Assembly: GCF_003671715.1 (NCBI RefSeq)
Contig: NZ_RAIF01000031.1
Location: 415,770-479,769, forward strand
Direction: 5' to 3'
Length of the DNA: 64,000 bases
Source of the DNA: Streptomyces sp. E2N166
GTDB taxonomy: Bacteria > Actinomycetota > Actinomycetes > Streptomycetales > Streptomycetaceae
The notes beneath the pieces were generated by a model. The model saw only the letters and a program-made list of their open reading frames with translations. It was not told the origin of the DNA and did no database searches. Position numbers and translations under genes: made by a program. Shown piece by piece: positions 1 to 64,000 of this stretch; the first letter of the stretch is position 1; each line of letters starts with the position of its first letter.

Positions 1-224
1 CCCCTCCGCGCAGGGGGCGCCCTTTCGACGCCGGGGTGACTCACGCCGGCGGGACGGGGCACGGGCCGCACTTTCCGACGCCGCGAGCCGCAGCCGACCA
101 AGGGTCGCGGGGCTGTGTCCGATCTGCGGCTCCGCCGTGTGGGCGCGAGGAGTCACGACGCACCGGCGCCCGCCGCAAGCACCCGCACCCCCGCTTCAGA
201 AGGCGCCCCGCGAAACCGACGGAG
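1..224. other. Intergenic segment downstream of glpX
   Basis: This is the window edge up to the glpX stop codon. The open frames here are GC-rich continuations of antisense frames, and none starts behind a convincing ribosome binding site. I see no tRNA, terminator or gene start in it. Confidence 0.5.
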
Positions 225-1256
225 TCACTTCGCCCGGTCGAAGTCCACCGCGCTGTACGCCCGCAGCTTGCTCAGCCGGTGCTCGGAGTCGATCCGCCGC
301 ACCGTGCCCGACTTGGACCGCATCACGATCGAGTCGGTCGTGGCGGTCTCGGACCGGTACCGCACTCCCCGCAGCAGCTCACCGTCGGTGATGCCGGTGG
401 CGACGAAGAAGACGTTGTCCCCGGCGACCAGGTCGTCCGTGGTCAGCACGCGGTCCAGGTCGTGCCCGGCGTCGATCGCGCGCTGCCGCTCCTCGTTGTC
501 CTTCGGCCACAGCTTGCCCTGGATGGTGCCGCCCAGGCACTTCACGGCACAGGCCGAGATGATGCCCTCCGGCGTGCCGCCGACGCCGAGCAGCAGGTCG
601 ATGCCGGTGCCCTCGCGCAGCGCCAGGATGGAGCCGGCCACGTCGCCGTCGGAGATCAGCTTGATGCGGGCGCCGGTCTCCCGGACCTCCTTGATGAGGC
701 TCTGGTGCCGGGGCCGGTCGAGGATGACGACGGTGACGTCCTCGGGGGTGCGCCGCTTGGCCTTGGCGATCCGGCGGATGTTCACGGACACGGGCGCGTT
801 GATGTCGACGAAGTCGGCGGCCTCCGGCCCGGTGACCAGCTTGTCCATGTAGAAGACCGCGGACGGGTCGAACATGGAGCCCCGCTCGGCGGCGGCCAGC
901 ACCGCGATGGCGTTGGTCATGCCGTTGGCGGTCAGCGTGGTGCCGTCGATCGGGTCGACGGCGATGTCGACCTCGGCCCCGGTCCCGTCGCCGACCCGCT
1001 CCCCGTTGAAGAGCATCGGGGCCTCGTCCTTCTCGCCCTCGCCGATGACGACGACGCCGTTCATCGAGACGGTGTGGACGAGGGTCCGCATGGCGCGCAC
1101 CGCGGCGCCGTCGGCGCCGTTCTTGTCGCCGCGCCCGACCCACCGGCCGGCGGCCATCGCCGCGGCTTCGGTGACCCGCACGAGTTCCATGGCGAGGTTG
1201 CGGTCGGGGGCCTCTGAGGGGACGTCCAGTTCGGACGGCAGATGATGCTCGGTCAT
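225..1256 (-). CDS. glpX: Class II fructose-1,6-bisphosphatase GlpX
   Basis: Hydrolyses fructose-1,6-bisphosphate to fructose-6-phosphate in cytoplasmic gluconeogenesis. The 343-residue product has the usual length for actinobacterial GlpX. It carries the metal-binding [12 protein letters not shown] segment (about residues 71-82) and the DPIDGTT motif (101-107) of the lithium-sensitive phosphatase fold. The open frame extends upstream to 1820, but homology begins at the ATG at 1256 (MTEHHLPSE), and the extension has unrelated composition, so I place the start there. The gene is divergent from the DUF4245 gene with about 125 bp between them. In actinobacteria GlpX is usually the only FBPase, so the gene is probably needed for growth on gluconeogenic carbon. 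I see no regulatory element. Confidence 0.96.
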
Positions 1257-1382
1257 CGGAGCGCACCTTTCTGATACGACGACGGCCGGATGAGGGTATG
1301 AGCCGCACTCTATCGTCAGTCCGACAAAATGAGCAGGGGACCCCACGTATGAGCGGCTCAGGCACCTGCGACGATAGGGGGC

Positions 1383-1916
1383 GTGGCAGGTATGCAAGGC
1401 AAGCAGAAGTCGGCCCGGGACATGATCCTCTCCCTCGGGCTCATCGTGCTCGCGGCGGGCGTGATCTGGATCTTCATTCCGCACGACGACGGCGAGCCTC
1501 CCGTCAAGCGGGTGGACTACCGGGTCGAGCTGCTCACCGCGCAGCGTGCGGCGTCGTATCCGGTGGCGGCGCCGGAGGGCCTCTCCAAGGACTGGAAGCC
1601 GACCTCCGTCCGCTTCCGGGGTGACGAGTTCGAGGCATGGCACCTGGGCTTCCGCGCACCGGACGGCGAGTACGTGGCGGTCGAGCAGTCCACGCAGAAG
1701 CCGTCCACGTTCATCGACGACGCCAGCCAGGGAGCACGGGAGACCGAGGCGACTCAGGAGATCGGCGGCCGGACGTGGACCCGGTACACGGGCGGCCGGT
1801 ACGACGCGCTGGTGCTGCACGACGCGGACGGGATGAAGGGCGCGACGACGGTTGTGGCGGGCACGGGCTCGTTCGACCAGCTGGGCAGGATGGCGGCGGC
1901 GCTGAAGCTGACGTGA
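1383..1916 (+). CDS. DUF4245 family membrane-anchored protein
   Basis: A 177-residue protein with one hydrophobic segment near the N-terminus (about residues 14-30, [16 protein letters not shown]) followed by an extracytoplasmic domain of about 140 residues. Composition, length and position beside glpX match the actinobacterial DUF4245 family, whose function is unknown. A single N-terminal membrane anchor with the rest outside the cell is the likely topology. The GTG at 1383 is taken as start; an ATG at 1392 three codons later is equally possible. A very strong 21 bp inverted repeat lies directly after the stop. Confidence 0.88.
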
Positions 1917-1935
1917 GCGTCCGCCGCATGCGGAC

Positions 1936-1980
1936 GACGTGACGAAGCCCCCGGCGAGGCGCCGGGGGCTTCGTCACGTC
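1936..1980. terminator. Perfect 21 bp hairpin, bidirectional terminator
   Basis: Positions 1936-1956 and 1960-1980 are perfect inverted complements around a 3-base loop (AGG). The hairpin sits between the convergent DUF4245 gene and the nitroreductase gene, so it probably ends both transcripts. It has no long T-tract, as is common in Streptomyces. Confidence 0.85.
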
Positions 1981-1996
1981 ATCGGGGTGGCGCGGC

Positions 1997-2587
1997 TCAG
2001 ACCGTGGTGACGACCTGGTCGTACGCCAGGCGCGGGGAGCGCGGGAACCAGGCGTCCGGGCCCGGACGGCCGATGTTGACGACCATCAGCGGGGTGTGGT
2101 CGTCGTCCAGGAACTCCTTGCGGACACCCTCGAAGTCGAGGCCGGTCATCGGGCCGGCGGCGAGACCCGCGGCGCGGACGCCGACGATGAAGTACGCGGC
2201 CTGAAGGGCGGCGTTCAGCGTGGCGGCACCCTCGCGCACCGGGCGCTCGCTGAAGAAGGCGTCCTTGGCCTGCGGGAAGTGCGGGAAGAGCTCGGGCAGC
2301 TCCTCGTGGAACTCGTTGTCCGCCGACAGGATCGCGACCAGCGGGGCGGCCGCGGTCTTGGGCTGGTTGCCCTCGGCCATGTGCCGGACGAGACGCTCGC
2401 GGGCCTCGGGGGAGCGAACCAGAGTGATGCGCAGAGGCGACTGGTTGAAGGCGGTCGGGCCGTACTTGACCAGGTCGTAGATCGCCTGCACCTGCTCGTC
2501 GGTCACCGGCTCGTCGGTGAAGGTGTTCGCGGTGCGGGCCTCGCGGAACAACAGGTCCTGGGCGGCGGGGTCAAGAACGAGAGACAT
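1997..2587 (-). CDS. Nitroreductase family protein (malonic semialdehyde reductase-like)
   Basis: A 196-residue FMN-dependent nitroreductase-fold protein. The N-terminal half contains the R-T-A-N-T-F and Y-G-P-T-A-F-N-Q-S-P stretches that bind FMN phosphate and ring, and the C-terminal half has the G-P-M-T-G-L-D-F segment. These features resemble the RutE/malonic semialdehyde reductase subgroup, which reduces 3-oxopropanoate with NAD(P)H, but no other rut gene is nearby, so the substrate is not established. The ATG at 2587 follows an AAGGAAG ribosome binding site. The longer open frame to 2713 runs into the promoter region. Confidence 0.85.
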   Translation of the reverse strand: MSLVLDPAAQDLLFREARTANTFTDEPVTDEQVQAIYDLVKYGPTAFNQSPLRITLVRSPEARERLVRHMAEGNQPKTAAAPLVAILSADNEFHEELPELFPHFPQAKDAFFSERPVREGAATLNAALQAAYFIVGVRAAGLAAGPMTGLDFEGVRKEFLDDDHTPLMVVNIGRPGPDAWFPRSPRLAYDQVVTTV

Positions 2588-3151
2588 ACGTGATCTTCCT
2601 TGGGGTGTGCGTCGGCGCTCCGCGCGATCGACGGGGGAGCCGTTGACGCGTACGACGCTACGGCAAGGAAGTTCAAGCTTCAACCAAAACGCGAACGCGG
2701 TGATCCGCTTCACACGGCCGCTGGAGTGAAGAGGGCCCGGGTGCCGCGGCGCTCAGGCGTGGTGGATCGGCCGCGACACGGCCCACCTCACCGGGCGCGG
2801 GCCGGGACGTGCCCGTACCGGCCCCGGCCGCCGACTCGAACCCGCGACCACCCACAGCGTGAGCCTCTCCGTGACACCGGAGGCGGTACGCGCGGCCGTC
2901 GACGGCAGCCACCGGCTGACCCTGCGAGCGGACTGGAGGAACCCGGCGGAGGAAGCGGCCGGCTTCGTCCTCGGCACCGGCGTCGCGGGCGACTCCGGAC
3001 CGGACACGTCGTGGTCCCGTTTCACCGCCCTGAAGGTTCGGTGACGCGGATCACACCGGCTGGGCGATCACTTCTCCCGTAACTCACGGTCGTACAGAGC
3101 AGTACACGCCACTCGCACCACGACCACTCGCACCCAGGGAGCACAACGGAC
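2588..3151. other. 564 bp intergenic region with possible gene remnant
   Basis: Holds the nitroreductase promoter region with a near-palindromic A+T-rich hexamer pair at 2673-2684 (TTCAAGCTTCAA, mismatched only at the third base pair), a plausible operator. A GTG-initiated frame at 2859-3044 (61 codons) has Streptomyces-like third-position bias but no recognisable family and no clear ribosome binding site. It may be a decayed C-terminal fragment. Nothing else is evident. Confidence 0.4.
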
Positions 3152-3364
3152 ATGACCGCCACCGTGAAGGGCCCCGCCTCCTACTTCCCGTCGATAGAGA
3201 GGAAGTACGGCCGCCCGGTCGCGGAGTGGAAGGAGCTGATCCGCTCCTCGCCGCTCACCAAGCACATGGAGCTCGTCGCCTGGCTGAAGACCGAGCACGG
3301 ACTGGGCCACGGACACGCCAACGCGCTCGTCGCGCACACCCTGGCCGAGGACAGCGGGAAGTAG
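3152..3364 (+). CDS. DUF4287 domain protein
   Basis: A 70-residue protein of the small DUF4287 family. It contains the conserved pattern of a short SYFPSIE-K-YGRP-EW start, a middle HMELVAWLK segment and the GLGHGHANALVAH segment. Several family members sit near uncharacterised stress genes, and function is unknown. Its ATG follows a GGGAGC ribosome binding site. It stands alone between divergent or convergent neighbours, so it is probably monocistronic. Confidence 0.85.
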   Translation: MTATVKGPASYFPSIERKYGRPVAEWKELIRSSPLTKHMELVAWLKTEHGLGHGHANALVAHTLAEDSGK

Positions 3365-3388
3365 CCCGCCCGTCCCCGCGCGGGCGGG
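3365..3388. terminator. GC-rich hairpin after the DUF4287 gene
   Basis: CCCGCCCG at 3365-3372 pairs with CGGGCGGG at 3381-3388 around an 8-base loop. It begins at the stop codon of the DUF4287 gene. It lies between convergent genes and probably acts as a terminator; there is no T-tract. Confidence 0.55.
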
Positions 3389-3574
3389 GCCAGGGGGTGA
3401 CGATTGGAACTTGCCGGGGTCGCGGGGGCTGGCACGCACATCTGCGGCGTTGCCGTTGGTTGCCAGGGCTCCGCCCTGTCGCCCTCCTCCGCCTCGCAGC
3501 CCCACGCACCGGACCCGCTCGGGTCGGGCACAAGACACCATTGCCCGGAGCCCGCTGATCCGAACGCCCCCTAG

Positions 3575-3820
3575 CTAGCCGTCCTCGTCCTCCGCCCCGG
3601 CCTCCTCGGCCAGCGCCGCGTCGAGGCGGGCCCGGGCGCCGTCCAGCCAGCGGCGGCAGACCTTCGCCAGCTCCTCGCCCCGCTCCCACAGGGCGAGGGA
3701 CTCCTCCAGCGTCGTACCGCCGGCCTCCAGCCGCCGTACGACCTCGATCAGCTCGTCCCTCGCCTGCTCGTACCCGAGCGCCTCGGACACGGCCGTCGGC
3801 TGCTCCACCTCGCTGGTCAT
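3575..3820 (-). CDS. xseB: Exodeoxyribonuclease VII small subunit
   Basis: An 81-residue small subunit of exonuclease VII, which degrades single-stranded DNA in the cytoplasm. The sequence [20 protein letters not shown] followed by [14 protein letters not shown] matches the XseB helical hairpin. It ends in an acidic tail ([10 protein letters not shown]). It lies 9 bp downstream of the xseA stop, in the same orientation, and is certainly co-transcribed with it. Confidence 0.96.
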
Positions 3821-3829
3821 CCACCCACC

Positions 3830-5038
3830 CTATGCGTCGACTCGTACGGAGAAATCGCCCTCGGAGACGCGTGCGCGCAGCGTCTCACCCGGCTCCACCT
3901 CACCCGGGTCACGGACGGCGTGGCCGTCGGCCCGCTGCAGCACGGCGTACCCGCGCTTCAGGGTCGCGGCGGGGGAGAGGGCCACCACGCGCGCGTGCGT
4001 GTGCGTCAGCTCGGAGTCGGCCCGGTCGAGGTGGTGCCGCAGCGTGCGGCGGCCCCGCTCCAGCAGGGCCGTCACCTGCTCGGCCCGCTCGTCGATCATC
4101 CGATGCGGATCCTGTATCGACGGCCGGGCCAGCGCGTGGGCCAGCCCGCGCTCCTCGCGGTCGACGTAGGCGGCCACGCAGCGGCGCGCGCGGTCCCGGA
4201 GCTGGCGCACCCGCTCGTACTCCTCGCCGACGTCCGGCACGACCTTCTTCGCGGCGTCGGTCGGCGTGGAGGCGCGCAGGTCGGCGACATGGTCGAGGAG
4301 CGGATTGTCCGGCTCGTGGCCGATCGCCGAGACGACCGGCGTACGGCAGGCGGCGACCGCCCGGACCAGCTGCTCGTCGGAGAACGGCAGCAGATCCTCC
4401 ACGCTGCCGCCACCCCGCGCGACGACGATCACGTCCACGTCGTCCATCGCGTCCAGCTCCTTCACCGCCTGCACCACCTGCGGCACGGCGTGCACGCCCT
4501 GCACGGGGACGTTGCGCACCTCGAAGCGGACGGCGGGCCAGCGGTGCCGGGCGTTCTCCAGGACGTCCCGCTCGGCCGCCGACGCCCGCCCGCACACCAG
4601 GCCGATCAGCTGCGGCAGGAACGGCAGCGGCTTCTTCCGCTCCGGCGCGAACAGTCCCTCGCGCGCGAGTGCCTTCTTCAGCTGCTCCAGGCGCGCGAGC
4701 AGCTCCCCGACACCCACCGGCTTGATCTCGGCGGCCCGCAGCGACAGCTGCCCGCGCGGCGCGTACCACTCCGGCTTGGCGTGCACGACGACGCGCGCGC
4801 CCTCGCCCACCACGTCCGCCACCGCGTCGAAGACCTGCCGGTAGCAGGTCAGGCTCACGGAGATGTCGTACGACGGGTCGCGCAGCGTCAGGAACACGAC
4901 ACCCGCACCCGGCCGCCGCGACAACTGCGTGATCTGACCCTCGACCCACACCGCGCCGAGCCGGTCGATCCAGCCCCCGATCAGCCGGGACACCTCACCC
5001 ACGGGCAGCGGGGCTTCGGGAGTCGAGTTAACAGCCAT
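3830..5038 (-). CDS. xseA: Exodeoxyribonuclease VII large subunit
   Basis: A 402-residue large subunit of exonuclease VII. The N-terminal OB-fold (about residues 12-105) has the VWVEGQIT and FLTLRD segments. The catalytic domain contains [19 protein letters not shown] and the VSAIGHEPD motif, followed by a long helical region and the C-terminal RGYAVL segment. The ATG at 5038 gives the normal length; the upstream extension of 14 codons is not conserved. First gene of the xseA-xseB unit. Together with XseB it processes single-stranded DNA in mismatch and recombination repair. Confidence 0.97.
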
Positions 5039-5113
5039 GCGCCCGAGCGTAACGGCCGGGTGTGACAACCCACCCGCCACGCGGCGCCCGTCGCCGGGTC
5101 CGGCCCACCCGCC

Positions 5114-6487
5114 TCACGCTCCCACCGAGCGCCTCCCGCGCGCCTGCACCGCCAGGACCACCAACCCCACCACCAGCCAGATCGCCCCGACCACCTGCGC
5201 GGTCCGCGACGCCTCCACGATCACCGCGATGGTGATCGCCGCACCCAGCGCCGGAATCAGCGCGTGGCGCCACCAGCTCACCGTGTCACCGAGGCGCCGG
5301 ACGACGAACCAGCCCACCACGCTCGCGTGGAGCAGCGTGAACGCGGTCAGCGCGCCGACGTCGACCACCGAGACCAGATGGTCGAGACCGTCGTCCCGGC
5401 GCGCCGCCCACACCGCCGCCACCATGGTGATCACGGCGGAGACCAGCAGCGCCACGCGCGGCACCCCGGAGTCCGTCCGCGACAGCACCTTCGGCAGCCG
5501 CCGGTCGCGGCCCATCGCGAACAGCAGCCGCCCGGCCGCCGCCTGCCCGGCCAGCGCCGCGAACGCCGCGCCGATCGCCTTGCTCACCGCCACCAGGTCG
5601 TGCAGCCACGTTCCGACCGACGCGTCCACGGCGTCGTAGAACGCCGAGCCCTGCCGTTCCGGCTCCGCCGCGAGCCGGGCGGAGGACACCGGCTCCAGCA
5701 GCGCCACCAGATACGTCTGAGCCACGAACAGCACGCCCGCCAGCGCCAGGCAGAACAGCAGCGCACGCGCGACCTTCGCCGAGCCGCCGGTGACCTCCTC
5801 CGCGAAGGTCGCGATCGCGTCGAAACCCAGGTACGACAGCACCGCGACCGACACCGCGCCGACCACCGCCGACAGTGCGAACGCCCCCTGCGTGCCGTCC
5901 CCGCTCAGCGGCGACAGCCAGCCGCGCTCGGCCCCGTCGCGCGCGAGGACGACGATCGCCGCCACCACGAACACCAGCAGCACCACGATCTCCATGGCGA
6001 GCACCAGGAAACCCACCCGGGCCGCCGCGCGCACCCCCCACAGGTTCAGCAGCGTCGTGACGACCACCGCGATCGCCGTCCACACCCACCGCGACACCTC
6101 CGGAACCAGCGCCTCCATCGCGATGCCGGAGAAGAGATACGCCACCGCCGGGATGAGGACGTAGTCCAGCATCGCCATCCAGCCGGCGACGAAACCGGCC
6201 CCGTTGCCGAGCCCCGCGCGCGCGTACGCGAAAACCGACCCCGCCTGGGGGACCACCCGCACCATCTGCGCGTAGCTGAACGCGGTGAACGCCATCGCGA
6301 TCGTGGCGACGACGTACACCAGAGCCACCGCGCCGTGCGACTTGGCGTCCAGCGTGCCGAACACGCCGACCGGCGCCATCGGCGCGATGAACAGGAGCCC
6401 GTAGACGACCAGGTCCCTGAAGCTCAGGCTGCGCTTCAGTTGGTGTTCCCCACCGGCCCCCTGGGCCGCCGTACCGGTCTCGGACAT
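5114..6487 (-). CDS. APC superfamily amino-acid permease
   Basis: A 457-residue integral membrane transporter with about 12 predicted hydrophobic helices. The first helix region (RDLVVYGLLFIAPMAPVGVFG) and the conserved FAYARAGLGN and GFDAIATFAEEV segments are typical of the amino acid/polyamine/organocation superfamily. Import by proton symport is likely; the substrate cannot be read from sequence. The ATG at 6487 (MSETG) is preferred. The upstream 32 codons are a low-complexity stretch (repeated G-T-L/F-K/R-G-T units) outside homology. Divergent from ispH. Confidence 0.9.
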   Translation of the reverse strand: MSETGTAAQGAGGEHQLKRSLSFRDLVVYGLLFIAPMAPVGVFGTLDAKSHGAVALVYVVATIAMAFTAFSYAQMVRVVPQAGSVFAYARAGLGNGAGFVAGWMAMLDYVLIPAVAYLFSGIAMEALVPEVSRWVWTAIAVVVTTLLNLWGVRAAARVGFLVLAMEIVVLLVFVVAAIVVLARDGAERGWLSPLSGDGTQGAFALSAVVGAVSVAVLSYLGFDAIATFAEEVTGGSAKVARALLFCLALAGVLFVAQTYLVALLEPVSSARLAAEPERQGSAFYDAVDASVGTWLHDLVAVSKAIGAAFAALAGQAAAGRLLFAMGRDRRLPKVLSRTDSGVPRVALLVSAVITMVAAVWAARRDDGLDHLVSVVDVGALTAFTLLHASVVGWFVVRRLGDTVSWWRHALIPALGAAITIAVIVEASRTAQVVGAIWLVVGLVVLAVQARGRRSVGA

Positions 6488-6615
6488 CGTGCCTCCGCCA
6501 GCGCATCGGACTGTGCCTCGGAACGTTCCCGTCAGCGTCCCCTTCAACGTCCCCGTCAGTCTCCCGGGCGACGTCGTACCCACGCGATCTTTGACCCGCC
6601 GAACGCGGCCTTACG

Positions 6616-7632
6616 ATGGGTGCCATGACTGCTTCGCCTGGCCGCCGTGTCCTGCTCGCCGCCCCCCGTGGCTACTGCGCGGGTGTGGACCGCGCCGTGA
6701 TCGCCGTCGAGAAAGCCCTGGAGCAGTACGGAGCTCCCGTCTACGTCCGGCACGAGATCGTCCACAACAAGTACGTCGTCCAGACCCTGGAGAAGAAGGG
6801 CGCCATCTTCGTCGAGCAGACGGAGGAGGTCCCCGAGGGGAACATCGTCATGTTCTCCGCGCACGGCGTGGCCCCCGTCGTCCACGAGGAGGCCGAACGC
6901 GGCAAGCTCGCCACCATCGACGCCACCTGCCCGCTCGTCACCAAGGTCCACAAGGAAGCCGTCCGCTTCGCGAGCGACGACTACGACATCCTCCTGATCG
7001 GCCACGAGGGCCACGAGGAGGTCATCGGCACCTCCGGCGAGGCCCCCGACCACATCCAGCTCGTCGACGGCCCCGAGGACGTCGCGAAGGTCGAGGTCCG
7101 CGACCCGTCCAAGGTCGTCTGGCTCTCCCAGACCACCCTCTCCGTCGACGAGACCATGGAGACCGTCGACGCGCTCAAGGACAAGTTCCCGCAGCTCATC
7201 TCCCCGCCGAGCGACGACATCTGCTACGCCACGCAGAACCGCCAGCTCGCCGTGAAGCAGATGGGCGCCGAGGCCGAGCTGGTGATCGTGGTCGGCTCGC
7301 GCAACTCCTCCAACTCCAAGCGGCTCGTCGAGGTCGCCAAGCAGGCCGGCTCCCGGGAGGCGTACCTGGTGGACTTCGCCGACGAGATCGACGAGTCCTG
7401 GCTGGAGGGCGTCACCACGGTCGGCGTCACCTCCGGCGCCTCCGTCCCGGACGTGCTGGTCGAGCAGGTCCTGGAGTGGCTGTCGCAGCGCGGCTTCGAG
7501 GACGTGGAGATCGTCAAGGCCGCCGAGGAGTCGATCATCTTCTCGCTGCCCAAGGAGCTCCGCCGCGACCTGCGCGAGGAGGCGGCGTCCCTGGTGGCGG
7601 ATCGGGGCGGCTCGGGTACGGCCGGGGCGTGA
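6616..7632 (+). CDS. ispH: 4-hydroxy-3-methylbut-2-enyl diphosphate reductase
   Basis: Last enzyme of the MEP isoprenoid pathway. A [4Fe-4S] enzyme that converts HMBPP to isopentenyl and dimethylallyl diphosphate. The three cluster cysteines are visible at C21 ([11 protein letters not shown]), C105 (DATCPLV) and C203 (DDICYAT), with the conserved SAHGV and EGHEEV motifs between. The 338-residue length is typical. An ATG at 6625 is an alternative start three codons in. Divergent from the permease; ppgK follows 29 bp downstream, perhaps in the same transcript. Confidence 0.97.
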
Positions 7633-7661
7633 CCGTCAGTCGTCCGTCGTAACGTGGTGCC

Positions 7662-8426
7662 ATGCAGATCTTCGGCGTGGACATCGGCGGATCCGGGATC
7701 AAGGGCGCCCCTGTGGACCTCGACAGGGGCGACCTGGCCCAGGAGCGCTGCAAGGTACTGACCCCGCAACCGGCGACCCCCGACGGCGTGGCCGACGGGG
7801 TGAAGCAGGTCGTCGAGCACTTCGGCTGGACCGGACCGGTCGGACTCACCTTCCCGGGCGTGGTCACGGGCGGCGCGATGGTCCGCACGGCGGCCAACGT
7901 CGACAAGAGCTGGGTCGACACCGACGCGCGGGCCCTGTTCAGCGAGCGGCTCGGCGGGCTCGACGTGACGGTCGTCAACGACGCGGACGCGGCGGGCGTC
8001 GCCGAGATGCGCTTCGGCGCCGGCCGCGACCGGAAGGGCACGGTCGTCCTGCTCACCTTCGGCACCGGCATCGGCAGCGCCGTCTTCACCGACGGCGTCC
8101 TCGTCCCGAACAGCGAGCTGGGCCACCTGGAGCTGGACGGCCACGACGCGGAGAAGCGCGCCTCCAGCAAGGCCAAGGAGGACCACGACCTGTCCTGGGA
8201 GCACTGGGCCCACCGGGTGCAGCGCTATCTCGCCCACGTCGAGATGCTGTTCTCACCCGAACTGTTCGTCATCGGCGGCGGGGTCAGCCGCAAGGCGCAC
8301 AAGTTCCTGCACTACATCGAGGGCGTCCAGGCCGAGATCGTCCCCGCGCAGCTCCAGAACAACGCGGGGATCGTGGGGGCGGCGATGCGGGCGGCGGAGG
8401 GAGACGGCCGGCCGGTCGTGGGCTGA
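7662..8426 (+). CDS. ppgK: Polyphosphate glucokinase
   Basis: A 254-residue ROK-fold glucokinase that phosphorylates glucose with polyphosphate or ATP. The phosphate-binding motif DIGGSGIKG lies at residues 6-14. The catalytic NDADAAG segment, the [10 protein letters not shown] phosphate loop and the ELGHLEL sequence follow. The length matches actinobacterial PpgK. The final codons read G-R-P-V-V-G-stop, and that exact DNA pattern is the seed-like first unit of the tandem array downstream. Confidence 0.96.
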
Positions 8427-8700
8427 GGCCGTGGGTCGCGGGGCTGAGCTTCTGTCGCGCGGGTGAAGCTGTCGGTCGCGGGCTGAGCCTGCCGGTCTCG
8501 GGCTGAGCCCCGGTCGTGGGCTGAAGCTGTCGGCTTCGGGCTGAGCCTGCCGGTCTCGGGCTGACTCTCGGTGGTGGGTTGAAGCTGTCGGTCGCGGGCT
8601 GAGTCCCGGCCGCGGGCTGAACCCGCGGGGCTCGGCTGAGTTCCGGCCACGGGGTGAACCTGCCGGTCTCGGCTGAGCCCCGGTCACGGGCCGAACCTGC
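8411..8700. repeat. Degenerate tandem array, about 14 units of about 19 bp
   Basis: A run of imperfect units ending in GGGCTGAG or GGGCTGAA, each 18-20 bp, fills the whole space between ppgK and the DUF6542 gene. The first unit overlaps the last codons and stop of ppgK (CCGGTCGTGGGCTGA), suggesting expansion from the gene's own 3' end. The reverse strand is open in several frames and would encode repeats such as SARDRQLQP, but no start signal or family supports translation. Confidence 0.85.
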
Positions 8701-8702
8701 CG

Positions 8703-9341
8703 TCACGCGGCCGTACGCTCCCGGACGGCGGCCCGCCGGCGCCGCAGCAGCCGGATCCTCCGGACGATCACGGTCGACGCCGCGACCAGCGTCCCGCCGT
8801 ACAGCCAGCCCGCCTCGGTGGCCAGGGCGGTGACGAGCCCCATCAGCCGCGCCCCTACCCCGTTGCCGCTCTCGGCGACGGTCACCAGGCCCACGGCGAA
8901 GGCGATCGGCACGACGACGGGGGCGGTCAGCAGATCGCCCCTGCGCACCCAGAGCGCGGTGAGCAGGCACACCGGCAGGAACAGCACGCCGTACACCGTC
9001 AGGGACGCGCCGAAGAGCAACTGGTCGAGGAAGCCGAGCACCAGCATCACCGCCGCGCAGAACAGGCCGCTGCCCAGCCCGGTCAGCCGCGGGTTGGGCA
9101 TCCCGCGCAGGGCACGCAGCGCCCGCACCACCGGCGGACCGGACCGCGCCACCGGCGCACCGGAGCGCACCGGCGGCCGTCCCGTGGCCGGCCTGCGCGG
9201 AGCGCCGCCCGCACCCGGTCCGACCGGGCGCGCGACGGCCCGCCCGACCGCGGCGCCGCCCGCTCCCCGCCCCTGCGGGGGCAGCGGCGCCCGGCCCCGT
9301 CGCGGTCCGTACTGCGCAGGTCGCGTCCTGTGTTGCTCCAC
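8703..9341 (-). CDS. DUF6542 family membrane protein
   Basis: A 212-residue protein starting at GTG. The first 75 residues are basic and rich in G, P, R and A and probably disordered. The second half has four hydrophobic segments (about 85-105, 112-130, 138-155 and 165-185) followed by an arginine-rich tail (RRIRLLRRRRAAVRER). This architecture and the position between ppgK and ychF match the Streptomyces DUF6542 family of unknown function. It is divergent from ychF. The C-terminal codons abut the tandem array. Confidence 0.8.
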   Translation of the reverse strand: MEQHRTRPAQYGPRRGRAPLPPQGRGAGGAAVGRAVARPVGPGAGGAPRRPATGRPPVRSGAPVARSGPPVVRALRALRGMPNPRLTGLGSGLFCAAVMLVLGFLDQLLFGASLTVYGVLFLPVCLLTALWVRRGDLLTAPVVVPIAFAVGLVTVAESGNGVGARLMGLVTALATEAGWLYGGTLVAASTVIVRRIRLLRRRRAAVRERTAA

Positions 9342-9517
9342 TGGACCAACTTAGGTCGGTTTATGTGCCGAATAGCCCGACAGACACGCCGTCGGTCCGA
9401 GCCCGGCCAAGCGTTCGACGCCGCGCGGGTCCGGTACCGGCCACCCCGTAGACTGGTGGATCGGCCCTGCCTGGCCCGCCCCACCCCTCCGCATCCTCAC
9501 GTACGGGAAGTCGCAAC

Positions 9518-10606
<1,089 letters not shown>

Positions 10607-10617
10607 TACGTTCGGCG

Positions 10618-10659
10618 AAAGGCCGTCTGACCTGCGGCGGAGCGGGTCGGGCGGCCTTT
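10618..10659 (+). terminator. Terminator after ychF
   Basis: AAAGGCCG (10618-10625) pairs with CGGCCTTT (10652-10659), and the stem continues inward for seven more pairs including two G-U. It directly follows ychF, just inside the putative element's left end. Confidence 0.8.
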
Positions 10660-10672
10660 GCGGTCCGCACAG

Positions 10673-10681
10673 AGTCCGCAG
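10673..10681 (+). repeat. AGTCCGCAG motif, left copy
   Basis: AGTCCGCAG just inside the putative left attachment site. Three more copies in the same orientation lie inside the right end (21660, 21671, 21771). A candidate arm-type integrase binding site. Confidence 0.45.
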
Positions 10682-10704
10682 CGTGCTGACTTCGGTCAGC
10701 GCGT
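10681..10704. terminator. Hairpin with TTCG tetraloop
   Basis: Positions 10681-10690 pair with 10695-10704 (two G-U pairs) around a TTCG loop, an unusually stable RNA hairpin. It lies between ychF and the integrase remnant and probably ends transcripts arriving from the right. Confidence 0.5.
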
Positions 10705-10714
10705 GGGGGAGCAG

Positions 10715-10837
10715 CTACGCCGCTTCGCCGACCTGTGGCCGGGCGTCAGTGGACTGGTCCGCGTACGCCTTGTCGACCGCCGCCCGGGTCCGCTCCTCGG
10801 AGTCGGGCCACAGGTGGGTGTAGATGTTCAGCGTCAT
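10715..10837 (-). pseudogene. Tyrosine integrase, C-terminal remnant
   Basis: Only the last 40 codons are recognisable: MTLNIYTHLWP followed by DSEERTRAAVDKAYAD. This is the box containing the catalytic tyrosine and the downstream tail common to actinobacterial phage and plasmid integrases. The tyrosine itself is present (IYTHLW). Upstream (10838-11128) I cannot find the R-HxxR catalytic boxes or the SAM-like N-terminal domain in any frame, so most of the gene is gone. It points toward the ychF attachment site, as int genes of such elements do. Confidence 0.75.
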
Positions 10838-11128
10838 GGGAGACCGTCGGCCACAACCCCCGACGCCTCCTGACCGAAGTGGGCGCCCAGCGAGAACTCG
10901 CCAGCGCCGAGCACCCCGCCGAGTCCTCAACTGGCGCATCGCCAGTCAGCTGAACCGGCGTACGCAAGCAGCTCGCAGCCGAAGCACCACCAGCGGAACA
11001 TCGTCCAGGCCCGCCACGCCACACCATCCGGCCCACCAGCGGCTACGAGTCCCGAAGAGCGCAGTCGACACCGCTGACCCCGGTCAGATGCCCTCGCCAC
11101 ACGTCGTGGTGGGGGCATCGGGTCGGGT
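10838..11128. other. Degenerate segment upstream of the integrase remnant
   Basis: About 290 bp with no gene I can support. A dyad CTGAC-CCCG-GTCAG lies at 11074-11087. The segment probably represents decayed integrase and element DNA. Confidence 0.4.
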
Positions 11129-11662
11129 TCAACGGCAGAGCTTCACGATGGTGTCGTCGAAGTCGGGAAACTCTCGTGTGGCCTGCGCGATGATTGCCGC
11201 TGCCGACGCGCGGCGGTCCGGAGCGAATTGCTCCGCGATGGCCGCCAGGTCGCGATTGATCTGGGGAGCCCAATCGGGCTCGGGCTCGTATGAGGCGGCT
11301 GCTTCCCACGGGCCGAAGCCGTCAGCCAGCAGCCACAGGAAGGCGCCCAGGTCGCGAGCGACGACGCCGGTCTCTCCTTCGGAGCCCAGAAAGACAACGG
11401 GCTGCTCTGCCAGTCCCTGACCTTGGCGAATCAGCCAGAACGCCGCGTTCCCGCCGCTGCCGTCCTGGCCGAATACGCGGAAATCGTCGCCGTTCAGCTC
11501 GCCGTTGCCTGTCCACGCGCGGAACCACTCGGTGGTCTCATCGGCGGTCAGAAAGGACTCGTAGGGTTCGAAGTCGACACCGTCCTCGCCAATGCACTCG
11601 ACCCGGACTGCCATGGCGGCGGCAAGCGCGGCGGGGAAGTGGCGATCTCCGTTCGCGGTCAT
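11129..11662 (-). CDS. SUKH/SMI1-KNR4-like protein
   Basis: A 177-residue cytoplasmic protein. The central stretch FGQDGSGGNAAFWL, then PVVFLGSEGETGVVARDLGAFLWLLADG, matches the pattern of SMI1/KNR4 (SUKH) superfamily proteins. Many of these are immunity proteins for polymorphic toxins; others are scaffolds. The assignment rests on pattern recognition only. No toxin gene is adjacent. It is transcribed away from the next gene with a 225 bp divergent spacer. Confidence 0.65.
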   Translation of the reverse strand: MTANGDRHFPAALAAAMAVRVECIGEDGVDFEPYESFLTADETTEWFRAWTGNGELNGDDFRVFGQDGSGGNAAFWLIRQGQGLAEQPVVFLGSEGETGVVARDLGAFLWLLADGFGPWEAAASYEPEPDWAPQINRDLAAIAEQFAPDRRASAAAIIAQATREFPDFDDTIVKLCR

Positions 11663-11887
11663 GCGAAGAGAGTAGCGATCGGCTTGGTCTTGGCAGCATC
11701 GCCTCCGGCTGCCAGAGCCTTCTCTCCCTGGGCGTCACTTCCTCGCGTTCTTTGCCATCGCCGCATCCTTCATCGATATCGCCGTCGCAGCAGATGAGCT
11801 GGACGGGCCGCGCGCAGATGCTGACCATGCCGGCGTTGTCAGCGGCAGCCCATAGGGTGCGCCCAACATCTCGAAGGAGGAACTGTC

Positions 11888-12484
11888 GTGGGGTTCTCGG
11901 GCCACCTTGTCTTTGCTCGCAGTAACTACCCTCTGCTGGACGCTCCCGTGTTCGACAGACTCGACGAAGAGGTCAAGGCCACCGTGCACACATGGGAGTC
12001 ACGGCCGGGCGGCTGGCAGACACTCCAATTCGATTACGGGACGTGGGATGACGCGGACCTGCCCGCCCTGACTGAGTGGAGCAGGGCACCGGCCTGCGTC
12101 GCCGACATCTCCGACAGTTCCCTCGCCCTCGTGACCGGGCTGGGCACCATCGGACAGCGCTGGCAGGCATGGCTCAACCTGGACACCGCCGCCAGGCTCC
12201 TGGTCAACGAGCCCGTAGACCTCGATGATCAACTCCTTTGGCTGGACACGCCAGAGTTCCACGATGCCGTCAGACATAAGCGCGCGGAGCTCGAAGCGGA
12301 TATCCCCACCGACGCCGCGGGCGCCGTTGCCTGGGCCGCAACCGCCGGCATCCCGGTCACGCCACAGACAGACAGAATCGAAGAGCTGCTGCGCTCACAC
12401 GAGACCTTCGCAGAAGACCTCTTCGGCACGCTACTCGACCAGTTGGGCTTCCTCCCGGCCGCTCAGCCCCCACCTGGGCCATAA
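11888..12484 (+). CDS. Hypothetical protein
   Basis: A 198-residue soluble protein that I do not recognise. It starts at GTG behind an excellent AAGGAGG ribosome binding site (11875-11881). It is rich in tryptophan and acidic residues (WESRPGGWQTLQFDYGTWDDAD), has no signal peptide or membrane segment, and ends in a proline-rich tail (AAQPPPGP). The strong translation signal and island location suggest an expressed accessory protein. No function is proposed. Confidence 0.75.
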   Translation: MGFSGHLVFARSNYPLLDAPVFDRLDEEVKATVHTWESRPGGWQTLQFDYGTWDDADLPALTEWSRAPACVADISDSSLALVTGLGTIGQRWQAWLNLDTAARLLVNEPVDLDDQLLWLDTPEFHDAVRHKRAELEADIPTDAAGAVAWAATAGIPVTPQTDRIEELLRSHETFAEDLFGTLLDQLGFLPAAQPPPGP

Positions 12485-12628
12485 GAGCGACGCCCAAAAC
12501 ACGCTGAGCGTACTCAGCCGTGCGACCAAGTTCGCTGCCATCCCGTTCAGAATCTGAACGGCTCCCATACAGGCAGGGCCCACAGCCACCCATGCCCTCG
12601 TTGCCACGAGCAGCGAGCGCATCAGTCG

Positions 12629-13174
12629 TCAGGCGGCGCGGGCTGTGCGTAACTGCGCGACCCACCTCGTGACTTCGGTCAGGTGCTTGGGCTGTAGACC
12701 GAGGTGCGGGTCGGGCTGAATGAGGAGCGTTGGCGTTCCCTTGGCGGTGCGCTCCGCCGCCCAGGCGAGGTCAAGACCGGTGAAGTCGTCGTCGATCCAG
12801 ACGACGGGTACGTCAGCCCGCCAGGCGTCGACGTGGTCGCGCTTCCAGAGGTAGCCGTTGGGGTGGCTGGTGGTGATCTGCGGACGCGGCAGGTCGACGT
12901 GCGGCAGGTCCGGGAGGCCCAGGAGCGGGCCGATGAGGGTGGTGGCGTCCTGCCGCCAGCTGGTGCACCAGACGGGGGTGACCAGGCCGGTGCGGATCAC
13001 GTCCATGAGCATGGGGCCGTGGGCAGGGTCAAGCCAGACGGTGACCGGGTTGTCGGCGCTCCGGCCGGTGGGGACGACGTCGTGGCGGGCGTGGGTGGCC
13101 GGGGTCGAGCCGTCCGCGTTGGGGAAAGGTATGAGGACGCCGTCGATGTCGAGGAGCAGGTAGGGCGGGCGCAT
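12629..13174 (-). CDS. HAD-superfamily phosphatase-like protein
   Basis: A 181-residue protein with the HAD nucleophile motif LLLDIDGVL (DxD) at the N-terminus, a motif II-like CTSWR, a lysine-bearing loop (YLWKRDHV) and the motif IV acidic pair in VVWIDDDF. It resembles the small HAD domains found with RNA-repair proteins (the 'Swiss army knife' HAD group), but no ligase or polynucleotide kinase domain is present here, so the substrate is unknown. The ATG at 13174 is the only sensible start. It is the downstream neighbour of the methyltransferase gene on the same strand, 31 bp away. Confidence 0.72.
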
Positions 13175-13205
13175 CGGTCCTCCATGGGCTGGATGAACGC
13201 GGCTG

Positions 13206-13898
13206 TCAGAGCTTGCGGGCGCGGATCAGCAGGGTGGTGGGCCAGTGGCCCATGCGGGGGTCGTGGAACTCCTGGGCTGAGGTGAGCCAGAAGCCCGCCT
13301 GGCTAAGGTGCTTCTCCCAGCGGACGGTGTCGAACTCCCAGCGGGCGATGGGGAGCCGGGTGCGGTCGGGAAGGGTGACGAAGTCGCGGCGGGGCCGGTC
13401 GTCACCGGAGGGGCTGCGGCCGCCGCGCTGCGGGTGCGGAACGGAGAAGGCGAGCACCCGGCCGGGCATGAGGCGCTGGGCGATGGCCGGCAGCAGGAGC
13501 TCGGGGGCGACAAGGCCGACGGCGCCGAAGACGGAGTAGACCGCATCGAACTGCTCGTCGGAGGCTTGCAGGTAGTGCAGCGCGTGGCCGGCCACGAAGG
13601 TGAGGTTGTTCAGCCGTCCGTAGTGGGAGCGGGCGCGGCGGACCTGGAGGCCGACCAGGTCGACGCCGGTGACGTGGGCACCGTGTCGGATGGCGAGGTG
13701 GGCGGCGTTGTGGCCGGGGCCGCAGCCGAGTTCCAGGAGCCGCTTGCCGCGCAGGTCAGGCCCGAGGGTCTCCGCTCCAGACCCTTGGCCGGGTCTCGTG
13801 GTCCACTCCATCCGGGCGGGTACAGAGAGAGGTTCGGCGAGTCCAGCGGCGGTGCGCTGAACGGCGTGGGCGTGCCATGGGGATGCCTGGGCGAGCAC
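13206..13898 (-). CDS. SAM-dependent class I methyltransferase
   Basis: About 230 residues. Motif I is clear (LLELGCGPGHNAAHLA), followed by the acidic residue of motif II (VTGVDL) and the motif IV-like FDAVYSVFG. The C-terminal segment (WEKHLSQAGFWLTSAQEF) is typical of small-molecule methyltransferases. The open frame runs upstream into the kinase gene. I place the start at the GTG at 13898, one base past that gene's stop (TGA-C-GTG), implying translational coupling. It may modify the same product as the APH-like kinase. Confidence 0.82.
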   Translation of the reverse strand: MLAQASPWHAHAVQRTAAGLAEPLSVPARMEWTTRPGQGSGAETLGPDLRGKRLLELGCGPGHNAAHLAIRHGAHVTGVDLVGLQVRRARSHYGRLNNLTFVAGHALHYLQASDEQFDAVYSVFGAVGLVAPELLLPAIAQRLMPGRVLAFSVPHPQRGGRSPSGDDRPRRDFVTLPDRTRLPIARWEFDTVRWEKHLSQAGFWLTSAQEFHDPRMGHWPTTLLIRARKL

Positions 13899-13899
13899 G

Positions 13900-14811
13900 T
13901 CAGATCTCCAGGAGGTGGAGGACGTCGGTGAGGTGGCGGCGGACGGCCTTCGTGTAGGCGGGATCGGTGGCCGGGTCGTTGATCCAACGGATGGACTGCT
14001 CCATGAACCACTCGACGGCCCACATGCGGTGCCAGCCCAGGGCCCAGTTCTCGGCGGTGAGCCCACCGCGCGGGGTGAGGGCGTCGGGGGCGCCGCCGGC
14101 AGTGACGTACTGCTCCAAGAGGACGCGCAGGCGCACGGGGTGCGGGGGCTCGATGCTGCCGTGCCAGCTGGCGAGGTCGAGCAGGCCGGGCCCGGTAAAG
14201 GCGCGGGCGAAGTCGAGCAGCCGCCAGCCGCGCTCGCCGATGTGGAGGCTGGTGGGGTGGAATTCGGAGTGGACCCAGCCGAACGGTTCCAGCGTCGCTC
14301 CGGCCGAGCGGGCCTCGGCGGCCTGGGCGATCCGGTCGAGCGCGTCCTCGACGTCGTCGGCGTCCTGCCACCGGTCGGCCTTGCGCAGCCGTTCGAGGTG
14401 TTCCAGCGCCCGGGCCGGAAGTGCGCGCAGGCGCTCCTGGCCGAGGACGGGCAAGGGCGGAGCCGTACGGGTGCCGTGCAGAAGTACGGCCGCGGCGACG
14501 CCGTCGAGGTCGTCGGCCTCGCGGACGAACGGTCCGAGGTCCGCCAGGAGCATGCCGAGCCAGCCGTCCAGGACGGCGGAGGCGTGGACCTGGGGGACGG
14601 GAACTCCGAGGGTGTGGGCCAGGCGGAGGGCCTGGTCCTCGCAGTCGAACGGCTTCTTGGCGTACTTGAAGATGGCGGTGGAGCCGTCCGGGAAGGCCAC
14701 GCGCTCGACGCCGGACATCGACCACACGCGTACCTCCTCCCGTACGGCGGTGGTCTGGCCGGCCACGGTGAGCAGGTTGTCGAGGAGTTCGGCGCTGGGG
14801 TTCGTGGTCAC
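13900..14811 (-). CDS. APH-fold phosphotransferase
   Basis: A 303-residue protein of the aminoglycoside phosphotransferase/choline kinase fold. The nucleotide-binding lysine is in TAIFKYAKK. The catalytic loop reads GWVHSEFHPTSLHI rather than HGDxxxxN, with the base aspartate replaced by glutamate and the metal asparagine by serine. The DFG equivalent is LLDFARAF. The changes suggest an altered or non-canonical activity, so antibiotic resistance should not be assumed. GTG start at 14811. Middle gene of the leftward cassette. Confidence 0.75.
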   Translation of the reverse strand: MTTNPSAELLDNLLTVAGQTTAVREEVRVWSMSGVERVAFPDGSTAIFKYAKKPFDCEDQALRLAHTLGVPVPQVHASAVLDGWLGMLLADLGPFVREADDLDGVAAAVLLHGTRTAPPLPVLGQERLRALPARALEHLERLRKADRWQDADDVEDALDRIAQAAEARSAGATLEPFGWVHSEFHPTSLHIGERGWRLLDFARAFTGPGLLDLASWHGSIEPPHPVRLRVLLEQYVTAGGAPDALTPRGGLTAENWALGWHRMWAVEWFMEQSIRWINDPATDPAYTKAVRRHLTDVLHLLEI

Positions 14812-14839
14812 GGGAGTGCTCCGGGGATGGGTGGTAGCG

Positions 14840-14874
14840 TCCGGGGCGGGCGACAGATGCCCGTCCGCCCCGGA
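14840..14874 (-). terminator. Intercistronic hairpin
   Basis: TCCGGGGCGG (14840-14849) pairs with CCGCCCCGGA (14865-14874) around a 15-base loop. It lies in the 78 bp gap between the upstream hypothetical gene and the kinase gene. It may attenuate transcription within the operon. Confidence 0.55.
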
Positions 14875-14889
14875 GCCTGATCGGGTGGG

Positions 14890-15639
14890 TTACGCGGCGG
14901 GGTTCACGCGGTGGGCGTAGACCTGCTCGATCCAGCCCGCCTTGAACGCGGCGAGGTCGTCGCGGAAGTTCGCCATCGAGGCACCGTAGGGCGCGATCAC
15001 GCCGCCGGACTGGTCCGGCACGGACTGGCAGCCGTGCACGAGCCGGCCGCCGAGCGCGGCGTGGGCCTTGATGGACTCGATCCGGCGGTGCTCGTTGAAC
15101 CAGCCGCCGTGGTAGACCTCGTCGAGCATCCCGCCCATCTCGTCGTCCAGGTCGAAGACGACGGACGTGGCGGCGGGGAAGAACCAGCACGGGCCGACGT
15201 TGGAGATGTGCCCGTCGAGCTCGACCTTGTTGAGCGCCATGAGAGTGGCCGCCTCGCGGAGCATCCGCAGGTGCTCGGCGGTGATCTGCGGGAGGCCGAG
15301 GCCGGCCAGGTGCTCGTCGCGGAAGAGGTAGGCGTACACCTCGTACGCGGTGGCCAGGACGCGGGCCGCGTCGGAGGTGGACTCACCGTGGTGCTTGATG
15401 AAGTCGAGCGCGAGTTGCTCGACCGCGCTCTCGGTCGTCTCGTCCAGCTCCAGGAGCTGGGACTTGACCAGCTCCCAGTCGGCGACGAGCCACGTGCTCG
15501 ACTCGAAGCGGAAGAAGTACTCGGCCGGGTCGATGGTGATGCGCCGGCCGTCGACCTGGATGCCGGGTAGGCGGCTCCAGCGCGGGTCGAACGCCTCGGG
15601 CAGCTCGACCGTGATGGCCGTGGTGTCGATGGTGGTCAC
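14890..15639 (-). CDS. Hypothetical protein, first gene of leftward cassette
   Basis: A 249-residue soluble protein starting at GTG behind a GGAG site. I recognise no catalytic motif. It has an N-terminal beta-rich part (ITVELPEAFDPRWSRL, DGRRITIDPAEYFF), a helical acidic centre, and a conserved-looking C-terminal half with cysteine, histidine and tryptophan residues (GPCWFFPA, VYHGGWFNEHRRIES, HGCQS). It leads the unit hypothetical-kinase-methyltransferase and is divergent from the HTH regulator gene, so the regulator probably controls it. A weak hairpin (15666-15687) lies in its leader. Function unknown. Confidence 0.72.
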   Translation of the reverse strand: MTTIDTTAITVELPEAFDPRWSRLPGIQVDGRRITIDPAEYFFRFESSTWLVADWELVKSQLLELDETTESAVEQLALDFIKHHGESTSDAARVLATAYEVYAYLFRDEHLAGLGLPQITAEHLRMLREAATLMALNKVELDGHISNVGPCWFFPAATSVVFDLDDEMGGMLDEVYHGGWFNEHRRIESIKAHAALGGRLVHGCQSVPDQSGGVIAPYGASMANFRDDLAAFKAGWIEQVYAHRVNPAA

Positions 15640-15824
15640 CGTGTCTCCGTCTCTGATTGGCCGGGTTCGGGCACAGGAATGCCCGAGCCTGGTGTGGGCG
15701 TACAGAACTTCGGGGTGCCGCCCGAACCAAGGGGGGAGCCTGGATCACGGTCGTGCCGTTCCGGGTGGCTGCTGATAAGTGAACCGTTGGTCACGCTGAG
15801 TGGGTACGGTGGAAGGCAGTTGAA

Positions 15825-15842
15825 GCGGTATACGCGGTTTAC
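15825..15842 (+). promoter_or_regulatory. Tandem 9-mer operator candidate
   Basis: GCGGTATAC (15825-15833) is followed directly by GCGGTTTAC (15834-15842), 21 bp before the regulator's GTG. Paired direct repeats in a divergent promoter are candidate binding sites for the HTH protein. Confidence 0.45.
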
Positions 15843-15863
15843 AGCTCCAGAGCGGAGGCGATC

Positions 15864-17219
15864 GTGGCGGCGCAGAGAGACCCCAACTCCCGTCTGCGCG
15901 ACGTCATCGCGGCGGTCGACTGTACCTACGAGGCCCTCGCCCGAGACGTGCGGCGCATCGCCGCCGAGAACGGCGAGATCCTCCAGACCAACAAGTCGGC
16001 CATCTCGCACTGGGTGAACGGCACCCGCACCCCGTCGGGCCGGGTAGGTCAATACCTGGCCGAGGCACTGTCCCGCCGAGCGGGGCGCACGGTCACCCGT
16101 ACCGAGATCGGCTTCCAGGCCGGTGATGACGAAGAGCCGGCGGAATCCGACCCCGTCCTCGCGGCTACCGACCTGGGCCGTGCCGACGTCGAGCGCCGTC
16201 GCTTCCTCGCCATCGCGGCCTTCACCACCGCCGGCGTCGCCATGCCGCTCGGTTACGACCACGCGGCCACCGCCCGCATGCTCCGCGCCCGCACCGGCAC
16301 GTCCCTGGTCGGCACGGAGGACGTGGACGTCGTACGCCAGATCACCACGGCCTTCAGCGCCGCCGACGAGCGCCTCGGCGGCGGGCACGGCCTGACCACC
16401 GTCACCGCGTACCTCGCCGACACCGCCGCCCCGATGCTCCGCGGACGCTTCCCCAGCGAAGCCTTACGCCGGGCCGCCTTCGGTGCCGTCGCCGAACTCG
16501 CCTACCTCGCAGGGTGGAAGCACCACGACCTCGGCCAGGAAGGCGCCGCCCAGCGCTACTACCAGGTCGGCTACAAGCTCGCCTGCGAAGCCGACCCCCA
16601 CGGCCACGCCGCCTGGATGATGCGCGCCCTCGCCCACCAAGCCCTGAGCCTCAAGCAGCCCCACCACTGCGTAGACCTCGTCGAAGGCGCCCTACGCACG
16701 GGTCTCGGCCACGTCGACGGCCAGACCGAAGCTCTCCTCCACATCACTCACGCCCGCGCCTACGCCGCAACCGACGAGAACCCGTCGGCCGCACGCGCGC
16801 TGCTCGCCGCCGAGGACGCCCTCCTCCGCGACGACGGCACCCAGCCCAGCTACTCCCGCGTCAGCGGCCCCGCCGTCGGCACCGTGGCCAGCCACACCGC
16901 CCGCACCCTGACCGACCTCGCCGACCACATCGGCACCGAACAACAGCACCGCGACGCCCTCACCCGCTGGGACCCCGAGAAGTACAAGCGCGTCCACGCC
17001 CTCACCCACGCCGACCTCGGCGACAGCCTCGCCGCCCAGGCCCGCGCCGACGAGGCCGTCGCCGCCTGGACCCAGGCCCTGGTCCTGATGGACGGCATGA
17101 CCTCCGATCGGACCCGGAAGGCGATCACCTCAATCCGCTCCACGCTCGCGGTCTACCAGCGCCGCAAAGTGCCGGGCGCCGCCGATCTCGCCCGCCGCGC
17201 CCGCGAGGCCCTCGCCTAA
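15864..17219 (+). CDS. HTH transcriptional regulator with helical-repeat domain
   Basis: A 451-residue regulator. The N-terminal 75 residues form an XRE-like DNA-binding domain (LARDVRRIAAENGE, NKSAISHWVNGTRTPSGR). A linker with VERRRFLAIAAFTTAGVAMP follows, then a long TPR-like alpha-helical domain (LAYLAGWKHHDLGQEGAAQRY and onward). Such proteins are common Streptomyces regulators that sense small molecules or peptides. Codon 201 is TTA (16464-16466), so translation should depend on the bldA leucyl-tRNA. It is divergent from the hypothetical-kinase-methyltransferase cassette and is followed immediately by the NUDIX gene. Confidence 0.88.
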   Translation: MAAQRDPNSRLRDVIAAVDCTYEALARDVRRIAAENGEILQTNKSAISHWVNGTRTPSGRVGQYLAEALSRRAGRTVTRTEIGFQAGDDEEPAESDPVLAATDLGRADVERRRFLAIAAFTTAGVAMPLGYDHAATARMLRARTGTSLVGTEDVDVVRQITTAFSAADERLGGGHGLTTVTAYLADTAAPMLRGRFPSEALRRAAFGAVAELAYLAGWKHHDLGQEGAAQRYYQVGYKLACEADPHGHAAWMMRALAHQALSLKQPHHCVDLVEGALRTGLGHVDGQTEALLHITHARAYAATDENPSAARALLAAEDALLRDDGTQPSYSRVSGPAVGTVASHTARTLTDLADHIGTEQQHRDALTRWDPEKYKRVHALTHADLGDSLAAQARADEAVAAWTQALVLMDGMTSDRTRKAITSIRSTLAVYQRRKVPGAADLARRAREALA

Positions 17220-17253
17220 CATGCCCAACAACCCGTCCGACGAAGGGAACACC

Positions 17254-17757
17254 GTGGCCCAGCAGACCGACGATCAGCCGAAGGCCCTGAAGCCGGCGCT
17301 CGAATCCATGACCCTGCTGGTCGCCGCCGTCATCGTCCATGACAAGGCCACCAACCGCGTGGTCCTCCTCCAACGTAGCGAGAACGCCAAGTTCGCCCAG
17401 GGCATGTGGGACCTCCCCGTCGGCAAGAGCGAGCCGGGCGAACCCATCACGGAGACCGCAGTCCGCGAGCTCTACGAGGAGACGGGCCTCATCGTGAGGC
17501 CCGAGTCCCTCAAGGTCGCCCACATCATCCACGGCGCCTGGGGCGTCGAAGCCCCCAACGGCTTCCTCACCGTCGTCTTCGCCGCCCACGAATGGACCGG
17601 CGAACCCGAGAACCGCGAACCCCGCAAGCACTCCCAGGTCCGCTGGGTAGACGCCAACGCCATCCCCGAAGCCTTCGTCGACACCACCGCCAGCGCCCTC
17701 CACCAATACCTGAATGATGGCTTGGAGGTCTCGCTGGACGGCTGGTCGGCAGCGTGA
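17254..17757 (+). CDS. NUDIX hydrolase
   Basis: A 167-residue NUDIX-fold pyrophosphohydrolase. The complete NUDIX box is present (GKSEPGE, then REL-EE-G). The N-terminal strand LLVAAVIVHDKATNRVVLLQRS precedes it. The GTG at 17254 follows a GAAGGG site with good spacing. An in-frame ATG at 17221, directly after the regulator's stop, lacks a ribosome binding site, so I prefer the GTG. It is co-transcribed with the HTH regulator. The substrate (nucleotide, sugar nucleotide or cofactor diphosphate) is not determinable. Confidence 0.85.
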   Translation: MAQQTDDQPKALKPALESMTLLVAAVIVHDKATNRVVLLQRSENAKFAQGMWDLPVGKSEPGEPITETAVRELYEETGLIVRPESLKVAHIIHGAWGVEAPNGFLTVVFAAHEWTGEPENREPRKHSQVRWVDANAIPEAFVDTTASALHQYLNDGLEVSLDGWSAA

Positions 17758-18214
17758 GCATCACGCTGCTCCACCTTATATCCAAGGACCCGCACTTTTC
17801 GCCTGCGCCCGCTGCGAGCGAGGCTGCGCAAGCCCGGCTACGACAACTGGTTCCTGAGGCGTTGGGCGGTTACGACGTCTGGGACATCCCCTGCACAGCC
17901 TTCATCGATCCCGGGGAGAACTGGTGTGGTCTCCGGTGCCCCGTATGCGGCTCCGACATCGAAACTGGTGGGGCGACGCGATGGACACAGCGGCCCTTCC
18001 GGACGGCTATTTCGACGCGCTTGCCGTGACGATGCCCTGTTGCTCTGCCCAGACGGACTTGAACGCCCTCGACTACGTCGAGGCTGCGGGTTTCGCCAGG
18101 TACAGCCTCGTCACCACAGACCCAGAATGCGAGCTGCCGCTATCGCCGGCCAGCGTCCAGGCGCTGGAGGACCTCCTGGGCACGGACCTGCGACAGGTCA
18201 TCGCCCGGTACTGA
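17754..18214 (+). pseudogene. CxxC-containing hypothetical protein, frameshifted
   Basis: Two overlapping frames together make one protein. The first (from the GTG at 17754, overlapping the NUDIX stop as GTGA) runs MSITLLHLISKD to GLRCPVCGSDIE. The second resumes at about 17965 with WWGDAMDTA and ends VIARY at 18214, with CC in TMPCCSA. A single missing base near 17960-17966 explains the break. The joined form, a zinc-ribbon-like protein of about 153 residues, is a family I recall from other Streptomyces. It could be a true pseudogene or a sequencing error. Codons such as CTT-ATA near the start are unusual for the genome. Confidence 0.7.
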
Positions 18215-18232
18215 CGTCAAGCGCTGGCTTCG

Positions 18233-18772
18233 CTATGCCGGGCTGCTCGGAAACAGAAGCTCGTACGGCAGGTGATCGTCGTCCGGTACGCGAGGTATGT
18301 AGTCCGGGGCCGTGCGCGCGGCCACAGCCAGCAGGCGAGCGGCAGCCTCCTCCTCGGTGAGGGAGGCAAGCCCGAGGGCGTGCAGAGGGCGGTCGCGCTC
18401 GGCGTCGAAGCCCGGGTGGTCGGCCCGAAGGTCCGAACCGAGCTCGCTGATCGCGAAGCCCTTCGCCAGGTCGCGCCAGAAGGGCAGTACGGCGATGAGC
18501 GTGATCGCCTCGACGAGGTCGGCGCCGATCAATGTGGCCTGGCCCTCCGATTCGGCGTACAGGACGGGCCTCTCCTCGGTCTCCTCCCCGCACAGGTAGT
18601 ACGTGCCGCCGGCGCCGCAGCCGGCTATCGGGTGTAGGGGGATCCTGGTAGGAAGAGCAAGTTGCTCGATGGGATCCCGGCGCTCGACGTCGAAATCGCC
18701 AGGCCAGGCGAGCGCGGTAGCAAGGGAAGGCTCCTGCTCGATCCTGCGGAGTAGATCGTCTGATGCGGTCAT
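18233..18772 (-). CDS. Hypothetical protein (immunity-like context)
   Basis: A 179-residue soluble protein. It has GCGAGGTYYLCGEE near residue 50, then RPVLYAESEGQATLIGADLVEAITLIAVLPFW, a strand-helix arrangement resembling SUKH-type proteins. No signal peptide or membrane segment is present. It lies tail to tail with the frameshifted gene and divergent from the next small gene. I do not recognise the family with confidence; an immunity role is inferred only from its neighbours. Confidence 0.65.
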   Translation of the reverse strand: MTASDDLLRRIEQEPSLATALAWPGDFDVERRDPIEQLALPTRIPLHPIAGCGAGGTYYLCGEETEERPVLYAESEGQATLIGADLVEAITLIAVLPFWRDLAKGFAISELGSDLRADHPGFDAERDRPLHALGLASLTEEEAAARLLAVAARTAPDYIPRVPDDDHLPYELLFPSSPA

Positions 18773-18869
18773 GGGACGGAACGTAACAGCGCCCTCGGAC
18801 GTCTGGTGCGGCTGGCCTGCTGATCGACGCTAAAGCGGTGCTGTCAGTAGGGCGTGGCACAGTTCGGCC

Positions 18870-19226
18870 ATGAGCTACGACCTGGCGGTGTGGGAAGGCA
18901 ACAAGCCCGCTGACGATGTGATCGCGGGCGAGGTCCTCACTCAGTTGTACGACCGCTACATCGACACGGAGGAAGAGTTTCCGCCGTCACCGCGTATCGC
19001 GGAGTACGTTGCTGGGCTCTTGGCGCGATGGGTGGATCTCACGGAGGACAAGGAGGACACCTCCCCCTGGTCGACGGGGCCGTTGATCGGCGAGGCGTCC
19101 GGGCCGTTCATCTACTTCCCGATGCGATACAGCATGGCCGAGGAGGCTTCGGCCTACGCAGCCGATCTCGCGGCATCGATGGGGCTCGTTTGCTATGACC
19201 CGCAGGCTCGGCTGCTGCGGCCGTGA
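18870..19226 (+). CDS. Small hypothetical protein (immunity-like)
   Basis: A 118-residue acidic protein beginning MSYDLAVWEG, an opening seen in a widespread family of small bacterial proteins often found in toxin-immunity loci. The sequence then has an acidic loop (IDTEEEFPPSPRIAEYV), WSTGPLIGEASGPFIYFPM and a C-terminal helix. No catalytic motif is visible. It lies 66 bp upstream of the CbrC-like gene on the same strand. Function unknown. Confidence 0.68.
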   Translation: MSYDLAVWEGNKPADDVIAGEVLTQLYDRYIDTEEEFPPSPRIAEYVAGLLARWVDLTEDKEDTSPWSTGPLIGEASGPFIYFPMRYSMAEEASAYAADLAASMGLVCYDPQARLLRP

Positions 19227-19292
19227 CCGCCATCGGACCGAGGGCGGGTGCAGTCCGGCACGGCCTTCTTGTGCGCAGGTAGCGTGACCGGC

Positions 19293-19829
19293 ATGTCCGA
19301 GGAGTTGCCCGGTTTTCCCTACCACCCCGACCCCTTGGCGACCGGGGCGGTCGTTGAGTCCAGCACGACGTGCCTTTGCTGCGGGAGAGTGCGGGGGTTC
19401 ATTTACACGGGCCCGGTGTACGCGGTCGAGGAACTTTCCAACCTGCTGTGCCCGTGGTGCATCGCGGATGGCAGCGCAGCTGCGAAGTACGACGCGCACT
19501 TCATCGGTGACCCGATCGGTGACGATGTCCCGCTTGAGGTCGTGATGTCCGTCGATGTATGTACGCCGGGCTTCTCCTCCTGGCAGGACCCGCAGTGGTT
19601 CTTCCACTGCGGTGATGGTGCGGCGTTCCTGGGGGCGGTCGGGATGGCCGAGCTGGCCATGTTCCCGGATGCCCTGCAGGCGCTGCGCAGCGAGGTTGGC
19701 GCGTGGGGGTGGTCTGCCGAGGCGATGGAGAGCTATCTGGGTGCTCTGGACAAGGACAGTCAGCCCACGGGCTACCTCTTCATGTGCCGCACGTGCGGCC
19801 GACACATGGCGTACGCGGACTTCACGTAG
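19293..19829 (+). CDS. CbrC family protein
   Basis: A 178-residue protein starting MSEELPGFPYHPDPLATG. The opening, the first cysteine pair (CLCCG), a second pair (LLCPWCIADG) and the late pair (FMCRTCGRH) match the CbrC family. The E. coli member is associated with colicin E2 tolerance. The cysteine pairs probably bind zinc. The ATG at 19293 is preferred over an upstream GTG at 19248, because homology starts there. It sits among other immunity-like genes, consistent with protection from a protein toxin, but this is inference. Confidence 0.78.
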   Translation: MSEELPGFPYHPDPLATGAVVESSTTCLCCGRVRGFIYTGPVYAVEELSNLLCPWCIADGSAAAKYDAHFIGDPIGDDVPLEVVMSVDVCTPGFSSWQDPQWFFHCGDGAAFLGAVGMAELAMFPDALQALRSEVGAWGWSAEAMESYLGALDKDSQPTGYLFMCRTCGRHMAYADFT

Positions 19830-19846
19830 CCGCAGTCAGGCGGCTG

Positions 19847-20476
19847 CTACGGCCGGGTCCACCCGTTGGCGAACTCGCAGTGGAGGTCCGTCCAGCGGCG
19901 CTGTTCGGCGGGGGTGTGGTTGGGGTAGCCGAGGCGTCCCACGCCCTTGACCCACTCGTCCCAGAGGCCGTCGGGCTCCGTGAAGCGGTCGGCGTGGTGG
20001 GTTCCGAGGCGGGCGTCGAGGCGGAGGAGGGTGCCCAGGGCGGCGGGCTGATCGTAGTGGAGGTCGGTGCGGGGGAGGTAGTGGTCGAGGTAGGCGGTGA
20101 GGATCTCGGCGTCGGCGTGGGTGCCGAGGCGGGCCAGGGCGAAGCAGTAGGCGCTGCCGGAGTAGCAGACCTCGCTGGCCAGGAGCAGGTCGCCGATGCG
20201 TGTCCGGAATCGTTCGCGGCGGTCGACGCCGATCAGCCAGGCGGCGGTGAGGCGCGAGCGCCATTCGTAGCCGAGGAGGGCTTCCAGTTCCTCGTCGTTG
20301 ATCGCGGCGGCGTCGTCGAGTAGGTGTCGGGTGAAGCGTGTGGTGTGCCACCACCGGGGGCTCAGGTACCGCCCGCCGTTCAGTACGAGGTAGCGCGGGA
20401 GGCCCCCGTACGTCCTCGTCACGTAGCTCTTGACCACATGGCCGTAGCCGATCTCCTCGGGGTGCTGGGACGGCAT
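19847..20476 (-). CDS. DUF6000 family protein
   Basis: A 209-residue soluble protein with the pattern RYLSPRWWHTTRF, LLGYEWRSRLTAAWLIGVDRRERFR and SEVCYSGSAYCFALARLGT. This matches a Streptomyces family I know as DUF6000, predicted to be alpha-helical and HEAT-like. Its ATG lies 3 bp after the stop of the HEAT-repeat gene and uses a GGAG site inside that gene. It is the last gene of the leftward CPCC-HEAT-DUF6000 operon. Function unknown. Confidence 0.72.
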   Translation of the reverse strand: MPSQHPEEIGYGHVVKSYVTRTYGGLPRYLVLNGGRYLSPRWWHTTRFTRHLLDDAAAINDEELEALLGYEWRSRLTAAWLIGVDRRERFRTRIGDLLLASEVCYSGSAYCFALARLGTHADAEILTAYLDHYLPRTDLHYDQPAALGTLLRLDARLGTHHADRFTEPDGLWDEWVKGVGRLGYPNHTPAEQRRWTDLHCEFANGWTRP

Positions 20477-20479
20477 CGG

Positions 20480-21211
20480 TCATCTCTCCGGGTGCAGGTC
20501 GGTACGGTCGATCCAGGTGGGGGCGACGAAGATGTTGTCGCCGGCGGGGGCTTCGGAGGCTTCCAGTAGGGACCAGGTGCGGGACTCATCGACCAGGTGC
20601 TCCCAGGGCGCGGTCCAGTCGAGTTCCCAGTCCAGGCCGGGGCCGGAAACGCCGTACGTGCGGCCGGCGTCCACCCGCCAGAACTGGGAGTAGAGGATCA
20701 CTTGGGCGTGGTCGGCCAGGTCATTGATGATCTCGGCGAAGTGGGCCGAGGGCCAGCCCGGGGCGTCGTCCTCAGCGGTGGCTCGTAGGCGCGCGGTGAG
20801 CGGTGGGACCACGGGGGTGCGTGCGCCGAGTTCGGTCAGGGCCCAGCGGATGCCGACGGACTCGGTCCAGTCCGGTGGGGTCGCCCGTTCCAAGCAGGCG
20901 CGGTAGGCGCGGCGCAGGGGCTCGATGGCCCCGTCGATCTCCAGGCTCGCCAGACCCATGGCCACCCATTCGCGGACGGTCGGGTTGTCGCTGTCCAGCA
21001 GGCCGATGAGAGCGGGGCCGCAACGGGGATCGCCTACCTCCTCGAAGACCTCGATGGCGGTCAGCTGACCGAAGCCGCCGAGGGAAGGCAGGCCGTCGAT
21101 GACGGCGGGTATGGCGTCGGCGCCGATCCAGATCAGCTCCGCACGGGCGTCGTAGGACTCGTCGGCCTTGCCGTCGAGCTGCTGGATGAGTGTCTCGATG
21201 TGGGAGGTCAT
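20480..21211 (-). CDS. HEAT-repeat-like protein
   Basis: A 243-residue soluble protein. The middle contains alpha-helical repeats of HEAT type (DSYDARAELIWIGADAIPAVIDGL, LTAIEVFEEVGDPRCGPALIGLL, TVREWVAMGLASL). The C-terminal half is tryptophan-rich. Its ATG overlaps the stop of the CPCC gene (ATGA), showing translational coupling. HEAT proteins of this kind bind partners rather than catalyse reactions. In this operon an accessory or immunity role is plausible but unproven. Confidence 0.72.
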   Translation of the reverse strand: MTSHIETLIQQLDGKADESYDARAELIWIGADAIPAVIDGLPSLGGFGQLTAIEVFEEVGDPRCGPALIGLLDSDNPTVREWVAMGLASLEIDGAIEPLRRAYRACLERATPPDWTESVGIRWALTELGARTPVVPPLTARLRATAEDDAPGWPSAHFAEIINDLADHAQVILYSQFWRVDAGRTYGVSGPGLDWELDWTAPWEHLVDESRTWSLLEASEAPAGDNIFVAPTWIDRTDLHPER

Positions 21212-21594
21212 GACGCGGAGTGGTCCCGGCGCCAGAAAGTGGGCAGCCACCAGCAGAGCACCGAGCGGTCGGCGGGCCACGGGGCGCGGTCCTCGGCCGC
21301 CCAGTCCTCGAAGGAGTCGCGCGTCAGGTCGATGGGGCGCCAGGCGGGGTCGCGCGGTTCGTCCTCGGCCGGCGGGCGGACGTACCGAAGGCCGTGCTGG
21401 TCGCAGGCGCCGAAGTCCTGGTAGTTGCGCTGGGCCTCGATCAGGGAGACCTTGTTTGCCCCGCCGGCCATGGTGGGCCAGCGGAACTGGACCCCGTCGT
21501 CCTCCCAGAAGCAGACGGGGCAGATCTCGTACGAGCCGGGCATCGCGTCCAGCACGCGGTGCCCGCAGCACGGGCAGGGGTGGGAGTCGCTCAC
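21208..21594 (-). CDS. CPCC-type cysteine-rich protein
   Basis: A 128-residue protein. The start HPCPCCGHRVLD, then YEICPVCFWEDDGVQFR and ANKVSLIEAQRNY, matches the CPCC cysteine-rich family, which is frequently encoded in polymorphic toxin and immunity loci. Two CxxC pairs probably bind zinc. The GTG at 21594 is chosen because an AAGGAG site lies 9 bp upstream and homology begins there; the longer frame to 21708 adds unrelated residues. First gene of the leftward operon at the right end of the island. Confidence 0.78.
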   Translation of the reverse strand: MSDSHPCPCCGHRVLDAMPGSYEICPVCFWEDDGVQFRWPTMAGGANKVSLIEAQRNYQDFGACDQHGLRYVRPPAEDEPRDPAWRPIDLTRDSFEDWAAEDRAPWPADRSVLCWWLPTFWRRDHSAS

Positions 21595-21659
21595 CTGCGC
21601 AGTCTCCTTGCAGGCCCCGCCCGTGTGCCATGGATTTCTCTGCCTCGGCACCCCCGGCC

Positions 21660-21679
21660 AGTCCGCAGCCAGTCCGCAG
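21660..21679 (+). repeat. Two AGTCCGCAG motifs, 11 bp apart
   Basis: AGTCCGCAG at 21660-21668 and again at 21671-21679, same orientation. Spacing of about one helical turn suits cooperative binding. Candidate arm-type integrase sites inside the right end of the element. Confidence 0.45.
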
Positions 21680-21770
21680 GACACCCGTAAACGGCCGTCG
21701 GGAGCCAACGCATGTCAACGAGGAATCCCAGGTCAGGGCCCCGTGTGGGGCTCCGCCGCAGGTCAGGATC

Positions 21771-21779
21771 AGTCCGCAG
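21771..21779 (+). repeat. AGTCCGCAG motif beside attR
   Basis: Third right-end copy of AGTCCGCAG, ending 3 bp before the duplicated ychF 3' end. Confidence 0.45.
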
Positions 21780-21782
21780 ACA

Positions 21783-21799
21783 TTCCGCTTCAACGTGTA
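21783..21799 (+). mobile_element. attR-like site: second copy of the ychF 3' end
   Basis: TTCCGCTTCAACGT identical to 10589-10602, then G-TA-G. Read in frame it encodes FRFNV-stop, the exact C-terminus of YchF, with synonymous third-base and stop-codon changes. This is what is expected if an element integrated into ychF and restored its 3' end. Confidence 0.65.
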
Positions 21800-21850
21800 G
21801 TGGGTCACGTGTCCTCACCTCGCTGATCCAGCAAATACGCAGGTCAGAGC

Positions 21851-21885
21851 GGGCCCGACTCTTCGGAGTCGGGCCCTTTGTTCTT
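21851..21885 (+). terminator. Strong terminator with TTCG loop
   Basis: GGGCCCGACTC (21851-21861) and GAGTCGGGCCC (21866-21876) form a perfect 11 bp stem around TTCG, followed by TTTGTTCTT. It lies just outside the right attachment site and may be the original ychF terminator. Confidence 0.85.
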
Positions 21886-22146
21886 CCCTCGCTGGGATTG
21901 CGCCAGGACGGATGAGGGCGACAGTGCTGGGTTTCGGACGTGCGTCGCGTGAGGGCTCCAGCCCGGAGGGCGGGAACGCGGGCCCGTGGCGCTTTTCCTA
22001 CTCGTTTGACACACCGCGAGTGCGGGTGTCGTGAAGGTGAGTCCGGTCGCGGCGAGGCATCCGTCGACGATGAGGCGGGCCCCTTGACGGGTCCGGCTCC
22101 GCGGGGTCAGGCCCTCGGCCGCGCATACGGCGCGTCGGTGGAACGG
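21886..22146. other. Intergenic segment right of the island
   Basis: No gene is supported here. It joins the right island boundary to the end of the sugar permease gene. Confidence 0.4.
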
Positions 22147-23016
22147 CTATTTCGTGGCCCCTTGGGCGAAGCCGTTGTAGATGTAGCGCTGGAGGAAAAG
22201 GAAGACCACGAGGGTCGGCACGATGACGAGGACGGCTCCGGCGGAGATGTACTCCCAGTGCGCCCCGAAAGGCCCCTTGAACCGGAACAGGGCCGTTGAC
22301 ATGGTCCCGAGATCCTCTTGGGGCATGTAGAGGAACGGGATGTAGAAGTCGTTGTACGTGGTGATGCCCTTGATGATGACGACGGTGGCGACAGCCGGCT
22401 TCAGCAGCGGGAAGATGATCTTCCGGTAGATGGTGAAGGAGTTGGCACCGTCGAGCCGCGCGGCCTCGTCGAGAGACCTGGGGATGCCGCGGATGAACTG
22501 CAGGAAGATGTAGATGGCCACGATGTCGGTGCCCATGTACAGGAGGACCGGGGCCCACCGGGTGTTGAACAGCCCGAAGCTGTTGACGACCTGGAAGGTG
22601 GCGACCTGTGTCGTCACGGCCGGCACCAGCGTGGCGATCAGGAACAGGGCCATGACGAGCTTCTTGAAGCGGAAATCGAAGCGGTCGATGGCGTACGCGG
22701 TCATCGAGCCGATGATCACGGTGCCGGTGATGGAGAACAGCAGGATGAAGGCCGTGTTGCCGAACGCCTGCAGCATGTGGCCGTCGTTGAAGGCCGTGGC
22801 GTAGTTGGAGAAGTTGAGCCAGTCGTCCGGCAGGGCCAGGGCGCCCTGGCCGTCGGAAACCTCCCCGTAGGACTTGAGCGAGGTCAGGAAGATCACGACG
22901 AGCGGCAGCAGCACCACGAGGGAGGCGACGACCAGGGACAGGTACGTCAGGGCGGTGCCGATGCGCGGACGACGGCGTGCCTTTCCCTGCGGGCGGGCGG
23001 GGGCGGTGAGGGTCAT
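22147..23016 (-). CDS. Carbohydrate ABC transporter permease (MalG type)
   Basis: A 289-residue inner-membrane permease with six hydrophobic segments after a basic cytoplasmic start (ARRRPRIGTALTYLSLVV). The EAA loop that contacts the ATPase reads EAARLDGANSFTIYRKIIFP. Its ATG overlaps the stop of the MalF-type gene (ATGA). Part of a CUT1 uptake system with the upstream permease and lipoprotein. No ATPase gene is present; in Streptomyces the shared ATPase MsiK usually energises such systems. Confidence 0.93.
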   Translation of the reverse strand: MTLTAPARPQGKARRRPRIGTALTYLSLVVASLVVLLPLVVIFLTSLKSYGEVSDGQGALALPDDWLNFSNYATAFNDGHMLQAFGNTAFILLFSITGTVIIGSMTAYAIDRFDFRFKKLVMALFLIATLVPAVTTQVATFQVVNSFGLFNTRWAPVLLYMGTDIVAIYIFLQFIRGIPRSLDEAARLDGANSFTIYRKIIFPLLKPAVATVVIIKGITTYNDFYIPFLYMPQEDLGTMSTALFRFKGPFGAHWEYISAGAVLVIVPTLVVFLFLQRYIYNGFAQGATK

Positions 23017-23993
23017 ACGAGATCCACCTTCTCGTCGGGTACGAGGCGGCGCTGGATCCAGGTGATCACCAGGATGATCGCCAGCAGTACCACCGCGCAG
23101 GCCGAGGCCAGGCCGGTCTTGTTGAACTGGAAGGCGAACTTCACCGTCTGGATGACGAACGTCGAGGTCTCCGTCGCACCGCCGGTCATGATGTACGGGA
23201 TCTCGAAGACGGAGAGGGAGCCGGAGATCGCCAGGATGACGCTCAGGCTCAGCACCGGCCGGATGCTCGGCGCGATGATGTGCATGAACTGCTGCCAGCG
23301 GCTCGCGCCGTCCAGCTGGGCGGCCTCGTAGAGTTCGCCCGGGATCGACTGGATGGCGCCGAGGAACAGCACGAAGTTCAGGCCGGTGAAGCGCCAGACG
23401 GACACGCCGGCCATGGACGTGTTGGCCGACTCCGGAGTGCCCAGCCAGGCGTGGTCGGTGCCGACGCCGAACCAGGACAGGACCGAGTCGAGTGTGCCGC
23501 CGTCCTGGAAGAAGTACAGGAAGACGAAGCCGATCGCGACGCCGTTGATCAGGTACGGGAAGAACAGGATGCCCTTGAAGAGATTCCTGAAGCGCAGGTC
23601 GAAGCTGAGGACGGCGGCGAAGTACAGGGCGATGACGATCTGTACGACGGACGCCGCCAGGTAGTAGAAGCTCACCGCGAACACCCGGAAGAGTTCGGGA
23701 CGGGTGAAGATCTCGGTGTAGTTCTCCGTGCCGACGTAGTCGCGGTCGGGGCTGACGCCGTCCCAGTCGGTGAAGCTGTAGTAGATCATGTTGCCCACCG
23801 GCACGTAGGTGAACGTGATCAGCAGGGCGAGGGGGGCCAGCAGGAACAGCCACGGCGTGATCCTGCGCATCGGCCGGTCGCGCCACGAGGCGCCGGCCCG
23901 CGCGCGGTGCCGGGAGCCTTGCTTGCCGGATGGGCCCGGCTCGGCGGCCGGGGCGGGCGGTGACGCGGTCGAGACGGTTCGGGTTCGGGTCAT
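23013..23993 (-). CDS. Carbohydrate ABC transporter permease (MalF type)
   Basis: A 326-residue permease with a long basic and proline-rich cytoplasmic N-terminus and six membrane segments, the first at ITPWLFLLAPLALLITFTYV. The EAA loop reads EAAQLDGASRWQQFMHIIAP. ATG at 23993. It lies between the binding-protein gene and the MalG-type gene in a leftward operon. Substrate is inferred as manno-oligosaccharide from the divergent beta-mannosidase and the nearby mannanase. Confidence 0.93.
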   Translation of the reverse strand: MTRTRTVSTASPPAPAAEPGPSGKQGSRHRARAGASWRDRPMRRITPWLFLLAPLALLITFTYVPVGNMIYYSFTDWDGVSPDRDYVGTENYTEIFTRPELFRVFAVSFYYLAASVVQIVIALYFAAVLSFDLRFRNLFKGILFFPYLINGVAIGFVFLYFFQDGGTLDSVLSWFGVGTDHAWLGTPESANTSMAGVSVWRFTGLNFVLFLGAIQSIPGELYEAAQLDGASRWQQFMHIIAPSIRPVLSLSVILAISGSLSVFEIPYIMTGGATETSTFVIQTVKFAFQFNKTGLASACAVVLLAIILVITWIQRRLVPDEKVDLV

Positions 23994-24103
23994 TGCGGAG
24001 CCAGGGCCTTTCGTCGTCCGCTGAGGGCACTGGGTGCCGGGTCCCGTTCACCGGGGCGGTGGGGAGAGGACCCGGCGGGTGCTGGGTTCAGGCGGGTGCC
24101 GGG

Positions 24104-25426
24104 TCAGGAACCGACGGTCTGCCTGGCCTCGGACCAGCGCTTGTTCAGCTCGTCGAAATAGCCCTGGAGCGACCCGTCGGTGGCGCCGCGGGCGATGTCG
24201 ATGAGCTTCTTGCGGTAGTCCGGCTTGTTGAGTCCGATCTCGGAGGCGTTGTCGATGGCGTCCACCTCGGCCGTCCGGGCCGCGGAGCGCTCGATCATCT
24301 TGACATCGTTGTCAACATAGCTCTTGAGGGTCTCCGGCATCCCCTGGGACTTCAGGGCGGAGACGGCGCCCTCCTTGGCCGCGTACCCGGACTTCTCGGT
24401 GAACCAGTCGATCCACGCCCGTGCGGCTTCCTTGTGGCCGGAGTGGATGTTGACGGCCTGCTGGTAGTCGGAGACCAGAGTGGAGCAGAACTCGCCGTCC
24501 TTCTGGGACGGGAGGGGCATGAAGCCGATGTCGTCGGGATTCTGGCCGGCCTTCTCGGCCGCGTCCCGCATCTGGTTGATGGCCCAGGAGCCGAGCACCA
24601 TGCTGCCCACCTTGCCCTTGGCCAGGAGGGTCTTGGAGCTCTCCCAGTTGGTGGTGGCCGGGTCCTTCTCCGACAGCTTCTCGTGGACGATGTCGTGGAG
24701 CAGGGTGTCGAGGGCGTTGAGGTCGTTGCCCTCGGCCCACGGCTTGTCCATGTCGGCGAGCTTGTCGTGGCCCTGGGTGTCGCAGCTGACGGAGCCGACA
24801 CTGTTGGTCCAGGGGCTTTCGAGCGGCCAGCCGTCCTTGAAGTTGGTGTAGTACGGGGTCGCCCCGGTCTTGTCCTTGACCGCTTTGAGGTCGTCGAGGA
24901 ACTGTTCGGTCGTCGTCGGCCAGTCGGCGATCCCGGCCTTCTTCCACAGCGCCTTGTTGTAGACCAGGCCGTTGGCGGTTCCGAAGGTGGCGATGCCGTA
25001 GGTCTTGCCGTCGACGTCGGTCTTGTCGGTGAAGCGGTAGATGGGCTTCATCGACGAGGTCTCGCCGAGCGGCGCGAAGAACTTGGGGTAGTCGCCCTTG
25101 GCGACCGCCGACGGAATCAGCAGGACGTCGCCGTAGTCCTCCGTGTTCATACGGATCTTCACCTCCCCCTCGTAGTCGGTGAGGCCCTCGAACTCGACCT
25201 TCACGTCGGGGTAGGTCTCGTTGAACTCGGTGGCGTACTTCTTCATCGTCCCGTCCTCGACGAGGTCGGTGCGATTGGTGAGCACGGTGATGTCCCCCGA
25301 GACGCCGTCCGGGTTCACCGGCGCGGCCGCGGTCTCGCCGGCGTCCGCGCCGCCCCCTCCGCTGCACCCCGCAACGGTCAGCATCGCGGTGGCGAGCAGT
25401 GCGACGCTCAGCGTCCTCTTCCCCAT
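24104..25426 (-). CDS. Sugar-binding lipoprotein of ABC transporter
   Basis: A 440-residue family 1 solute-binding protein. The signal peptide MGKRTLSVALLATAMLTVAGC ends at a lipobox (VAGC, C21), followed by a glycine-rich linker. The start is the ATG at 25426 behind AAAGGAG; the upstream extension crosses the promoter. The sequence has the GTMKKYATEFNETYPDVKVEFEG and SWAINQM segments of family 1 carbohydrate binders. The site TGACATCGTTGTCA, identical to the dyad upstream of the mannanase gene, lies inside this gene at 24301-24314. Confidence 0.93.
   Translation of the reverse strand: MGKRTLSVALLATAMLTVAGCSGGGGADAGETAAAPVNPDGVSGDITVLTNRTDLVEDGTMKKYATEFNETYPDVKVEFEGLTDYEGEVKIRMNTEDYGDVLLIPSAVAKGDYPKFFAPLGETSSMKPIYRFTDKTDVDGKTYGIATFGTANGLVYNKALWKKAGIADWPTTTEQFLDDLKAVKDKTGATPYYTNFKDGWPLESPWTNSVGSVSCDTQGHDKLADMDKPWAEGNDLNALDTLLHDIVHEKLSEKDPATTNWESSKTLLAKGKVGSMVLGSWAINQMRDAAEKAGQNPDDIGFMPLPSQKDGEFCSTLVSDYQQAVNIHSGHKEAARAWIDWFTEKSGYAAKEGAVSALKSQGMPETLKSYVDNDVKMIERSAARTAEVDAIDNASEIGLNKPDYRKKLIDIARGATDGSLQGYFDELNKRWSEARQTVGS
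24301..24314. promoter_or_regulatory. Internal 14 bp dyad shared with the mannanase promoter
   Basis: TGACATCGTTGTCA within the binding-protein gene, identical to 29614-29627. It matches the shape of LacI-family operators, with a CG at the centre. It could be a roadblock site or a chance coding coincidence. Confidence 0.35.
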
Positions 25427-25497
25427 GTGCCCAGCTCCTTTCCAAGGATTACGGCTCGGGCTCCGGTGGTGGTTGACGGTGACTATGTCAGTCGGCC

Positions 25498-25632
25498 GTG
25501 AACCGGTAAAGCTTCCCAATCCTTCGCGATACTCAATCGTTACACTAGGTGAGGGCTTCGGCCGTAGAGCCCCTGTATTGACTGGGTGCGCGAGGGAGGT
25601 CCTGTCAGGCAAAGAGGGCTAGACCGGTTCAC
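25498..25632. promoter_or_regulatory. Divergent promoter region with paired inverted sites
   Basis: GTGAACCGGT (25498-25507) and ACCGGTTCAC (25623-25632) are exact inverted copies, 115 bp apart, between the divergent lipoprotein gene and the beta-mannosidase gene. Each contains the palindrome ACCGGT. Positions suit one operator per promoter for the LacI protein encoded downstream. A -35-like TTGACT lies at 25578. Confidence 0.5.
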
Positions 25633-25698
25633 TTGTGTGGGGTTAGGTTGAGCCGCGTTGCATACGACACGGGGTCCGTCCCGCCGAAGGAGCCGTAC

Positions 25699-28143
25699 AT
25701 GAAGGAAGTCGTCCCGCTCGCCGAGGGCTGGAGCCTCCGCCATCGCGAGAACCTGCTGCCCGCCCAGGTCCCCGGCTGTGTCCACACCGATCTGCTCACG
25801 GCCGGCCTGATCCCGGACCCCTTCCTCGGCGCCAACGAGACCGACGTGGCCTGGGTCGGCAGGCGTGCCTGGACCTACGTCCGCGACCTGCGGGCCACCG
25901 ACACTGCCGGGGAGGAGGAGTACGAACGGACGGACCTGGTCTTCGACGGCCTGGACACCGCCGCGACCATCACCCTGGGCGGGCGCGAACTGGGCCGCAC
26001 CCGAAACATGCACCGGCGCCACCGTTTCGACGTCACCGGTCGCCACGGGCTCCTGGCGGTGGAGTTCGCCTCCGCCTACGACGAGGCGGCCTCGGTGCGG
26101 GCACTGACGGGTGAGCGGCCCAACGTCTACCCGGAGCCGTTCCAGTACATCCGCAAGATGGCGTGCAGTTTCGGCTGGGACTGGGGGCCGACCCTGGTGA
26201 CGGCCGGCATCTGGCGCCCGGTCCGGCTGGAGCGCTGGTCGACGGCCCGGCTGGCCGACGTACGCCCGCTGGTGACGGTCGACGACGCCACGGGCCGCGT
26301 CGAGGTGCGCGTCGAGGTCGAGCGCACCGCGCAGGGGACGGCCCGCTCGCTCGCCGTGCGTGCCACCGTCGGGGACGGCCTCGCCGAGGCGCGCGGTGCC
26401 GTGGAGGGGACCCACGCCGTGCTGACGCTGGAGGTGCCCGACGTGTCCCTGTGGTGGCCTCGCGGCTACGGCGACCAGCCCCTGTACGACCTGGAACTCG
26501 CGCTGATCGAGGACGGTGGCGGTTCCGAAGAACGACCCCTCGACGTCTGGCACCGGCGCGTCGGCTTCCGGACCGTGGAGCTGGACCGTTCGGCGGACGA
26601 GCACGGCACCGGATTCACCCTCGTCGTCAACGGAGAACGGATCTTCGCGCGCGGGGTCAACTGGATCCCCGACGACGTGTTCCCGTCCCGGATCACACCG
26701 GAGCGCTACCGCGCCCGGTTGCGTCAGACGGCCGGCGCTGGCGTGGACCTGGTGCGGATCTGGGGCGGCGGCATCTATGAGGACGACGCCTTCTACGACG
26801 CCTGCGACGAGCTGGGCCTCATGGTCTGGCAGGACTTCCTCTTCGCCTGCGCGGCCTACCCGGAGGAGCAGCCGCTGCGCGGGGAGGTCGAGGCCGAGGC
26901 GCGCGACAACGTTGTCCGACTGATGCCGCACCCGTCGCTCGTGCTGTGGAACGGCAACAACGAGAACCTGTGGGGCTTCCGCGACTGGGACTGGGAACCA
27001 GAACTGCGGGGCGACTCCTGGGGCGGCGGCTACTACCTGGACCTGCTCCCGCGGATCGTCGCCGAACTCGACCCCACCCGGCCCTACGCCGCCGGCAGCC
27101 CCTGGTCGGGCTCCTGGGACCATCACCCCAACGACCCGGCCCACGGCACCCACCACTCCTGGGAGGTCTGGAACCGCCGGGACTACACCGAGTACCGCGA
27201 CTCGGTGCCCCGGTTCGTGTCGGAGTTCGGGTGGCAGGCGCCGCCCGCGATGGCGACCCTGCGCCGCGCGCTGCCCGGCGAGCGGCTCGCGCCCGATTCG
27301 CCCGGCATGCTGCACCACCAGAAGGCCGAGGACGGCAACGGCAAGCTGAACCGGGGCGTGGCACGTCACTTCGTGCTGCCCGAGGACGACTTCGACCGCT
27401 GGCACTACCTCACTCAGGTCGTGCAGGCCCGGGCGATCGCCACCGGGATCGAGCACTGGCGCTCGCACTGGCCGGTGTGCGCGGGCACGGTCGTCTGGCA
27501 GATCAACGACTGCTGGCCGGTCAGCTCCTGGTCGGCCATCGACGGTGACGGCCGGCTCAAGCCCCTCTACCACGAATTGCGCCGTGTCTACGCGGACCGG
27601 CTGCTCACGCTGCGGCCCGGGGAGGGCGACGACGGCCCGGTGCTCGCCGTCGTCAACCAGTCCGCCGAGCCCTGGCAGGCGCGCGTGGCCCTGCGTCGGC
27701 TGCGGGCGGACGGCACCGGGGTGGCCGAGGACGTGCTCGACGTGACCGTCCCCGCTCGTTCGGTGCACCGGCAGTCCGTGCCGCAGGACCTGGCACCCGC
27801 TCCGCGTAGCGCCAAGGAGTTCCTTGTCGCCGACAGTGAGGAACTGCGCAGTGTGCACCTGGCGGTCACGGACCGGGAGTTCGCCTACCCGCTTCCGGAC
27901 TATGACGTGGCCGTTGAGTCTCCGATGGGTGCCGGGACGGGTACTGTCGAAGTCGTGGTAACCGCACACACCCTCGTACGCGATCTCCTCCTGCAGGCCG
28001 ACCGGCTCGGACCCGACGCGGTCTGCGACACCGGACTGCGCACCCTGCTCCCCGGGGAACAGCTCCGGCTGCGGGTCACCGGCGCGGCCGAGACGGGGGC
28101 CAACGCCGTGCGAGCGGCACTGTTCTGCGTGGAACCGGCGTGA
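25699..28143 (+). CDS. Beta-mannosidase, glycoside hydrolase family 2
   Basis: An 814-residue intracellular enzyme that releases mannose from the non-reducing ends of beta-mannosides. The GH2 sugar-binding domain leads, with WVGRRAWTY and SFGWDWGP, then an immunoglobulin-like domain, then the TIM barrel. The acid/base is E422 in WNGNNEN and the nucleophile is E509 in VSEFGWQ. The ATG at 25699 follows GAAGGAG; the longer frame from 25633 crosses the promoter. No signal peptide is present, so it acts on imported oligosaccharides. The LacI gene overlaps its stop. Confidence 0.93.
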   Translation: MKEVVPLAEGWSLRHRENLLPAQVPGCVHTDLLTAGLIPDPFLGANETDVAWVGRRAWTYVRDLRATDTAGEEEYERTDLVFDGLDTAATITLGGRELGRTRNMHRRHRFDVTGRHGLLAVEFASAYDEAASVRALTGERPNVYPEPFQYIRKMACSFGWDWGPTLVTAGIWRPVRLERWSTARLADVRPLVTVDDATGRVEVRVEVERTAQGTARSLAVRATVGDGLAEARGAVEGTHAVLTLEVPDVSLWWPRGYGDQPLYDLELALIEDGGGSEERPLDVWHRRVGFRTVELDRSADEHGTGFTLVVNGERIFARGVNWIPDDVFPSRITPERYRARLRQTAGAGVDLVRIWGGGIYEDDAFYDACDELGLMVWQDFLFACAAYPEEQPLRGEVEAEARDNVVRLMPHPSLVLWNGNNENLWGFRDWDWEPELRGDSWGGGYYLDLLPRIVAELDPTRPYAAGSPWSGSWDHHPNDPAHGTHHSWEVWNRRDYTEYRDSVPRFVSEFGWQAPPAMATLRRALPGERLAPDSPGMLHHQKAEDGNGKLNRGVARHFVLPEDDFDRWHYLTQVVQARAIATGIEHWRSHWPVCAGTVVWQINDCWPVSSWSAIDGDGRLKPLYHELRRVYADRLLTLRPGEGDDGPVLAVVNQSAEPWQARVALRRLRADGTGVAEDVLDVTVPARSVHRQSVPQDLAPAPRSAKEFLVADSEELRSVHLAVTDREFAYPLPDYDVAVESPMGAGTGTVEVVVTAHTLVRDLLLQADRLGPDAVCDTGLRTLLPGEQLRLRVTGAAETGANAVRAALFCVEPA

Positions 28144-29168
28144 GCGCACCGTCCGTACGCGTCACCATCAAGGACGTCGCCGCGGCCGCGGGCGTGTCCA
28201 AGGGTGCCGTGTCCCTGGCCTTCAACGACAAGCCGGGCGTCTCCGACGCCACCCGCGAGCGGATCTTCGCGGCGGCCCGTCAACTGGGCTGGGCGCCGAA
28301 CTCCTCGGCCCGCAGCCTGTCGCGCCAGTCCGTCGACACCGTGGGGCTGGCGATCTGCCGGCCCGCCCGGCTGCTGGGCCTGGAGCCCTTCTACATGGAG
28401 TTCGTCTCCGGCATCGAGAGTGTGCTGGCCGAGCGCGACTGCTCGCTGCTACTGCGCCTCGTCGACTCGCTGGAGGAGGAGATCGGGCTGCAGGAACGCT
28501 GGTGGCGGGAACGCCAGATAGGGGGCTCGATCCTGGTCGACTTCCATCACGAGGATCCGCGGATCGCGCCGCTGCGGCAGATCGGCCTCCCCGCCGTGGC
28601 GGTCGGCCACCCCTCGCTCACCGGCGGGTTCCCGTCGGTCTGGACCGACGACGCCGCGGCAGTCACCGAAGCGGTGCGCTACCTGGCGGTGCTGGGGCAC
28701 CGGCGCATCGCACACGTGGGCGGCCCCCGGGGGCTGGGGCACAGCGCCATCCGGACGACCGCGTTCGAACAGACCATGACCGAACTCGGCATCGAGCGCG
28801 GGCCGCACGTCGAGACGGGTTTCTCGGGCGAGGACGGCGCCCGCGCCACCCGCTCCCTGCTGCTGTCCGCCGAGCGGCCCACGGCCATCCTCTACGACAA
28901 CGACATCATGGCGGTCGCGGGGCTCGGTGTCGCCGCGGAGATGGGCGTCTCCGTGCCGGACGAACTGTCGCTGCTCGCGTGGGACGACTCCCAGCTGTGC
29001 CGGCTGACGCATCCGACACTGTCGGCGATGAGTCACGACGTGCACAGCTTCGGAGCGCAGGTCGCGCGGGTGCTGTTCGAGGTGCTGGCGGGCCACGACG
29101 TGACGTCCCAACCCGTCGCGACGCCGACCCTGGTACCGAGAGCGTCGACCGCCGCGCCTCCTGCGTAG
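28140..29168 (+). CDS. LacI-family transcriptional repressor
   Basis: A 342-residue regulator with an N-terminal HTH (VTIKDVAAAAGVSKGAVSLAFN) and hinge (LGWAPNSSARSLS), followed by a periplasmic-binding-like sensor domain (ILYDNDIMAVAG, LSLLAWDDSQLC). The GTG at 28140 overlaps the beta-mannosidase stop (GTGA), so the two are translationally coupled and expression is autoregulated with the catabolic gene. Likely targets are the divergent promoter at 25.5 kb and the mannanase promoter at 29.6 kb, with a mannoside as inducer. That is inference. Confidence 0.93.
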   Translation: MSAPSVRVTIKDVAAAAGVSKGAVSLAFNDKPGVSDATRERIFAAARQLGWAPNSSARSLSRQSVDTVGLAICRPARLLGLEPFYMEFVSGIESVLAERDCSLLLRLVDSLEEEIGLQERWWRERQIGGSILVDFHHEDPRIAPLRQIGLPAVAVGHPSLTGGFPSVWTDDAAAVTEAVRYLAVLGHRRIAHVGGPRGLGHSAIRTTAFEQTMTELGIERGPHVETGFSGEDGARATRSLLLSAERPTAILYDNDIMAVAGLGVAAEMGVSVPDELSLLAWDDSQLCRLTHPTLSAMSHDVHSFGAQVARVLFEVLAGHDVTSQPVATPTLVPRASTAAPPA

Positions 29169-29193
29169 AGGGGGCAGGGGTACGGACGGTGAG

Positions 29194-29219
29194 GGGCGCG
29201 GCGTCATGCCGCGCCCTTT
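29194..29219 (+). terminator. Terminator after the LacI gene
   Basis: GGGCGCGGC (29194-29202) and GCCGCGCCC (29208-29216) form a perfect 9 bp stem with a GTCAT loop, followed by TTT. Confidence 0.8.
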
Positions 29220-29409
29220 CACGTGCGAAGTTTCACGGACGAATTCGGCGGCTCTCTCGTTCGCAGGATGGCTCGCATGTACCGGTTAACAGGAGGGGAA
29301 CGTAGAGGCGTCTACTTCGGCTGTCAATCCATCACACAGCGCGCTTTCCTGCTGGCAGTCGCCGCACCAGGTGTGCTCACTGGCACTGTACGGCGGGTTT
29401 AGCGGTTTA

Positions 29410-29449
29410 GTTCCGAAGGGTGCTCAGCTCGCTGAGGCGAATTCGGAAC
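29410..29449. promoter_or_regulatory. 40 bp imperfect dyad upstream of the mannanase gene
   Basis: GTTCCGAA (29410-29417) pairs with TTCGGAAC (29442-29449), and CTCAGC (29423-29428) with GCTGAG (29431-29436) about the same centre. A TTGACA hexamer starts at 29456. It may be an activator or repressor site, or an RNA hairpin. Confidence 0.4.
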
Positions 29450-29610
29450 GGTCTATTGACATGGATGGAACATCCGGTGCCTCATGGTGTTGCGCTGAGC
29501 GGTCCGCAGTCCTGTCCGGCCGCCTCGCCGACCCGTCACACCGCTCGCCCGGTGCCTGCCTCGCAACTCCCTGCGCTTACGAAGCGTGCCCCGGGTGGCG
29601 GCTGTTCATC

Positions 29611-29630
29611 GCCTGACATCGTTGTCAGGC
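29611..29630. promoter_or_regulatory. LacI-type operator upstream of the mannanase gene
   Basis: GCCTGACA-TCGT-TGTCAGGC: 8 bp perfect arms plus a central C-G pair. It lies 75 bp before the mannanase ATG. Its core is repeated at 24301-24314. Confidence 0.6.
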
Positions 29631-29704
29631 AAGCGTCGGCAAGGGGCGCCCGGTGGGCCCGGGACAAGCGACGGCACCCCCCTCCGACCTGTCCGAGGAG
29701 ACAC

Positions 29705-30967
29705 ATGCGAAGGCCAAGAAGCACGCTGATCACGACCGCGGGGATGGCGTTCACCGCCGTTCTCGGACTGCTGCTCTCACTCGCCGGCCCTTCCGTCGGC
29801 ACGGCGCAGGCCGCTGAAGGCGGTATCCACGTCAGCAACGGACGTGTCGTCGAGGGCAACGGCAACGCGTTCGTCATGCGCGGGGTCAACCACGCCTACA
29901 CCTGGTACCCCGAGCGCACCAGCTCCATCGCCGACATCGCGGCCAAGGGCGCCAACACCGTCCGCGTCGTGCTGAGCAGCGGCGGCCGATGGACGAGGAC
30001 GAGTGCCTCCGAGGTCTCCGCGCTCATCGACCAGTGCAAGGCCAACAAGGTCATCTGCGTGCTGGAGGTGCACGACACCACGGGGTACGGCGAGGATGGC
30101 GCGGCGACCAGCCTGGACCAGGCGGCCGACTACTGGATCAGCGTGAAGAGCGCGCTGGAGGGCCAGGAGGACTACGTCGTCGTCAACATCGGCAACGAGC
30201 CCTTCGGCAACACCGACTACACGGCGTGGACCGACGCGACCAAGGCGGCCATCACCAAGCTCCGCGGCGCCGGCATCGATCACGCCCTGATGGTCGACGC
30301 ACCCAACTGGGGCCAGGACTGGTCCGGCACGATGCGCTCCAACGCGGCTTCCGTCTTCGCCTCCGACCCCGACCGCAACACCGTCTTCTCGATCCACATG
30401 TACGGCGTCTACGACACCGCGACCGAGGTTCAGGACTATCTCAACGCCTTCGTCGGCGGCGGACTGCCCATCGTCGTGGGGGAGTTCGGCGACCAGCACA
30501 GCGACGGCAACCCCGACGAGGACGCCATCATGGCGACGGCCCAGTCTCTCGGTGTCGGCTACATCGGCTGGTCCTGGAGCGGCAACGGCAGCGGCGTCGA
30601 GTACCTCGACATGGTCAACGGCTTCGACCCGAACTCGCCGACCGGCTGGGGCGACCGCTTCTTCAACGGCAGCGACGGCATCGCAGCCACGTCCAAGACC
30701 GCCACCGTGTACGGCGGTGGCGACGACGGCAGCACGGGCGGTACCGCGCCCAACGGTTACCCGTACTGCGTCAACGGCGGCGCCTCCGACCCCGATGGCG
30801 ATGGGTGGGGCTGGGAGAACAGCCGTTCCTGCGTCGTCCCCGGCGGCATCGCTCCCAACGGTTACCCGTACTGCGCGAACGGCGGCGCTTCCGATCCTGA
30901 CGGTGACGGGTGGGGCTGGGAGAACAGCCGTTCCTGCGTCGTCCGGGGCAGCGCCGCGGATCGCTGA
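29705..30967 (+). CDS. Secreted endo-beta-1,4-mannanase (GH5) with two CBM10-like modules
   Basis: A 420-residue exported enzyme that cuts mannan chains internally. Signal peptide to about A36 (VGTAQA-AEGG). The catalytic barrel follows with acid/base E165 (NIGNEPFG) and nucleophile E260 (VVGEFGD), consistent with GH5 subfamily 8 mannanases. The C-terminus has two nearly identical modules 35 residues apart, each with NGYPYC and SDPDGDGWGWE, typical of family 10 carbohydrate-binding modules. A GAGGAGA site precedes the ATG. Its products would be taken up by the ABC system and cut by the beta-mannosidase. Confidence 0.93.
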   Translation: MRRPRSTLITTAGMAFTAVLGLLLSLAGPSVGTAQAAEGGIHVSNGRVVEGNGNAFVMRGVNHAYTWYPERTSSIADIAAKGANTVRVVLSSGGRWTRTSASEVSALIDQCKANKVICVLEVHDTTGYGEDGAATSLDQAADYWISVKSALEGQEDYVVVNIGNEPFGNTDYTAWTDATKAAITKLRGAGIDHALMVDAPNWGQDWSGTMRSNAASVFASDPDRNTVFSIHMYGVYDTATEVQDYLNAFVGGGLPIVVGEFGDQHSDGNPDEDAIMATAQSLGVGYIGWSWSGNGSGVEYLDMVNGFDPNSPTGWGDRFFNGSDGIAATSKTATVYGGGDDGSTGGTAPNGYPYCVNGGASDPDGDGWGWENSRSCVVPGGIAPNGYPYCANGGASDPDGDGWGWENSRSCVVRGSAADR

Positions 30968-30983
30968 CCGACGGACGCGGTGA

Positions 30984-31016
30984 CGCCTCGCCCGAGGAAA
31001 GCCCCCGGGCGGGGCG
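30984..31016 (+). terminator. Terminator after the mannanase gene
   Basis: CGCCTCGCCCG (30984-30994) pairs with CGGGCGGGGCG (31006-31016), 11 bp with one G-T pair, loop of 11 bases. Confidence 0.65.
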
Positions 31017-31235
31017 TTCGGTCGCACGACGGCGTCAGGCATCGGCCATGGACGTGAGTAACCGGGGCCGGGCCGCCGGGGTGCCGCTTCGTGCAGTGCA
31101 GTCACCGTCGGACCGCGACGACTGGTCGAAACCGCGGCGCCCGCGTGCAGGTCGGAGATGTCTGAGCCAGGTGTGCACGCACTGGAGGGGCGCCGGCCCG
31201 CAGCTCACGCCGCGCGGCCTGGATCTCGGCCTCGC

Positions 31236-34031
31236 TCAACGCCGGCAAGCCCCAACCGCCTCCCCGCCCGGCAGGGTGCCGTCGACCACGTCGCGCAGCT
31301 GGGAGCGCGCGGTGATGCCCAGTTTGGGGAAGACCCGGTAGAGGTGGGAGCCGACCGTACGCGGGGAGAGGAACAGTTTTTCCCCGATCTCACGGTTGGT
31401 CAGGCCGCGGGCCGCGAGCCGGGTGATCTGCTGCTGCTGAGGGCTGAGTTCGGTGATCGCGCTGGGGGCGACGCTGTCCGCCTCGATGCCGGCGGCTCGC
31501 AGTTCTGCCTTGGCGCGTGCGATCCACGGTCGGGCGCCGAGCCGCCGGAACGTGTCGAGTGCTCCGGTCAGCAGCGGGCGGGCCTCCGCGATACGTCGCT
31601 GTCGGCGCAGCCACTCTCCGTAGTCCAGCCGGGTCTGTGCCCGCTCGAAGGGCCACTGCTCGCCCGCTTCGTCCGCCAGCGCCGCCTGGAAGTGCCGTTC
31701 GGCATGCTCCGGTTCGGCGAGCAGGGCGCGGCCTCGCTCGACCAGGAGGGAGACACGAGCCGACATGCCGGTGCCCAGGCGCCGCACCGAGCGCTCCAGC
31801 AGTTCCGCCGCGTGTTCGCGCCGTCCTCGGCGGACGGCCGCCGCGCAGAGTTCGGCCAGGACGGTGTAGGAGACGTGGTAGTGGACCGGGTCGCCGCCCT
31901 CGGTGAAGGCGGAGCGGAACTGTGCGTACGCGGTGTCGTAGTCACCGTCGGCCACCGCCGCCAGCCCCAGCGCGCGCCGGGCGCAGACCGCGACGGAGCG
32001 GCTTTCCAGCGGATCGACGAGGGCCAGCGCCTGCTCGGCGTTCCTGCGTGCGTCGGCCGGCTCACCGAGCAACGCCAGTGCTGTCGCCTCGAGCGCTCGT
32101 GCGCATGCCTCGGCGTGGTCCAGTCCGGCCTGCGAGGCCACCGCCGCGATCTCGGCGGCCACCGAGCGGGCCTCGGCCCAGCGGCCCTGCTCCAGATAGG
32201 CCCAGCCGGCGGCGCAGCCCAGCCCGGCCGGTAGCGGGCCAAGGGCCTGCCAACGGCCGAACGCCTCGTCGAAGGTGCCGACGGCGAGGGAGGTCTGGTC
32301 GAGGAGCCACGCCACGATGGCGAGCGCGGTCAGGGATCCGGCGTCGTCCTTGGCCTCGGTGATGAGCTGCGGCAGCGCCGGGGCGAGGGGCGCTCCCGCG
32401 CCGGTGGGATCGGAGACGGCCAGTACCCAGGCACGCAGTCCGCCACCGGTGGCGGAGTCCGGCATGTGGGGGAGGAGGGTCTCGATCCGCTGCCGCTGGA
32501 CCTCCTCGCCCGAGTAGTAGCGGACCACCGCTGCCGCGGCGAGCGCGTCCGGCAGGCGCGGCGAACGGGCGTCCGCCGCCTCGTCGGCGATGCGTGCCAG
32601 CAGCGTGAAGGCGGCCGTGTGGTGCGGACCCATGGTCATGAGTTGCCCCGTCGCCAGCGCGGCCCGGCTGATCAGTGCCGGGTCGTCACTGCGCTTTCGG
32701 ACCTCGTCGGCCAGGTGTTCCACCCAGCCGAGCTGACCGGTGAGGACGGCCATCTCCGCGGCCTCGGCCAGCAGCCGAGCCTGGTCCGCGCGGCGCGGGC
32801 TGAGCTGCGCGGCGCGCTCCAGAGCGGCGGCAGCGGCCGCGTGGCCGCCCCGGCGCCTGGCCCGGCCGGCTGTCTCCAGGAGGGCCGCCGACACCCGCTC
32901 GTCGGGCCGCACGGTCGCGGCGGCGAGGTGCCAGGCGCGGCGGTCGGGCTCCTCGTCCAGCAGCTGGGCGAGAGCGAGATGTGCGCGCCTGCGTTCCTCG
33001 AAGGACGCGGCGTGGTACACCGCCGAGCGGACGAGCGGGTGACGGAAGGAGATCCCGGCGCTGTCCTGTCGTACGAGTCCGGCCCGTTCGGCGGGCACCC
33101 ACGTAGTGTCGTCCGCCTCGGGCAGACCCCGCGCGGCCACCGGCGCGTCCGCCGCGTCGGTGGCGGCGAGCAGCAGCAAGGCGCGGCGGGTGGCTTCCGG
33201 CAGGTGCTTCACGTGCCGCGCGAAGATCCCTTCCAGCCGGTCGGTGACGGGCAGCGGTCCCTCCACTCCGCTGCCCCCCGGCTGTCCGCTCGCGGCGGCG
33301 CGGGCGAGCTCGACCAGGGCCAGCGGATTGCCCGCCGCCTCCTGCAGGATCCGGACCCGGGTGCGGCCGGCGGGCCGCGTCGGCTGCTCATCGAGCAACC
33401 GGTTCGCCGCATCGCCGCTCAGGGGACCTATCTCCAGGCGCTCGTACCCCTTGTCGAACCCGGGCAGCACGTCCGCGGCACGCACGCCCACCAGCAGTGT
33501 CACGGGCTCGCTGGCCATGCGCCGGGCCACGAACGAGAGAACGTCCAGCGACGCGCGGTCGATCCACTGGGCGTCGTCGACCACCACGAGCAGCGGTGCC
33601 GGTTCCGCGAGATCCGACACCAGGGTCAGCACCGCCAGGCCGACGAGCATGGCATCGGGGGCCTCGGCGTTTTCGGCCAGTCCCAGCGCGCCCTGGAGCG
33701 AGGAACGCTGCCGCGCGGGCAGGCCGTCCAACTCGCCGAGGGCCGGGCGGAGCAGCTGGTGCAGACCGGCGTACGCGAGATGTGCCTCGGACTCGCTGCC
33801 GACCGCTCGCAGCACCCGATGGCCGGTCCTGCGCGTGCGCCGCACGGCGAGGTCGAGCAGGACGCTCTTGCCGGCACCGGGGTCGCCCTCGACGATCAGC
33901 ACTTCGCCGTGGGACCGGTCGGCGGCCGTCCGCTTCATGATTTCCGCGGTCTCGGTTTCCCGGCCCACCACGGTCGGACCGGGGTCTACCGCCGGGCTCC
34001 GGCCCGCTTGAGCGCTTCCAGCATTTTCCAC
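31236..34031 (-). CDS. LAL-type LuxR-family regulator
   Basis: About 931 residues: an N-terminal AAA-type ATPase with Walker A EGDPGAGKS (about 48-56) and Walker B-like LLVVVDDAQWID, a long helical TPR-like centre, and a C-terminal LuxR HTH (LSPQQQQITRLAARGLTNREI, then LSPRTVGSHLYRVFPKLG). Start is set at the GTG at 34031 behind a GGAG site; the frame continues upstream to 34454, but that part is non-homologous. LAL regulators usually activate neighbouring catabolic or secondary-metabolic genes. This one faces a metallo-hydrolase/esterase pair with a 488 bp divergent spacer. Confidence 0.9.
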   Translation of the reverse strand: MENAGSAQAGRSPAVDPGPTVVGRETETAEIMKRTAADRSHGEVLIVEGDPGAGKSVLLDLAVRRTRRTGHRVLRAVGSESEAHLAYAGLHQLLRPALGELDGLPARQRSSLQGALGLAENAEAPDAMLVGLAVLTLVSDLAEPAPLLVVVDDAQWIDRASLDVLSFVARRMASEPVTLLVGVRAADVLPGFDKGYERLEIGPLSGDAANRLLDEQPTRPAGRTRVRILQEAAGNPLALVELARAAASGQPGGSGVEGPLPVTDRLEGIFARHVKHLPEATRRALLLLAATDAADAPVAARGLPEADDTTWVPAERAGLVRQDSAGISFRHPLVRSAVYHAASFEERRRAHLALAQLLDEEPDRRAWHLAAATVRPDERVSAALLETAGRARRRGGHAAAAAALERAAQLSPRRADQARLLAEAAEMAVLTGQLGWVEHLADEVRKRSDDPALISRAALATGQLMTMGPHHTAAFTLLARIADEAADARSPRLPDALAAAAVVRYYSGEEVQRQRIETLLPHMPDSATGGGLRAWVLAVSDPTGAGAPLAPALPQLITEAKDDAGSLTALAIVAWLLDQTSLAVGTFDEAFGRWQALGPLPAGLGCAAGWAYLEQGRWAEARSVAAEIAAVASQAGLDHAEACARALEATALALLGEPADARRNAEQALALVDPLESRSVAVCARRALGLAAVADGDYDTAYAQFRSAFTEGGDPVHYHVSYTVLAELCAAAVRRGRREHAAELLERSVRRLGTGMSARVSLLVERGRALLAEPEHAERHFQAALADEAGEQWPFERAQTRLDYGEWLRRQRRIAEARPLLTGALDTFRRLGARPWIARAKAELRAAGIEADSVAPSAITELSPQQQQITRLAARGLTNREIGEKLFLSPRTVGSHLYRVFPKLGITARSQLRDVVDGTLPGGEAVGACRR

Positions 34032-34519
34032 GGATGCTCCAGAGACTGACGCGAGGCTGCTGCACGAGGAAGGGGAGAAGCGCCCCATTCCACTGGAGTG
34101 CAAGGAGGAACGGGCAGCGACAATTCCGCGCGGCCGGCGAGATGCCCGCCAGTACGTTCCGAACGTCCGTGGACGGCCCGCGGCGTGTGCGCCGCGGCCG
34201 ACCGTCACCGGAGTGGCGCCGTCTGCTGTCCGTGCGGCGGACGTCGCCGACCGGGGCGTCCATGTGCAGTCACATGACGCATACCGCGGTCCGTCACCTG
34301 CGGCGCACCATTGCGGAACAGGGGAACGGGGTCGTTCACGGAACGGACCCGTCAAGCGGACGGCCCTGTCCTCACCGGCGAGGACCAGACGGCCTGCCCC
34401 CGGCATCCGACCTTCTGCCGCCGGACGCGGCACCGCCGCCCCCGCCAAGAGCACCGCTCACCGCATCACGCCCGCGTCCGCGGCCCGAGCACGCGGAACC
34501 GACTGACCTGGAGCGAACC
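34032..34519. promoter_or_regulatory. Divergent promoter region, LAL regulator / hydrolase pair
   Basis: A 488 bp spacer with no supported gene. It contains a perfect 13 bp dyad, ACGTTC-C-GAACGT (34154-34166), a related spaced dyad CGTTC-ACG-GAACG (34333-34345), and a hairpin CCGCGGCG-TGTG-CGCCGCGG (34178-34197). The GTTC/GAAC dyads are candidate sites for the LAL protein. Confidence 0.45.
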
Positions 34520-35434
34520 ATGGACACCATCACCCTGGGCGAGGTCACCGTGACCCGAGTCCGGGAGTACTACGGCCCCGTGGACCTGACGCCCGAGGCG
34601 TTCGTCCCGGAGAGCCCGGCGGAGGCGTGGGACACGCACCGCTCCTTGCTGGTTCCGGACTTCCTGAACGCCGAGACCCGGATCGTCAACTCGGCGATCC
34701 AGACCTGGGTCCTGCGCAGCGAGGGCAGGACCATCCTGGTCGACACCGGCGTCGGCAACCACAAGGACCGGCCGTACGCGCCGGTGTGGAACCGCCTGGA
34801 AACCGACTTCCTGGGCAATCTCGCCCGCGCCGGGGTCCGCCCCGAGGACGTCGACATCGTGATCAACACCCACCTGCACGTCGACCACGTCGGCTGGAAC
34901 ACCTACCTCGACGGCCGGACCTGGGTACCGACGTTCCCCAACGCCACCTACCTCATGGCCAAGGCGGACTTCGACTACTGGAACCCCGCCAACGAGGTCA
35001 AGACCCTGCTCGGCCGAGGCAACCAGAACGTCTTCGAGGACAGCGTCGCCCCCGTGCACGAGGCCGGCCTCACCCTGCTGTGGGAGGGCAGCCACCGAAT
35101 CGACGGCAGCCTGCGCCTCGACCTCGCCCCCGGCCACACCCCCGGATCGTCCGTGCTGAGGCTGGAGTCCGGCTCCGACCGGGCCCTGTTCGTCGGCGAC
35201 CTGATGCACAGCCCGATCCAGATCGTCGAGCCCGACGCCAACAGCTGCTTCTGCGAGGACCCCGCCGAGGCCCGCGCCACCCGCCGCAAGCTCCTGGGCT
35301 CGGCGGTCGACAGCAACGCCCTCGTCTTCCCCGCGCACCTCGGCGGCCACGGCGCCGCCGAAGTCGTCCGCGAGGGGAGCAAGTTCGCCATCAAGGGCTG
35401 GGCGCCCTTCGCCAAGTACACCGAGCCGGCCTGA
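34520..35434 (+). CDS. MBL-fold metallo-hydrolase
   Basis: A 304-residue cytoplasmic metallo-beta-lactamase-fold hydrolase. The metal site HLHVDH is at 118-123, with a further histidine in LAPGHTPGSS and aspartate in LFVGDLMHS. No signal peptide is present. The length and TNTHLH-like arrangement resemble lactonases, including quorum-quenching enzymes, but the substrate is unknown. The ATG at 34520 follows a GGAG site. An esterase gene follows after 23 bp on the same strand, so the two probably act in one pathway under control of the divergent LAL regulator. Confidence 0.85.
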   Translation: MDTITLGEVTVTRVREYYGPVDLTPEAFVPESPAEAWDTHRSLLVPDFLNAETRIVNSAIQTWVLRSEGRTILVDTGVGNHKDRPYAPVWNRLETDFLGNLARAGVRPEDVDIVINTHLHVDHVGWNTYLDGRTWVPTFPNATYLMAKADFDYWNPANEVKTLLGRGNQNVFEDSVAPVHEAGLTLLWEGSHRIDGSLRLDLAPGHTPGSSVLRLESGSDRALFVGDLMHSPIQIVEPDANSCFCEDPAEARATRRKLLGSAVDSNALVFPAHLGGHGAAEVVREGSKFAIKGWAPFAKYTEPA

Positions 35435-35457
35435 AGGCCCGCGGAAGGACACGAGAG

Positions 35458-36954
35458 ATGAACCGCCACCCCGACACCGTCGTGGCCACCGCGCGGGGCG
35501 CCGTGCGCGGCCTGCGCCAGGGCAGCACCAACACCCTCACGTTCCTGAACATCCCCTACGCCGCTCCGCCCCGCGGCGCCGGCCGGTTCGCCCCGCCGCA
35601 GCCGCACGAGCCGTGGGACGGCGTACGGGACGCCACCGTGCCGGGGCCCAACGCCCCGCAGTCCGAACGCAAGCTCGGCGACGTCGACATGACCCCCTAC
35701 TTCGGCACCGGCTGGAGCCGCGGCGAGGACTACCTCACCGTCAACGTCTTCACGCCCGCCGCCGGCGGTGACGGACGTCCGGTCATGGTCTTCGTCCACG
35801 GCGGCGGTTTCGTCGCCGGATCCACGCGGTCCACCCTGTACGACGGCTCCGCGTTCGCCCGTGACGGTGTCGTCCTCGTCACCCTCAACCACCGGCTCGG
35901 TATCGCAGGGTTCCTCGACATCCCCGGGGCGCCCGCCAACCGCGGCCTGCTCGACGTCGTCGCCGCGCTGCGCTGGGTGCGGGAGAACATCTCCGCCTTC
36001 GGCGGCGACCCGCGCAACGTCACCCTCTTCGGTCAGTCGGCCGGGGCGACCACCGTCGGCGGCGTCCTCGCCACCCCCGAGGCCGCCGGCCTGTTCCGCC
36101 GGGCGATCGTGCAGAGCGGCAGCGGTCTGGGCGCGTTCACACCCGAGCAGGCCGCCCGCGTCACCGAGGCCGCGGCCGAGGCCCTGGGCATCGAGCCCCA
36201 CGTCGACGCCTTCGCCGGCATCCCCGACGAGCAGCTCGTCGAGGCGGCATCCAAGCTCGCGGGCATCGACCTGCGGACCGAGACCCACGGCGACCCGCTG
36301 ATCGGTCTCAGCCCCTTCAGCCTGGTCCTCGACACCCAGCCCGCCGCATCCGTCGCCGCCGGCCTCGCCGCCGACGTCGACCTGCTCGTCGGCACCAACA
36401 CCGAAGAGGGCAACCTGTACCTGGTCCCGGTGGGCAAGTACGCCACCTCGACCGCCGCCGACGTCGACGAGGCCGCCGCCCGCTCGCACCCGGATCCGGC
36501 GCGTCTCGTCGAGGCCTACCGCGAGTCCCGCCCCGAGGCGTCCTTGGCCGAACTGCGCTCCGCCATCATGACCGACGCCCTGTTCGGCGCGGGCAGCCGC
36601 GCTCTGGCCGGCGCCCATGCCGCCCACCCGCGGTCCGCCACCTTCGCCTACGAGTTCGCCTGGCGCTCCCACGCCCTGGACGGTGAACTCGGCGCCGCCC
36701 ACGCGGTCGAACTGCCCTTCGTCTTCGACCTCGCGGACCGGCCCGAACTCAACGGTCCGGCCGCCCTGCTCGGCCCCGGCAAGGCCCCCGCGGACCTCGC
36801 CACCCGCGTCCACGAGACCTGGATCCGGTTCGCCCGGACCGGCGACCCCGGCTGGGACCCGTACGACACCGACCGCCGGGCCACCATGCGCATCGACACC
36901 GAGTGGACCCAGGTCGACGACCCCCGCAGCCGGGAACGCCGGGTCTGGAGCTGA
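35458..36954 (+). CDS. Type B carboxylesterase
   Basis: A 498-residue alpha/beta-hydrolase of the carboxylesterase/cholinesterase family. The oxyanion hole HGGGF is at 114-118, and the nucleophile S194 lies in FGQSAGA. The acid is probably in NTEEGN, and the histidine in AAHAVELPF. No signal peptide is seen, so it is cytoplasmic. The ATG at 35458 follows GGAAGG. Co-transcribed with the metallo-hydrolase gene. Together they may open and cleave an ester or lactone, perhaps a xenobiotic or plant product. Confidence 0.9.
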   Translation: MNRHPDTVVATARGAVRGLRQGSTNTLTFLNIPYAAPPRGAGRFAPPQPHEPWDGVRDATVPGPNAPQSERKLGDVDMTPYFGTGWSRGEDYLTVNVFTPAAGGDGRPVMVFVHGGGFVAGSTRSTLYDGSAFARDGVVLVTLNHRLGIAGFLDIPGAPANRGLLDVVAALRWVRENISAFGGDPRNVTLFGQSAGATTVGGVLATPEAAGLFRRAIVQSGSGLGAFTPEQAARVTEAAAEALGIEPHVDAFAGIPDEQLVEAASKLAGIDLRTETHGDPLIGLSPFSLVLDTQPAASVAAGLAADVDLLVGTNTEEGNLYLVPVGKYATSTAADVDEAAARSHPDPARLVEAYRESRPEASLAELRSAIMTDALFGAGSRALAGAHAAHPRSATFAYEFAWRSHALDGELGAAHAVELPFVFDLADRPELNGPAALLGPGKAPADLATRVHETWIRFARTGDPGWDPYDTDRRATMRIDTEWTQVDDPRSRERRVWS

Positions 36955-37094
36955 CCCCTCGTCCACGATCAGCCCCCCCGGGGGTGTCGCGGACGGGAGG
37001 TCGGAGCTGTGCGGCGACCGCGCCCGGGCCAAGGACGTCCGAGCCGGCCAAGGACGTCCGAGCCGACGGATGCGGCGGCCGGGGTGCGGCCGGC
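36955..37094. repeat. Intergenic segment with a 19 bp tandem duplication
   Basis: The unit GGCCAAGGACGTCCGAGCC occurs at 37027-37045 and again at 37046-37064. No gene is supported in this stretch. Confidence 0.6.
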
Positions 37095-37256
37095 TCACCC
37101 GGTCGGCGCGCCCTGCCGGGCCGGCAGCTCGACCCGGTAGGGAAAGGCCGCCGGTGGTCCTCGCCCGGGCCGTCACGGCGCCCCGGTGGCCGCGCACGAG
37201 GGTCCGGACGACCGCGAGGCCCGGGCCGCGGCCGCTGCGGTCGCCGCCGCCTGAGA
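37095..37256 (-). pseudogene. Histidine kinase ATPase-domain remnant
   Basis: The reverse strand encodes GRGPGLAVVRTLVRGHRGAVTA, the G2 box and following strand of a sensor-kinase HATPase domain. After a frame change near 37145-37160 it resumes with RVELPARQGAPTG-stop at 37095. No H-box, N-box or membrane segment remains upstream. This is the last 50 or so codons of a deleted two-component kinase. Confidence 0.6.
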
Positions 37257-37506
37257 CGAGACACTGATCCTTAAGCGGGGGAGCCGAGGCCGCAGCGCTG
37301 AACCCCAGGACGACGGGCGAGGCTGGGTGCCGATGAGAGTCGTATTCCCTCATTGTCCGGGTTCACCGCGCTTTCCGCTGGTGTGGGCGAAGCGGGTCCG
37401 GGTGTTATTGAATGAGGTGTGCGGTCAGGAAGCTCGGGGTCCCGTCGCACGGCTTCTGGTACGTCCCCGGCGCTGCCGGGGTCGGTGAGCGAGCTGAGAG
37501 AGCCGC

Positions 37507-39669
37507 ATGGACTCCACACCCTCCCCCTCGTCCTCGTCGCCGTTCGAACTGGTCAGCAGTGCCCTGGGGAAGTACATCCCGCGCGGCGGAGCGGCAGCGG
37601 CCGCCGGTCCGGCCGACTCGCAGGGTGACCGCACCGCCCGCCCGCCCCTGCCCGCCGACCCGGCTGCCCGCCGTCAGGAGCAGATCCTCGGCGTGGTCAA
37701 CCTGGACCGGGATCTCCGGATCACCCGCAGCAATCTGGACGCCCCCGTCTTCGCGGGGCTGGACGCCGTGACCGGGAGCCCGGTCGTCGATCTTCTGCCG
37801 CCCGGGGACGTACCGACGGTCACGCGACGGTTGCGGCAGGTTCTCGAGACCGGTGACGCGCACGTCGCCCGGGTCCAGCGCCTGCGGCGCGGAGACGGGT
37901 CGGAGCTGGTGGTCTCGATGAGCATCCTGCCCGCCGCGGAGCCCCATGAGGGCCTGACCGTCTCCCTGATCGCCATGGCCAGAAGGCTGCACCTGTACGC
38001 CGCCGAGACCGCGATCGGCACCTCGCTGGACATCGGGGAGACCGCGCAGTCGCTGGCGGAGTCCCTGCTGGCCTGGGGAGACGTGGCCGCCATCGACCTC
38101 GACTTCGCCGTGTGGACGGGCGAGGGGGTCACCGATCAGGCGCCGGGGCGCATCCGGCTGCGGCGGGCGGCCCTGGTGCCGGACCGCGCGTGGCCCGAGG
38201 GATATCTGACTCCGGGCGATGATCTTCCCCGCGACGCGAGCCGCCTGCTGTCCCAAGCGATACGGCGTGACGACGCCGCCCAGGCCATCGTCATACCCGA
38301 CCGGGAGGCGATCGAGCGGGTACTCGGCAGTCCGAGGCTGGTGCGTGCCCTGGTGCCCGGTGAGCGGTCGGCGGGTGTGGCGTGCGTACCGCTGGTCCTG
38401 GAGGGCACGCCGCCCGTCGTGCTGGGTGTGGCGGAGGTCTGGCGGCGGGCGGACCGTCCCTTTTACGACAGCGAGCTGCTCGACCTGCAGGAACTGGTGG
38501 CCAGGACCGCCCATCACGTCGACCTGGCCCGTCAGCACCAGCGTGAGCACACGCAGGTGCTGGCGTTGCAGCGCCGCCTGCTGCCGCGGGCCGGCGGCGA
38601 CACCATCGAGACCGCCAGCGTCTGCCAGCCCGCCACCCCCGACAGCGCGGGCGTCGGCGGTGACTGGGTGAACAGCTTTCCGCTGCCGGACGGCCGTACC
38701 GCGCTGGTGGTCGGTGACGTCGTCGGGCACGGTCTGGGAGCCGCGGCGACCATGGGCCAGCTGAGCATGGAGGCCCGCGCTCTGCTGTCCGCGGGGCTGG
38801 CGCCCGACGAGGTGCTGGAGCACCTGGACGAGACCGTGTCGCTGTTGGACGACGCGGAGTCCGGGCTGGCGGCCGGCTACAGCGCGCTCGGGTCGACCTG
38901 CTGCATCGCCGTCTACGATCCGGTCAGCCACCACGTGGCGCTGGCCAGCGCCGGCCACCTCCCCCCGGTACTGGTGCCCCCGGACGGGCGCTCCGGCCCG
39001 CTCGCGGTCCGCCCCCACCCCGGCCTGGGCGCCGAGTTCGCCTTGCGGGAGCCGTTCGACGTGCACACGTTCGCCGTCCCCCCGGGCTCCCTGCTCGCCC
39101 TCTACACCGACGGCCTGGTGGAGGATCCCGCCATATCGATCGACGAGGGCATCGGCAGGCTGGCGGACGCCGTGGCCGCGGTGCACCCCTGGGACGGCCT
39201 GCAGGCGGCTGCTCGGCACGTGGTCTCCGGGTTGGCGCCCGTGCGCCGGCGTGATGACGTGACCCTGCTGCTGGCACGCATGATCGGGTACCGCAAGGGG
39301 GACACCGCGGCCTGGCGGCTGCCAGCCCGCGGCGACGCGGCCGCCCGGGCCCGCACGCTGGTCTCCGCGTTGCTGCGGCAATGGCGCAGCAGGGACGACG
39401 CCCGGGACAGAGTGCTGCTCCTGGTCAGCGAGCTGGTCACCAACGCGGTCCGCTTCGCCGGCGGGCCCATCACGGTGCGGCTGATCAGGGCCGGTCACGA
39501 CCTGCTGTGCGAGGTGGAGGACACCGGCAACGGCAGGCCGAGACTGGGCCCGTGCGGGCTCCTCGACGACCGTGGTCGCGGCTTGCACGTGGTGCACCGC
39601 CTCACCACCGGGTGGGGGGTGCGCTGGACGGACAACGGCAAGGTGGTCTGGGCGAAGGTCGCGAGGTGA
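37507..39669 (+). CDS. SpoIIE-type PP2C phosphatase with PAS, GAF and HATPase domains
   Basis: A 720-residue cytoplasmic signalling protein. PAS-like domain at about 60-155, GAF-like domain at about 165-350, PP2C/SpoIIE phosphatase domain with VGGDWVNSF and VVGDVVGHGLGAA, and a C-terminal HATPase domain (LVSELVTNAVRFAGG, then DDRGRGLHVVHRLTTGWGV). Phosphatase and anti-sigma-kinase-like activities joined in one protein suggest control of an anti-sigma-factor antagonist and so of an alternative sigma factor. The partner genes are not adjacent. Likely monocistronic. Confidence 0.9.
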   Translation: MDSTPSPSSSSPFELVSSALGKYIPRGGAAAAAGPADSQGDRTARPPLPADPAARRQEQILGVVNLDRDLRITRSNLDAPVFAGLDAVTGSPVVDLLPPGDVPTVTRRLRQVLETGDAHVARVQRLRRGDGSELVVSMSILPAAEPHEGLTVSLIAMARRLHLYAAETAIGTSLDIGETAQSLAESLLAWGDVAAIDLDFAVWTGEGVTDQAPGRIRLRRAALVPDRAWPEGYLTPGDDLPRDASRLLSQAIRRDDAAQAIVIPDREAIERVLGSPRLVRALVPGERSAGVACVPLVLEGTPPVVLGVAEVWRRADRPFYDSELLDLQELVARTAHHVDLARQHQREHTQVLALQRRLLPRAGGDTIETASVCQPATPDSAGVGGDWVNSFPLPDGRTALVVGDVVGHGLGAAATMGQLSMEARALLSAGLAPDEVLEHLDETVSLLDDAESGLAAGYSALGSTCCIAVYDPVSHHVALASAGHLPPVLVPPDGRSGPLAVRPHPGLGAEFALREPFDVHTFAVPPGSLLALYTDGLVEDPAISIDEGIGRLADAVAAVHPWDGLQAAARHVVSGLAPVRRRDDVTLLLARMIGYRKGDTAAWRLPARGDAAARARTLVSALLRQWRSRDDARDRVLLLVSELVTNAVRFAGGPITVRLIRAGHDLLCEVEDTGNGRPRLGPCGLLDDRGRGLHVVHRLTTGWGVRWTDNGKVVWAKVAR

Positions 39670-39690
39670 CGCGGCCGTGGGGTCGGCGTG

Positions 39691-40875
39691 CTACAGCCAC
39701 TCGCCTTCCAGGGCGGTGGCCGTGAGGCCCGGGGCCGCCGCGTACAGGACGGCACGGTCGCCCGGCTTCTGCCCGGCGTCGTGTGCCCTGCGCATGATGT
39801 CGAAGACGGCGGCGCCTCCGCGGTTGCCGCTGGTGTAGCTGTCCCGGCTGTAGTCCAGCAGCCCCGACGGCCACGCGTCGGGCATCGTCTGCTCCATGTA
39901 CTCCAGCACCCGGGTTCCGCCGGGGTGCGCGAGCAGGACGTCGGGGTGCCAGGAGTCGGGGTCGTCCCGGTAGCGCAGACGCAGCCACTCCCACATCGCG
40001 GTGACCGTCTCCTGAACGGCGCGCGGCCCGCGCCGGTCCATCACGAAGTGGGTGCCGTCCGACCGGGTGTCCAGGCGGTGCAGGTCCTGGGTCCCCGGCA
40101 GGGTGTGGTGCCAGGCGGTGTCCAGCCGCAGCACCGACTCGGGCCTCTGGCGGCCCGTGACCACCGCGGCGACCGCGGTGTCCGCGAACAGCAGGCGGAC
40201 GATCAGGGACTCCAGAGTGTCGTCCGCGGGCTGGTAGGTCGTGCTGAGCGCCTCCGCGATCACGACCAGGACCACCCGGTCGGGGTCCGCGGCCACGAGA
40301 TCGGCAGCCAACGCCAGGGAGCGGGTCCCGGCCACGCAGGCCCACTGCGTGGCCGGCAGCAGCATCACGTCGTTGCGGAGCGGAAGCCTGTTGGCCAGTG
40401 CGACGTCCAGGCCCGGCAGCGCCGGCGTGGTGGAGTGACTGGTTATCAGACAGTCGACGTCCGAGGCGTCCAGCCCGGCGATCTGCAGGGCCCCGCGCGC
40501 CGCGCGCTCCCCGTAGGCCTGCACGGCCTCCCAGGCCGGCGCGGTGCGCTCCTGGACGGTCTGCGGCGCGGGTATCGACTCCAGGGCGGCGACCGCGCGG
40601 TCGACGTCCTGCTCGGTGAACCCGTCGCGGGCCAGCGCCTCTCGGGCCGCCCCGCTGCCGCCGGCCATCAGGCCGCTCCCGTCGCCGGGTGCGACGGCGG
40701 TCTCCAGCGGCAGCATCCACCCGCGGGTCTCGATGCCCGTACTGGCCGCGATGCCGTCGATCCGGGGCGCCCACGACGCGTGCGGGTGCCGGCCGCGTAC
40801 TTCCGCCACGATCTGATCGGTCTCCACGGTGTGCTCGCCGTGTATCACGGCGGGAGGGCACAGGTAAGCGGCCAC
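39691..40875 (-). CDS. Type III polyketide synthase
   Basis: A 394-residue thiolase-fold enzyme that condenses malonyl-CoA units onto an acyl-CoA starter. The catalytic triad is complete: C180 (TQWACVAG), H317 (LLAHPGG) and N351 (TSGNRGGA). Also present are the family markers GIETRGWMLPLE and FVMDRRGPRAVQETV. The usual C-terminal GPG loop reads APG here (AAAPGLTAT). The GTG at 40875 gives the normal length. It stands alone without a linked methyltransferase or oxygenase. Products could be alkylpyrones or resorcinols; the sequence does not decide. Confidence 0.9.
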   Translation of the reverse strand: MAAYLCPPAVIHGEHTVETDQIVAEVRGRHPHASWAPRIDGIAASTGIETRGWMLPLETAVAPGDGSGLMAGGSGAAREALARDGFTEQDVDRAVAALESIPAPQTVQERTAPAWEAVQAYGERAARGALQIAGLDASDVDCLITSHSTTPALPGLDVALANRLPLRNDVMLLPATQWACVAGTRSLALAADLVAADPDRVVLVVIAEALSTTYQPADDTLESLIVRLLFADTAVAAVVTGRQRPESVLRLDTAWHHTLPGTQDLHRLDTRSDGTHFVMDRRGPRAVQETVTAMWEWLRLRYRDDPDSWHPDVLLAHPGGTRVLEYMEQTMPDAWPSGLLDYSRDSYTSGNRGGAAVFDIMRRAHDAGQKPGDRAVLYAAAPGLTATALEGEWL

Positions 40876-40950
40876 GGTTCGCGCCTTTCTGCGGGGAACG
40901 GAGGAGGACGTCAGGAGTGCCTGGGGACGGGGTACTTGGCACTTCGCACC

Positions 40951-40980
40951 CGGGAAGAACCGGGAACGTCCGGGAGAACG
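40951..40980. promoter_or_regulatory. Three phased 10 bp repeats upstream of the type III PKS
   Basis: CGGGAAGAAC, CGGGAACGTC and CGGGAGAACG lie end to end, in phase with the DNA helix, about 75-105 bp upstream of the PKS start. This is a candidate activator site. The rest of 40876-41168 shows nothing else. Confidence 0.4.
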
Positions 40981-41168
40981 CCGCTGCGCTCTGCCTCGGG
41001 CGTCGGCATCCGTTCCGAGCATGGACGCTAAAGGGACATTTCCGCTGTGATGCAGGCAACTTGGGCGGCCTTTGGGTGCGTGACACGGCACACACCCACG
41101 GAGGGGAGGCCCCGGCGTGCTTCGGCCGACCTGCTCTGACGCGTCGTCAACCGCGAGTCCGGGCGGAG

Positions 41169-41660
41169 TCAGCGCCCTGTCGTGCCGTCGATCAGCTCGC
41201 GGAGGATGTCCGCGTGACCGGCGTGGCGGCCGGTCTCCTCGATCATGTGGGTGAGGGCCCAGCGGGCACTGGGCGCGGGACGGCCCGGCCGCGGCCGGGG
41301 GACCGGCTCGCCGAGGTCCGGGCACCCGTCGAGGACCGCGTTCGCACGCTCGACGGTCTCCCGGTAGCGGGCGACGACGTCGGCGACACCGTCCTCCGGT
41401 GCGGCGTGAAAGGTCGCCTGCCAGTCGGTGACCTGCTCGCCCAGGAAGATCGCACGCTCGACGCGGGTCAGGTGGTTGAGCAGGCCGAGCAGGTTCGTGC
41501 CCGAGGGGACCTGGGCCGTGCGGACCCGCGGCTCGGGAGCGCCCTCGACCTTCGCGGTCATCGAGATCCGTAGGTAGTCGAGGAATCCGCGCAGAACCTG
41601 GGCCTCGCTGCTTCCGGTCCGGGGCGGAGGGGTGTCCCTGCGGCGGGCTGAGGTGGGCAT
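41169..41660 (-). CDS. DinB/DUF664 family protein
   Basis: A 163-residue four-helix-bundle protein of the DinB superfamily. The histidine in LLNHLTRVERAIFLG, the central DVVARYRE segment and the C-terminal THMIEETGRHAGHADILREL provide the usual His triad that binds a metal. Many actinobacterial members are mycothiol-dependent transferases; activity here is unknown. The ATG at 41660 follows a strong GGAGGCC site. It lies downstream of the methyltransferase gene on the same strand, 80 bp away. Confidence 0.88.
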   Translation of the reverse strand: MPTSARRRDTPPPRTGSSEAQVLRGFLDYLRISMTAKVEGAPEPRVRTAQVPSGTNLLGLLNHLTRVERAIFLGEQVTDWQATFHAAPEDGVADVVARYRETVERANAVLDGCPDLGEPVPRPRPGRPAPSARWALTHMIEETGRHAGHADILRELIDGTTGR

Positions 41661-41684
41661 GGTGGCCTCCTTCGTCGGGCATCG

Positions 41685-41724
41685 GGCACCGGGGAGTGGG
41701 TCTCGGCACCGGGGAGTGGGTCTC
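41685..41724. repeat. 20 bp tandem duplication
   Basis: GGCACCGGGGAGTGGGTCTC-like unit at 41685-41704 repeated at 41705-41724, between the DinB-like gene and the methyltransferase gene. A recent slippage event. Confidence 0.75.
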
Positions 41725-41739
41725 GGGCCGGCCGGCCGG

Positions 41740-42366
41740 TCAGGCGGTGCGTCGGACGAGCAGGACGTGGTCGACGACCTCGGCGGTGCGTCCGCCCGGG
41801 CCGGTCGCGATCCGGCGGGGCGCGTCGGCCCGCTCGACGGTCCACGTCGCCGGGTCCAGGCCGATGCCCGCCGCGACCTCCCGCGGAGTCGGGTACCGGA
41901 CGTCGGGATCCTGGTTCCACGACCACGGCGCGGTGGAGCCGTGGTCGACCACCAGCAGCCGCCCGCCCGGGCGCAGCGCGTGTGCGGCCGTACGCAGGAC
42001 CGCAGCCCGGTCCAGGTCGAAGGGGGTGTGGAGGTAGTGCGCGGAGACCAGATCGAACCGGCCCCCGGGGAAGGACGCGCGCAGGTCGTGCTGCTCGGCG
42101 GCGACCAGGTCGCCGAGGCCGAGTGAGCGGGCGTGGCCGGAGAGCCGCTCGGCCGCCACGGTCGAGATGTCGACGGCGGTGACCCGCCACCCCCGGCGGG
42201 CGAGCCACAGCGAGTCGCCGCCGTCGCCGCATCCGAGGTCCAGTGCGTCGCCGGGGCGCAGGCCGGTGACCGTCTCGACGAGACGGCCGTTGGGCCGCGG
42301 GTCGGTGGCCGACGGCCGGCCGGCGTAGACGCCGTCCCAGAACGTGACCGCATCGGTGGCGCTCAT
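41740..42366 (-). CDS. SAM-dependent methyltransferase
   Basis: A 208-residue class I methyltransferase. Motif I is ALDLGCGDGGDSLWLA, followed by VTAVDIS and the FDLVSAHYLHTPFD segment. Length and sequence resemble thiopurine-type or small-molecule methyltransferases. The ATG at 42366 follows GAAGGAG. It is divergent from an XRE-cupin regulator gene with 129 bp between them, a pairing common in Streptomyces, so it is probably controlled by that regulator. Substrate unknown. Confidence 0.88.
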   Translation of the reverse strand: MSATDAVTFWDGVYAGRPSATDPRPNGRLVETVTGLRPGDALDLGCGDGGDSLWLARRGWRVTAVDISTVAAERLSGHARSLGLGDLVAAEQHDLRASFPGGRFDLVSAHYLHTPFDLDRAAVLRTAAHALRPGGRLLVVDHGSTAPWSWNQDPDVRYPTPREVAAGIGLDPATWTVERADAPRRIATGPGGRTAEVVDHVLLVRRTA

Positions 42367-42470
42367 CGAAGCTCCTTCGTCTGTCGGGATGTCCTGCGAG
42401 CAATGCCTGTCGGGATTGCCCGTCGGAATGCGGCCAGTCTCACCGGACGCCGCGCGAACCGGCACGGAAA

Positions 42471-42487
42471 CTTGCCGTTGTGGCAAG
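42471..42487. promoter_or_regulatory. Operator candidate between methyltransferase and regulator
   Basis: CTTGCC-GTTGT-GGCAAG: perfect 6 bp arms around 5 bases. It lies 9 bp before the regulator's ATG and overlaps its ribosome binding region, a good autorepression site. Confidence 0.55.
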
Positions 42488-42495
42488 GTGGCCCG

Positions 42496-43083
42496 ATGGA
42501 CGGCGGAACGGAAGACGTACTCGGCGCGGTGGGCCCGCGGCTGCGTGCGCTGCGGCGCGACCGCGGCGTCACCCTCGCCGACCTCTCGGCGGCCACCGGG
42601 GTGTCGGAGAGCACGCTGTCCCGGCTGGAGAGCGGGCAGCGCCGGGCGACCCTGGAGCTGCTGCTGCCGCTCGCCCGGATCTACGACGTTCCGCTGGACG
42701 ACCTCGTCGGTGCCCCGCGCACGGGCGACCCCCGCATCCACCTGAAGCCGATCCGGCGGTTCGGGATGGTCTTCGTGCCGCTGTCCCGGCGGCCGGGCGG
42801 GACCCAGGCCTTCAAAATGATCATCCCGAGCCGCCCCCGCCCTCTCGAACCGACCCCGCAGACGCACGAGGGCTTCGAATGGCTCTACGTGCTGAGCGGC
42901 CGGCTGCGGCTGGTGGTCGGCGAGCGCGACCTGACGCTGGCGCCCGGTGAGGCCGCCGAGTTCGACACGTCCCTGCCGCACTGGCTGGGCAGTGCCGACG
43001 GCGGCGCGGTCGAGCTGCTCGTCCTGTTCGGCCTGCAAGGGGTGCGCGCGCACGTACGCACCGGCTCGCCACCGGTCGCGTAG
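42496..43083 (+). CDS. XRE-family regulator with cupin domain
   Basis: A 195-residue regulator. The HTH spans about residues 14-68 (LRALRRDRGVTLADLSAATGVSESTLSRLE). The C-terminal cupin domain (about 105-190) has HEGFEWLYVLSGRLRLVVGE and LAPGEAAEFDTSLPHW, the small-molecule-binding jelly roll. The ATG at 42496 follows AAGGTGG. Divergent from the methyltransferase gene. A hairpin at 43163-43190 ends the unit. Confidence 0.92.
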   Translation: MDGGTEDVLGAVGPRLRALRRDRGVTLADLSAATGVSESTLSRLESGQRRATLELLLPLARIYDVPLDDLVGAPRTGDPRIHLKPIRRFGMVFVPLSRRPGGTQAFKMIIPSRPRPLEPTPQTHEGFEWLYVLSGRLRLVVGERDLTLAPGEAAEFDTSLPHWLGSADGGAVELLVLFGLQGVRAHVRTGSPPVA

Positions 43084-43162
43084 CGCACGTGGGGGGTCCG
43101 GTCCCACGGACGGACGGCTGAACGGCGGTTCAGGAAGCGGATCGGAATGCGAGTCGCTCAAA

Positions 43163-43190
43163 CGGCACGGGGGTCCGCACATCCGTGCCG
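43163..43190 (+). terminator. Hairpin after the XRE-cupin gene
   Basis: CGGCACGG (43163-43170) pairs with CCGTGCCG (43183-43190), loop of 12 bases. Confidence 0.6.
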
Positions 43191-43254
43191 CACCCTTGTG
43201 TAATTCCTCTGGAAGCCTCAATCTTTCGGCTGACGCACCAAAGTCGTCCCGGAT

Positions 43255-43277
43255 TGACATGACCATGACCCATGGTC
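43255..43277 (+). promoter_or_regulatory. Promoter/operator region of the protease gene
   Basis: A consensus-like TTGACA (43255-43260) is followed by the dyad GACCAT-GACCC-ATGGTC (43261-43277), about 70 bp upstream of the protease ATG. Confidence 0.4.
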
Positions 43278-43347
43278 GTCGCCGAGGGCGGCCTGCTCGG
43301 CGTGCACGAACCCCACCACGCACCACCGACTGAGGAGGACCCCTCAC

Positions 43348-44931
43348 ATGGCAGTGCTGCGTCACCACCCCCACCGCACCACCCGGCGAAGACTGGCCGC
43401 CGTCAGCGCCGCGGCCACCGCGGCCCTCGCCGCGAGCCTCGTCTCCGCGCTCCCCGCCACCGCGGCGGAGGGCCGCATCCAGTACGAGGACGCGGCCAAC
43501 GCGGTCGCCGGCAGCTACATCGTGACCCTGAAGGCGGACGAGGCGAGGTCCGGCTCCGCCGAGGGCCGCGCGCTGGCGAAGAAGTACGGCGCCGACATCG
43601 AGCGCACGTACACCAAGGCCCTCAACGGCTACGCGGTCGAGGCGTCCGAGACCGAGGCGAAACGTCTCGCCGCCGACCCGGCCGTCGCCTCCGTCGTCCA
43701 GAACCGCACCTTCCACGCCACCGGCACCCAGCCCAACCCGCCGTCCTGGGGCCTGGACCGCATCGACCAGCGGAACCGCCCGCTGGACAGCTCGTACACC
43801 TATCCGGACAGCGCCGGACAGGGCGTGACGGCGTACGTCATCGACACCGGCGTCCGCATCTCCCACAACGACTTCGGCGGCCGCGCCTCCTACGGCTACG
43901 ACGCCATCGACAACGACAACACCGCCCAGGACGGCCACGGCCACGGCACCCACGTCGCCGGCACCGTCGGCGGCGGCGCCTACGGCGTCGCCAAGCAGGC
44001 GAAGATCGTCGGCGTCCGGGTGCTCGACAACTCCGGCTCCGGCACCACCGCGCAGGTCGTCGCCGGCATCGACTGGGTCGCCCGCAACGCGGTCAAGCCG
44101 GCCGTCGCCAACATGTCCCTCGGCGGCGGCGCCGACAGCGCCCTCGACACGGCCGTGCGCAACGCCATCGCCTCCGGCGTCACCTTCGCCGTCGCGGCCG
44201 GCAACGAGTCCACCAACGCCTCCACCAAGTCGCCGGCCCGGGTGACGGAGGCGATCACGGTCGGCGCCACCACGTCGAGCGACGCCCGCGCGAGCTACTC
44301 CAACTACGGCTCGGTCCTGGACCTGTTCGCGCCCGGCTCGTCGATCACCTCGGCCTGGAACAGCGGCGACTCGGCCACCAACACCATCTCCGGTACGTCC
44401 ATGGCGAGCCCGCACGTCGCCGGGGCGGCCGCGCTGTACCTGGCCGACAACCCCACGGCCACCCCCTCACAGGTCGCCTCCGCGCTGACGTCCACCGCCA
44501 CCAGTGGCGTCGTCTCGAACCCGGGCAGCGGCTCGCCCAACCGCCTGCTGTACGTCGGCGACGGCGACACCACGCCCCCGCCGACCGGCGACCGCTTCGA
44601 GAACACCGGCGACTACACCATCCGGGACAACGCCACCGTCGAGTCCCCGGTGACCGTCACCGGCGTCTCGGGCAACGCCCCCTCGGCGCTCTCCGTGGAC
44701 GTGAACATCGTCCACAGCTACATCGGTGACCTCCAGGTCCAGCTGGTCGCCCCGGACGGCACGGCGTACACGCTGAAGTCCTACGGCACCGGCGGCAGCG
44801 CGAACGACATCAACACCACGTACACCGTGAACGCCTCCTCGGAGACCGCGAACGGCACGTGGAAGCTGCGGGTCAGCGACAACGCGTCCTGGGACACCGG
44901 GCGTATCGATGCCTGGGCCCTGCAGTTCTGA
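43348..44931 (+). CDS. Secreted subtilisin-like serine protease (S8) with P-domain
   Basis: A 527-residue exported protease. A basic twin-arginine-containing signal region (RTTRRRLAAVSAAATAALAAS) ends near ATAA-EG at residue 40. An inhibitor I9-type propeptide (SYIVTLKADE) follows, then the S8 catalytic domain with D166 (VIDTGV), H199 (HGTHVAG) and S351 (GTSMASPH), and a C-terminal proprotein-convertase P-like domain (SVDVNIVHSYIGDLQVQLVAPDG). It is synthesised as a zymogen. A GAGGAGG site precedes the ATG. It converges with a serpin gene 24 bp downstream. Confidence 0.95.
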   Translation: MAVLRHHPHRTTRRRLAAVSAAATAALAASLVSALPATAAEGRIQYEDAANAVAGSYIVTLKADEARSGSAEGRALAKKYGADIERTYTKALNGYAVEASETEAKRLAADPAVASVVQNRTFHATGTQPNPPSWGLDRIDQRNRPLDSSYTYPDSAGQGVTAYVIDTGVRISHNDFGGRASYGYDAIDNDNTAQDGHGHGTHVAGTVGGGAYGVAKQAKIVGVRVLDNSGSGTTAQVVAGIDWVARNAVKPAVANMSLGGGADSALDTAVRNAIASGVTFAVAAGNESTNASTKSPARVTEAITVGATTSSDARASYSNYGSVLDLFAPGSSITSAWNSGDSATNTISGTSMASPHVAGAAALYLADNPTATPSQVASALTSTATSGVVSNPGSGSPNRLLYVGDGDTTPPPTGDRFENTGDYTIRDNATVESPVTVTGVSGNAPSALSVDVNIVHSYIGDLQVQLVAPDGTAYTLKSYGTGGSANDINTTYTVNASSETANGTWKLRVSDNASWDTGRIDAWALQF

Positions 44932-44955
44932 CAAGTCCGTCAGTCTGACGACGCC

Positions 44956-46155
44956 TCAGTGAAGAACCTCGCCCTCGCGGTGCGGCTCCGGGTCGACGAC
45001 CCAGCCCGCCACGAGGGCGAGACGCGTGTGCCGGTGCACGGCGAGGAAGCCGAAGGGGCGGTCGAACGCGGCCCGGACGGTGGTGCGCAGCCAGAGCGGC
45101 CGAGGCAGGGCACAGCCGGCCGCGCCGATCGCCGTGACCGCAGCCGCCTCGAAACCCCGGGCGCCGAACCTGGCCACGGCGGACTGCCGGGCCGCCTCGA
45201 CGTACAGGGGAAGACGCGAGCCGATGCCGGGGAAGTGACCGGGGGCCTCCCGCGCGGCCGTCGCGAGACCGAACAACTCGGGGCGTTCCAGCAGGTCGTG
45301 GCCGGCCGTCACGTCGTACGCCGTCGTCGTCACGTCGAGCGCAGGCGGCTCGGGCCTGCTCGTGTGCTCCCGCCCGACATGGAGTCCGGGGCCCGCCTCG
45401 CCGTACGGCAGTCGGGAGCCCGGTGTCACCTGATGGGCGCGCGCGAGGACGCCGAGCCCCGCTCCCAGGACCTGCCCGGGCGTCATGCTCTCTTCGCCGA
45501 GCAGCAGATGGACGTCGACCGCGGTGCCGCCCAGCACCTTCAGCTCGGTGACGTGGCCCTCGGGCGTGTCCGCCACGCCGATCCGGTCCAGCAGCACGCT
45601 CTCCCGGCGCAGGCCCAGCAGTTCGCGCCCCTCCCACGGGCCGCTCTCCGGTACGACGCAGGACTCTTCGAAGGGCCGCAGCCACCGGGTGCGCAGCGCC
45701 AGCGCGCTCGCCAGCACCAGATCGGTGCCCGGTGCGACCGCCACCGGCATTCGCTCGATCAGCCCACCCGTGCGCCGTACCGCCCACGCGTCGAGCGCCG
45801 TCCCGTCGGTCTCCACGTCACCCGTGAGCACGCCGTGCGCCTCGGTGGGCAGCCCCGCCGCCCACTCCTCGCGCAGTTCCAGTGTGCGTCCGGTCCACAG
45901 CCCCAGGGCCGTTTCCAGGCCGCCCACGGTGCCGAGTCCGGCCAGCAGTTCGCGGGCCGCTCGGGACGCCCGGCCGGCGGAGACACCCACCGCCTCCTCC
46001 AACTCCGCCCGGGCCGCGCCCGCCGCGCCGTCCGCGAGGAGGGCGAGCAGCGGCCACACACCCACCGCGGAGAACACGGTGCCGCCGCTCGTGGTGGCCG
46101 CCCAGCGGGCGGTGAGGCCGTTCACCGCCCGGATCGTCGCGTTCGTGACCCGCAT
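44956..46155 (-). CDS. Serpin family protein
   Basis: A 399-residue protein. The N-terminal TVFSAVGVWPLLALLADGAAGAARAELEEAVG and the C-terminal FDRPFGFLAVHRHTRLALVAGWV match the conserved helices and final strand of serpins. No signal peptide is visible. The reactive loop region (about 345-365, with AAAVTAIGAAG before a short arm) is shorter and less typical than in inhibitory serpins, so inhibition is not certain. ATG at 46155 is preferred; an upstream ATG at 46185 is possible. It converges with a secreted S8 protease, a suggestive pairing. Confidence 0.8.
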   Translation of the reverse strand: MRVTNATIRAVNGLTARWAATTSGGTVFSAVGVWPLLALLADGAAGAARAELEEAVGVSAGRASRAARELLAGLGTVGGLETALGLWTGRTLELREEWAAGLPTEAHGVLTGDVETDGTALDAWAVRRTGGLIERMPVAVAPGTDLVLASALALRTRWLRPFEESCVVPESGPWEGRELLGLRRESVLLDRIGVADTPEGHVTELKVLGGTAVDVHLLLGEESMTPGQVLGAGLGVLARAHQVTPGSRLPYGEAGPGLHVGREHTSRPEPPALDVTTTAYDVTAGHDLLERPELFGLATAAREAPGHFPGIGSRLPLYVEAARQSAVARFGARGFEAAAVTAIGAAGCALPRPLWLRTTVRAAFDRPFGFLAVHRHTRLALVAGWVVDPEPHREGEVLH

Positions 46156-46278
46156 ACCGCCCCCGCCCCGTCGCGTGCTTACCATGCGCTCAGTGATCGG
46201 CCGGCCGTCCGTCGGGACCGGCCGCCCCCAGCCCCGCGGCGCCTTCGCGTCACCGCCCGAAACAGGAGCACGGTACAC

Positions 46279-47475
46279 GTGTCCATACCGCCGCCGCCCG
46301 GCCCTCAAGGGCCCTACAACCAGGGGCAGTACCCGCCGGGGCCGCACTCACCGGGTCAGTACCCGCCGGGGCCCTACCCGCCGCAGCAGCCGTATCCCGG
46401 CGGCTGGGGTCAGCCCTACGGGGCGTATCCCCGGCAGCCTCCCGTCAACGGTGTGGCCATCGCCGCGTTCGTGCTCGGCGTCCTGTGCTTCGTGCCGGCG
46501 GTCGGGCTCGTGCTGGGGCTGATCGCGCTGGCCCAGATCAGGCGGCGGGGCGAGCGGGGCAAGGGGTTCGCCGTGGCCGGTTCCGTGCTGTCCTCCGTGG
46601 GGCTGGCACTGTGGGTGGTGTCGCTCTCCACGGGCGCCGCCGGGGACTTCTGGGAGGGTTTCCGGGACGCCGCGCGCGGCGAGGGCACCGCCTACTCGCT
46701 CGAGAAGGGCCAGTGCTTCACCACCCCCAGCGGATCCCTGCAGGGGGTGACGTACGACGTCGACGAGGTGCCCTGCGAGGAGGAGCACGACGGCGAGGTG
46801 TTCGCCGCCTTCGAGCTGCCGGGCGGCGCCTTCCCGGGCGACGGGGAGATCACCCGGGCCGCCGACGAGCGGTGCTACGCCCTCCAGGACACGTACGCCA
46901 TGGACCGGTGGGCCCTGCCGGCCGACGTCGACGTGTACTACCTGACCCCGACCTCGCAGAGCTGGCGCACGGGTGACCGCGAGATCACCTGCCTGTTCGG
47001 GAACACGGACGAGGGGGGCACGCTGACCGGCTCGCTGCGCAGGGACGGCACCAGGCTCGACTCGGGCCAGCACACCTACCTGGTGGCCGAGGGCTTCCTC
47101 AACCGGGCCATGGACGAGATGCCGGTGGCGGAGACCGTCGAGGAGGACCTCGCCGGGTACCAGGTGTGGGCGGGGCGGATGTCGCAGGCGCTCGTGCGGG
47201 AGACCGGGATGCTGCGGGGACACAGCTGGCCCGACGACGCCGAGCGGCCGGTCGCCGATCTGGTCGAGGACCTGGAGACGGCGCGGGAGGAGTGGGATCT
47301 GGCGGCCGAGGCGGCCGACGTCGACACGTACTACCTGCACCTCGACAAGGGCTTCGCGCTCATCGAGGCCGACTCGACGGTCACCGCCCGCAAGGCTCTG
47401 GGGCTGGATACCACGCCGCCGGTGTACGAGGAGAGCGGTGACGGCGGGGAAGAGAGCCCCGGCAGGGAGGTGTGA
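46279..47475 (+). CDS. DUF4190 membrane protein with septum-formation-like domain
   Basis: A 398-residue protein starting at GTG behind AGGAG. The first 55 residues are rich in P, G, Q and Y (repeats such as GQYPPGP). Two membrane helices follow (about 58-80 and 95-120: VAIAAFVLGVLCFVPAVGLVLGLIAL and FAVAGSVLSSVGLALWVVSL), typical of DUF4190. The extracellular part has paired cysteines (GQCFTT, VPCEEEHDGEVF, ERCYAL, ITCLF), like the septum-formation domain family. Such proteins are envelope-associated; function unknown. Divergent from the serpin gene. Confidence 0.85.
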   Translation: MSIPPPPGPQGPYNQGQYPPGPHSPGQYPPGPYPPQQPYPGGWGQPYGAYPRQPPVNGVAIAAFVLGVLCFVPAVGLVLGLIALAQIRRRGERGKGFAVAGSVLSSVGLALWVVSLSTGAAGDFWEGFRDAARGEGTAYSLEKGQCFTTPSGSLQGVTYDVDEVPCEEEHDGEVFAAFELPGGAFPGDGEITRAADERCYALQDTYAMDRWALPADVDVYYLTPTSQSWRTGDREITCLFGNTDEGGTLTGSLRRDGTRLDSGQHTYLVAEGFLNRAMDEMPVAETVEEDLAGYQVWAGRMSQALVRETGMLRGHSWPDDAERPVADLVEDLETAREEWDLAAEAADVDTYYLHLDKGFALIEADSTVTARKALGLDTTPPVYEESGDGGEESPGREV

Positions 47476-47566
47476 CGGCGGCTATAGCGGGGAGAAAGTG
47501 CCTGCGTAAAGCCCTCCGGCGATACAAGTCATCACATCGAGTGATTCTCTGGCCTTTGCTTGCCTG

Positions 47567-47608
47567 GTACAACCTACGGTTGCCACGCTGTTGCTGTCTG
47601 TACAACCT
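47567..47608 (+). promoter_or_regulatory. GntR operator candidates
   Basis: GTACAACCT occurs at 47567-47575 and 47600-47608, three helical turns apart, just before the GntR gene. CAACC-TAC-GGTTG (47570-47582) is a dyad over the first. Consistent with autoregulation. Confidence 0.4.
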
Positions 47609-47622
47609 GATGGGAGCGGCCA

Positions 47623-48375
47623 GTGACATTCGGTGAGCAGCCGGCGTATCTGCGTGTCGCGGGTGATCTCCGCAAGAAGATCGCCGACGGCCTGCTGCCG
47701 CCCCACACCCGCCTCCCGTCCCAGGCGCGGATCCGCGAGGAATACGGCGTCTCGGACACCGTCGCCCTCGAGGCGCGCAAGGTGCTGATGGCCGAGGGGC
47801 TGGTCGAGGGCCGCTCCGGTTCCGGGACGTATGTGCGCGAGCGGCCCGTGCCCCGGCGCATCGCCCGCTCCGGGTACCGGCCGGCCGGCGGTGCCACGCC
47901 CTTCCGGCAGGAGCAGGCCGACGCCGGGGCGCGCGGCACCTGGGAGTCGCGCAGCGAGCAGGCCGAGGCGAGCGGCGCCGTCGCCGAACGGCTCGGTATC
48001 AAGCCCGGGGACCGGGTGATGTGCACCCGGTACGTCTTCCGGGAGGCCGGCGAGGCCATGATGCTCTCCACCTCCTGGGAGCCGCTGGACCTCATCGGCC
48101 GGACGCCGGTGATGCTGCCCGAGGAGGGCCCGCTCGGCGGCATGGGTGTCGTGGAGCGGATGGCCGCCATCGACGTGGTCGTCGACAACGTCACCGAGGA
48201 GGTCGGCGCCCGCCCCGGCCTCGCCGAGGAGCTGCTCGCCCTCGGGGGTGTTCCGGGGCACGTGGTCCTGGTCATCCAGCGCACGTTCTACGCCTCGGGC
48301 CGGGCGGTGGAGACCGCCGACGTGGTCGTTCCGGCCGACCGCTACCGGGTGGCGTACCACCTGCCCGTCAGGTAG
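47623..48375 (+). CDS. GntR/HutC-type transcriptional regulator
   Basis: A 250-residue regulator. The winged-helix GntR domain covers residues 5-75 (YLRVAGDLRKKIADGLLPPHTRLPSQARIREEYGVS, then GTYVRERP). The UTRA effector domain covers about 95-245 (CTRYVFREAGEAMMLSTSWEPLDLI, VVLVIQRTFYASGRAVETADVVVPADRY). Start is a GTG at 47623. Effector unknown. It stands alone, so it may act at distant sites. Confidence 0.93.
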   Translation: MTFGEQPAYLRVAGDLRKKIADGLLPPHTRLPSQARIREEYGVSDTVALEARKVLMAEGLVEGRSGSGTYVRERPVPRRIARSGYRPAGGATPFRQEQADAGARGTWESRSEQAEASGAVAERLGIKPGDRVMCTRYVFREAGEAMMLSTSWEPLDLIGRTPVMLPEEGPLGGMGVVERMAAIDVVVDNVTEEVGARPGLAEELLALGGVPGHVVLVIQRTFYASGRAVETADVVVPADRYRVAYHLPVR

Positions 48376-48420
48376 CGGCGGCGCCGGGGGAGTTCACGCG
48401 CCTGCCGGTGGTGTGAGATG

Positions 48421-48439
48421 GCGCACGCCTCTCGTGCGC
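48421..48439. terminator. Hairpin after the GntR gene
   Basis: GCGCACG (48421-48427) pairs with CGTGCGC (48433-48439) around CCTCT. The rest of the 374 bp gap (48376-48749) shows only a short A+T-richer stretch near 48620-48680 that may hold the promoter of the next gene. Confidence 0.55.
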
Positions 48440-48749
48440 CTCCCGCGCCCCTCTTCCTCGCTCGCACTGTTGTCCGTACTCCGTGGCGCCGTCCGCGTGG
48501 TGCCGGAATCCGGTCGTTCTCGCAGGTCGTCCGGGAGGCCCCCGGTATGCCTCCGACCGGAGGCGTCGGCGCGCGCGGACGGCGCGTTTCGTGGCGTGCG
48601 CCCCCTGCGTTCTGACTGGTTGCGTACCTCTTTGTGAAAAGCCGTATTCGCTGCGTGAAGGTTAGGCGTAGGCTCGGGCATATGCGGATTGCGGTTTCCT
48701 TGGCGGGCGGGGCGCGGCGCGGGCCGCGGACGGGAAGTGGAGGGGCGCG

Positions 48750-48941
48750 ATGAACGACGGCACGGTCACTCTTCCCTGGCTGGTCTTCCGGCAGGACGAC
48801 AATGGCAACCGCTACCGCGTGGGCAGGTACGCGACCCGGGCCGAGGCCCAGAAGATCGCGGACACCCTCGACGGTCGCGGCCACCAGCAGCTCTACTGGG
48901 TCGAGAAGCTCGGCCCGAACGCCACGGGCGCGGCGGGCTGA
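48750..48941 (+). CDS. Small SPOR-like protein
   Basis: A 63-residue protein: MNDGTVTLPWLVFRQDDNGNRYRVGRYATRAEAQKIADTLDG. The pattern of a strand, the RVGRYATRAEAQKIAD helix and a final WVEKL strand resembles one SPOR-type peptidoglycan-binding fold. No signal peptide is present, so the location is unclear. A GGAGGGGCGCG site precedes the ATG. Well conserved in Streptomyces by memory. Function unknown. The NUDIX gene follows 34 bp downstream. Confidence 0.8.
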   Translation: MNDGTVTLPWLVFRQDDNGNRYRVGRYATRAEAQKIADTLDGRGHQQLYWVEKLGPNATGAAG

Positions 48942-48975
48942 CCGCGCCGGCAGGACGGGCCGTAGGCTCCGGCGC

Positions 48976-49398
48976 ATGACGGAACGGATCGTGGTGGGCG
49001 CCGCCCTGGTCGACGGCGGACGGCTGCTCGCCGCGCGCCGCAGCGCACCGGCGGAGTTGGCCGGACGGTGGGAGCTGCCCGGCGGCAAGGTCGAGGCGGG
49101 CGAGACGCCCGAGGCGGCGCTCGTGCGCGAACTGCGCGAGGAGCTGGGCGTGACGGCCGAGCCCGGTGAGCGGGTACCGGGGCGGTGGCCCCTGCGAACG
49201 CCCTTCGTCCTGCACGTGTGGACCGCGCGGCTGCTCCCCGGATCCGCCTGCCCCGAACCCCTTGAGGACCACGACGCGCTGCGCTGGCTCGCCCCCGCCG
49301 AGATCTGGGACGTGCCCTGGCTCGACCAGGACGTGCCGGCCGTCGAGCGGGCACTCGCCCACCTCGGTATGGCGGCGACGGACGCGCGGGGCGTGTGA
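48976..49398 (+). CDS. MutT-like NUDIX hydrolase
   Basis: A 140-residue NUDIX protein with the complete box GGKVEAGETPEAALVRELREELGV. The N-terminal VVGAALVDGGRLLAARRS and the tail RWLAPAEIWDVPWLDQD match MutT-type 8-oxo-dGTP pyrophosphatases. Sanitising oxidised nucleotides is the likely role. ATG at 48976; an upstream extension in the same frame overlaps the SPOR gene out of frame and is rejected. Probably co-transcribed with the SPOR-like gene. Confidence 0.9.
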   Translation: MTERIVVGAALVDGGRLLAARRSAPAELAGRWELPGGKVEAGETPEAALVRELREELGVTAEPGERVPGRWPLRTPFVLHVWTARLLPGSACPEPLEDHDALRWLAPAEIWDVPWLDQDVPAVERALAHLGMAATDARGV

Positions 49399-49507
49399 GC
49401 GCACCGGCCTGAGCGCCCCACGCGCTGTCGGTGCCACAGTGCGCCCTCCCGGACGGTACCGGGGCCCGGATATCGGGTATGTGCCCATTAACCCCACGAA
49501 TCCGGAC

Positions 49508-49945
49508 ATGGGTGGGGGGTCGCCGGCCGGGGAAGTGATCGGCGTGATCGACAGCGAAGGCGGCTGTGCCGAATGGGTCTTTCCCGCGGCGCCGGACGCC
49601 GTGCGGACCGCCCGTTCCCTCGTCCGCCGCACCCTGCACGGCTGGGACCTCGACAGCGTCGGCGACATCGCCGCCCTGCTGGTCAGCGAGCTGGTCACCA
49701 ACGCCCTGCGGCACGCCACCGGCCCCATCGGCGTCCGCCTGGTACGCCACCCCGCCGGACCGGACGGCATGCTGCTGGTGGAGGTCTCCGACCCGCTTCC
49801 GGACCCGCCCCGCGAGCGCGTCGCCCGCCCCGGGGACGAGGACGGCCGGGGCCTGCAACTGGTCGCCTCCTCCGCACACCGCTGGGGGACGCGGCCCGGA
49901 GAGGTGGGCAAGACGGTGTGGTTCGAACTCACGGTGCCGGAATGA
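49508..49945 (+). CDS. ATP-binding protein (anti-sigma-factor-kinase-like HATPase)
   Basis: A 145-residue stand-alone HATPase domain. The N-box LLVSELVTNALRHATG, the D-box EVSDPLPDPP and the G-box GDEDGRGLQLVASSAHRWG are present. This is the RsbW-like serine-kinase family, abundant in Streptomyces. ATG at 49508 has no clear ribosome binding site, and a GTG about ten codons later, after GGGGAA, is an alternative. The large SpoIIE phosphatase gene, with which it may form a partner pair, follows 291 bp downstream. Confidence 0.85.
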   Translation: MGGGSPAGEVIGVIDSEGGCAEWVFPAAPDAVRTARSLVRRTLHGWDLDSVGDIAALLVSELVTNALRHATGPIGVRLVRHPAGPDGMLLVEVSDPLPDPPRERVARPGDEDGRGLQLVASSAHRWGTRPGEVGKTVWFELTVPE

Positions 49946-50098
49946 CCGGGTGTCACACCGTTTCACGACGCCCGGAACCGTGCCGAAACGCCCCCGCGCC
50001 GGGCCCGGCCCCACGGGCCAACTGGTTCAGGCCAGTGGCAGTTGTGGAACTACGTGATTCGATGCCGTGTCCGCTGGTTAGAAGACTGGAAGTGTTGT

Positions 50099-50130
50099 CA
50101 CGGTCCGGACCGAAAACCATCGGGACCGTG
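50099..50130. promoter_or_regulatory. Dyad upstream of the SpoIIE gene
   Basis: CACGGTCC (50099-50106) and GGACCGTG (50123-50130), 16 bp apart, 107 bp before the GTG start. A candidate operator or leader hairpin. Confidence 0.35.
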
Positions 50131-50236
50131 CTGTGATCGTGAACACCGTGTTGTGCGGCGCCGTAGTGCTGGATACTGCGGGCAGCCGCCCCCGGTGACC
50201 GGTGCCGGACGCGGTGAGCTGGAGGGGACGGTTCGC

Positions 50237-52822
50237 GTGAGCGAGATACCAGCGAGGGCCACGGGGTCCGAGGGCCCGTCGGACGGTGTGCCGTTCGGTG
50301 ACGCGGTGTGGCAGAGCAGCCCGCCCGGCTCCATCTACGACTACATCAAGGTCGCGTCCTTCTCCATCGGCGCCGACGGACTCGTCGACCAGTGGAGCCT
50401 GCGCGCGGAGCAACTGCTCGGCATTCCGGCCGAGCACGCCGTGGGCACCGACCCCATTGAGGCCTTCATCGATCCCGATCTGCGGGAACGCGGCCAGCGC
50501 AAGATGGCCGAGATCCTCGACGGACGGGAGTGGACCGGTGTGGTCCCCTTCCGGGTGCCGGACGCCGAGGCCGGCGGCGCACAGCGCGGACGCGGGCAGC
50601 GCGGGCTCGCCGAGGTGTACGTCATGCCGACGCGCACGCAGGACGGGGAGAAGGCCGCCGTCTGCATCGTCGTCGACGTCCGCGTCCTGCGCAGCATCGA
50701 GACCGACCTCGCCGCCTCGCAGGCCATATTCGGCCAGTCTCCGTTCGGCTTCCTGCTGATCGACCCCGACCTCCGGGTGCGCCGCGCCAACCAGCGGTTC
50801 GCCTCCGTCTTCGGCGGCACGCCCGACGACCACCGCGGCAAGGGCGTCCACGACTACCTGCCGCGCGCCGAGGGCGACCGGGTCTCCGCCACCCTGCGCC
50901 GGGTGCTGGAGACCGGCGATTCCATCACCGACATGCACGTCACGGGCTTCGTGCCGGGCACCGAGGGACGCCGCCACTGGTCCGTCAACCTCTACCGCGT
51001 GCACAGCGGTTCCGGCCGGCCCATCGGCGTGGCCTGGCTGGGAACCGACATCACCGCCCGCCGCGAGGCCGCCCGTGAGGCCGCCGCCGCCCGCCGCAAC
51101 CTCGCCCTGCTCAACGAGGCGGGCGCCCGCATCGGCAACTCCCTCGACCTGGAGACCACCGCCCGAGAACTCCTCGACGTCGTCGTCCCCGGCTTCTGCG
51201 ACCTGGCCACCGTCGACCTCTACCAGGGGCTGCTGGTGGGCGACGAGACCCCGCCCGGCCTCGCCGACGGCAGCGCGGAGCTGCGCCGCGTCGCCTTCTC
51301 CAGCGCCGTCTCCGACGCGCCGTTCCACGGCACCGGCGAGCAGGTCGAGCTCGGCGCCGTCCACCACTACGGGTTCAACTCGCCCTGCGCCGACGCCCTG
51401 CGAACCGCCCGCCCGCGCATCGTCCCGGCCGAGGCCGGCGGCCTCGTGCAGTCCACGCTCGCCGTGCCGATGGTCGCCCACGACACGGTCGTGGGACTCG
51501 CCCGGTTCGCCCGGACGAAGGGCAGCGAGCCGTTCGGGGACCGCGACCGCGACCTCGCCGTGGAACTGGCCGCGCGGGCCGCCGTCTGCATCGACAACGC
51601 CCGCCTCTACCGGCGCGAACACGAACGCGCGCTGATACTGCAACGCTCCCTGCTCCCGCCCGGCGACCCCGAGGCGTCCGGCCTCGACATCGCCTGCCGC
51701 TACCTGCCCGGCAACGCGGCCACCGGCCGGCCCAGCGAGGTCGGCGGCGACTGGTTCGACGTGATCGAACTCCCCGGTCACCGCACCGCGTTGGTGGTCG
51801 GCGACGTCATGGGGCGCGGTCTGCGCGCCGCCGTCGCGATGGGTGAACTCCGCACGGCGGTAAGGACGCTGGCGCAGCTCGACATCGAACCGGCCGAGGT
51901 GCTCTCGCAGCTGGACGAGATCGCGCGCGGTCTCGGCGCCCCGGGCGGCGTCCAGCAGGCGACCCGGGCCGCCCGCCGTCCCCGCGAGGCGGACCTCTCC
52001 GAGGTCTACCTGGCGACCTGCGTCTACGCCGTCTACGACTCGGTGACCAGGCGCTGCACCTTCGCCAACGCGGGCCACCTGCCGCCCGTCCTGGTCGAGC
52101 CCGGCGAGTCCGCGCTGATGCTGGACGTGCCGCCGGGACTGCCGCTCGGTGTCGGGGGCGAGCCCTTCGAGGAGGTGGAGGTCGAACTGCCCGAAGGCTC
52201 CCTGCTCGCGCTCTACACGGATGGACTGGTCGAAAGCCGCGATCACCCCCTCGACGAGGGGCTCCAGGCCTTCGTGGGGGCACTCACGGACCCGGCGCGC
52301 CCCCTTGAGGACGTCTGCGACCAGGTCCTCAACACCCTCGACAGCCACCACGGCGAGGACGACATCGCCCTGCTGATGGCCCGCGTCCAGGGCCTGCCCA
52401 GCGAGTCCGTCGGCGACTGGACCCTGCCGCGCGAACCGCGCAGCGTGGGCCGGGCCCGCGAGCTGTCCCGTGCCAAGCTGCTCGACTGGGACATGGAGTC
52501 GCTGGTCGACACGACGGAGCTGCTCGTGAGCGAGCTGGTCACCAACGCCCTCCGATACGGCGAGGGCGAGATCAGACTCCGCCTCCTCCTCGACCGCACC
52601 CTGGTCTGCGAGGTCTGGGACTCCGGCCTGGTCCAGCCCCGCCGGCGCCGCGCCCGCGACACCGACGAGGGCGGCCGGGGCCTGCAGCTGGTCGGCCTGC
52701 TCAGCGCGGCCTGGGGCTCACGCCGTACGCCGCGCGGCAAGACGGTGTGGTTCGAGCTGCCCCTCCCGGGCGCCGACACCCAGCTCACGGACCCGGCGGA
52801 GGCCCTGCTGAGCCTGTTCTGA
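50237..52822 (+). CDS. SpoIIE-type PP2C phosphatase with PAS, GAF and HATPase domains
   Basis: An 861-residue signalling protein. Two PAS-like domains (about 30-150 and 155-280), a GAF domain (about 290-455), a SpoIIE phosphatase domain with VGGDWFDVIEL and LVVGDVMGRGLRAAVAMG, and a C-terminal HATPase domain (LLVSELVTNALRYGEGE, DTDEGGRGLQLVGLLSAAWG). The usual GDVMGHG has arginine in place of histidine. The GTG at 50237 follows GGAGGGG and starts the homologous region. It resembles the 37.5-39.7 kb protein but has an extra PAS domain. Probably controls an alternative sigma factor by partner switching. Confidence 0.92.
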   Translation: MSEIPARATGSEGPSDGVPFGDAVWQSSPPGSIYDYIKVASFSIGADGLVDQWSLRAEQLLGIPAEHAVGTDPIEAFIDPDLRERGQRKMAEILDGREWTGVVPFRVPDAEAGGAQRGRGQRGLAEVYVMPTRTQDGEKAAVCIVVDVRVLRSIETDLAASQAIFGQSPFGFLLIDPDLRVRRANQRFASVFGGTPDDHRGKGVHDYLPRAEGDRVSATLRRVLETGDSITDMHVTGFVPGTEGRRHWSVNLYRVHSGSGRPIGVAWLGTDITARREAAREAAAARRNLALLNEAGARIGNSLDLETTARELLDVVVPGFCDLATVDLYQGLLVGDETPPGLADGSAELRRVAFSSAVSDAPFHGTGEQVELGAVHHYGFNSPCADALRTARPRIVPAEAGGLVQSTLAVPMVAHDTVVGLARFARTKGSEPFGDRDRDLAVELAARAAVCIDNARLYRREHERALILQRSLLPPGDPEASGLDIACRYLPGNAATGRPSEVGGDWFDVIELPGHRTALVVGDVMGRGLRAAVAMGELRTAVRTLAQLDIEPAEVLSQLDEIARGLGAPGGVQQATRAARRPREADLSEVYLATCVYAVYDSVTRRCTFANAGHLPPVLVEPGESALMLDVPPGLPLGVGGEPFEEVEVELPEGSLLALYTDGLVESRDHPLDEGLQAFVGALTDPARPLEDVCDQVLNTLDSHHGEDDIALLMARVQGLPSESVGDWTLPREPRSVGRARELSRAKLLDWDMESLVDTTELLVSELVTNALRYGEGEIRLRLLLDRTLVCEVWDSGLVQPRRRRARDTDEGGRGLQLVGLLSAAWGSRRTPRGKTVWFELPLPGADTQLTDPAEALLSLF

Positions 52823-53064
52823 CCCGGCCCGGTGTCGTACGGTTCCGGGCGCGCCGGGTGCGGCGCACGCGGCCGTATCCGGCCAGGAGCAGCGCCGCCC
52901 CGGCTGTGATCAGGGGCGGCACCAGGTCGGCGGAGATCATCGCGCCCCGCTCCCGACCGCAACCGGAACACCGGTTCGAGTCGTCCACGCTGGCAGCACG
53001 TTCGGAGCGTATGCGCGTGTACCGGCCACCGCGACCGGGGACGGGCCACAGGGAGGGGAACGAC

Positions 53065-54180
53065 GTGGAGCACACGGAACCGAAAGCCGACGGCGGCGAG
53101 GACACCCCACAGGGACCACCCGAGTCCGACGACGAGAGCCGCACGGCCGGTGCGGACGGGAACCCGAACAGGAAGAGGCGGCTCCGCCGCCTGCGCCGCG
53201 TCACCCTCGCCGTCCTGCTGGTCCTGCTCGTGCCCCTCCTCACCGCCGCGGCGGCCCTCCGCGTCAACTACATGGGCGACCCCGCCGACGGCACCCACAC
53301 CAGGAACCGCGACGCGATGTGGCTCGGCCACGCCTGGGTCGACGGCCGCAAGGACGACGCCGACCTCGCCGCCTTCGCCCGCCGCATCGAGAACACCGGC
53401 ATCCGCGACCTGTACGTTCACACCGGCCCGCTGGAGCACGACGGCACCCTGCCCGAGGCGCGCTATCCCAAGGCCCGTTGGCTGATCGACGCCGTGCACC
53501 GCGAGCTGCCCGGCGTCCGTGTCCAGGCCTTCCTCGGCGACGTCCTGGTCACCGAGGGCGCCGGGGGCATGCGGCTGGCGAAGGCCGACACCCGCGCCGC
53601 CGTCGTCGACTCCGCCCGCCAGGTCCTGGACGCGGGCTACGACGGCGTCCACCTCGACCTGGAGCCCGTGCGCTCCGGCGACCGGGACTACCTCTCCCTC
53701 CTGGACGACCTGCGCGCCGTCACCCGTGCCCAGGACGCGCGGCTCTCGGTGGCCGCCCACCAGATCGACCCGCTCCCGGCCCTCCACTCCGTCTTCGGCG
53801 TCTTCACCGAGAACCCCAAGTGGTGGTCGCAGAAGTTCTTCGGCCAGGTCGCCCGCCGCGTCGACCAGATCGCCGTGATGACCTACGACACCGCGCAGCC
53901 GCTGGAGGGCACCTACGGCGGCTACGTGGCCCAGCAGACCTCCCTCGCCCTGGAGGTCACCCCGCCCACCACACATCTGCTGATGGGCCTGCCCTTCTAC
54001 TACGAGAGCAACTTCGACCACTGGGGCCACGCCGAGACCGTCGAGGCCGCCGTCCGGGGCGTCCGCCTCGGTCTGTCCCGGACGGACGCCGACCGGAAGC
54101 TCTTCGGTGTCGCCCCGTACATCGACTTCGCGGCGACGGAGACGAACTGGGACGAGTACCGCGAGGGCTGGGTCCGCTGA
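53065..54180 (+). CDS. GH18-like membrane-anchored protein
   Basis: A 371-residue protein. A charged, disordered cytoplasmic start of about 40 residues is followed by a membrane helix (VTLAVLLVLLVPLLTAAAALRV), then an extracytoplasmic TIM-barrel. The motif YDGVHLDLEPV corresponds to the GH18 DGxDxDxE sequence, with the catalytic glutamate present. Other features are RDLYVHTGPL and VDQIAVMTYDT. It may hydrolyse a cell-wall or extracellular polysaccharide such as a chitin-like polymer. GTG start behind GGGAGGGG. Converges with the Sdh/Frd operon. Confidence 0.85.
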   Translation: MEHTEPKADGGEDTPQGPPESDDESRTAGADGNPNRKRRLRRLRRVTLAVLLVLLVPLLTAAAALRVNYMGDPADGTHTRNRDAMWLGHAWVDGRKDDADLAAFARRIENTGIRDLYVHTGPLEHDGTLPEARYPKARWLIDAVHRELPGVRVQAFLGDVLVTEGAGGMRLAKADTRAAVVDSARQVLDAGYDGVHLDLEPVRSGDRDYLSLLDDLRAVTRAQDARLSVAAHQIDPLPALHSVFGVFTENPKWWSQKFFGQVARRVDQIAVMTYDTAQPLEGTYGGYVAQQTSLALEVTPPTTHLLMGLPFYYESNFDHWGHAETVEAAVRGVRLGLSRTDADRKLFGVAPYIDFAATETNWDEYREGWVR

Positions 54181-54189
54181 GCAGCGCCG

Positions 54190-54203
54190 AGGCCGTACGG
54201 CCT
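54190..54203. terminator. Palindrome between convergent genes
   Basis: AGGCCG-TA-CGGCCT, a perfect 14 bp palindrome ending 1 bp before the iron-sulfur subunit stop codon. Likely a shared terminator. Confidence 0.5.
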
Positions 54204-54204
54204 G

Positions 54205-54972
54205 CTAGGTCCGGCGCCCGATCTTCGACCCCAGCCACACCAGCGGGTCGTACTTGCGGTCCACCGCCCGTTCCTTCAGCGGGATCAGCGCGTTGTCGGT
54301 GATCTTGATGCCCTCTGGGCAGACCTCCGTGCAGCACTTGGTGATGTTGCAGTAGCCGAGGCCGTGCTCGTCCTGGGCCGTGCGTCCGCGGTCCAGGCCG
54401 GTGTCGCCGGCCGAGTCCAGCGGGTGCATGTCCAGTTCGGCGACGCGCATGAGGAAACGCGGGCCCGCGAAAGCCGGCTTGTTCTCCTCGTGGTCACGGA
54501 CGACATGGCAGGTGTCCTGGCACAGGAAGCACTCGATGCACTTGCGGAACTCCTGCGACCGGTCCACGTCCTCCTGCATCATCCGGTACTCGCCCGGCCC
54601 GAGGTCGGCGGGCGGGACGAAGGACGGGACCTCGCGGGCCTTGGTGTAGTTGAAGCCGACGTCCGTCACCAGGTCGCGGACGACCGGGAAGGCGCGCAGC
54701 GGCGTGACGGTGATCGTCTCCTCGGGGGTGAAGACGGACATGCGGGTCATGCACAGCAGCCGCGGCCGTCCGTTGATCTCCGCCGAGCACGAACCGCACT
54801 TGCCCGCCTTGCAGTTCCAGCGCACGGCGAGGTCGGGGGCCTGGGTGGCCTGGAGGCGGTGGATGATGTCGAGGACCACCTCGCCCTCGTTCACCTCGAC
54901 CCTGAAGTCCTCCAGGCCGCCGCCCTCGACGTCGCCCCGCCACACCTTGAAGCGGGCCTCGTAGCCGCTCAT
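54205..54972 (-). CDS. Succinate dehydrogenase/fumarate reductase iron-sulfur subunit
   Basis: A 255-residue membrane-associated subunit that passes electrons between FAD and quinone. The plant-type [2Fe-2S] cysteines are in CKAGKCGSC and the later LLC. The two ferredoxin-type clusters are in CIECFLCQDTC and CNITKCCTEVCPEG. Its ATG overlaps the flavoprotein stop (TGATG). Last gene of the operon. Length and organisation match the actinobacterial menaquinone-linked enzyme (Sdh1-like). Confidence 0.95.
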   Translation of the reverse strand: MSGYEARFKVWRGDVEGGGLEDFRVEVNEGEVVLDIIHRLQATQAPDLAVRWNCKAGKCGSCSAEINGRPRLLCMTRMSVFTPEETITVTPLRAFPVVRDLVTDVGFNYTKAREVPSFVPPADLGPGEYRMMQEDVDRSQEFRKCIECFLCQDTCHVVRDHEENKPAFAGPRFLMRVAELDMHPLDSAGDTGLDRGRTAQDEHGLGYCNITKCCTEVCPEGIKITDNALIPLKERAVDRKYDPLVWLGSKIGRRT

Positions 54973-56951
54973 CAGGACAACTCCTCCTCGGCGAGGTACT
55001 TGGCCAGCTCGTCCTTCTCGAAGAGGGCGAGCAGGTCGGGTCGGACGGGCTCGGTGGTCCGCCGCTCCAGAGTGATCTGGCCGCGCTCGGGATCCGTCGC
55101 CGCCGGACCGCCGCTCGGGTCGGCCAGGGAGCACAGCAGGTTGGCCGGGCGCCACCGGCGGTCCATCGACGGATGGTCCTCGCGGGTGTGCCCGCCGCGC
55201 GACTCGGTGCGTTCCAGCGCGGCCCGCGCCACGCACTCGCTGACCAGCAGCATGTTGCGCAGGTCCAGGGCGAGGTGCCAGCCCGGGTTGAACTGGCGGT
55301 GCCCCTCGACTCCGGCCCGGCGGGCCCGTACCCGCAGCTCCGCGAGCTTCTCCAGGGCCTGCTTCATCTCCGGTTCGCGGCGGATGATGCCGACCAGGTC
55401 GTTCATCGTCTGCTGGAGCTCCTGGTGGAGGGTGTACGGGTTCTCCGGCGGGCCGTCGGACGGCTCGGGCGCCTCGGCCTCGGCGGAGAACGGCCGCAGC
55501 GCCTCCGCGGCGGCGGCGTCGACCTGGGCGTCGTCCACCCGGGGCCGCGCTCCGGACGCCCGCCCCGCCGCGTACTCGGCGGCGTGCCAGCCCGCCCGGC
55601 GCCCGAACACCAGCAGGTCGGAGAGCGAGTTGCCGCCGAGCCGGTTGGAGCCGTGCATGCCGCCGGCCACCTCACCGGCCGCGAACAGCCCCGGCACCCC
55701 GCGCGCGGCGGCGGTGTCGGAGTCGACGGCGATGCCGCCCATCACGTAGTGGCAGGTGGGCCCGACCTCCATCGGCTCCGCCGTGATGTCGACGTCGGCC
55801 AGCTCCTTGAACTGGTGGTACATCGAGGGCAGCCGCCGCTTGATCACCTCGGCCGGCATCCGGGTCGAGACGTCGAGGAAGACACCGCCGTGCGGTGAGC
55901 CCCGGCCCTCCTTCACCTCGGAGTTGATCGCGCGCGCGACCTCGTCCCGGGGAAGCAGCTCCGGGGGGCGCCGGTTGTGGTCGGGGTCGTCGTACCAGCG
56001 GTCGCCCTCCTCCTCCGTCACCGCGTACTTGTCCTTGAAGACGTCGGGGACGTAGTCGAACATGAACCGTTTGCCCTCGGAGTTCCTGAGCACCCCGCCG
56101 TCGCCGCGCACCGACTCGGTGACGAGGATGCCCTTCACCGACGGCGGCCAGACCATGCCCGTCGGGTGGAACTGCACGAACTCCATGTTCAGCAGCGGCG
56201 CCCCGGCCAGCAGCGCCAGCGCGTGGCCGTCGCCCGTGTACTCCCACGAGTTCGACGTCACCTTGAAGGACTTGCCGATGCCGCCCGTGGCGATCACCAC
56301 CGAGGGCGCCTCCAGGACGAAGAACCGGCCGGTCTCGCGCTCGTAGCCGAAGACGCCCGAGACCCTCCCCCGGCCTTCGGCCGGGCGGCCCCCCACCTCG
56401 CTGCGCTCACCCTCCTTGAGCACGCGGGTGACCGTGCACTCCTGGAAGACCTTCAGGCGGGACTCGTAGTCGCCGGTCTCCGCGAAGTCCTCCTGCTGGA
56501 GCGAGACGATCTTCTGCTGGAGGGTGCGGATCAGCTCCAGGCCGGTACGGTCGCCGACGTGCGCGAGGCGCGGGTACTCGTGGCCGCCGAAGTTGCGCTG
56601 CGAGATCCGGCCGTCCTTCGTACGGTCGAACAGCGCGCCCCAGGTCTCCAGTTCCCACACCCGCTGCGGCGCCTCCTGGGCGTGCAGTTCGGCCATCCGC
56701 CACTGGTTGAGGAACTTGCCGCCGCGCATGGTGTCGCGGAAGTGGACCTGCCAGTTGTCGCCGGAGTTCGCGTTGCCCATGGCGGCGGCGATGCCGCCCT
56801 CGGCCATCACGGTGTGCGCCTTGCCGAACAGCGACTTGCAGATCACGGCCGTACGGGCGCCCCGCTCGCGGGCCTCGATGGCGGCGCGCAGTCCGGCGCC
56901 GCCCGCGCCCACCACGACGACGTCCCATTGCTGCCGGTCGACCACGGACAT
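54972..56951 (-). CDS. Succinate dehydrogenase/fumarate reductase flavoprotein subunit
   Basis: A 659-residue FAD subunit. The Rossmann motif VVVVGAGGAGLRAAIEA leads. The FAD-linking histidine is in FGKAHTVMAEGG, the substrate-site residues are in EFVQFHPTGM, and the catalytic region has TESVRGDGG. The C-terminal helical domain ends the protein. The ATG at 56951 overlaps the membrane-subunit stop. Oxidises succinate to fumarate or the reverse in the TCA cycle. Confidence 0.96.
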   Translation of the reverse strand: MSVVDRQQWDVVVVGAGGAGLRAAIEARERGARTAVICKSLFGKAHTVMAEGGIAAAMGNANSGDNWQVHFRDTMRGGKFLNQWRMAELHAQEAPQRVWELETWGALFDRTKDGRISQRNFGGHEYPRLAHVGDRTGLELIRTLQQKIVSLQQEDFAETGDYESRLKVFQECTVTRVLKEGERSEVGGRPAEGRGRVSGVFGYERETGRFFVLEAPSVVIATGGIGKSFKVTSNSWEYTGDGHALALLAGAPLLNMEFVQFHPTGMVWPPSVKGILVTESVRGDGGVLRNSEGKRFMFDYVPDVFKDKYAVTEEEGDRWYDDPDHNRRPPELLPRDEVARAINSEVKEGRGSPHGGVFLDVSTRMPAEVIKRRLPSMYHQFKELADVDITAEPMEVGPTCHYVMGGIAVDSDTAAARGVPGLFAAGEVAGGMHGSNRLGGNSLSDLLVFGRRAGWHAAEYAAGRASGARPRVDDAQVDAAAAEALRPFSAEAEAPEPSDGPPENPYTLHQELQQTMNDLVGIIRREPEMKQALEKLAELRVRARRAGVEGHRQFNPGWHLALDLRNMLLVSECVARAALERTESRGGHTREDHPSMDRRWRPANLLCSLADPSGGPAATDPERGQITLERRTTEPVRPDLLALFEKDELAKYLAEEELS

Positions 56952-57787
56952 CAGAACAACCTCGGATCGTCGAAGGCACCGGACGCGACGAGATACACGT
57001 AGAAGTCGGCGAGCGCGACGCTCACCAGTGACGCCCAGGCCAGCTGCATGTGGCGGGCGTTGAGCTTCCCGACCCACTGCCACATCCGGTAGCGCACGGG
57101 GTGCCGGGAGAAGTGCTTGAGCTTGCCGCCGACGATGTGCCGGCAGGAGTGGCAGGAGAGGGTGTACGCCCAGATCAGCACGATGTTGGCCAGGAACACC
57201 AGGGTGCCCAGGCCCATGTGGCCCCAGTCGTAGTGCTCGTCGCGGAAGGCGAGCACGGTGTCGTAGGTGAGGATGAGCGCGACCAGGAGCGCGGCGTAGA
57301 AGAAGTACCGGTGGATGTTCTGCAGGACGAGCGGGAAGCGGGTCTCGCCGGTGTACTTCTTGTGCGGCTCGGCCACCGCGCAGGCCGGCGGGGACGCCCA
57401 GAAGCCCCGGTAGTAGGCCTTGCGGTAGTAGTAGCAGGTGAGGCGGAAGCCGAGCGGGAAGATCAGGATGATGATCGCGGGGGAAATGCCCCACCAGCTG
57501 CCGAGGATCTCCCAGTTGGGCCCGGAGCGCATCGGCTCGCAGTTCTCCGCCAGACAGGGGGAGTAGAACGGCGAGACGTACGGGGCCGCGTAGTAGTCCG
57601 CGTTGGCGAAGGCCCGCCAGGTCGAGTAGACGACGAAGGCGAGCAGACCCGCGGCGGTGGCGGCGGGTGCCAGCCACCAGCGGTCGGTGCGCAGGTGCGG
57701 GGCGCGGATGGCGGCGCGCGTCGGGGTGTGGACGCCGCCGCCTCGGGGATGGGGTTCGGTGGCTGGAGGTTCCGTGCCAGTGGCCAC
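56951..57787 (-). CDS. Succinate dehydrogenase/fumarate reductase membrane subunit
   Basis: A 278-residue membrane anchor. A disordered start is followed by five or so hydrophobic helices (PAATAAGLLAFVVYSTWRAF, GISPAIIILIFPLGFRLT, FYAALLVALILTYDTVLAF, GTLVFLANIVLIWAYTLSC, ASLVSVALADFYVYLV). Histidines such as those in NIHRYFF and SCHSCRHIVGG are candidate haem ligands. The GTG at 57787 is preferred, as homology begins there and a GGAG lies upstream. It matches the unusual single-subunit SdhC of actinobacterial Sdh1. Confidence 0.88.
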   Translation of the reverse strand: MATGTEPPATEPHPRGGGVHTPTRAAIRAPHLRTDRWWLAPAATAAGLLAFVVYSTWRAFANADYYAAPYVSPFYSPCLAENCEPMRSGPNWEILGSWWGISPAIIILIFPLGFRLTCYYYRKAYYRGFWASPPACAVAEPHKKYTGETRFPLVLQNIHRYFFYAALLVALILTYDTVLAFRDEHYDWGHMGLGTLVFLANIVLIWAYTLSCHSCRHIVGGKLKHFSRHPVRYRMWQWVGKLNARHMQLAWASLVSVALADFYVYLVASGAFDDPRLF

Positions 57788-57815
57788 TGGGCGACTCCGG
57801 TCGGTCGGGTCGGGT

Positions 57816-58106
57816 TCAGGGGGCGCGGCGGTCGCGGGCGCCGAGGCCCTCGTCGTCCGAGTCCGTCCACAGCGAGCCGTCGTACGGCGTGTCGGGGATC
57901 GGGACGAGGTCCGGACGCTTGGGCGCGTCCGGTGCGGCTGCCGCCGCCCGCAGCAGCGCGAAGCTCTCGCGCAGATGGTCGGCGTCGGTGCGGACGCGGC
58001 GTATCTCGAGGCCGCCGCCGCCCAGCTGCTGTTCCAGCCGGGCCACCGACCGGGACAGGTCGTCGAGACTGCGTTGGAGCGATGACAGGTCGTCGTGCAC
58101 GGACAT
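57816..58106 (-). CDS. Small coiled-coil protein at the head of the Sdh operon
   Basis: A 96-residue soluble protein. The first 45 residues form a coiled coil with heptad-like leucines (LSSLQRSLDDLSRSVARLEQQLGG). The remainder is alanine- and proline-rich with an acidic end. It is 28 bp upstream of the membrane subunit gene on the same strand, and I recall a similar small gene at this place in other Streptomyces Sdh1-type operons. Possibly an assembly or accessory factor, by position only. Confidence 0.72.
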   Translation of the reverse strand: MSVHDDLSSLQRSLDDLSRSVARLEQQLGGGGLEIRRVRTDADHLRESFALLRAAAAAPDAPKRPDLVPIPDTPYDGSLWTDSDDEGLGARDRRAP

Positions 58107-58324
58107 GACGTGACCTCACTTCCGTAGGGCACGGCACGGGGCCGGCCCTGGGTGGCGACGTTCATGCGCCTGCGAGTGTCGCGCGTCACACCTGCCGCTG
58201 GGAAGGGACGTGCAGCGATTGGCCGGGGCGTGTCGGTGCATCACGGGTGGTGTTGCGCCGCACGAGTGAGGTTACGCACCGTCGTCGCCGTGTCTCCCAG
58301 TGTCGCCGAACCGTTTCCTCTTCA
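58107..58324. other. Divergent spacer, Sdh operon side
   Basis: Promoter side of the Sdh operon. No gene, no clear terminator. Confidence 0.35.
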
Positions 58325-58414
58325 GTGGCGGCATCCCTGCCCGGGATACAAATGATCAACTCCAATACTGCATATAACGCATTCAACACCCGCGTACAAC
58401 GCAAATGCCGCCAC
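58325..58414. promoter_or_regulatory. Inverted repeat flanking an A+T-rich promoter segment
   Basis: GTGGCGGCAT (58325-58334) and ATGCCGCCAC (58405-58414) are perfect inverted copies, 70 bp apart. Between them is the most A+T-rich DNA nearby, with CATATAAC at 58371-58378 as a -10 candidate. The lipoprotein gene starts 40 bp to the right. Confidence 0.55.
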
Positions 58415-58454
58415 AAGTGATCACCAGGCCCGCGGCCTACCGGAGGTAGCAGAG

Positions 58455-60746
58455 ATGTCCCACGTCGGCGTCGGACCGCGCGCGGTGACGCGCTCGGTCG
58501 CCTTCCTCACCGCGGGCGTGCTCGCGGTCCCCGCGCTGGCCGGCTGCAGCTCCGAGGACCCGTCTGGCAAGCCGCTCGCCGACCAGGACATCGCCTCGGC
58601 GAGCCGCGCCCGGATCTCCGACGGCGGCACCCTGCGCTGGGCCGTGGACTCCGTACCGGACACGCTGAACACCTTCCAGTCGGACGCCGACGCCACCGCC
58701 ACCCGCGTCGCGCAGGCCGTGCTGCCCTCGATGTACCGGATGGACGAGACCGGCCGCCCGGTGCGCAATCCCGACTACCTGGAATCGGCCGAGGTCGTCG
58801 AGACCGAGCCCAAGCAGGTCGTCGTCTACAAGCTCAACCAGCAGGCCGTGTGGAGCGACGGCCGGGAGGTCGGCGCCGCCGACTTCGCCGCCCAGTGGCG
58901 CGCCCTGTCCGGCAAGGACAGCGCCTACTGGACCGCGCGCAACGCGGGCTACGACCGCATCGAGAAGATCCAGCGCGGCGCCGGCGACCTGGAGGTCAAG
59001 GTCACCTTCAGCCGGCCCTACGCGGACTGGAAGTCGCTGTTCACGCCGCTGTACCCGAAGGACGTCATGGGCACCCCGGACGCCTTCAACGACGGCGCGC
59101 GGCGCAAGCTCAAGGTCACCGCCGGCCCCTTCGCCGTCAAGGAGGTCGACACCAAGGACGACGAGGTCGTCCTCACCGGCAACCCGCGCTGGTGGGGGGA
59201 GACGGCCAAGCTGGACAAGATCGTGCTGCGCGCCGTACCCCGCGACGAGCGGGTCTCCGAGCTGGTCGCGGGCAAGCTCGACCTGGCCGAGATCGACCCG
59301 GACACCGCCGAGCAGGCCGGCCTGGCCGCCGCCCCCCGGGACGCCGCCACCGGCACCCCGCTCATGGGCCCGGACGGCACCCCGGCCGCGGGTTCGGGCG
59401 GCTCGCCGCGCCCCGGCCCGCAGGGCAGGTCCGCCGCGCAGGCACTGCGCTCGTGGGCGGTCGCCAACGGCTCCGACGAGGAGGCCGCCGAGGAGGAGAT
59501 CCTGGCCCGCGAGGAGCGGCGCGAGGCCCGGGCGAAGCTCGAACGCCGGCAGCGGGCCCTGAGCGGCTTCGAGGTCCGCAAATCACTGGAGCCCGCCTAC
59601 ACCCAGCTCGCCCTGAACGGCGCCGACGGCCCCCTCGCCGACGAACGCGTCCGGCGGGCCGTGGCCCGCGCCCTGGACCGCGAGAAGCTCGCCAAGGCGG
59701 TGCTGGGTCCGCTGGGCCTGCCCGCCGAGCCCGTGGGCAGCCACCTGGCGCTGTCCGGCCAGGCCGCCTACGCCGACGGCAGCGGCGCCCTCGGCGACCA
59801 GAACGCCAAGGAGGCCCGGGCCCTGCTGGCGGACGCCGGGTGGGTGCCCGGCGGGCCCGTGAAGGAGTCCGAGGACGGCGAGAAGGCGGCCGGCGCCAAG
59901 GGCGAGAAGGACAAGGACGACAAGGACGAGAAGAAGTCCGAGGGCGGCGACGACGGGACGTACATCGTCGGCGAGGACGACCAGAGCACGGACGACGAGA
60001 GCACGGACGACACGAACACGGACGACAAGAACACGGACGACAAGGAGAACGGAGAGCAGGGGAAGAAGAAGGAGGGGGAGGACAGCAGCGGCAAGAACAC
60101 CGCGCAGGGCGGCGCCCCCGGCGCCTACGCCCCCAAGGGCACCGCCGCCCCCGCCGGCTCCGCGACGGGCCCGCTCGCCAAGGACGGCAAGGCGCTCACC
60201 CTGCGCTTCGTCCTCCCCTCCGGCCCCGGCGCCGAGGCCCTGCGCACCGTGGCCGACCGCATCTCGGACATGCTGGAGAAGATCGGCATCGGCACCGACA
60301 TCACCAAGGTGCCGGACGAGAGCTACTTCAAGGACCACGTCGCCTCCGGCGAGTACGACCTGGCGCTCTACTCCTGGCCCGCCTCCGCCTTCCCCGCCAC
60401 CGACGCCCGCCCCATCTACGCCAAGCCCGTCCCGGCCGCCGACGGCTCCCTGAACGTCGCGCAGAACTACACCCGGGTCGGCACCGACCAGGTCGACCAG
60501 CTCTTCGACCAGGCCATGGCGACGCTGGACCAGAAGGAGGCCCGGGACCTGCTCCGCAAGGCCGACTCACGGATCTGGGCGGCGGCCGGCTCCATCCCCC
60601 TCTACCAGCGCCCCCAGCTCGTGGCGGCCCGGAAGAACCTGGCCAACGTGGGCGCCTTCGGCTTCGAGACCCCCGTCTACGAGGACATGGGCTTCCTCAA
60701 GAAGGGCGCCCACGGCTCCCGGCCGTCGGCCGCTCCCTCGTCCTGA
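58455..60746 (+). CDS. Family 5 peptide-type ABC transporter binding lipoprotein
   Basis: A 763-residue exported lipoprotein. Signal peptide with lipobox LAGC (about 28-31). The SBP family 5 fold is recognisable: GGTLRWAVDSVPDTLN, VVVYKLNQQAVWSDGREVGAADFA, and a C-terminal YLxRPQL-like region. It is much longer than usual. One insert (about 295-370) is alanine/glutamate-rich and helical; another (about 475-560) is lysine/aspartate-rich, partly from four 15 bp DNA repeats. No permease is adjacent, so the partner transporter is unlinked. Divergent from the Sdh operon. Confidence 0.88.
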   Translation: MSHVGVGPRAVTRSVAFLTAGVLAVPALAGCSSEDPSGKPLADQDIASASRARISDGGTLRWAVDSVPDTLNTFQSDADATATRVAQAVLPSMYRMDETGRPVRNPDYLESAEVVETEPKQVVVYKLNQQAVWSDGREVGAADFAAQWRALSGKDSAYWTARNAGYDRIEKIQRGAGDLEVKVTFSRPYADWKSLFTPLYPKDVMGTPDAFNDGARRKLKVTAGPFAVKEVDTKDDEVVLTGNPRWWGETAKLDKIVLRAVPRDERVSELVAGKLDLAEIDPDTAEQAGLAAAPRDAATGTPLMGPDGTPAAGSGGSPRPGPQGRSAAQALRSWAVANGSDEEAAEEEILAREERREARAKLERRQRALSGFEVRKSLEPAYTQLALNGADGPLADERVRRAVARALDREKLAKAVLGPLGLPAEPVGSHLALSGQAAYADGSGALGDQNAKEARALLADAGWVPGGPVKESEDGEKAAGAKGEKDKDDKDEKKSEGGDDGTYIVGEDDQSTDDESTDDTNTDDKNTDDKENGEQGKKKEGEDSSGKNTAQGGAPGAYAPKGTAAPAGSATGPLAKDGKALTLRFVLPSGPGAEALRTVADRISDMLEKIGIGTDITKVPDESYFKDHVASGEYDLALYSWPASAFPATDARPIYAKPVPAADGSLNVAQNYTRVGTDQVDQLFDQAMATLDQKEARDLLRKADSRIWAAAGSIPLYQRPQLVAARKNLANVGAFGFETPVYEDMGFLKKGAHGSRPSAAPSS
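59985..60044 (+). repeat. Four tandem 15 bp units in coding sequence
   Basis: Units of type A-A/G-CACGGACGAC followed by GAG, ACG or AAG encode S/N-T-D-D-x repeats within the charged insert of the lipoprotein. Recent slippage in an otherwise coding stretch. Confidence 0.85.
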
Positions 60747-60901
60747 CCGGGCGCCGCGGCCCGGGTGTACAGCACCCGGGAAGCCCCAGTCCCCGGGGCC
60801 CCGTACCATTGGGTGAGGCCGTGGCATGTATCGCCCGGCAGGCCCGCGTGACACGGACGTACGCGAGGGCCGTCCTCACACCCTCCGGGAGTACGCCTCA
60901 T

Positions 60902-62809
60902 ATGGCCACGCGCCACGACATCCGCAACGTCGCCATCGTCGCCCACGTCGACCACGGCAAGACCACCATCGTCGACGGAATGCTGAAGCAGGCCGGCGCC
61001 TTCGCCGCGCACCAGCTCGAAGGCGTCGACGACCGCATGATGGACTCGAACGACCTGGAGCGTGAGAAGGGCATCACGATCCTCGCCAAGAACACGGCGG
61101 TGAAGTACCACCCGAAGGATGGCGGCGACGTCATCACCATCAACATCATCGACACCCCCGGCCACGCCGACTTCGGCGGTGAGGTCGAGCGCGGTCTGTC
61201 GATGGTCGACGGCGTCGTCCTGCTCGTGGACGCCTCCGAGGGTCCGCTGCCGCAGACCCGCTTCGTGCTGCGCAAGGCGCTCAGCCAGCGGCTGCCGATC
61301 ATCCTCTGCATCAACAAGACGGACCGCCCGGACGCCCGGATCGACGAGGTCGTCAACGAGACGTACGACCTCTTCCTCGACCTGGACGCCGACGAGGAGC
61401 AGATCGAGTTCCCGATCGTCTACGCGTGTGGCCGCGACGGCGTCGCCTCCCTCACCAAGCCCGACGACGGCACGGTCCCGTCCGACTCCACCAGCCTGGA
61501 GCCGTTCTTCTCGACGATCCTGGACTACATCCCGGCCCCGACCTACGACGAGGACGCCCCGCTCCAGGCGCACGTGACCAACCTGGACGCGGACAACTTC
61601 CTCGGCCGTATCGCCCTGCTGCGCGTCCACCAGGGCGAGCTGAAGAAGGGCCAGACGGTCGCCTGGATGAAGCGCGACGGGTCCGTGCAGAACGTGCGGA
61701 TCTCCGAGCTGATGATGACCGAGGCGCTCACCCGCAAGCCCGCCGAGAAGGCCGCGCCCGGTGACATCTGCGCCGTCGCCGGTATCCCGGACATCATGAT
61801 CGGCGAGACCCTGGCCGACCAGGAGAACCCGGTCCCGCTGCCGCTGATCACGGTGGACGAGCCCGCGATCTCCATGACCATCGGCACCAACACCTCGCCG
61901 CTGGTCGGCCGCGGTGCCACCGGCAAGGGCGCGGACAACAAGGCGGCCGTCAAGGACCGCAAGGTCACCGCCCGCCAGGTCAAGGACCGCCTGGACCGTG
62001 AGCTGATCGGCAACGTCTCGCTCCGTGTCCTGGACACCGAGCGCCCGGACGCCTGGGAGGTGCAGGGCCGCGGTGAGCTGGCGCTGGCCATCCTGGTCGA
62101 GCAGATGCGCCGTGAGGGCTTCGAGCTGACCATCGGCAAGCCGCAGGTCGTCACCAAGGACGTCGAGGGCAAGACGTACGAGCCCGTCGAGCGCATGACG
62201 ATCGACGTGCCCGAGGAGCACATGGGCGCGGTCACGCAGCTCATGGGCGTGCGCAAGGGCCGGATGGACAACATGTCCAACCACGGCTCCGGCTGGGTCC
62301 GCATGGAGTTCGTGGTCCCCTCCCGCGGTCTGATCGGCTTCCGCACGGAGTTCCTGACCCAGACCCGCGGCACCGGCATCGCGCACTCCATCCACGAGGG
62401 CCACGAGCCCTGGTTCGGCAACCTCACGACCCGTAACAACGGCTCGCTGGTCGCCGACCGCTCCGGTGCCGTCACCGCGTTCGCGATGACGAACCTCCAG
62501 GAGCGCGGCGTGCTCTTCACGGAGCCCGGCACCGAGGTGTACGAGGGCATGATCGTCGGCGAGAACTCGCGCGCCGACGACATGGACGTGAACATCACCA
62601 AGGAGAAGAAGCTCACCAACATGCGGTCGTCCTCGGCCGACTCGTTCGAGGCGATCGTCCCGCCGCGCAAGCTCTCGCTGGAGCAGTCGCTGGAGTTCTG
62701 CCGCGACGACGAGTGCGTCGAGGTGACCCCGGAGGCCGTTCGCATCCGCAAGGTCAACCTGGATGCCCGCGAGCGCGCCCGCGCCGCGAGCCGCGCCAAG
62801 CACAACTGA
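60902..62809 (+). CDS. typA: Ribosome-associated GTPase TypA/BipA
   Basis: A 635-residue translational GTPase. G1 is AHVDHGKTT (14-22), G3 is DTPGHADF, and G4 is NKTDRPDAR. Domain II and the EF-G-like domain V follow, and the C-terminal specific domain has the MGVRKGRMDNMSNHGSGW and SRGLIGFRTEFL segments. The ATG at 60902 gives the standard start. BipA helps 50S assembly and translation under stress. A strong terminator follows. Confidence 0.97.
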   Translation: MATRHDIRNVAIVAHVDHGKTTIVDGMLKQAGAFAAHQLEGVDDRMMDSNDLEREKGITILAKNTAVKYHPKDGGDVITINIIDTPGHADFGGEVERGLSMVDGVVLLVDASEGPLPQTRFVLRKALSQRLPIILCINKTDRPDARIDEVVNETYDLFLDLDADEEQIEFPIVYACGRDGVASLTKPDDGTVPSDSTSLEPFFSTILDYIPAPTYDEDAPLQAHVTNLDADNFLGRIALLRVHQGELKKGQTVAWMKRDGSVQNVRISELMMTEALTRKPAEKAAPGDICAVAGIPDIMIGETLADQENPVPLPLITVDEPAISMTIGTNTSPLVGRGATGKGADNKAAVKDRKVTARQVKDRLDRELIGNVSLRVLDTERPDAWEVQGRGELALAILVEQMRREGFELTIGKPQVVTKDVEGKTYEPVERMTIDVPEEHMGAVTQLMGVRKGRMDNMSNHGSGWVRMEFVVPSRGLIGFRTEFLTQTRGTGIAHSIHEGHEPWFGNLTTRNNGSLVADRSGAVTAFAMTNLQERGVLFTEPGTEVYEGMIVGENSRADDMDVNITKEKKLTNMRSSSADSFEAIVPPRKLSLEQSLEFCRDDECVEVTPEAVRIRKVNLDARERARAASRAKHN

Positions 62810-62845
62810 TCCACCCGCCGCCGGCGCGCGGTCGGCACGCGGCGG

Positions 62846-62886
62846 AGCCCGGGTGCCCCCATCATGGGGGCACCCGGGCTTTTTTC
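62846..62886 (+). terminator. Rho-independent terminator after typA
   Basis: Positions 62846-62860 and 62866-62880 form a perfect 15 bp stem with an ATCAT loop, followed by six T residues. A textbook intrinsic terminator. Confidence 0.93.
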
Positions 62887-63166
62887 AACCGGTTTTCCGG
62901 GGCCCCGGCACCCTTCCGGCACCCTTCCGGCGGCCCTCGGTGTCCGAAACACGGAGATCGACGCCCGATAGCCATGTAACAAGTCCGTTTCGCGGCCTTC
63001 TCGTCCCGAACAGTTTGTCCAGATTTTGGAAGATCTCCCTGTCAGCTGTGACTGAATTGAGATTTAAAGACGGTGGTCGGTCCTTCTGGTCATGGCAGAT
63101 AGTTAGCCGCGTAGCGCTCGGGTCAATGGGTCTCGCGCTGTGGGGACAGCGCCGACTCACGAGCAC
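62887..63166. other. A+T-richer intergenic stretch after typA
   Basis: About 280 bp without a gene. The part at 63015-63080 is markedly A+T-rich for this genome and is probably the promoter for the leader and permease. Confidence 0.4.
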
Positions 63167-63219
63167 CAGGGGGTGTCTGTCCTTCCGTCAGGGGTGTCGG
63201 AAGGCAGATATGTGCCCCC
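63167..63219 (+). promoter_or_regulatory. Structured leader hairpin
   Basis: AGGGGG (63167-63172) pairs with CCCCCT (63214-63219), TCTG (63175-63178) with CAGA (63204-63207), and CCTTCCG (63180-63186) with CGGAAGG (63197-63203). The compound hairpin ends about 25 bp before the ribosome binding site of the next small frame. A possible regulatory leader. Confidence 0.5.
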
Positions 63220-63258
63220 TCCTGTCGGTGAACACGTGGAGTCATGAGGAGGAGCCCC

Positions 63259-63339
63259 ATGCGCGGTGTCACGAACACCAAGTGGGTCACACGGTCCGTC
63301 GCCCCCAACTTCGCCCCGTCGGACGGCGATCGACTCTGA
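63259..63339 (+). CDS. 26-residue reading frame with strong ribosome binding site
   Basis: MRGVTNTKWVTRSVAPNF and eight more residues, ending DRL-stop. An AGGAGGAG site precedes the ATG. The opening MRG-x-T-x-x-KW resembles, by memory, the signal-peptide start of BldKB-like oligopeptide-binding lipoproteins, which are often encoded beside OppC-type permeases. It is either a truncated remnant of such a gene or a leader peptide. Too short for the usual gene callers. Confidence 0.4.
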   Translation: MRGVTNTKWVTRSVAPNFAPSDGDRL

Positions 63340-63507
63340 GGAGCGGGTCGGCCGCTGACGTCCGGGCATCCGGCTACGCGCGTCCGGCTGCGGGTTTCCC
63401 GCATTCCACGGGACCACTCGACGCTTCTTCATGATCCGTTCCGCGATCGCGCACACCCTGCGCCGTTCGTCGGTTCGGCACACCCACACCTGTGAAATGG
63501 GCGAACT

Positions 63508-64000
63508 GTGACAAGTCCAATCGACATCGAGGGCAGCGGAACGTCGGCCGCCGCCGACGACGCGCCGGATCGCGTCAAGGCCGTGGAGACGAAGAGCCAC
63601 GAAGGCCGGTCTCCCGGGCAGCTGATGTGGCTGCGCTTCAAGCGTGACCGGACCGGCGTCGTCTCCGCGTGCGTGGTGATTCTCTACTTCCTCGTATCGG
63701 CGCTGGCGCCGCTCATCGCCAAGCTGTACGGGAAGGATCCGTACACCCTGTACGCCCAGGAACCGGAGTACCCCTTCCTGCTGGACGACTTCGCCATGCC
63801 GACCGGTTCCTTCGGGGGCATGTCCGGTGACTTCTGGTTCGGTGTCGAGCCCAAGCTGGGGCGCGACGTGTTCACCATGCTGCTGTACGGCATGCGAACC
63901 TCGCTGTACATGGCCGTGGTCGTCACGCTGCTCTGTGTCGTCACCGGCGTGATCATCGGGATGGTCAGCGGCTTCTTCGGTGGCCGGGTCGACTACTGGC
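63508..64000 (+). CDS. OppC/DppC-type ABC permease, 5' part
   Basis: The frame opens at GTG 63508 and runs off the window with no stop, giving 164 residues. A polar cytoplasmic start ends in PGQLMWLRFKRDRTG. The first membrane helix (VVSACVVILYFLVSALAPLIA) follows, then an extended periplasmic loop with FWFGVEPKLGRDVFTMLLYGMRTSL, the signature before the second helix in OppC family permeases, then VVVTLLCVVTGVIIGMVSGFFGG. Probably the first gene of a peptide importer, possibly bldK-related by synteny. The ribosome binding site is weak. Confidence 0.85.
   Translation, partial: MTSPIDIEGSGTSAAADDAPDRVKAVETKSHEGRSPGQLMWLRFKRDRTGVVSACVVILYFLVSALAPLIAKLYGKDPYTLYAQEPEYPFLLDDFAMPTGSFGGMSGDFWFGVEPKLGRDVFTMLLYGMRTSLYMAVVVTLLCVVTGVIIGMVSGFFGGRVDYW

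What the first reader, a model, noticed from the sequence alone, without database searches (positions are those of the whole stretch)
63167..63507. Structured leader and 26-codon frame before an OppC-type permease
A compound hairpin, then a strong AGGAGGAG site and a 26-residue frame starting MRGVTNTKW, lie in 340 bp before the permease. It may be a leader peptide or the stub of a deleted BldKB-like binding-protein gene. If the latter, the transporter has lost its usual receptor here.
Basis: partly seen in the sequence, partly recalled or inferred. Interest (0 to 1): 0.5.

Follow-up and report, generated by a model that had tools for sequence, protein, structure and literature searches.

The report
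Relic start of a displaced transporter
In front of a Streptomyces peptide transporter lies the leftover beginning of another transporter's receptor gene, still attached to its original control region and folded leader RNA, which suggests that whole transporters have been swapped behind one resident control region.

Summary
A structured leader (63116-63286, not only from 63167), a strong ribosome site (63247-63254) and a 26-codon frame (63259-63339) precede an OppC-type permease (GTG 63508). The frame is the relic 5' end of a binding-protein gene (SBP1, starting MRGAKSAKWV). In other Streptomyces the same leader, at the same place behind typA, is followed by an intact SBP1-OppB-OppC-OppD-OppF operon. 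Here that operon is gone, and a bldK-type operon (OppC-receptor-OppB-two ATPases, 24-57% identical) stands in its place. The transporter has not lost its receptor: one is encoded at 64645-66456, just past the window. The relic is not kept as a peptide (pN/pS 0.9-1.65, against 0.02 in intact SBP1). The leader RNA shows covariation, is not in Rfam, occurs once in the genome, and was found in 96 of 147 sampled genomes of the order, in one genus. Leader and typA agree with each other but not with the permease, so operon bodies were probably exchanged behind a resident leader more than once. A published S. coelicolor primer matches this leader in a relative, so classical bldK probably has it too. 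What the leader does is not known.

The parts
60902..62809 (+). typA/bipA-like GTPase gene; the constant left flank of the locus
   Evidence: ORF (MATRHDIRNVAIVAHVDHGKTT...; start placed by reading). tblastn finds it upstream of the leader in 29 of 30 leader loci read. The name typA is recalled, not from a family search.
62848..62885 (+). terminator-like inverted repeat with T-run behind typA
   Evidence: sequence, coordinates
63096..63108 (+). conserved promoter-like block (CAGATAGTTAGCC; ATAGTT perhaps the -10)
   Evidence: conserved in the alignment of 38 leaders; promoter role inferred
63116..63164 (+). leader RNA domain I, three stacked helices GCUCG/CGAGC, UGGGUC/GACUCA, GCGC/GCGC
   Evidence: A2 pair counts, helices 1-3: 100, 96.9 and 100% of cells paired; two-sided changes at 0, 1 and 2 pairs
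   Evidence: MFE; inner hairpin 91.1% of cells paired, 3 pairs with two-sided changes. The outer stem pairs poorly in the alignment.
63247..63254 (+). Shine-Dalgarno site AGGAGGAG of the relic gene
   Evidence: sequence; near-invariant in leaders
63256..63286 (+). start-codon hairpin CCCAU-GCGC-GGUGU-loop-ACACC-AA-GUGGG
   Evidence: MFE of the intact leader L108, pair counts; conserved, but in stubs alone not beyond column shuffles. The window's own MFE forms only its inner stem.
63259..63339 (+). 26-codon frame = relic 5' end of the SBP1 binding-protein gene
   Evidence: 28/36 nt to intact SBP1 starts against at most 20/36 in 134 controls; same syntenic place in relatives
63431..63511 (+). 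second small ORF whose TGA overlaps the permease start (GTGA); possible translational coupling; no SD seen
   Evidence: coding not shown
63508..64000 (+). BldKA-like OppC permease (continues to 64542 in the genome), first gene of the replacing operon
   Evidence: Pfam BPD_transp_1 + OppC_N; full gene L005:3278-4312

Best explanation
The 26-codon frame is the relic start of the receptor gene (SBP1) of an older oligopeptide transporter operon that once followed typA. That operon (SBP1-OppB-OppC-OppD-OppF) was displaced by a bldK-type operon (OppC-receptor-OppB-ATPase-ATPase). The old upstream region, the folded leader RNA, the SD and roughly the first 12 codons stayed. Shown: homology, synteny, mutual exclusion of the two operon types in the genomes sampled, loss of peptide constraint, RNA covariation, and discordance of leader and typA with the permease. 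Inferred: direction of replacement, the promoter, and that the retained promoter and leader now drive the bldK-type operon. Likely working: the leader RNA sets expression of whichever transporter stands behind it. The relic start persists because it is the last hairpin and ribosome site of that leader, not because its peptide matters. In some lineages the relic frame runs exactly into the permease start (4-nt overlap) and could couple translation.
For: Own genome: the permease is followed by receptor, OppB and two ATPases; no SBP1 at E <= 1e-170. Intact version: 20 of 20 upstream regions fetched carry the same leader and then an open MRGA[K/T]SAKW gene. 13 of 14 mapped regions read SBP1-B-C-D-F (typA visible in 12 of the 13); the 14th, fetched as such, is the stub type. 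Leader model R1: one copy in the window genome; one each in 96 of 147 genomes of the order, in 1 of 5 genera. Of the 30 of those 96 loci read (the best-scoring), 24 continue into a binding-protein gene and 6 into the permease type; typA lies upstream in 29. SBP1 is in 46 of 101 genomes and in 0 of the 19 with leader (one only a remnant) plus permease (Fisher p 2.7e-6). Stub codons 2-17 have pN/pS 0.91-1.65, a permease block of the same loci 0.10-0.14, intact SBP1 codons 2-10 0.02. Structure: 95.1% of cells paired against 92.3 shuffled, 54 two-sided changes against 18.1, 0 of 500 shuffles as high. L006 and L030: leader 0.90, typA 0.93, permease 0.62; L006 and L009: 0.67, 0.88, 0.82. In L175 and L207 the relic joins a GGGGGAAG ribosome region like that of bldKA in loci without the leader.
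Against: No expression data. The stub-only test of the start-codon hairpin does not exceed shuffles (147 of 160 cells; 414 of 2000 shuffles as high), so retention for RNA reasons is not proven there. Two of the five covariation measures are weak (56 and 26 of 500 shuffles as high), related sequences can beat shuffles without structure, and A2 leaves out 11 of the 59 leaders, six of them a group that aligns poorly in the middle. Codon conservation of SBP1 codons 2-10 is not above the rest of the gene (0.788 against 0.799). If the RNA is constrained, pN/pS of the stub is biased upward. The outer stem of domain II pairs poorly. No convincing remnant of the old operon's far end in 21 loci. 14 named loci have bldKA directly behind typA without a detectable leader, and 9 of 50 leader loci have lost the stub start or part of the leader, so neither is indispensable. 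Of the 41 genomes, six have neither the close permease nor a second binding protein of this kind. The permease tree puts stub loci in several clades, so the number of replacements is open.
Confidence: 0.9

Rival explanations
1. A regulatory leader peptide (attenuator or translational switch) whose translation controls the permease operon.
For: SD and ATG kept in 41 of 110 upstream regions, that is 41 of the 50 with a leader (the two locus sets overlap in species). In L175, L177, L207 and L027 the 23-codon frame ends on a 4-nt overlap with the permease start, and in L164 an 80-codon frame does so.
Against: pN/pS 0.91-1.65; frame 17 to 80 codons; start lost in L016, L017, L155, L156, L167, L187, L203 and L213. 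In the window the frame stops 168 nt before the permease.
Confidence: 0.15
2. Pure neutral relic: upstream region retained, while leader structure and stub are decaying without function.
For: 9 of 50 leader loci have lost the stub start or part of the leader; loci without the leader keep the operon; the start-codon hairpin in stubs does not covary beyond shuffles.
Against: Leader covariation beyond shuffles and slides in three of five measures; leader in 96 of 147 genomes, while in most stubs the sequence after about codon 12 is no longer like SBP1.
Confidence: 0.25
3. The reverse direction: the leader ORF is old and SBP1 took its start codons from it.
For: Both states occur in one genus.
Against: The paralogue SBP3 has the same kind of N-terminus (for example MRGATHAKWAACAAAVALVATACGG, L042) and no such leader was seen before it (R1 finds one copy in the window genome); the L164 stub extends through the signal peptide.
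Confidence: 0.04
4. Chance similarity: an unrelated short ORF that happens to start MRG.
For: Short match; MR starts are common in signal peptides (recalled).
Against: 28/36 nt against at most 20/36 in 134 controls; same leader over about 170 nt at the same locus.
Confidence: 0.01

Closest known systems
bldKABCDE oligopeptide permease operon of Streptomyces coelicolor (SCO5112-5116)
   Same: Same gene order (permease, lipoprotein, permease, two ATPases) and similar lengths: 344/603/351/353/371 aa here against 343/600/325/353/381 (PMC10090380 table, passage; roles in PMC11303876, passages). A published primer for the region upstream of SCO5113 ends in 16 nt found exactly in the leader of relative L024 (the second hit, L070, is the same genome).
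   Different: The S. coelicolor sequence itself was not available here. No description of the leader, relic or displacement appeared in the passages read.
BldK of Streptomyces griseus (Akanuma et al. 2011; cited in PMC9640686, not read)
   Same: PMC9640686 (passage) calls it a functional orthologue with only 20-59% similarity to S. coelicolor BldK; the SBP1-type operon is 24.4-57.2% identical to the window operon.
   Different: That S. griseus has the SBP1 type at this locus is my inference; its genome was not identified here.
Gene (operon) displacement in situ
   Same: Non-orthologous genes of like function replace residents at one locus (concept recalled; 41 papers hold the phrase with 'operon', 8 listed, none read).
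   Different: Here a whole five-gene operon is replaced behind a retained upstream region, leader RNA and first codons.
Structured 5' leaders with start-codon hairpins (riboswitch-like or RNase III-processed; recalled classes)
   Same: Covarying leader, SD and start codon in or beside hairpins. SCO5112 mRNA is among those co-precipitated with RNase III (enrichment 1.4) and has an antisense RNA (PMC5775266, section 12 read).
   Different: No Rfam family matches at gathering score; hits within the leader have E about 1 or worse. Ligand or regulator unknown.

Membership tests
BldK-type oligopeptide ABC importer (the replacing operon) | Five genes in the order permease, SBP lipoprotein, permease, ATPase, ATPase | tested here: met
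   OppC_N/BPD_transp_1, SBP_bac_5, BPD_transp_1, ABC_tran + oligo_HPY twice
BldK-type oligopeptide ABC importer (the replacing operon) | Direct sequence orthology to S. coelicolor BldKA-E | tested here: inconclusive
BldK-type oligopeptide ABC importer (the replacing operon) | Needed for aerial mycelium / imports the signal peptide | not testable with these tools
   needs mutants
Relic of a binding-protein gene | Homology to an intact gene start at the same syntenic position | tested here: met
Relic of a binding-protein gene | Loss of coding constraint | tested here: met
   pN/pS 0.91-1.65 against 0.02 in intact SBP1 codons 2-10 and 0.10-0.14 in a permease block
   Receptor intact at 64645-66456; the relic matches SBP1, which is 24.4% identical to it
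Leader peptide attenuator | Conserved peptide | tested here: not met
Leader peptide attenuator | The frame is translated | not testable with these tools
   needs ribosome profiling
Known RNA family (Rfam 15) | Match at gathering score | tested here: not met
Conserved cis-regulatory leader RNA | Covariation beyond shuffled and slid controls | tested here: met
   score 0.158 against 0.105 shuffled (0 of 500) and at most 0.048 slid; two of five measures weaker (56 and 26 of 500)
Conserved cis-regulatory leader RNA | Changes expression of the downstream operon | not testable with these tools
   needs reporter fusions

The most novel reading that the evidence does not exclude
Behind typA in Streptomyces lies a resident control cassette: a promoter plus a new leader RNA that reaches into the first codons. 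Behind it, different peptide importers are exchanged as units, so the lineage keeps its developmental control but changes which signal peptide it imports. The 'bldK' transporters of different model species would then be non-orthologous occupants of one slot, and the relic start codons are kept because they are part of the leader RNA switch.
Probability: 0.35. Interest if true: 0.78.

Novelty: new variant of a known kind. Interest (0 to 1): 0.6.

Why it matters
BldK imports an extracellular signal that starts aerial growth, yet BldK proteins of S. coelicolor and S. griseus are only 20-59% similar, BldKA-C are conserved in few strains, and it has been suggested that strains use different signal peptides (PMC9640686, passage). 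A slot in which importers are swapped behind one resident promoter and leader would explain this. It predicts that developmental control is inherited with the leader while signal specificity travels with the operon. It also marks a covarying leader RNA in front of what is probably a classical developmental operon, which can be tested by reporter fusions.

Tried and rejected
Rfam search of 62780-63700: only sub-threshold hits, the best on the typA terminator. First reading of the fetched loci ignored that loci from the genome search are in contig orientation, so minus-strand loci looked as if they had no leader; redone. First idea, a duplication of the start of the neighbouring binding protein SBP3 (about 13 kb downstream, 7 kb in G034), seemed good because a start pattern hit only these two places in the window genome; in 17 genomes it hit a few other places too. 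It was replaced when SBP1 was found behind the same leader; SBP1 and SBP3 are paralogues (43.4%). Expected excess synonymous conservation in SBP1 codons 2-10: not found (0.788 against 0.799). Covariation of the start-codon hairpin in stubs alone: not beyond shuffles. Remnants of the old operon's last genes before SBP3: none convincing in 21 loci. The permease pN/pS control was misaligned and useless; replaced by an anchored block (17 of 17, 7 of 8 and 7 of 7 loci). The Pfam query of the stub, and the first stub comparison, used 63260, one base out of frame; the comparison was redone and the stub sent to NCBIfam (0 families); Pfam was not repeated for it. Literature: no paper describing a bldK leader RNA, relic start or operon swap was seen (12 of 12 listed; 20 of 144; 14 of 14; 5 of 5; 10 of 18), from listings and the passages read; one search was too broad to count (8 of 8,346). 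The original bldK papers did not appear in these listings.

Full report
WHAT IS THERE. The window ends inside the first gene of an operon. Between the typA-like gene (ends 62809, followed by a terminator-like repeat 62848-62885) and the permease (GTG 63508) lie a promoter-like block, a folded leader from 63116, an SD AGGAGGAG (63247-63254) and the 26-codon frame 63259-63339. Reading on in the genome (L005) shows OppC-type permease (63508-64542), binding lipoprotein (64645-66456), OppB permease (66482-67537) and two ATPases (67548-69737). Then come a divergent paralogous cluster on the other strand and a third, SBP-first cluster (its receptor, SBP3, from about 76.5 kb). Pfam confirms the operon's five parts. 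The receptor is therefore not missing.

WHAT THE FRAME IS. All of 101 genomes of the genus have some OppC homologue. Of the 30 best loci, 18 carry a recognisable leader with SD, 19 by HMM including one remnant. I took 41 genomes whose best permease match was weak. In these, 38 of 41 have SBP3, and 35 of 41 have a binding protein 38-45% identical to SBP3. The 20 upstream regions I fetched for the latter (5.6-12.6 kb before SBP3) all carry the same leader, followed without a break by an open lipoprotein gene starting MRGA[K/T]SAKWV. I call it SBP1. Gene maps of 14 regions: 13 read SBP1-OppB-OppC-OppD-OppF with SBP3 as the next recognised receptor (typA visible upstream in 12; L130 has another cluster before SBP3), and the 14th, G034, is the window type. 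The 26-codon frame stands exactly where SBP1 starts. Its first 36 nt match intact SBP1 starts at 28/36; 134 other SD-preceded ATGs of the window reach at most 20/36. Over 39 distinct stubs (41 found in 110 upstream regions) mean identity to SBP1 is 8.6-11.6 of 12 in codons 1-4 and in most has fallen to 2-5 of 12 after about codon 12. In L164 it runs through the signal peptide (MRGATSAGWVEWAAIAAPTATAPG against MRGATSAKWVAGAAIIALAATACG), and in L175, L177, L207 and L027 to about codon 16.

DISPLACEMENT. The two operons are different transporters: 24.4% (receptor), 35.9 and 33.2% (permeases), 52.2 and 57.2% (ATPases) identity. SBP1 is found in 46 of 101 genomes at E <= 1e-170 and in none of the 19 with leader plus this permease type, against 46 of the 82 others (Fisher p 2.7e-6). 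In loci where bldKA lacks the leader, its own upstream region is different and has a ribosome region such as CCGGGGGAAGAAC. In L175 and L207 a similar GGGGGAAG region is joined directly to about 16 codons of SBP1, so the junction is visible; L177 and L027 are alike but with GGGGGTCG. In these four, and in L164 with an 80-codon frame, the relic frame ends on the NTGA overlapping the permease start. Elsewhere extra sequence separates them, 168 nt in the window. No convincing remnant of the far end of the old operon was found in 21 loci.

REPEATED EXCHANGE. Permease phylogeny (107 rows) scatters stub loci over several clades (12 changes of the stub label, 9 forced by well supported branches; changes may be losses). 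Pairs disagree sharply: L006 and L030 have leader 0.90, typA 0.93, permease 0.62; L006 and L009 have 0.67, 0.88 and 0.82 (nine loci compared, typA available for eight, over 222 nt). Leader and typA thus travel together and the operon body does not. I read this as repeated exchange of operon bodies behind a resident leader. Recombination within the genus is the simplest route, but donors were not traced.

IS IT A LEADER PEPTIDE? Stub codons 2-17 have pN/pS 0.91 (17 sequences), 1.65 (8) and 1.6 (7). Intact SBP1 gives 0.27 over codons 2-17 and 0.02 over codons 2-10, and a 16-codon permease block of the stub loci 0.10-0.14. A constrained RNA would raise the stub values, so they argue against peptide constraint without proving neutrality. 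Lengths run from 17 to 80 codons, and nine of 50 leader loci lost the start or part of the leader. So the peptide is not conserved. Coupling of translation in some species remains possible.

THE LEADER RNA. Alignment A2 (19 intact and 29 stub leaders) supports domain I (63116-63164), an inner hairpin (63182-63203) and a hairpin holding the start codon (63256-63286). The 32 pairs: 95.1% of cells paired (92.3 shuffled), 54 two-sided changes (18.1), score 0.158 (0.105), none of 500 shuffles as high for these three measures; slid versions reach at most 0.048. The two other measures are weaker (56 and 26 of 500), and the structure was drawn from one of the sequences. RNAalifold on its own found domain I and the inner hairpin but another pairing near the start codon. 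The start-codon hairpin in stubs alone is conserved but not beyond shuffles, and SBP1's first codons are not unusually conserved synonymously. The claim that the relic is retained as RNA is therefore plausible, not shown. Model R1 (domain I plus inner hairpin) finds one copy in the window genome and one each in 96 of 147 genomes of the order, in 1 of 5 genera. How many of the 147 lie outside the genus is not shown, and strict filters cost matches: G067, which has a leader by HMM, is a miss. Of 30 such loci read, the best-scoring, 24 continue into a binding-protein gene and 6 into the permease type. Rfam has no family for it.

KNOWN CONTEXT. S. coelicolor bldK has the order permease-receptor-permease-ATPase-ATPase, SCO5112-5116, with BldKA of 343 and BldKB of 600 residues (PMC10090380 and PMC11303876, passages). 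A primer for a fragment starting 1,480 nt before SCO5113 ends in 16 nt that occur exactly in the leader of L024, so the classical operon probably has this leader. PMC9640686 (passage) reports that the S. griseus functional orthologue is only 20-59% similar, that BldKA-C are conserved in 5-10% of strains, and suggests that strains may use different signal peptides; 20-59% is close to the 24-57% between the two operon types here. That S. griseus carries the SBP1 type is inference. In S. venezuelae a bldK-like cluster, sven_4759-63, was studied by mutating sven_4759 (PMC6401478, section 9 part 1); its numbering next to sven_4765-69 fits the SBP1-then-SBP3 order, unverified. bldKA expression in S. 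coelicolor falls in an mtrA mutant, though MtrA did not shift a 265-bp upstream probe (PMC5650626, passages). SCO5112 mRNA is listed as co-precipitated with RNase III (enrichment 1.4) and has an antisense RNA (PMC5775266, section 12). None of these passages mentions the leader structure, relic or displacement.

VERDICT. The finding is a well supported case of operon displacement behind a retained upstream region and leader RNA at what is probably the bldK locus.

Noticed in passing
58455-60746 (+): A further lipoprotein gene of peptide-binding look (by eye, no family search) just upstream of typA, with an unusual long Lys/Glu/Asp-rich low-complexity insert in its middle.
   Followed up: no
L005:9650-15754 (window coordinates 69880-75984, - strand): A divergent paralogous cluster of the same type, 57-80% identical in permeases and ATPases (receptor 41%), lies between the operon and the third cluster; absent in G034.
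   Followed up: partly
63431-63511 (+): A second 26-residue ORF (MIRSAIAHTLRRSSVRHTHTCEMGEL) ends on the GTGA overlapping the permease start; similar last residues (CETDE, CEMGE, CEMDE) recur in many leader loci. The permease has no clear SD.
   Followed up: partly
L016, L017, L155, L156, L167, L187, L203, L213, L035: Loci that keep the leader or part of it but have lost the SBP1 start or, in L035, the hairpins: a natural deletion series of the element.
   Followed up: partly
L143-L145, L151, L160-L163, L169; L212: bldKA directly behind typA but with a different upstream region (such as CCCCCGGGGGAAGAACACACATG) instead of the leader: another state of the locus. L212 keeps only a fragment (GGTGAACACGTGGAGTCA) of the leader.
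   Followed up: partly
L205 and L214: typA lies about 7.5 kb upstream of the permease, so another cluster may stand between them; possible intermediate of the exchange.
   Followed up: no
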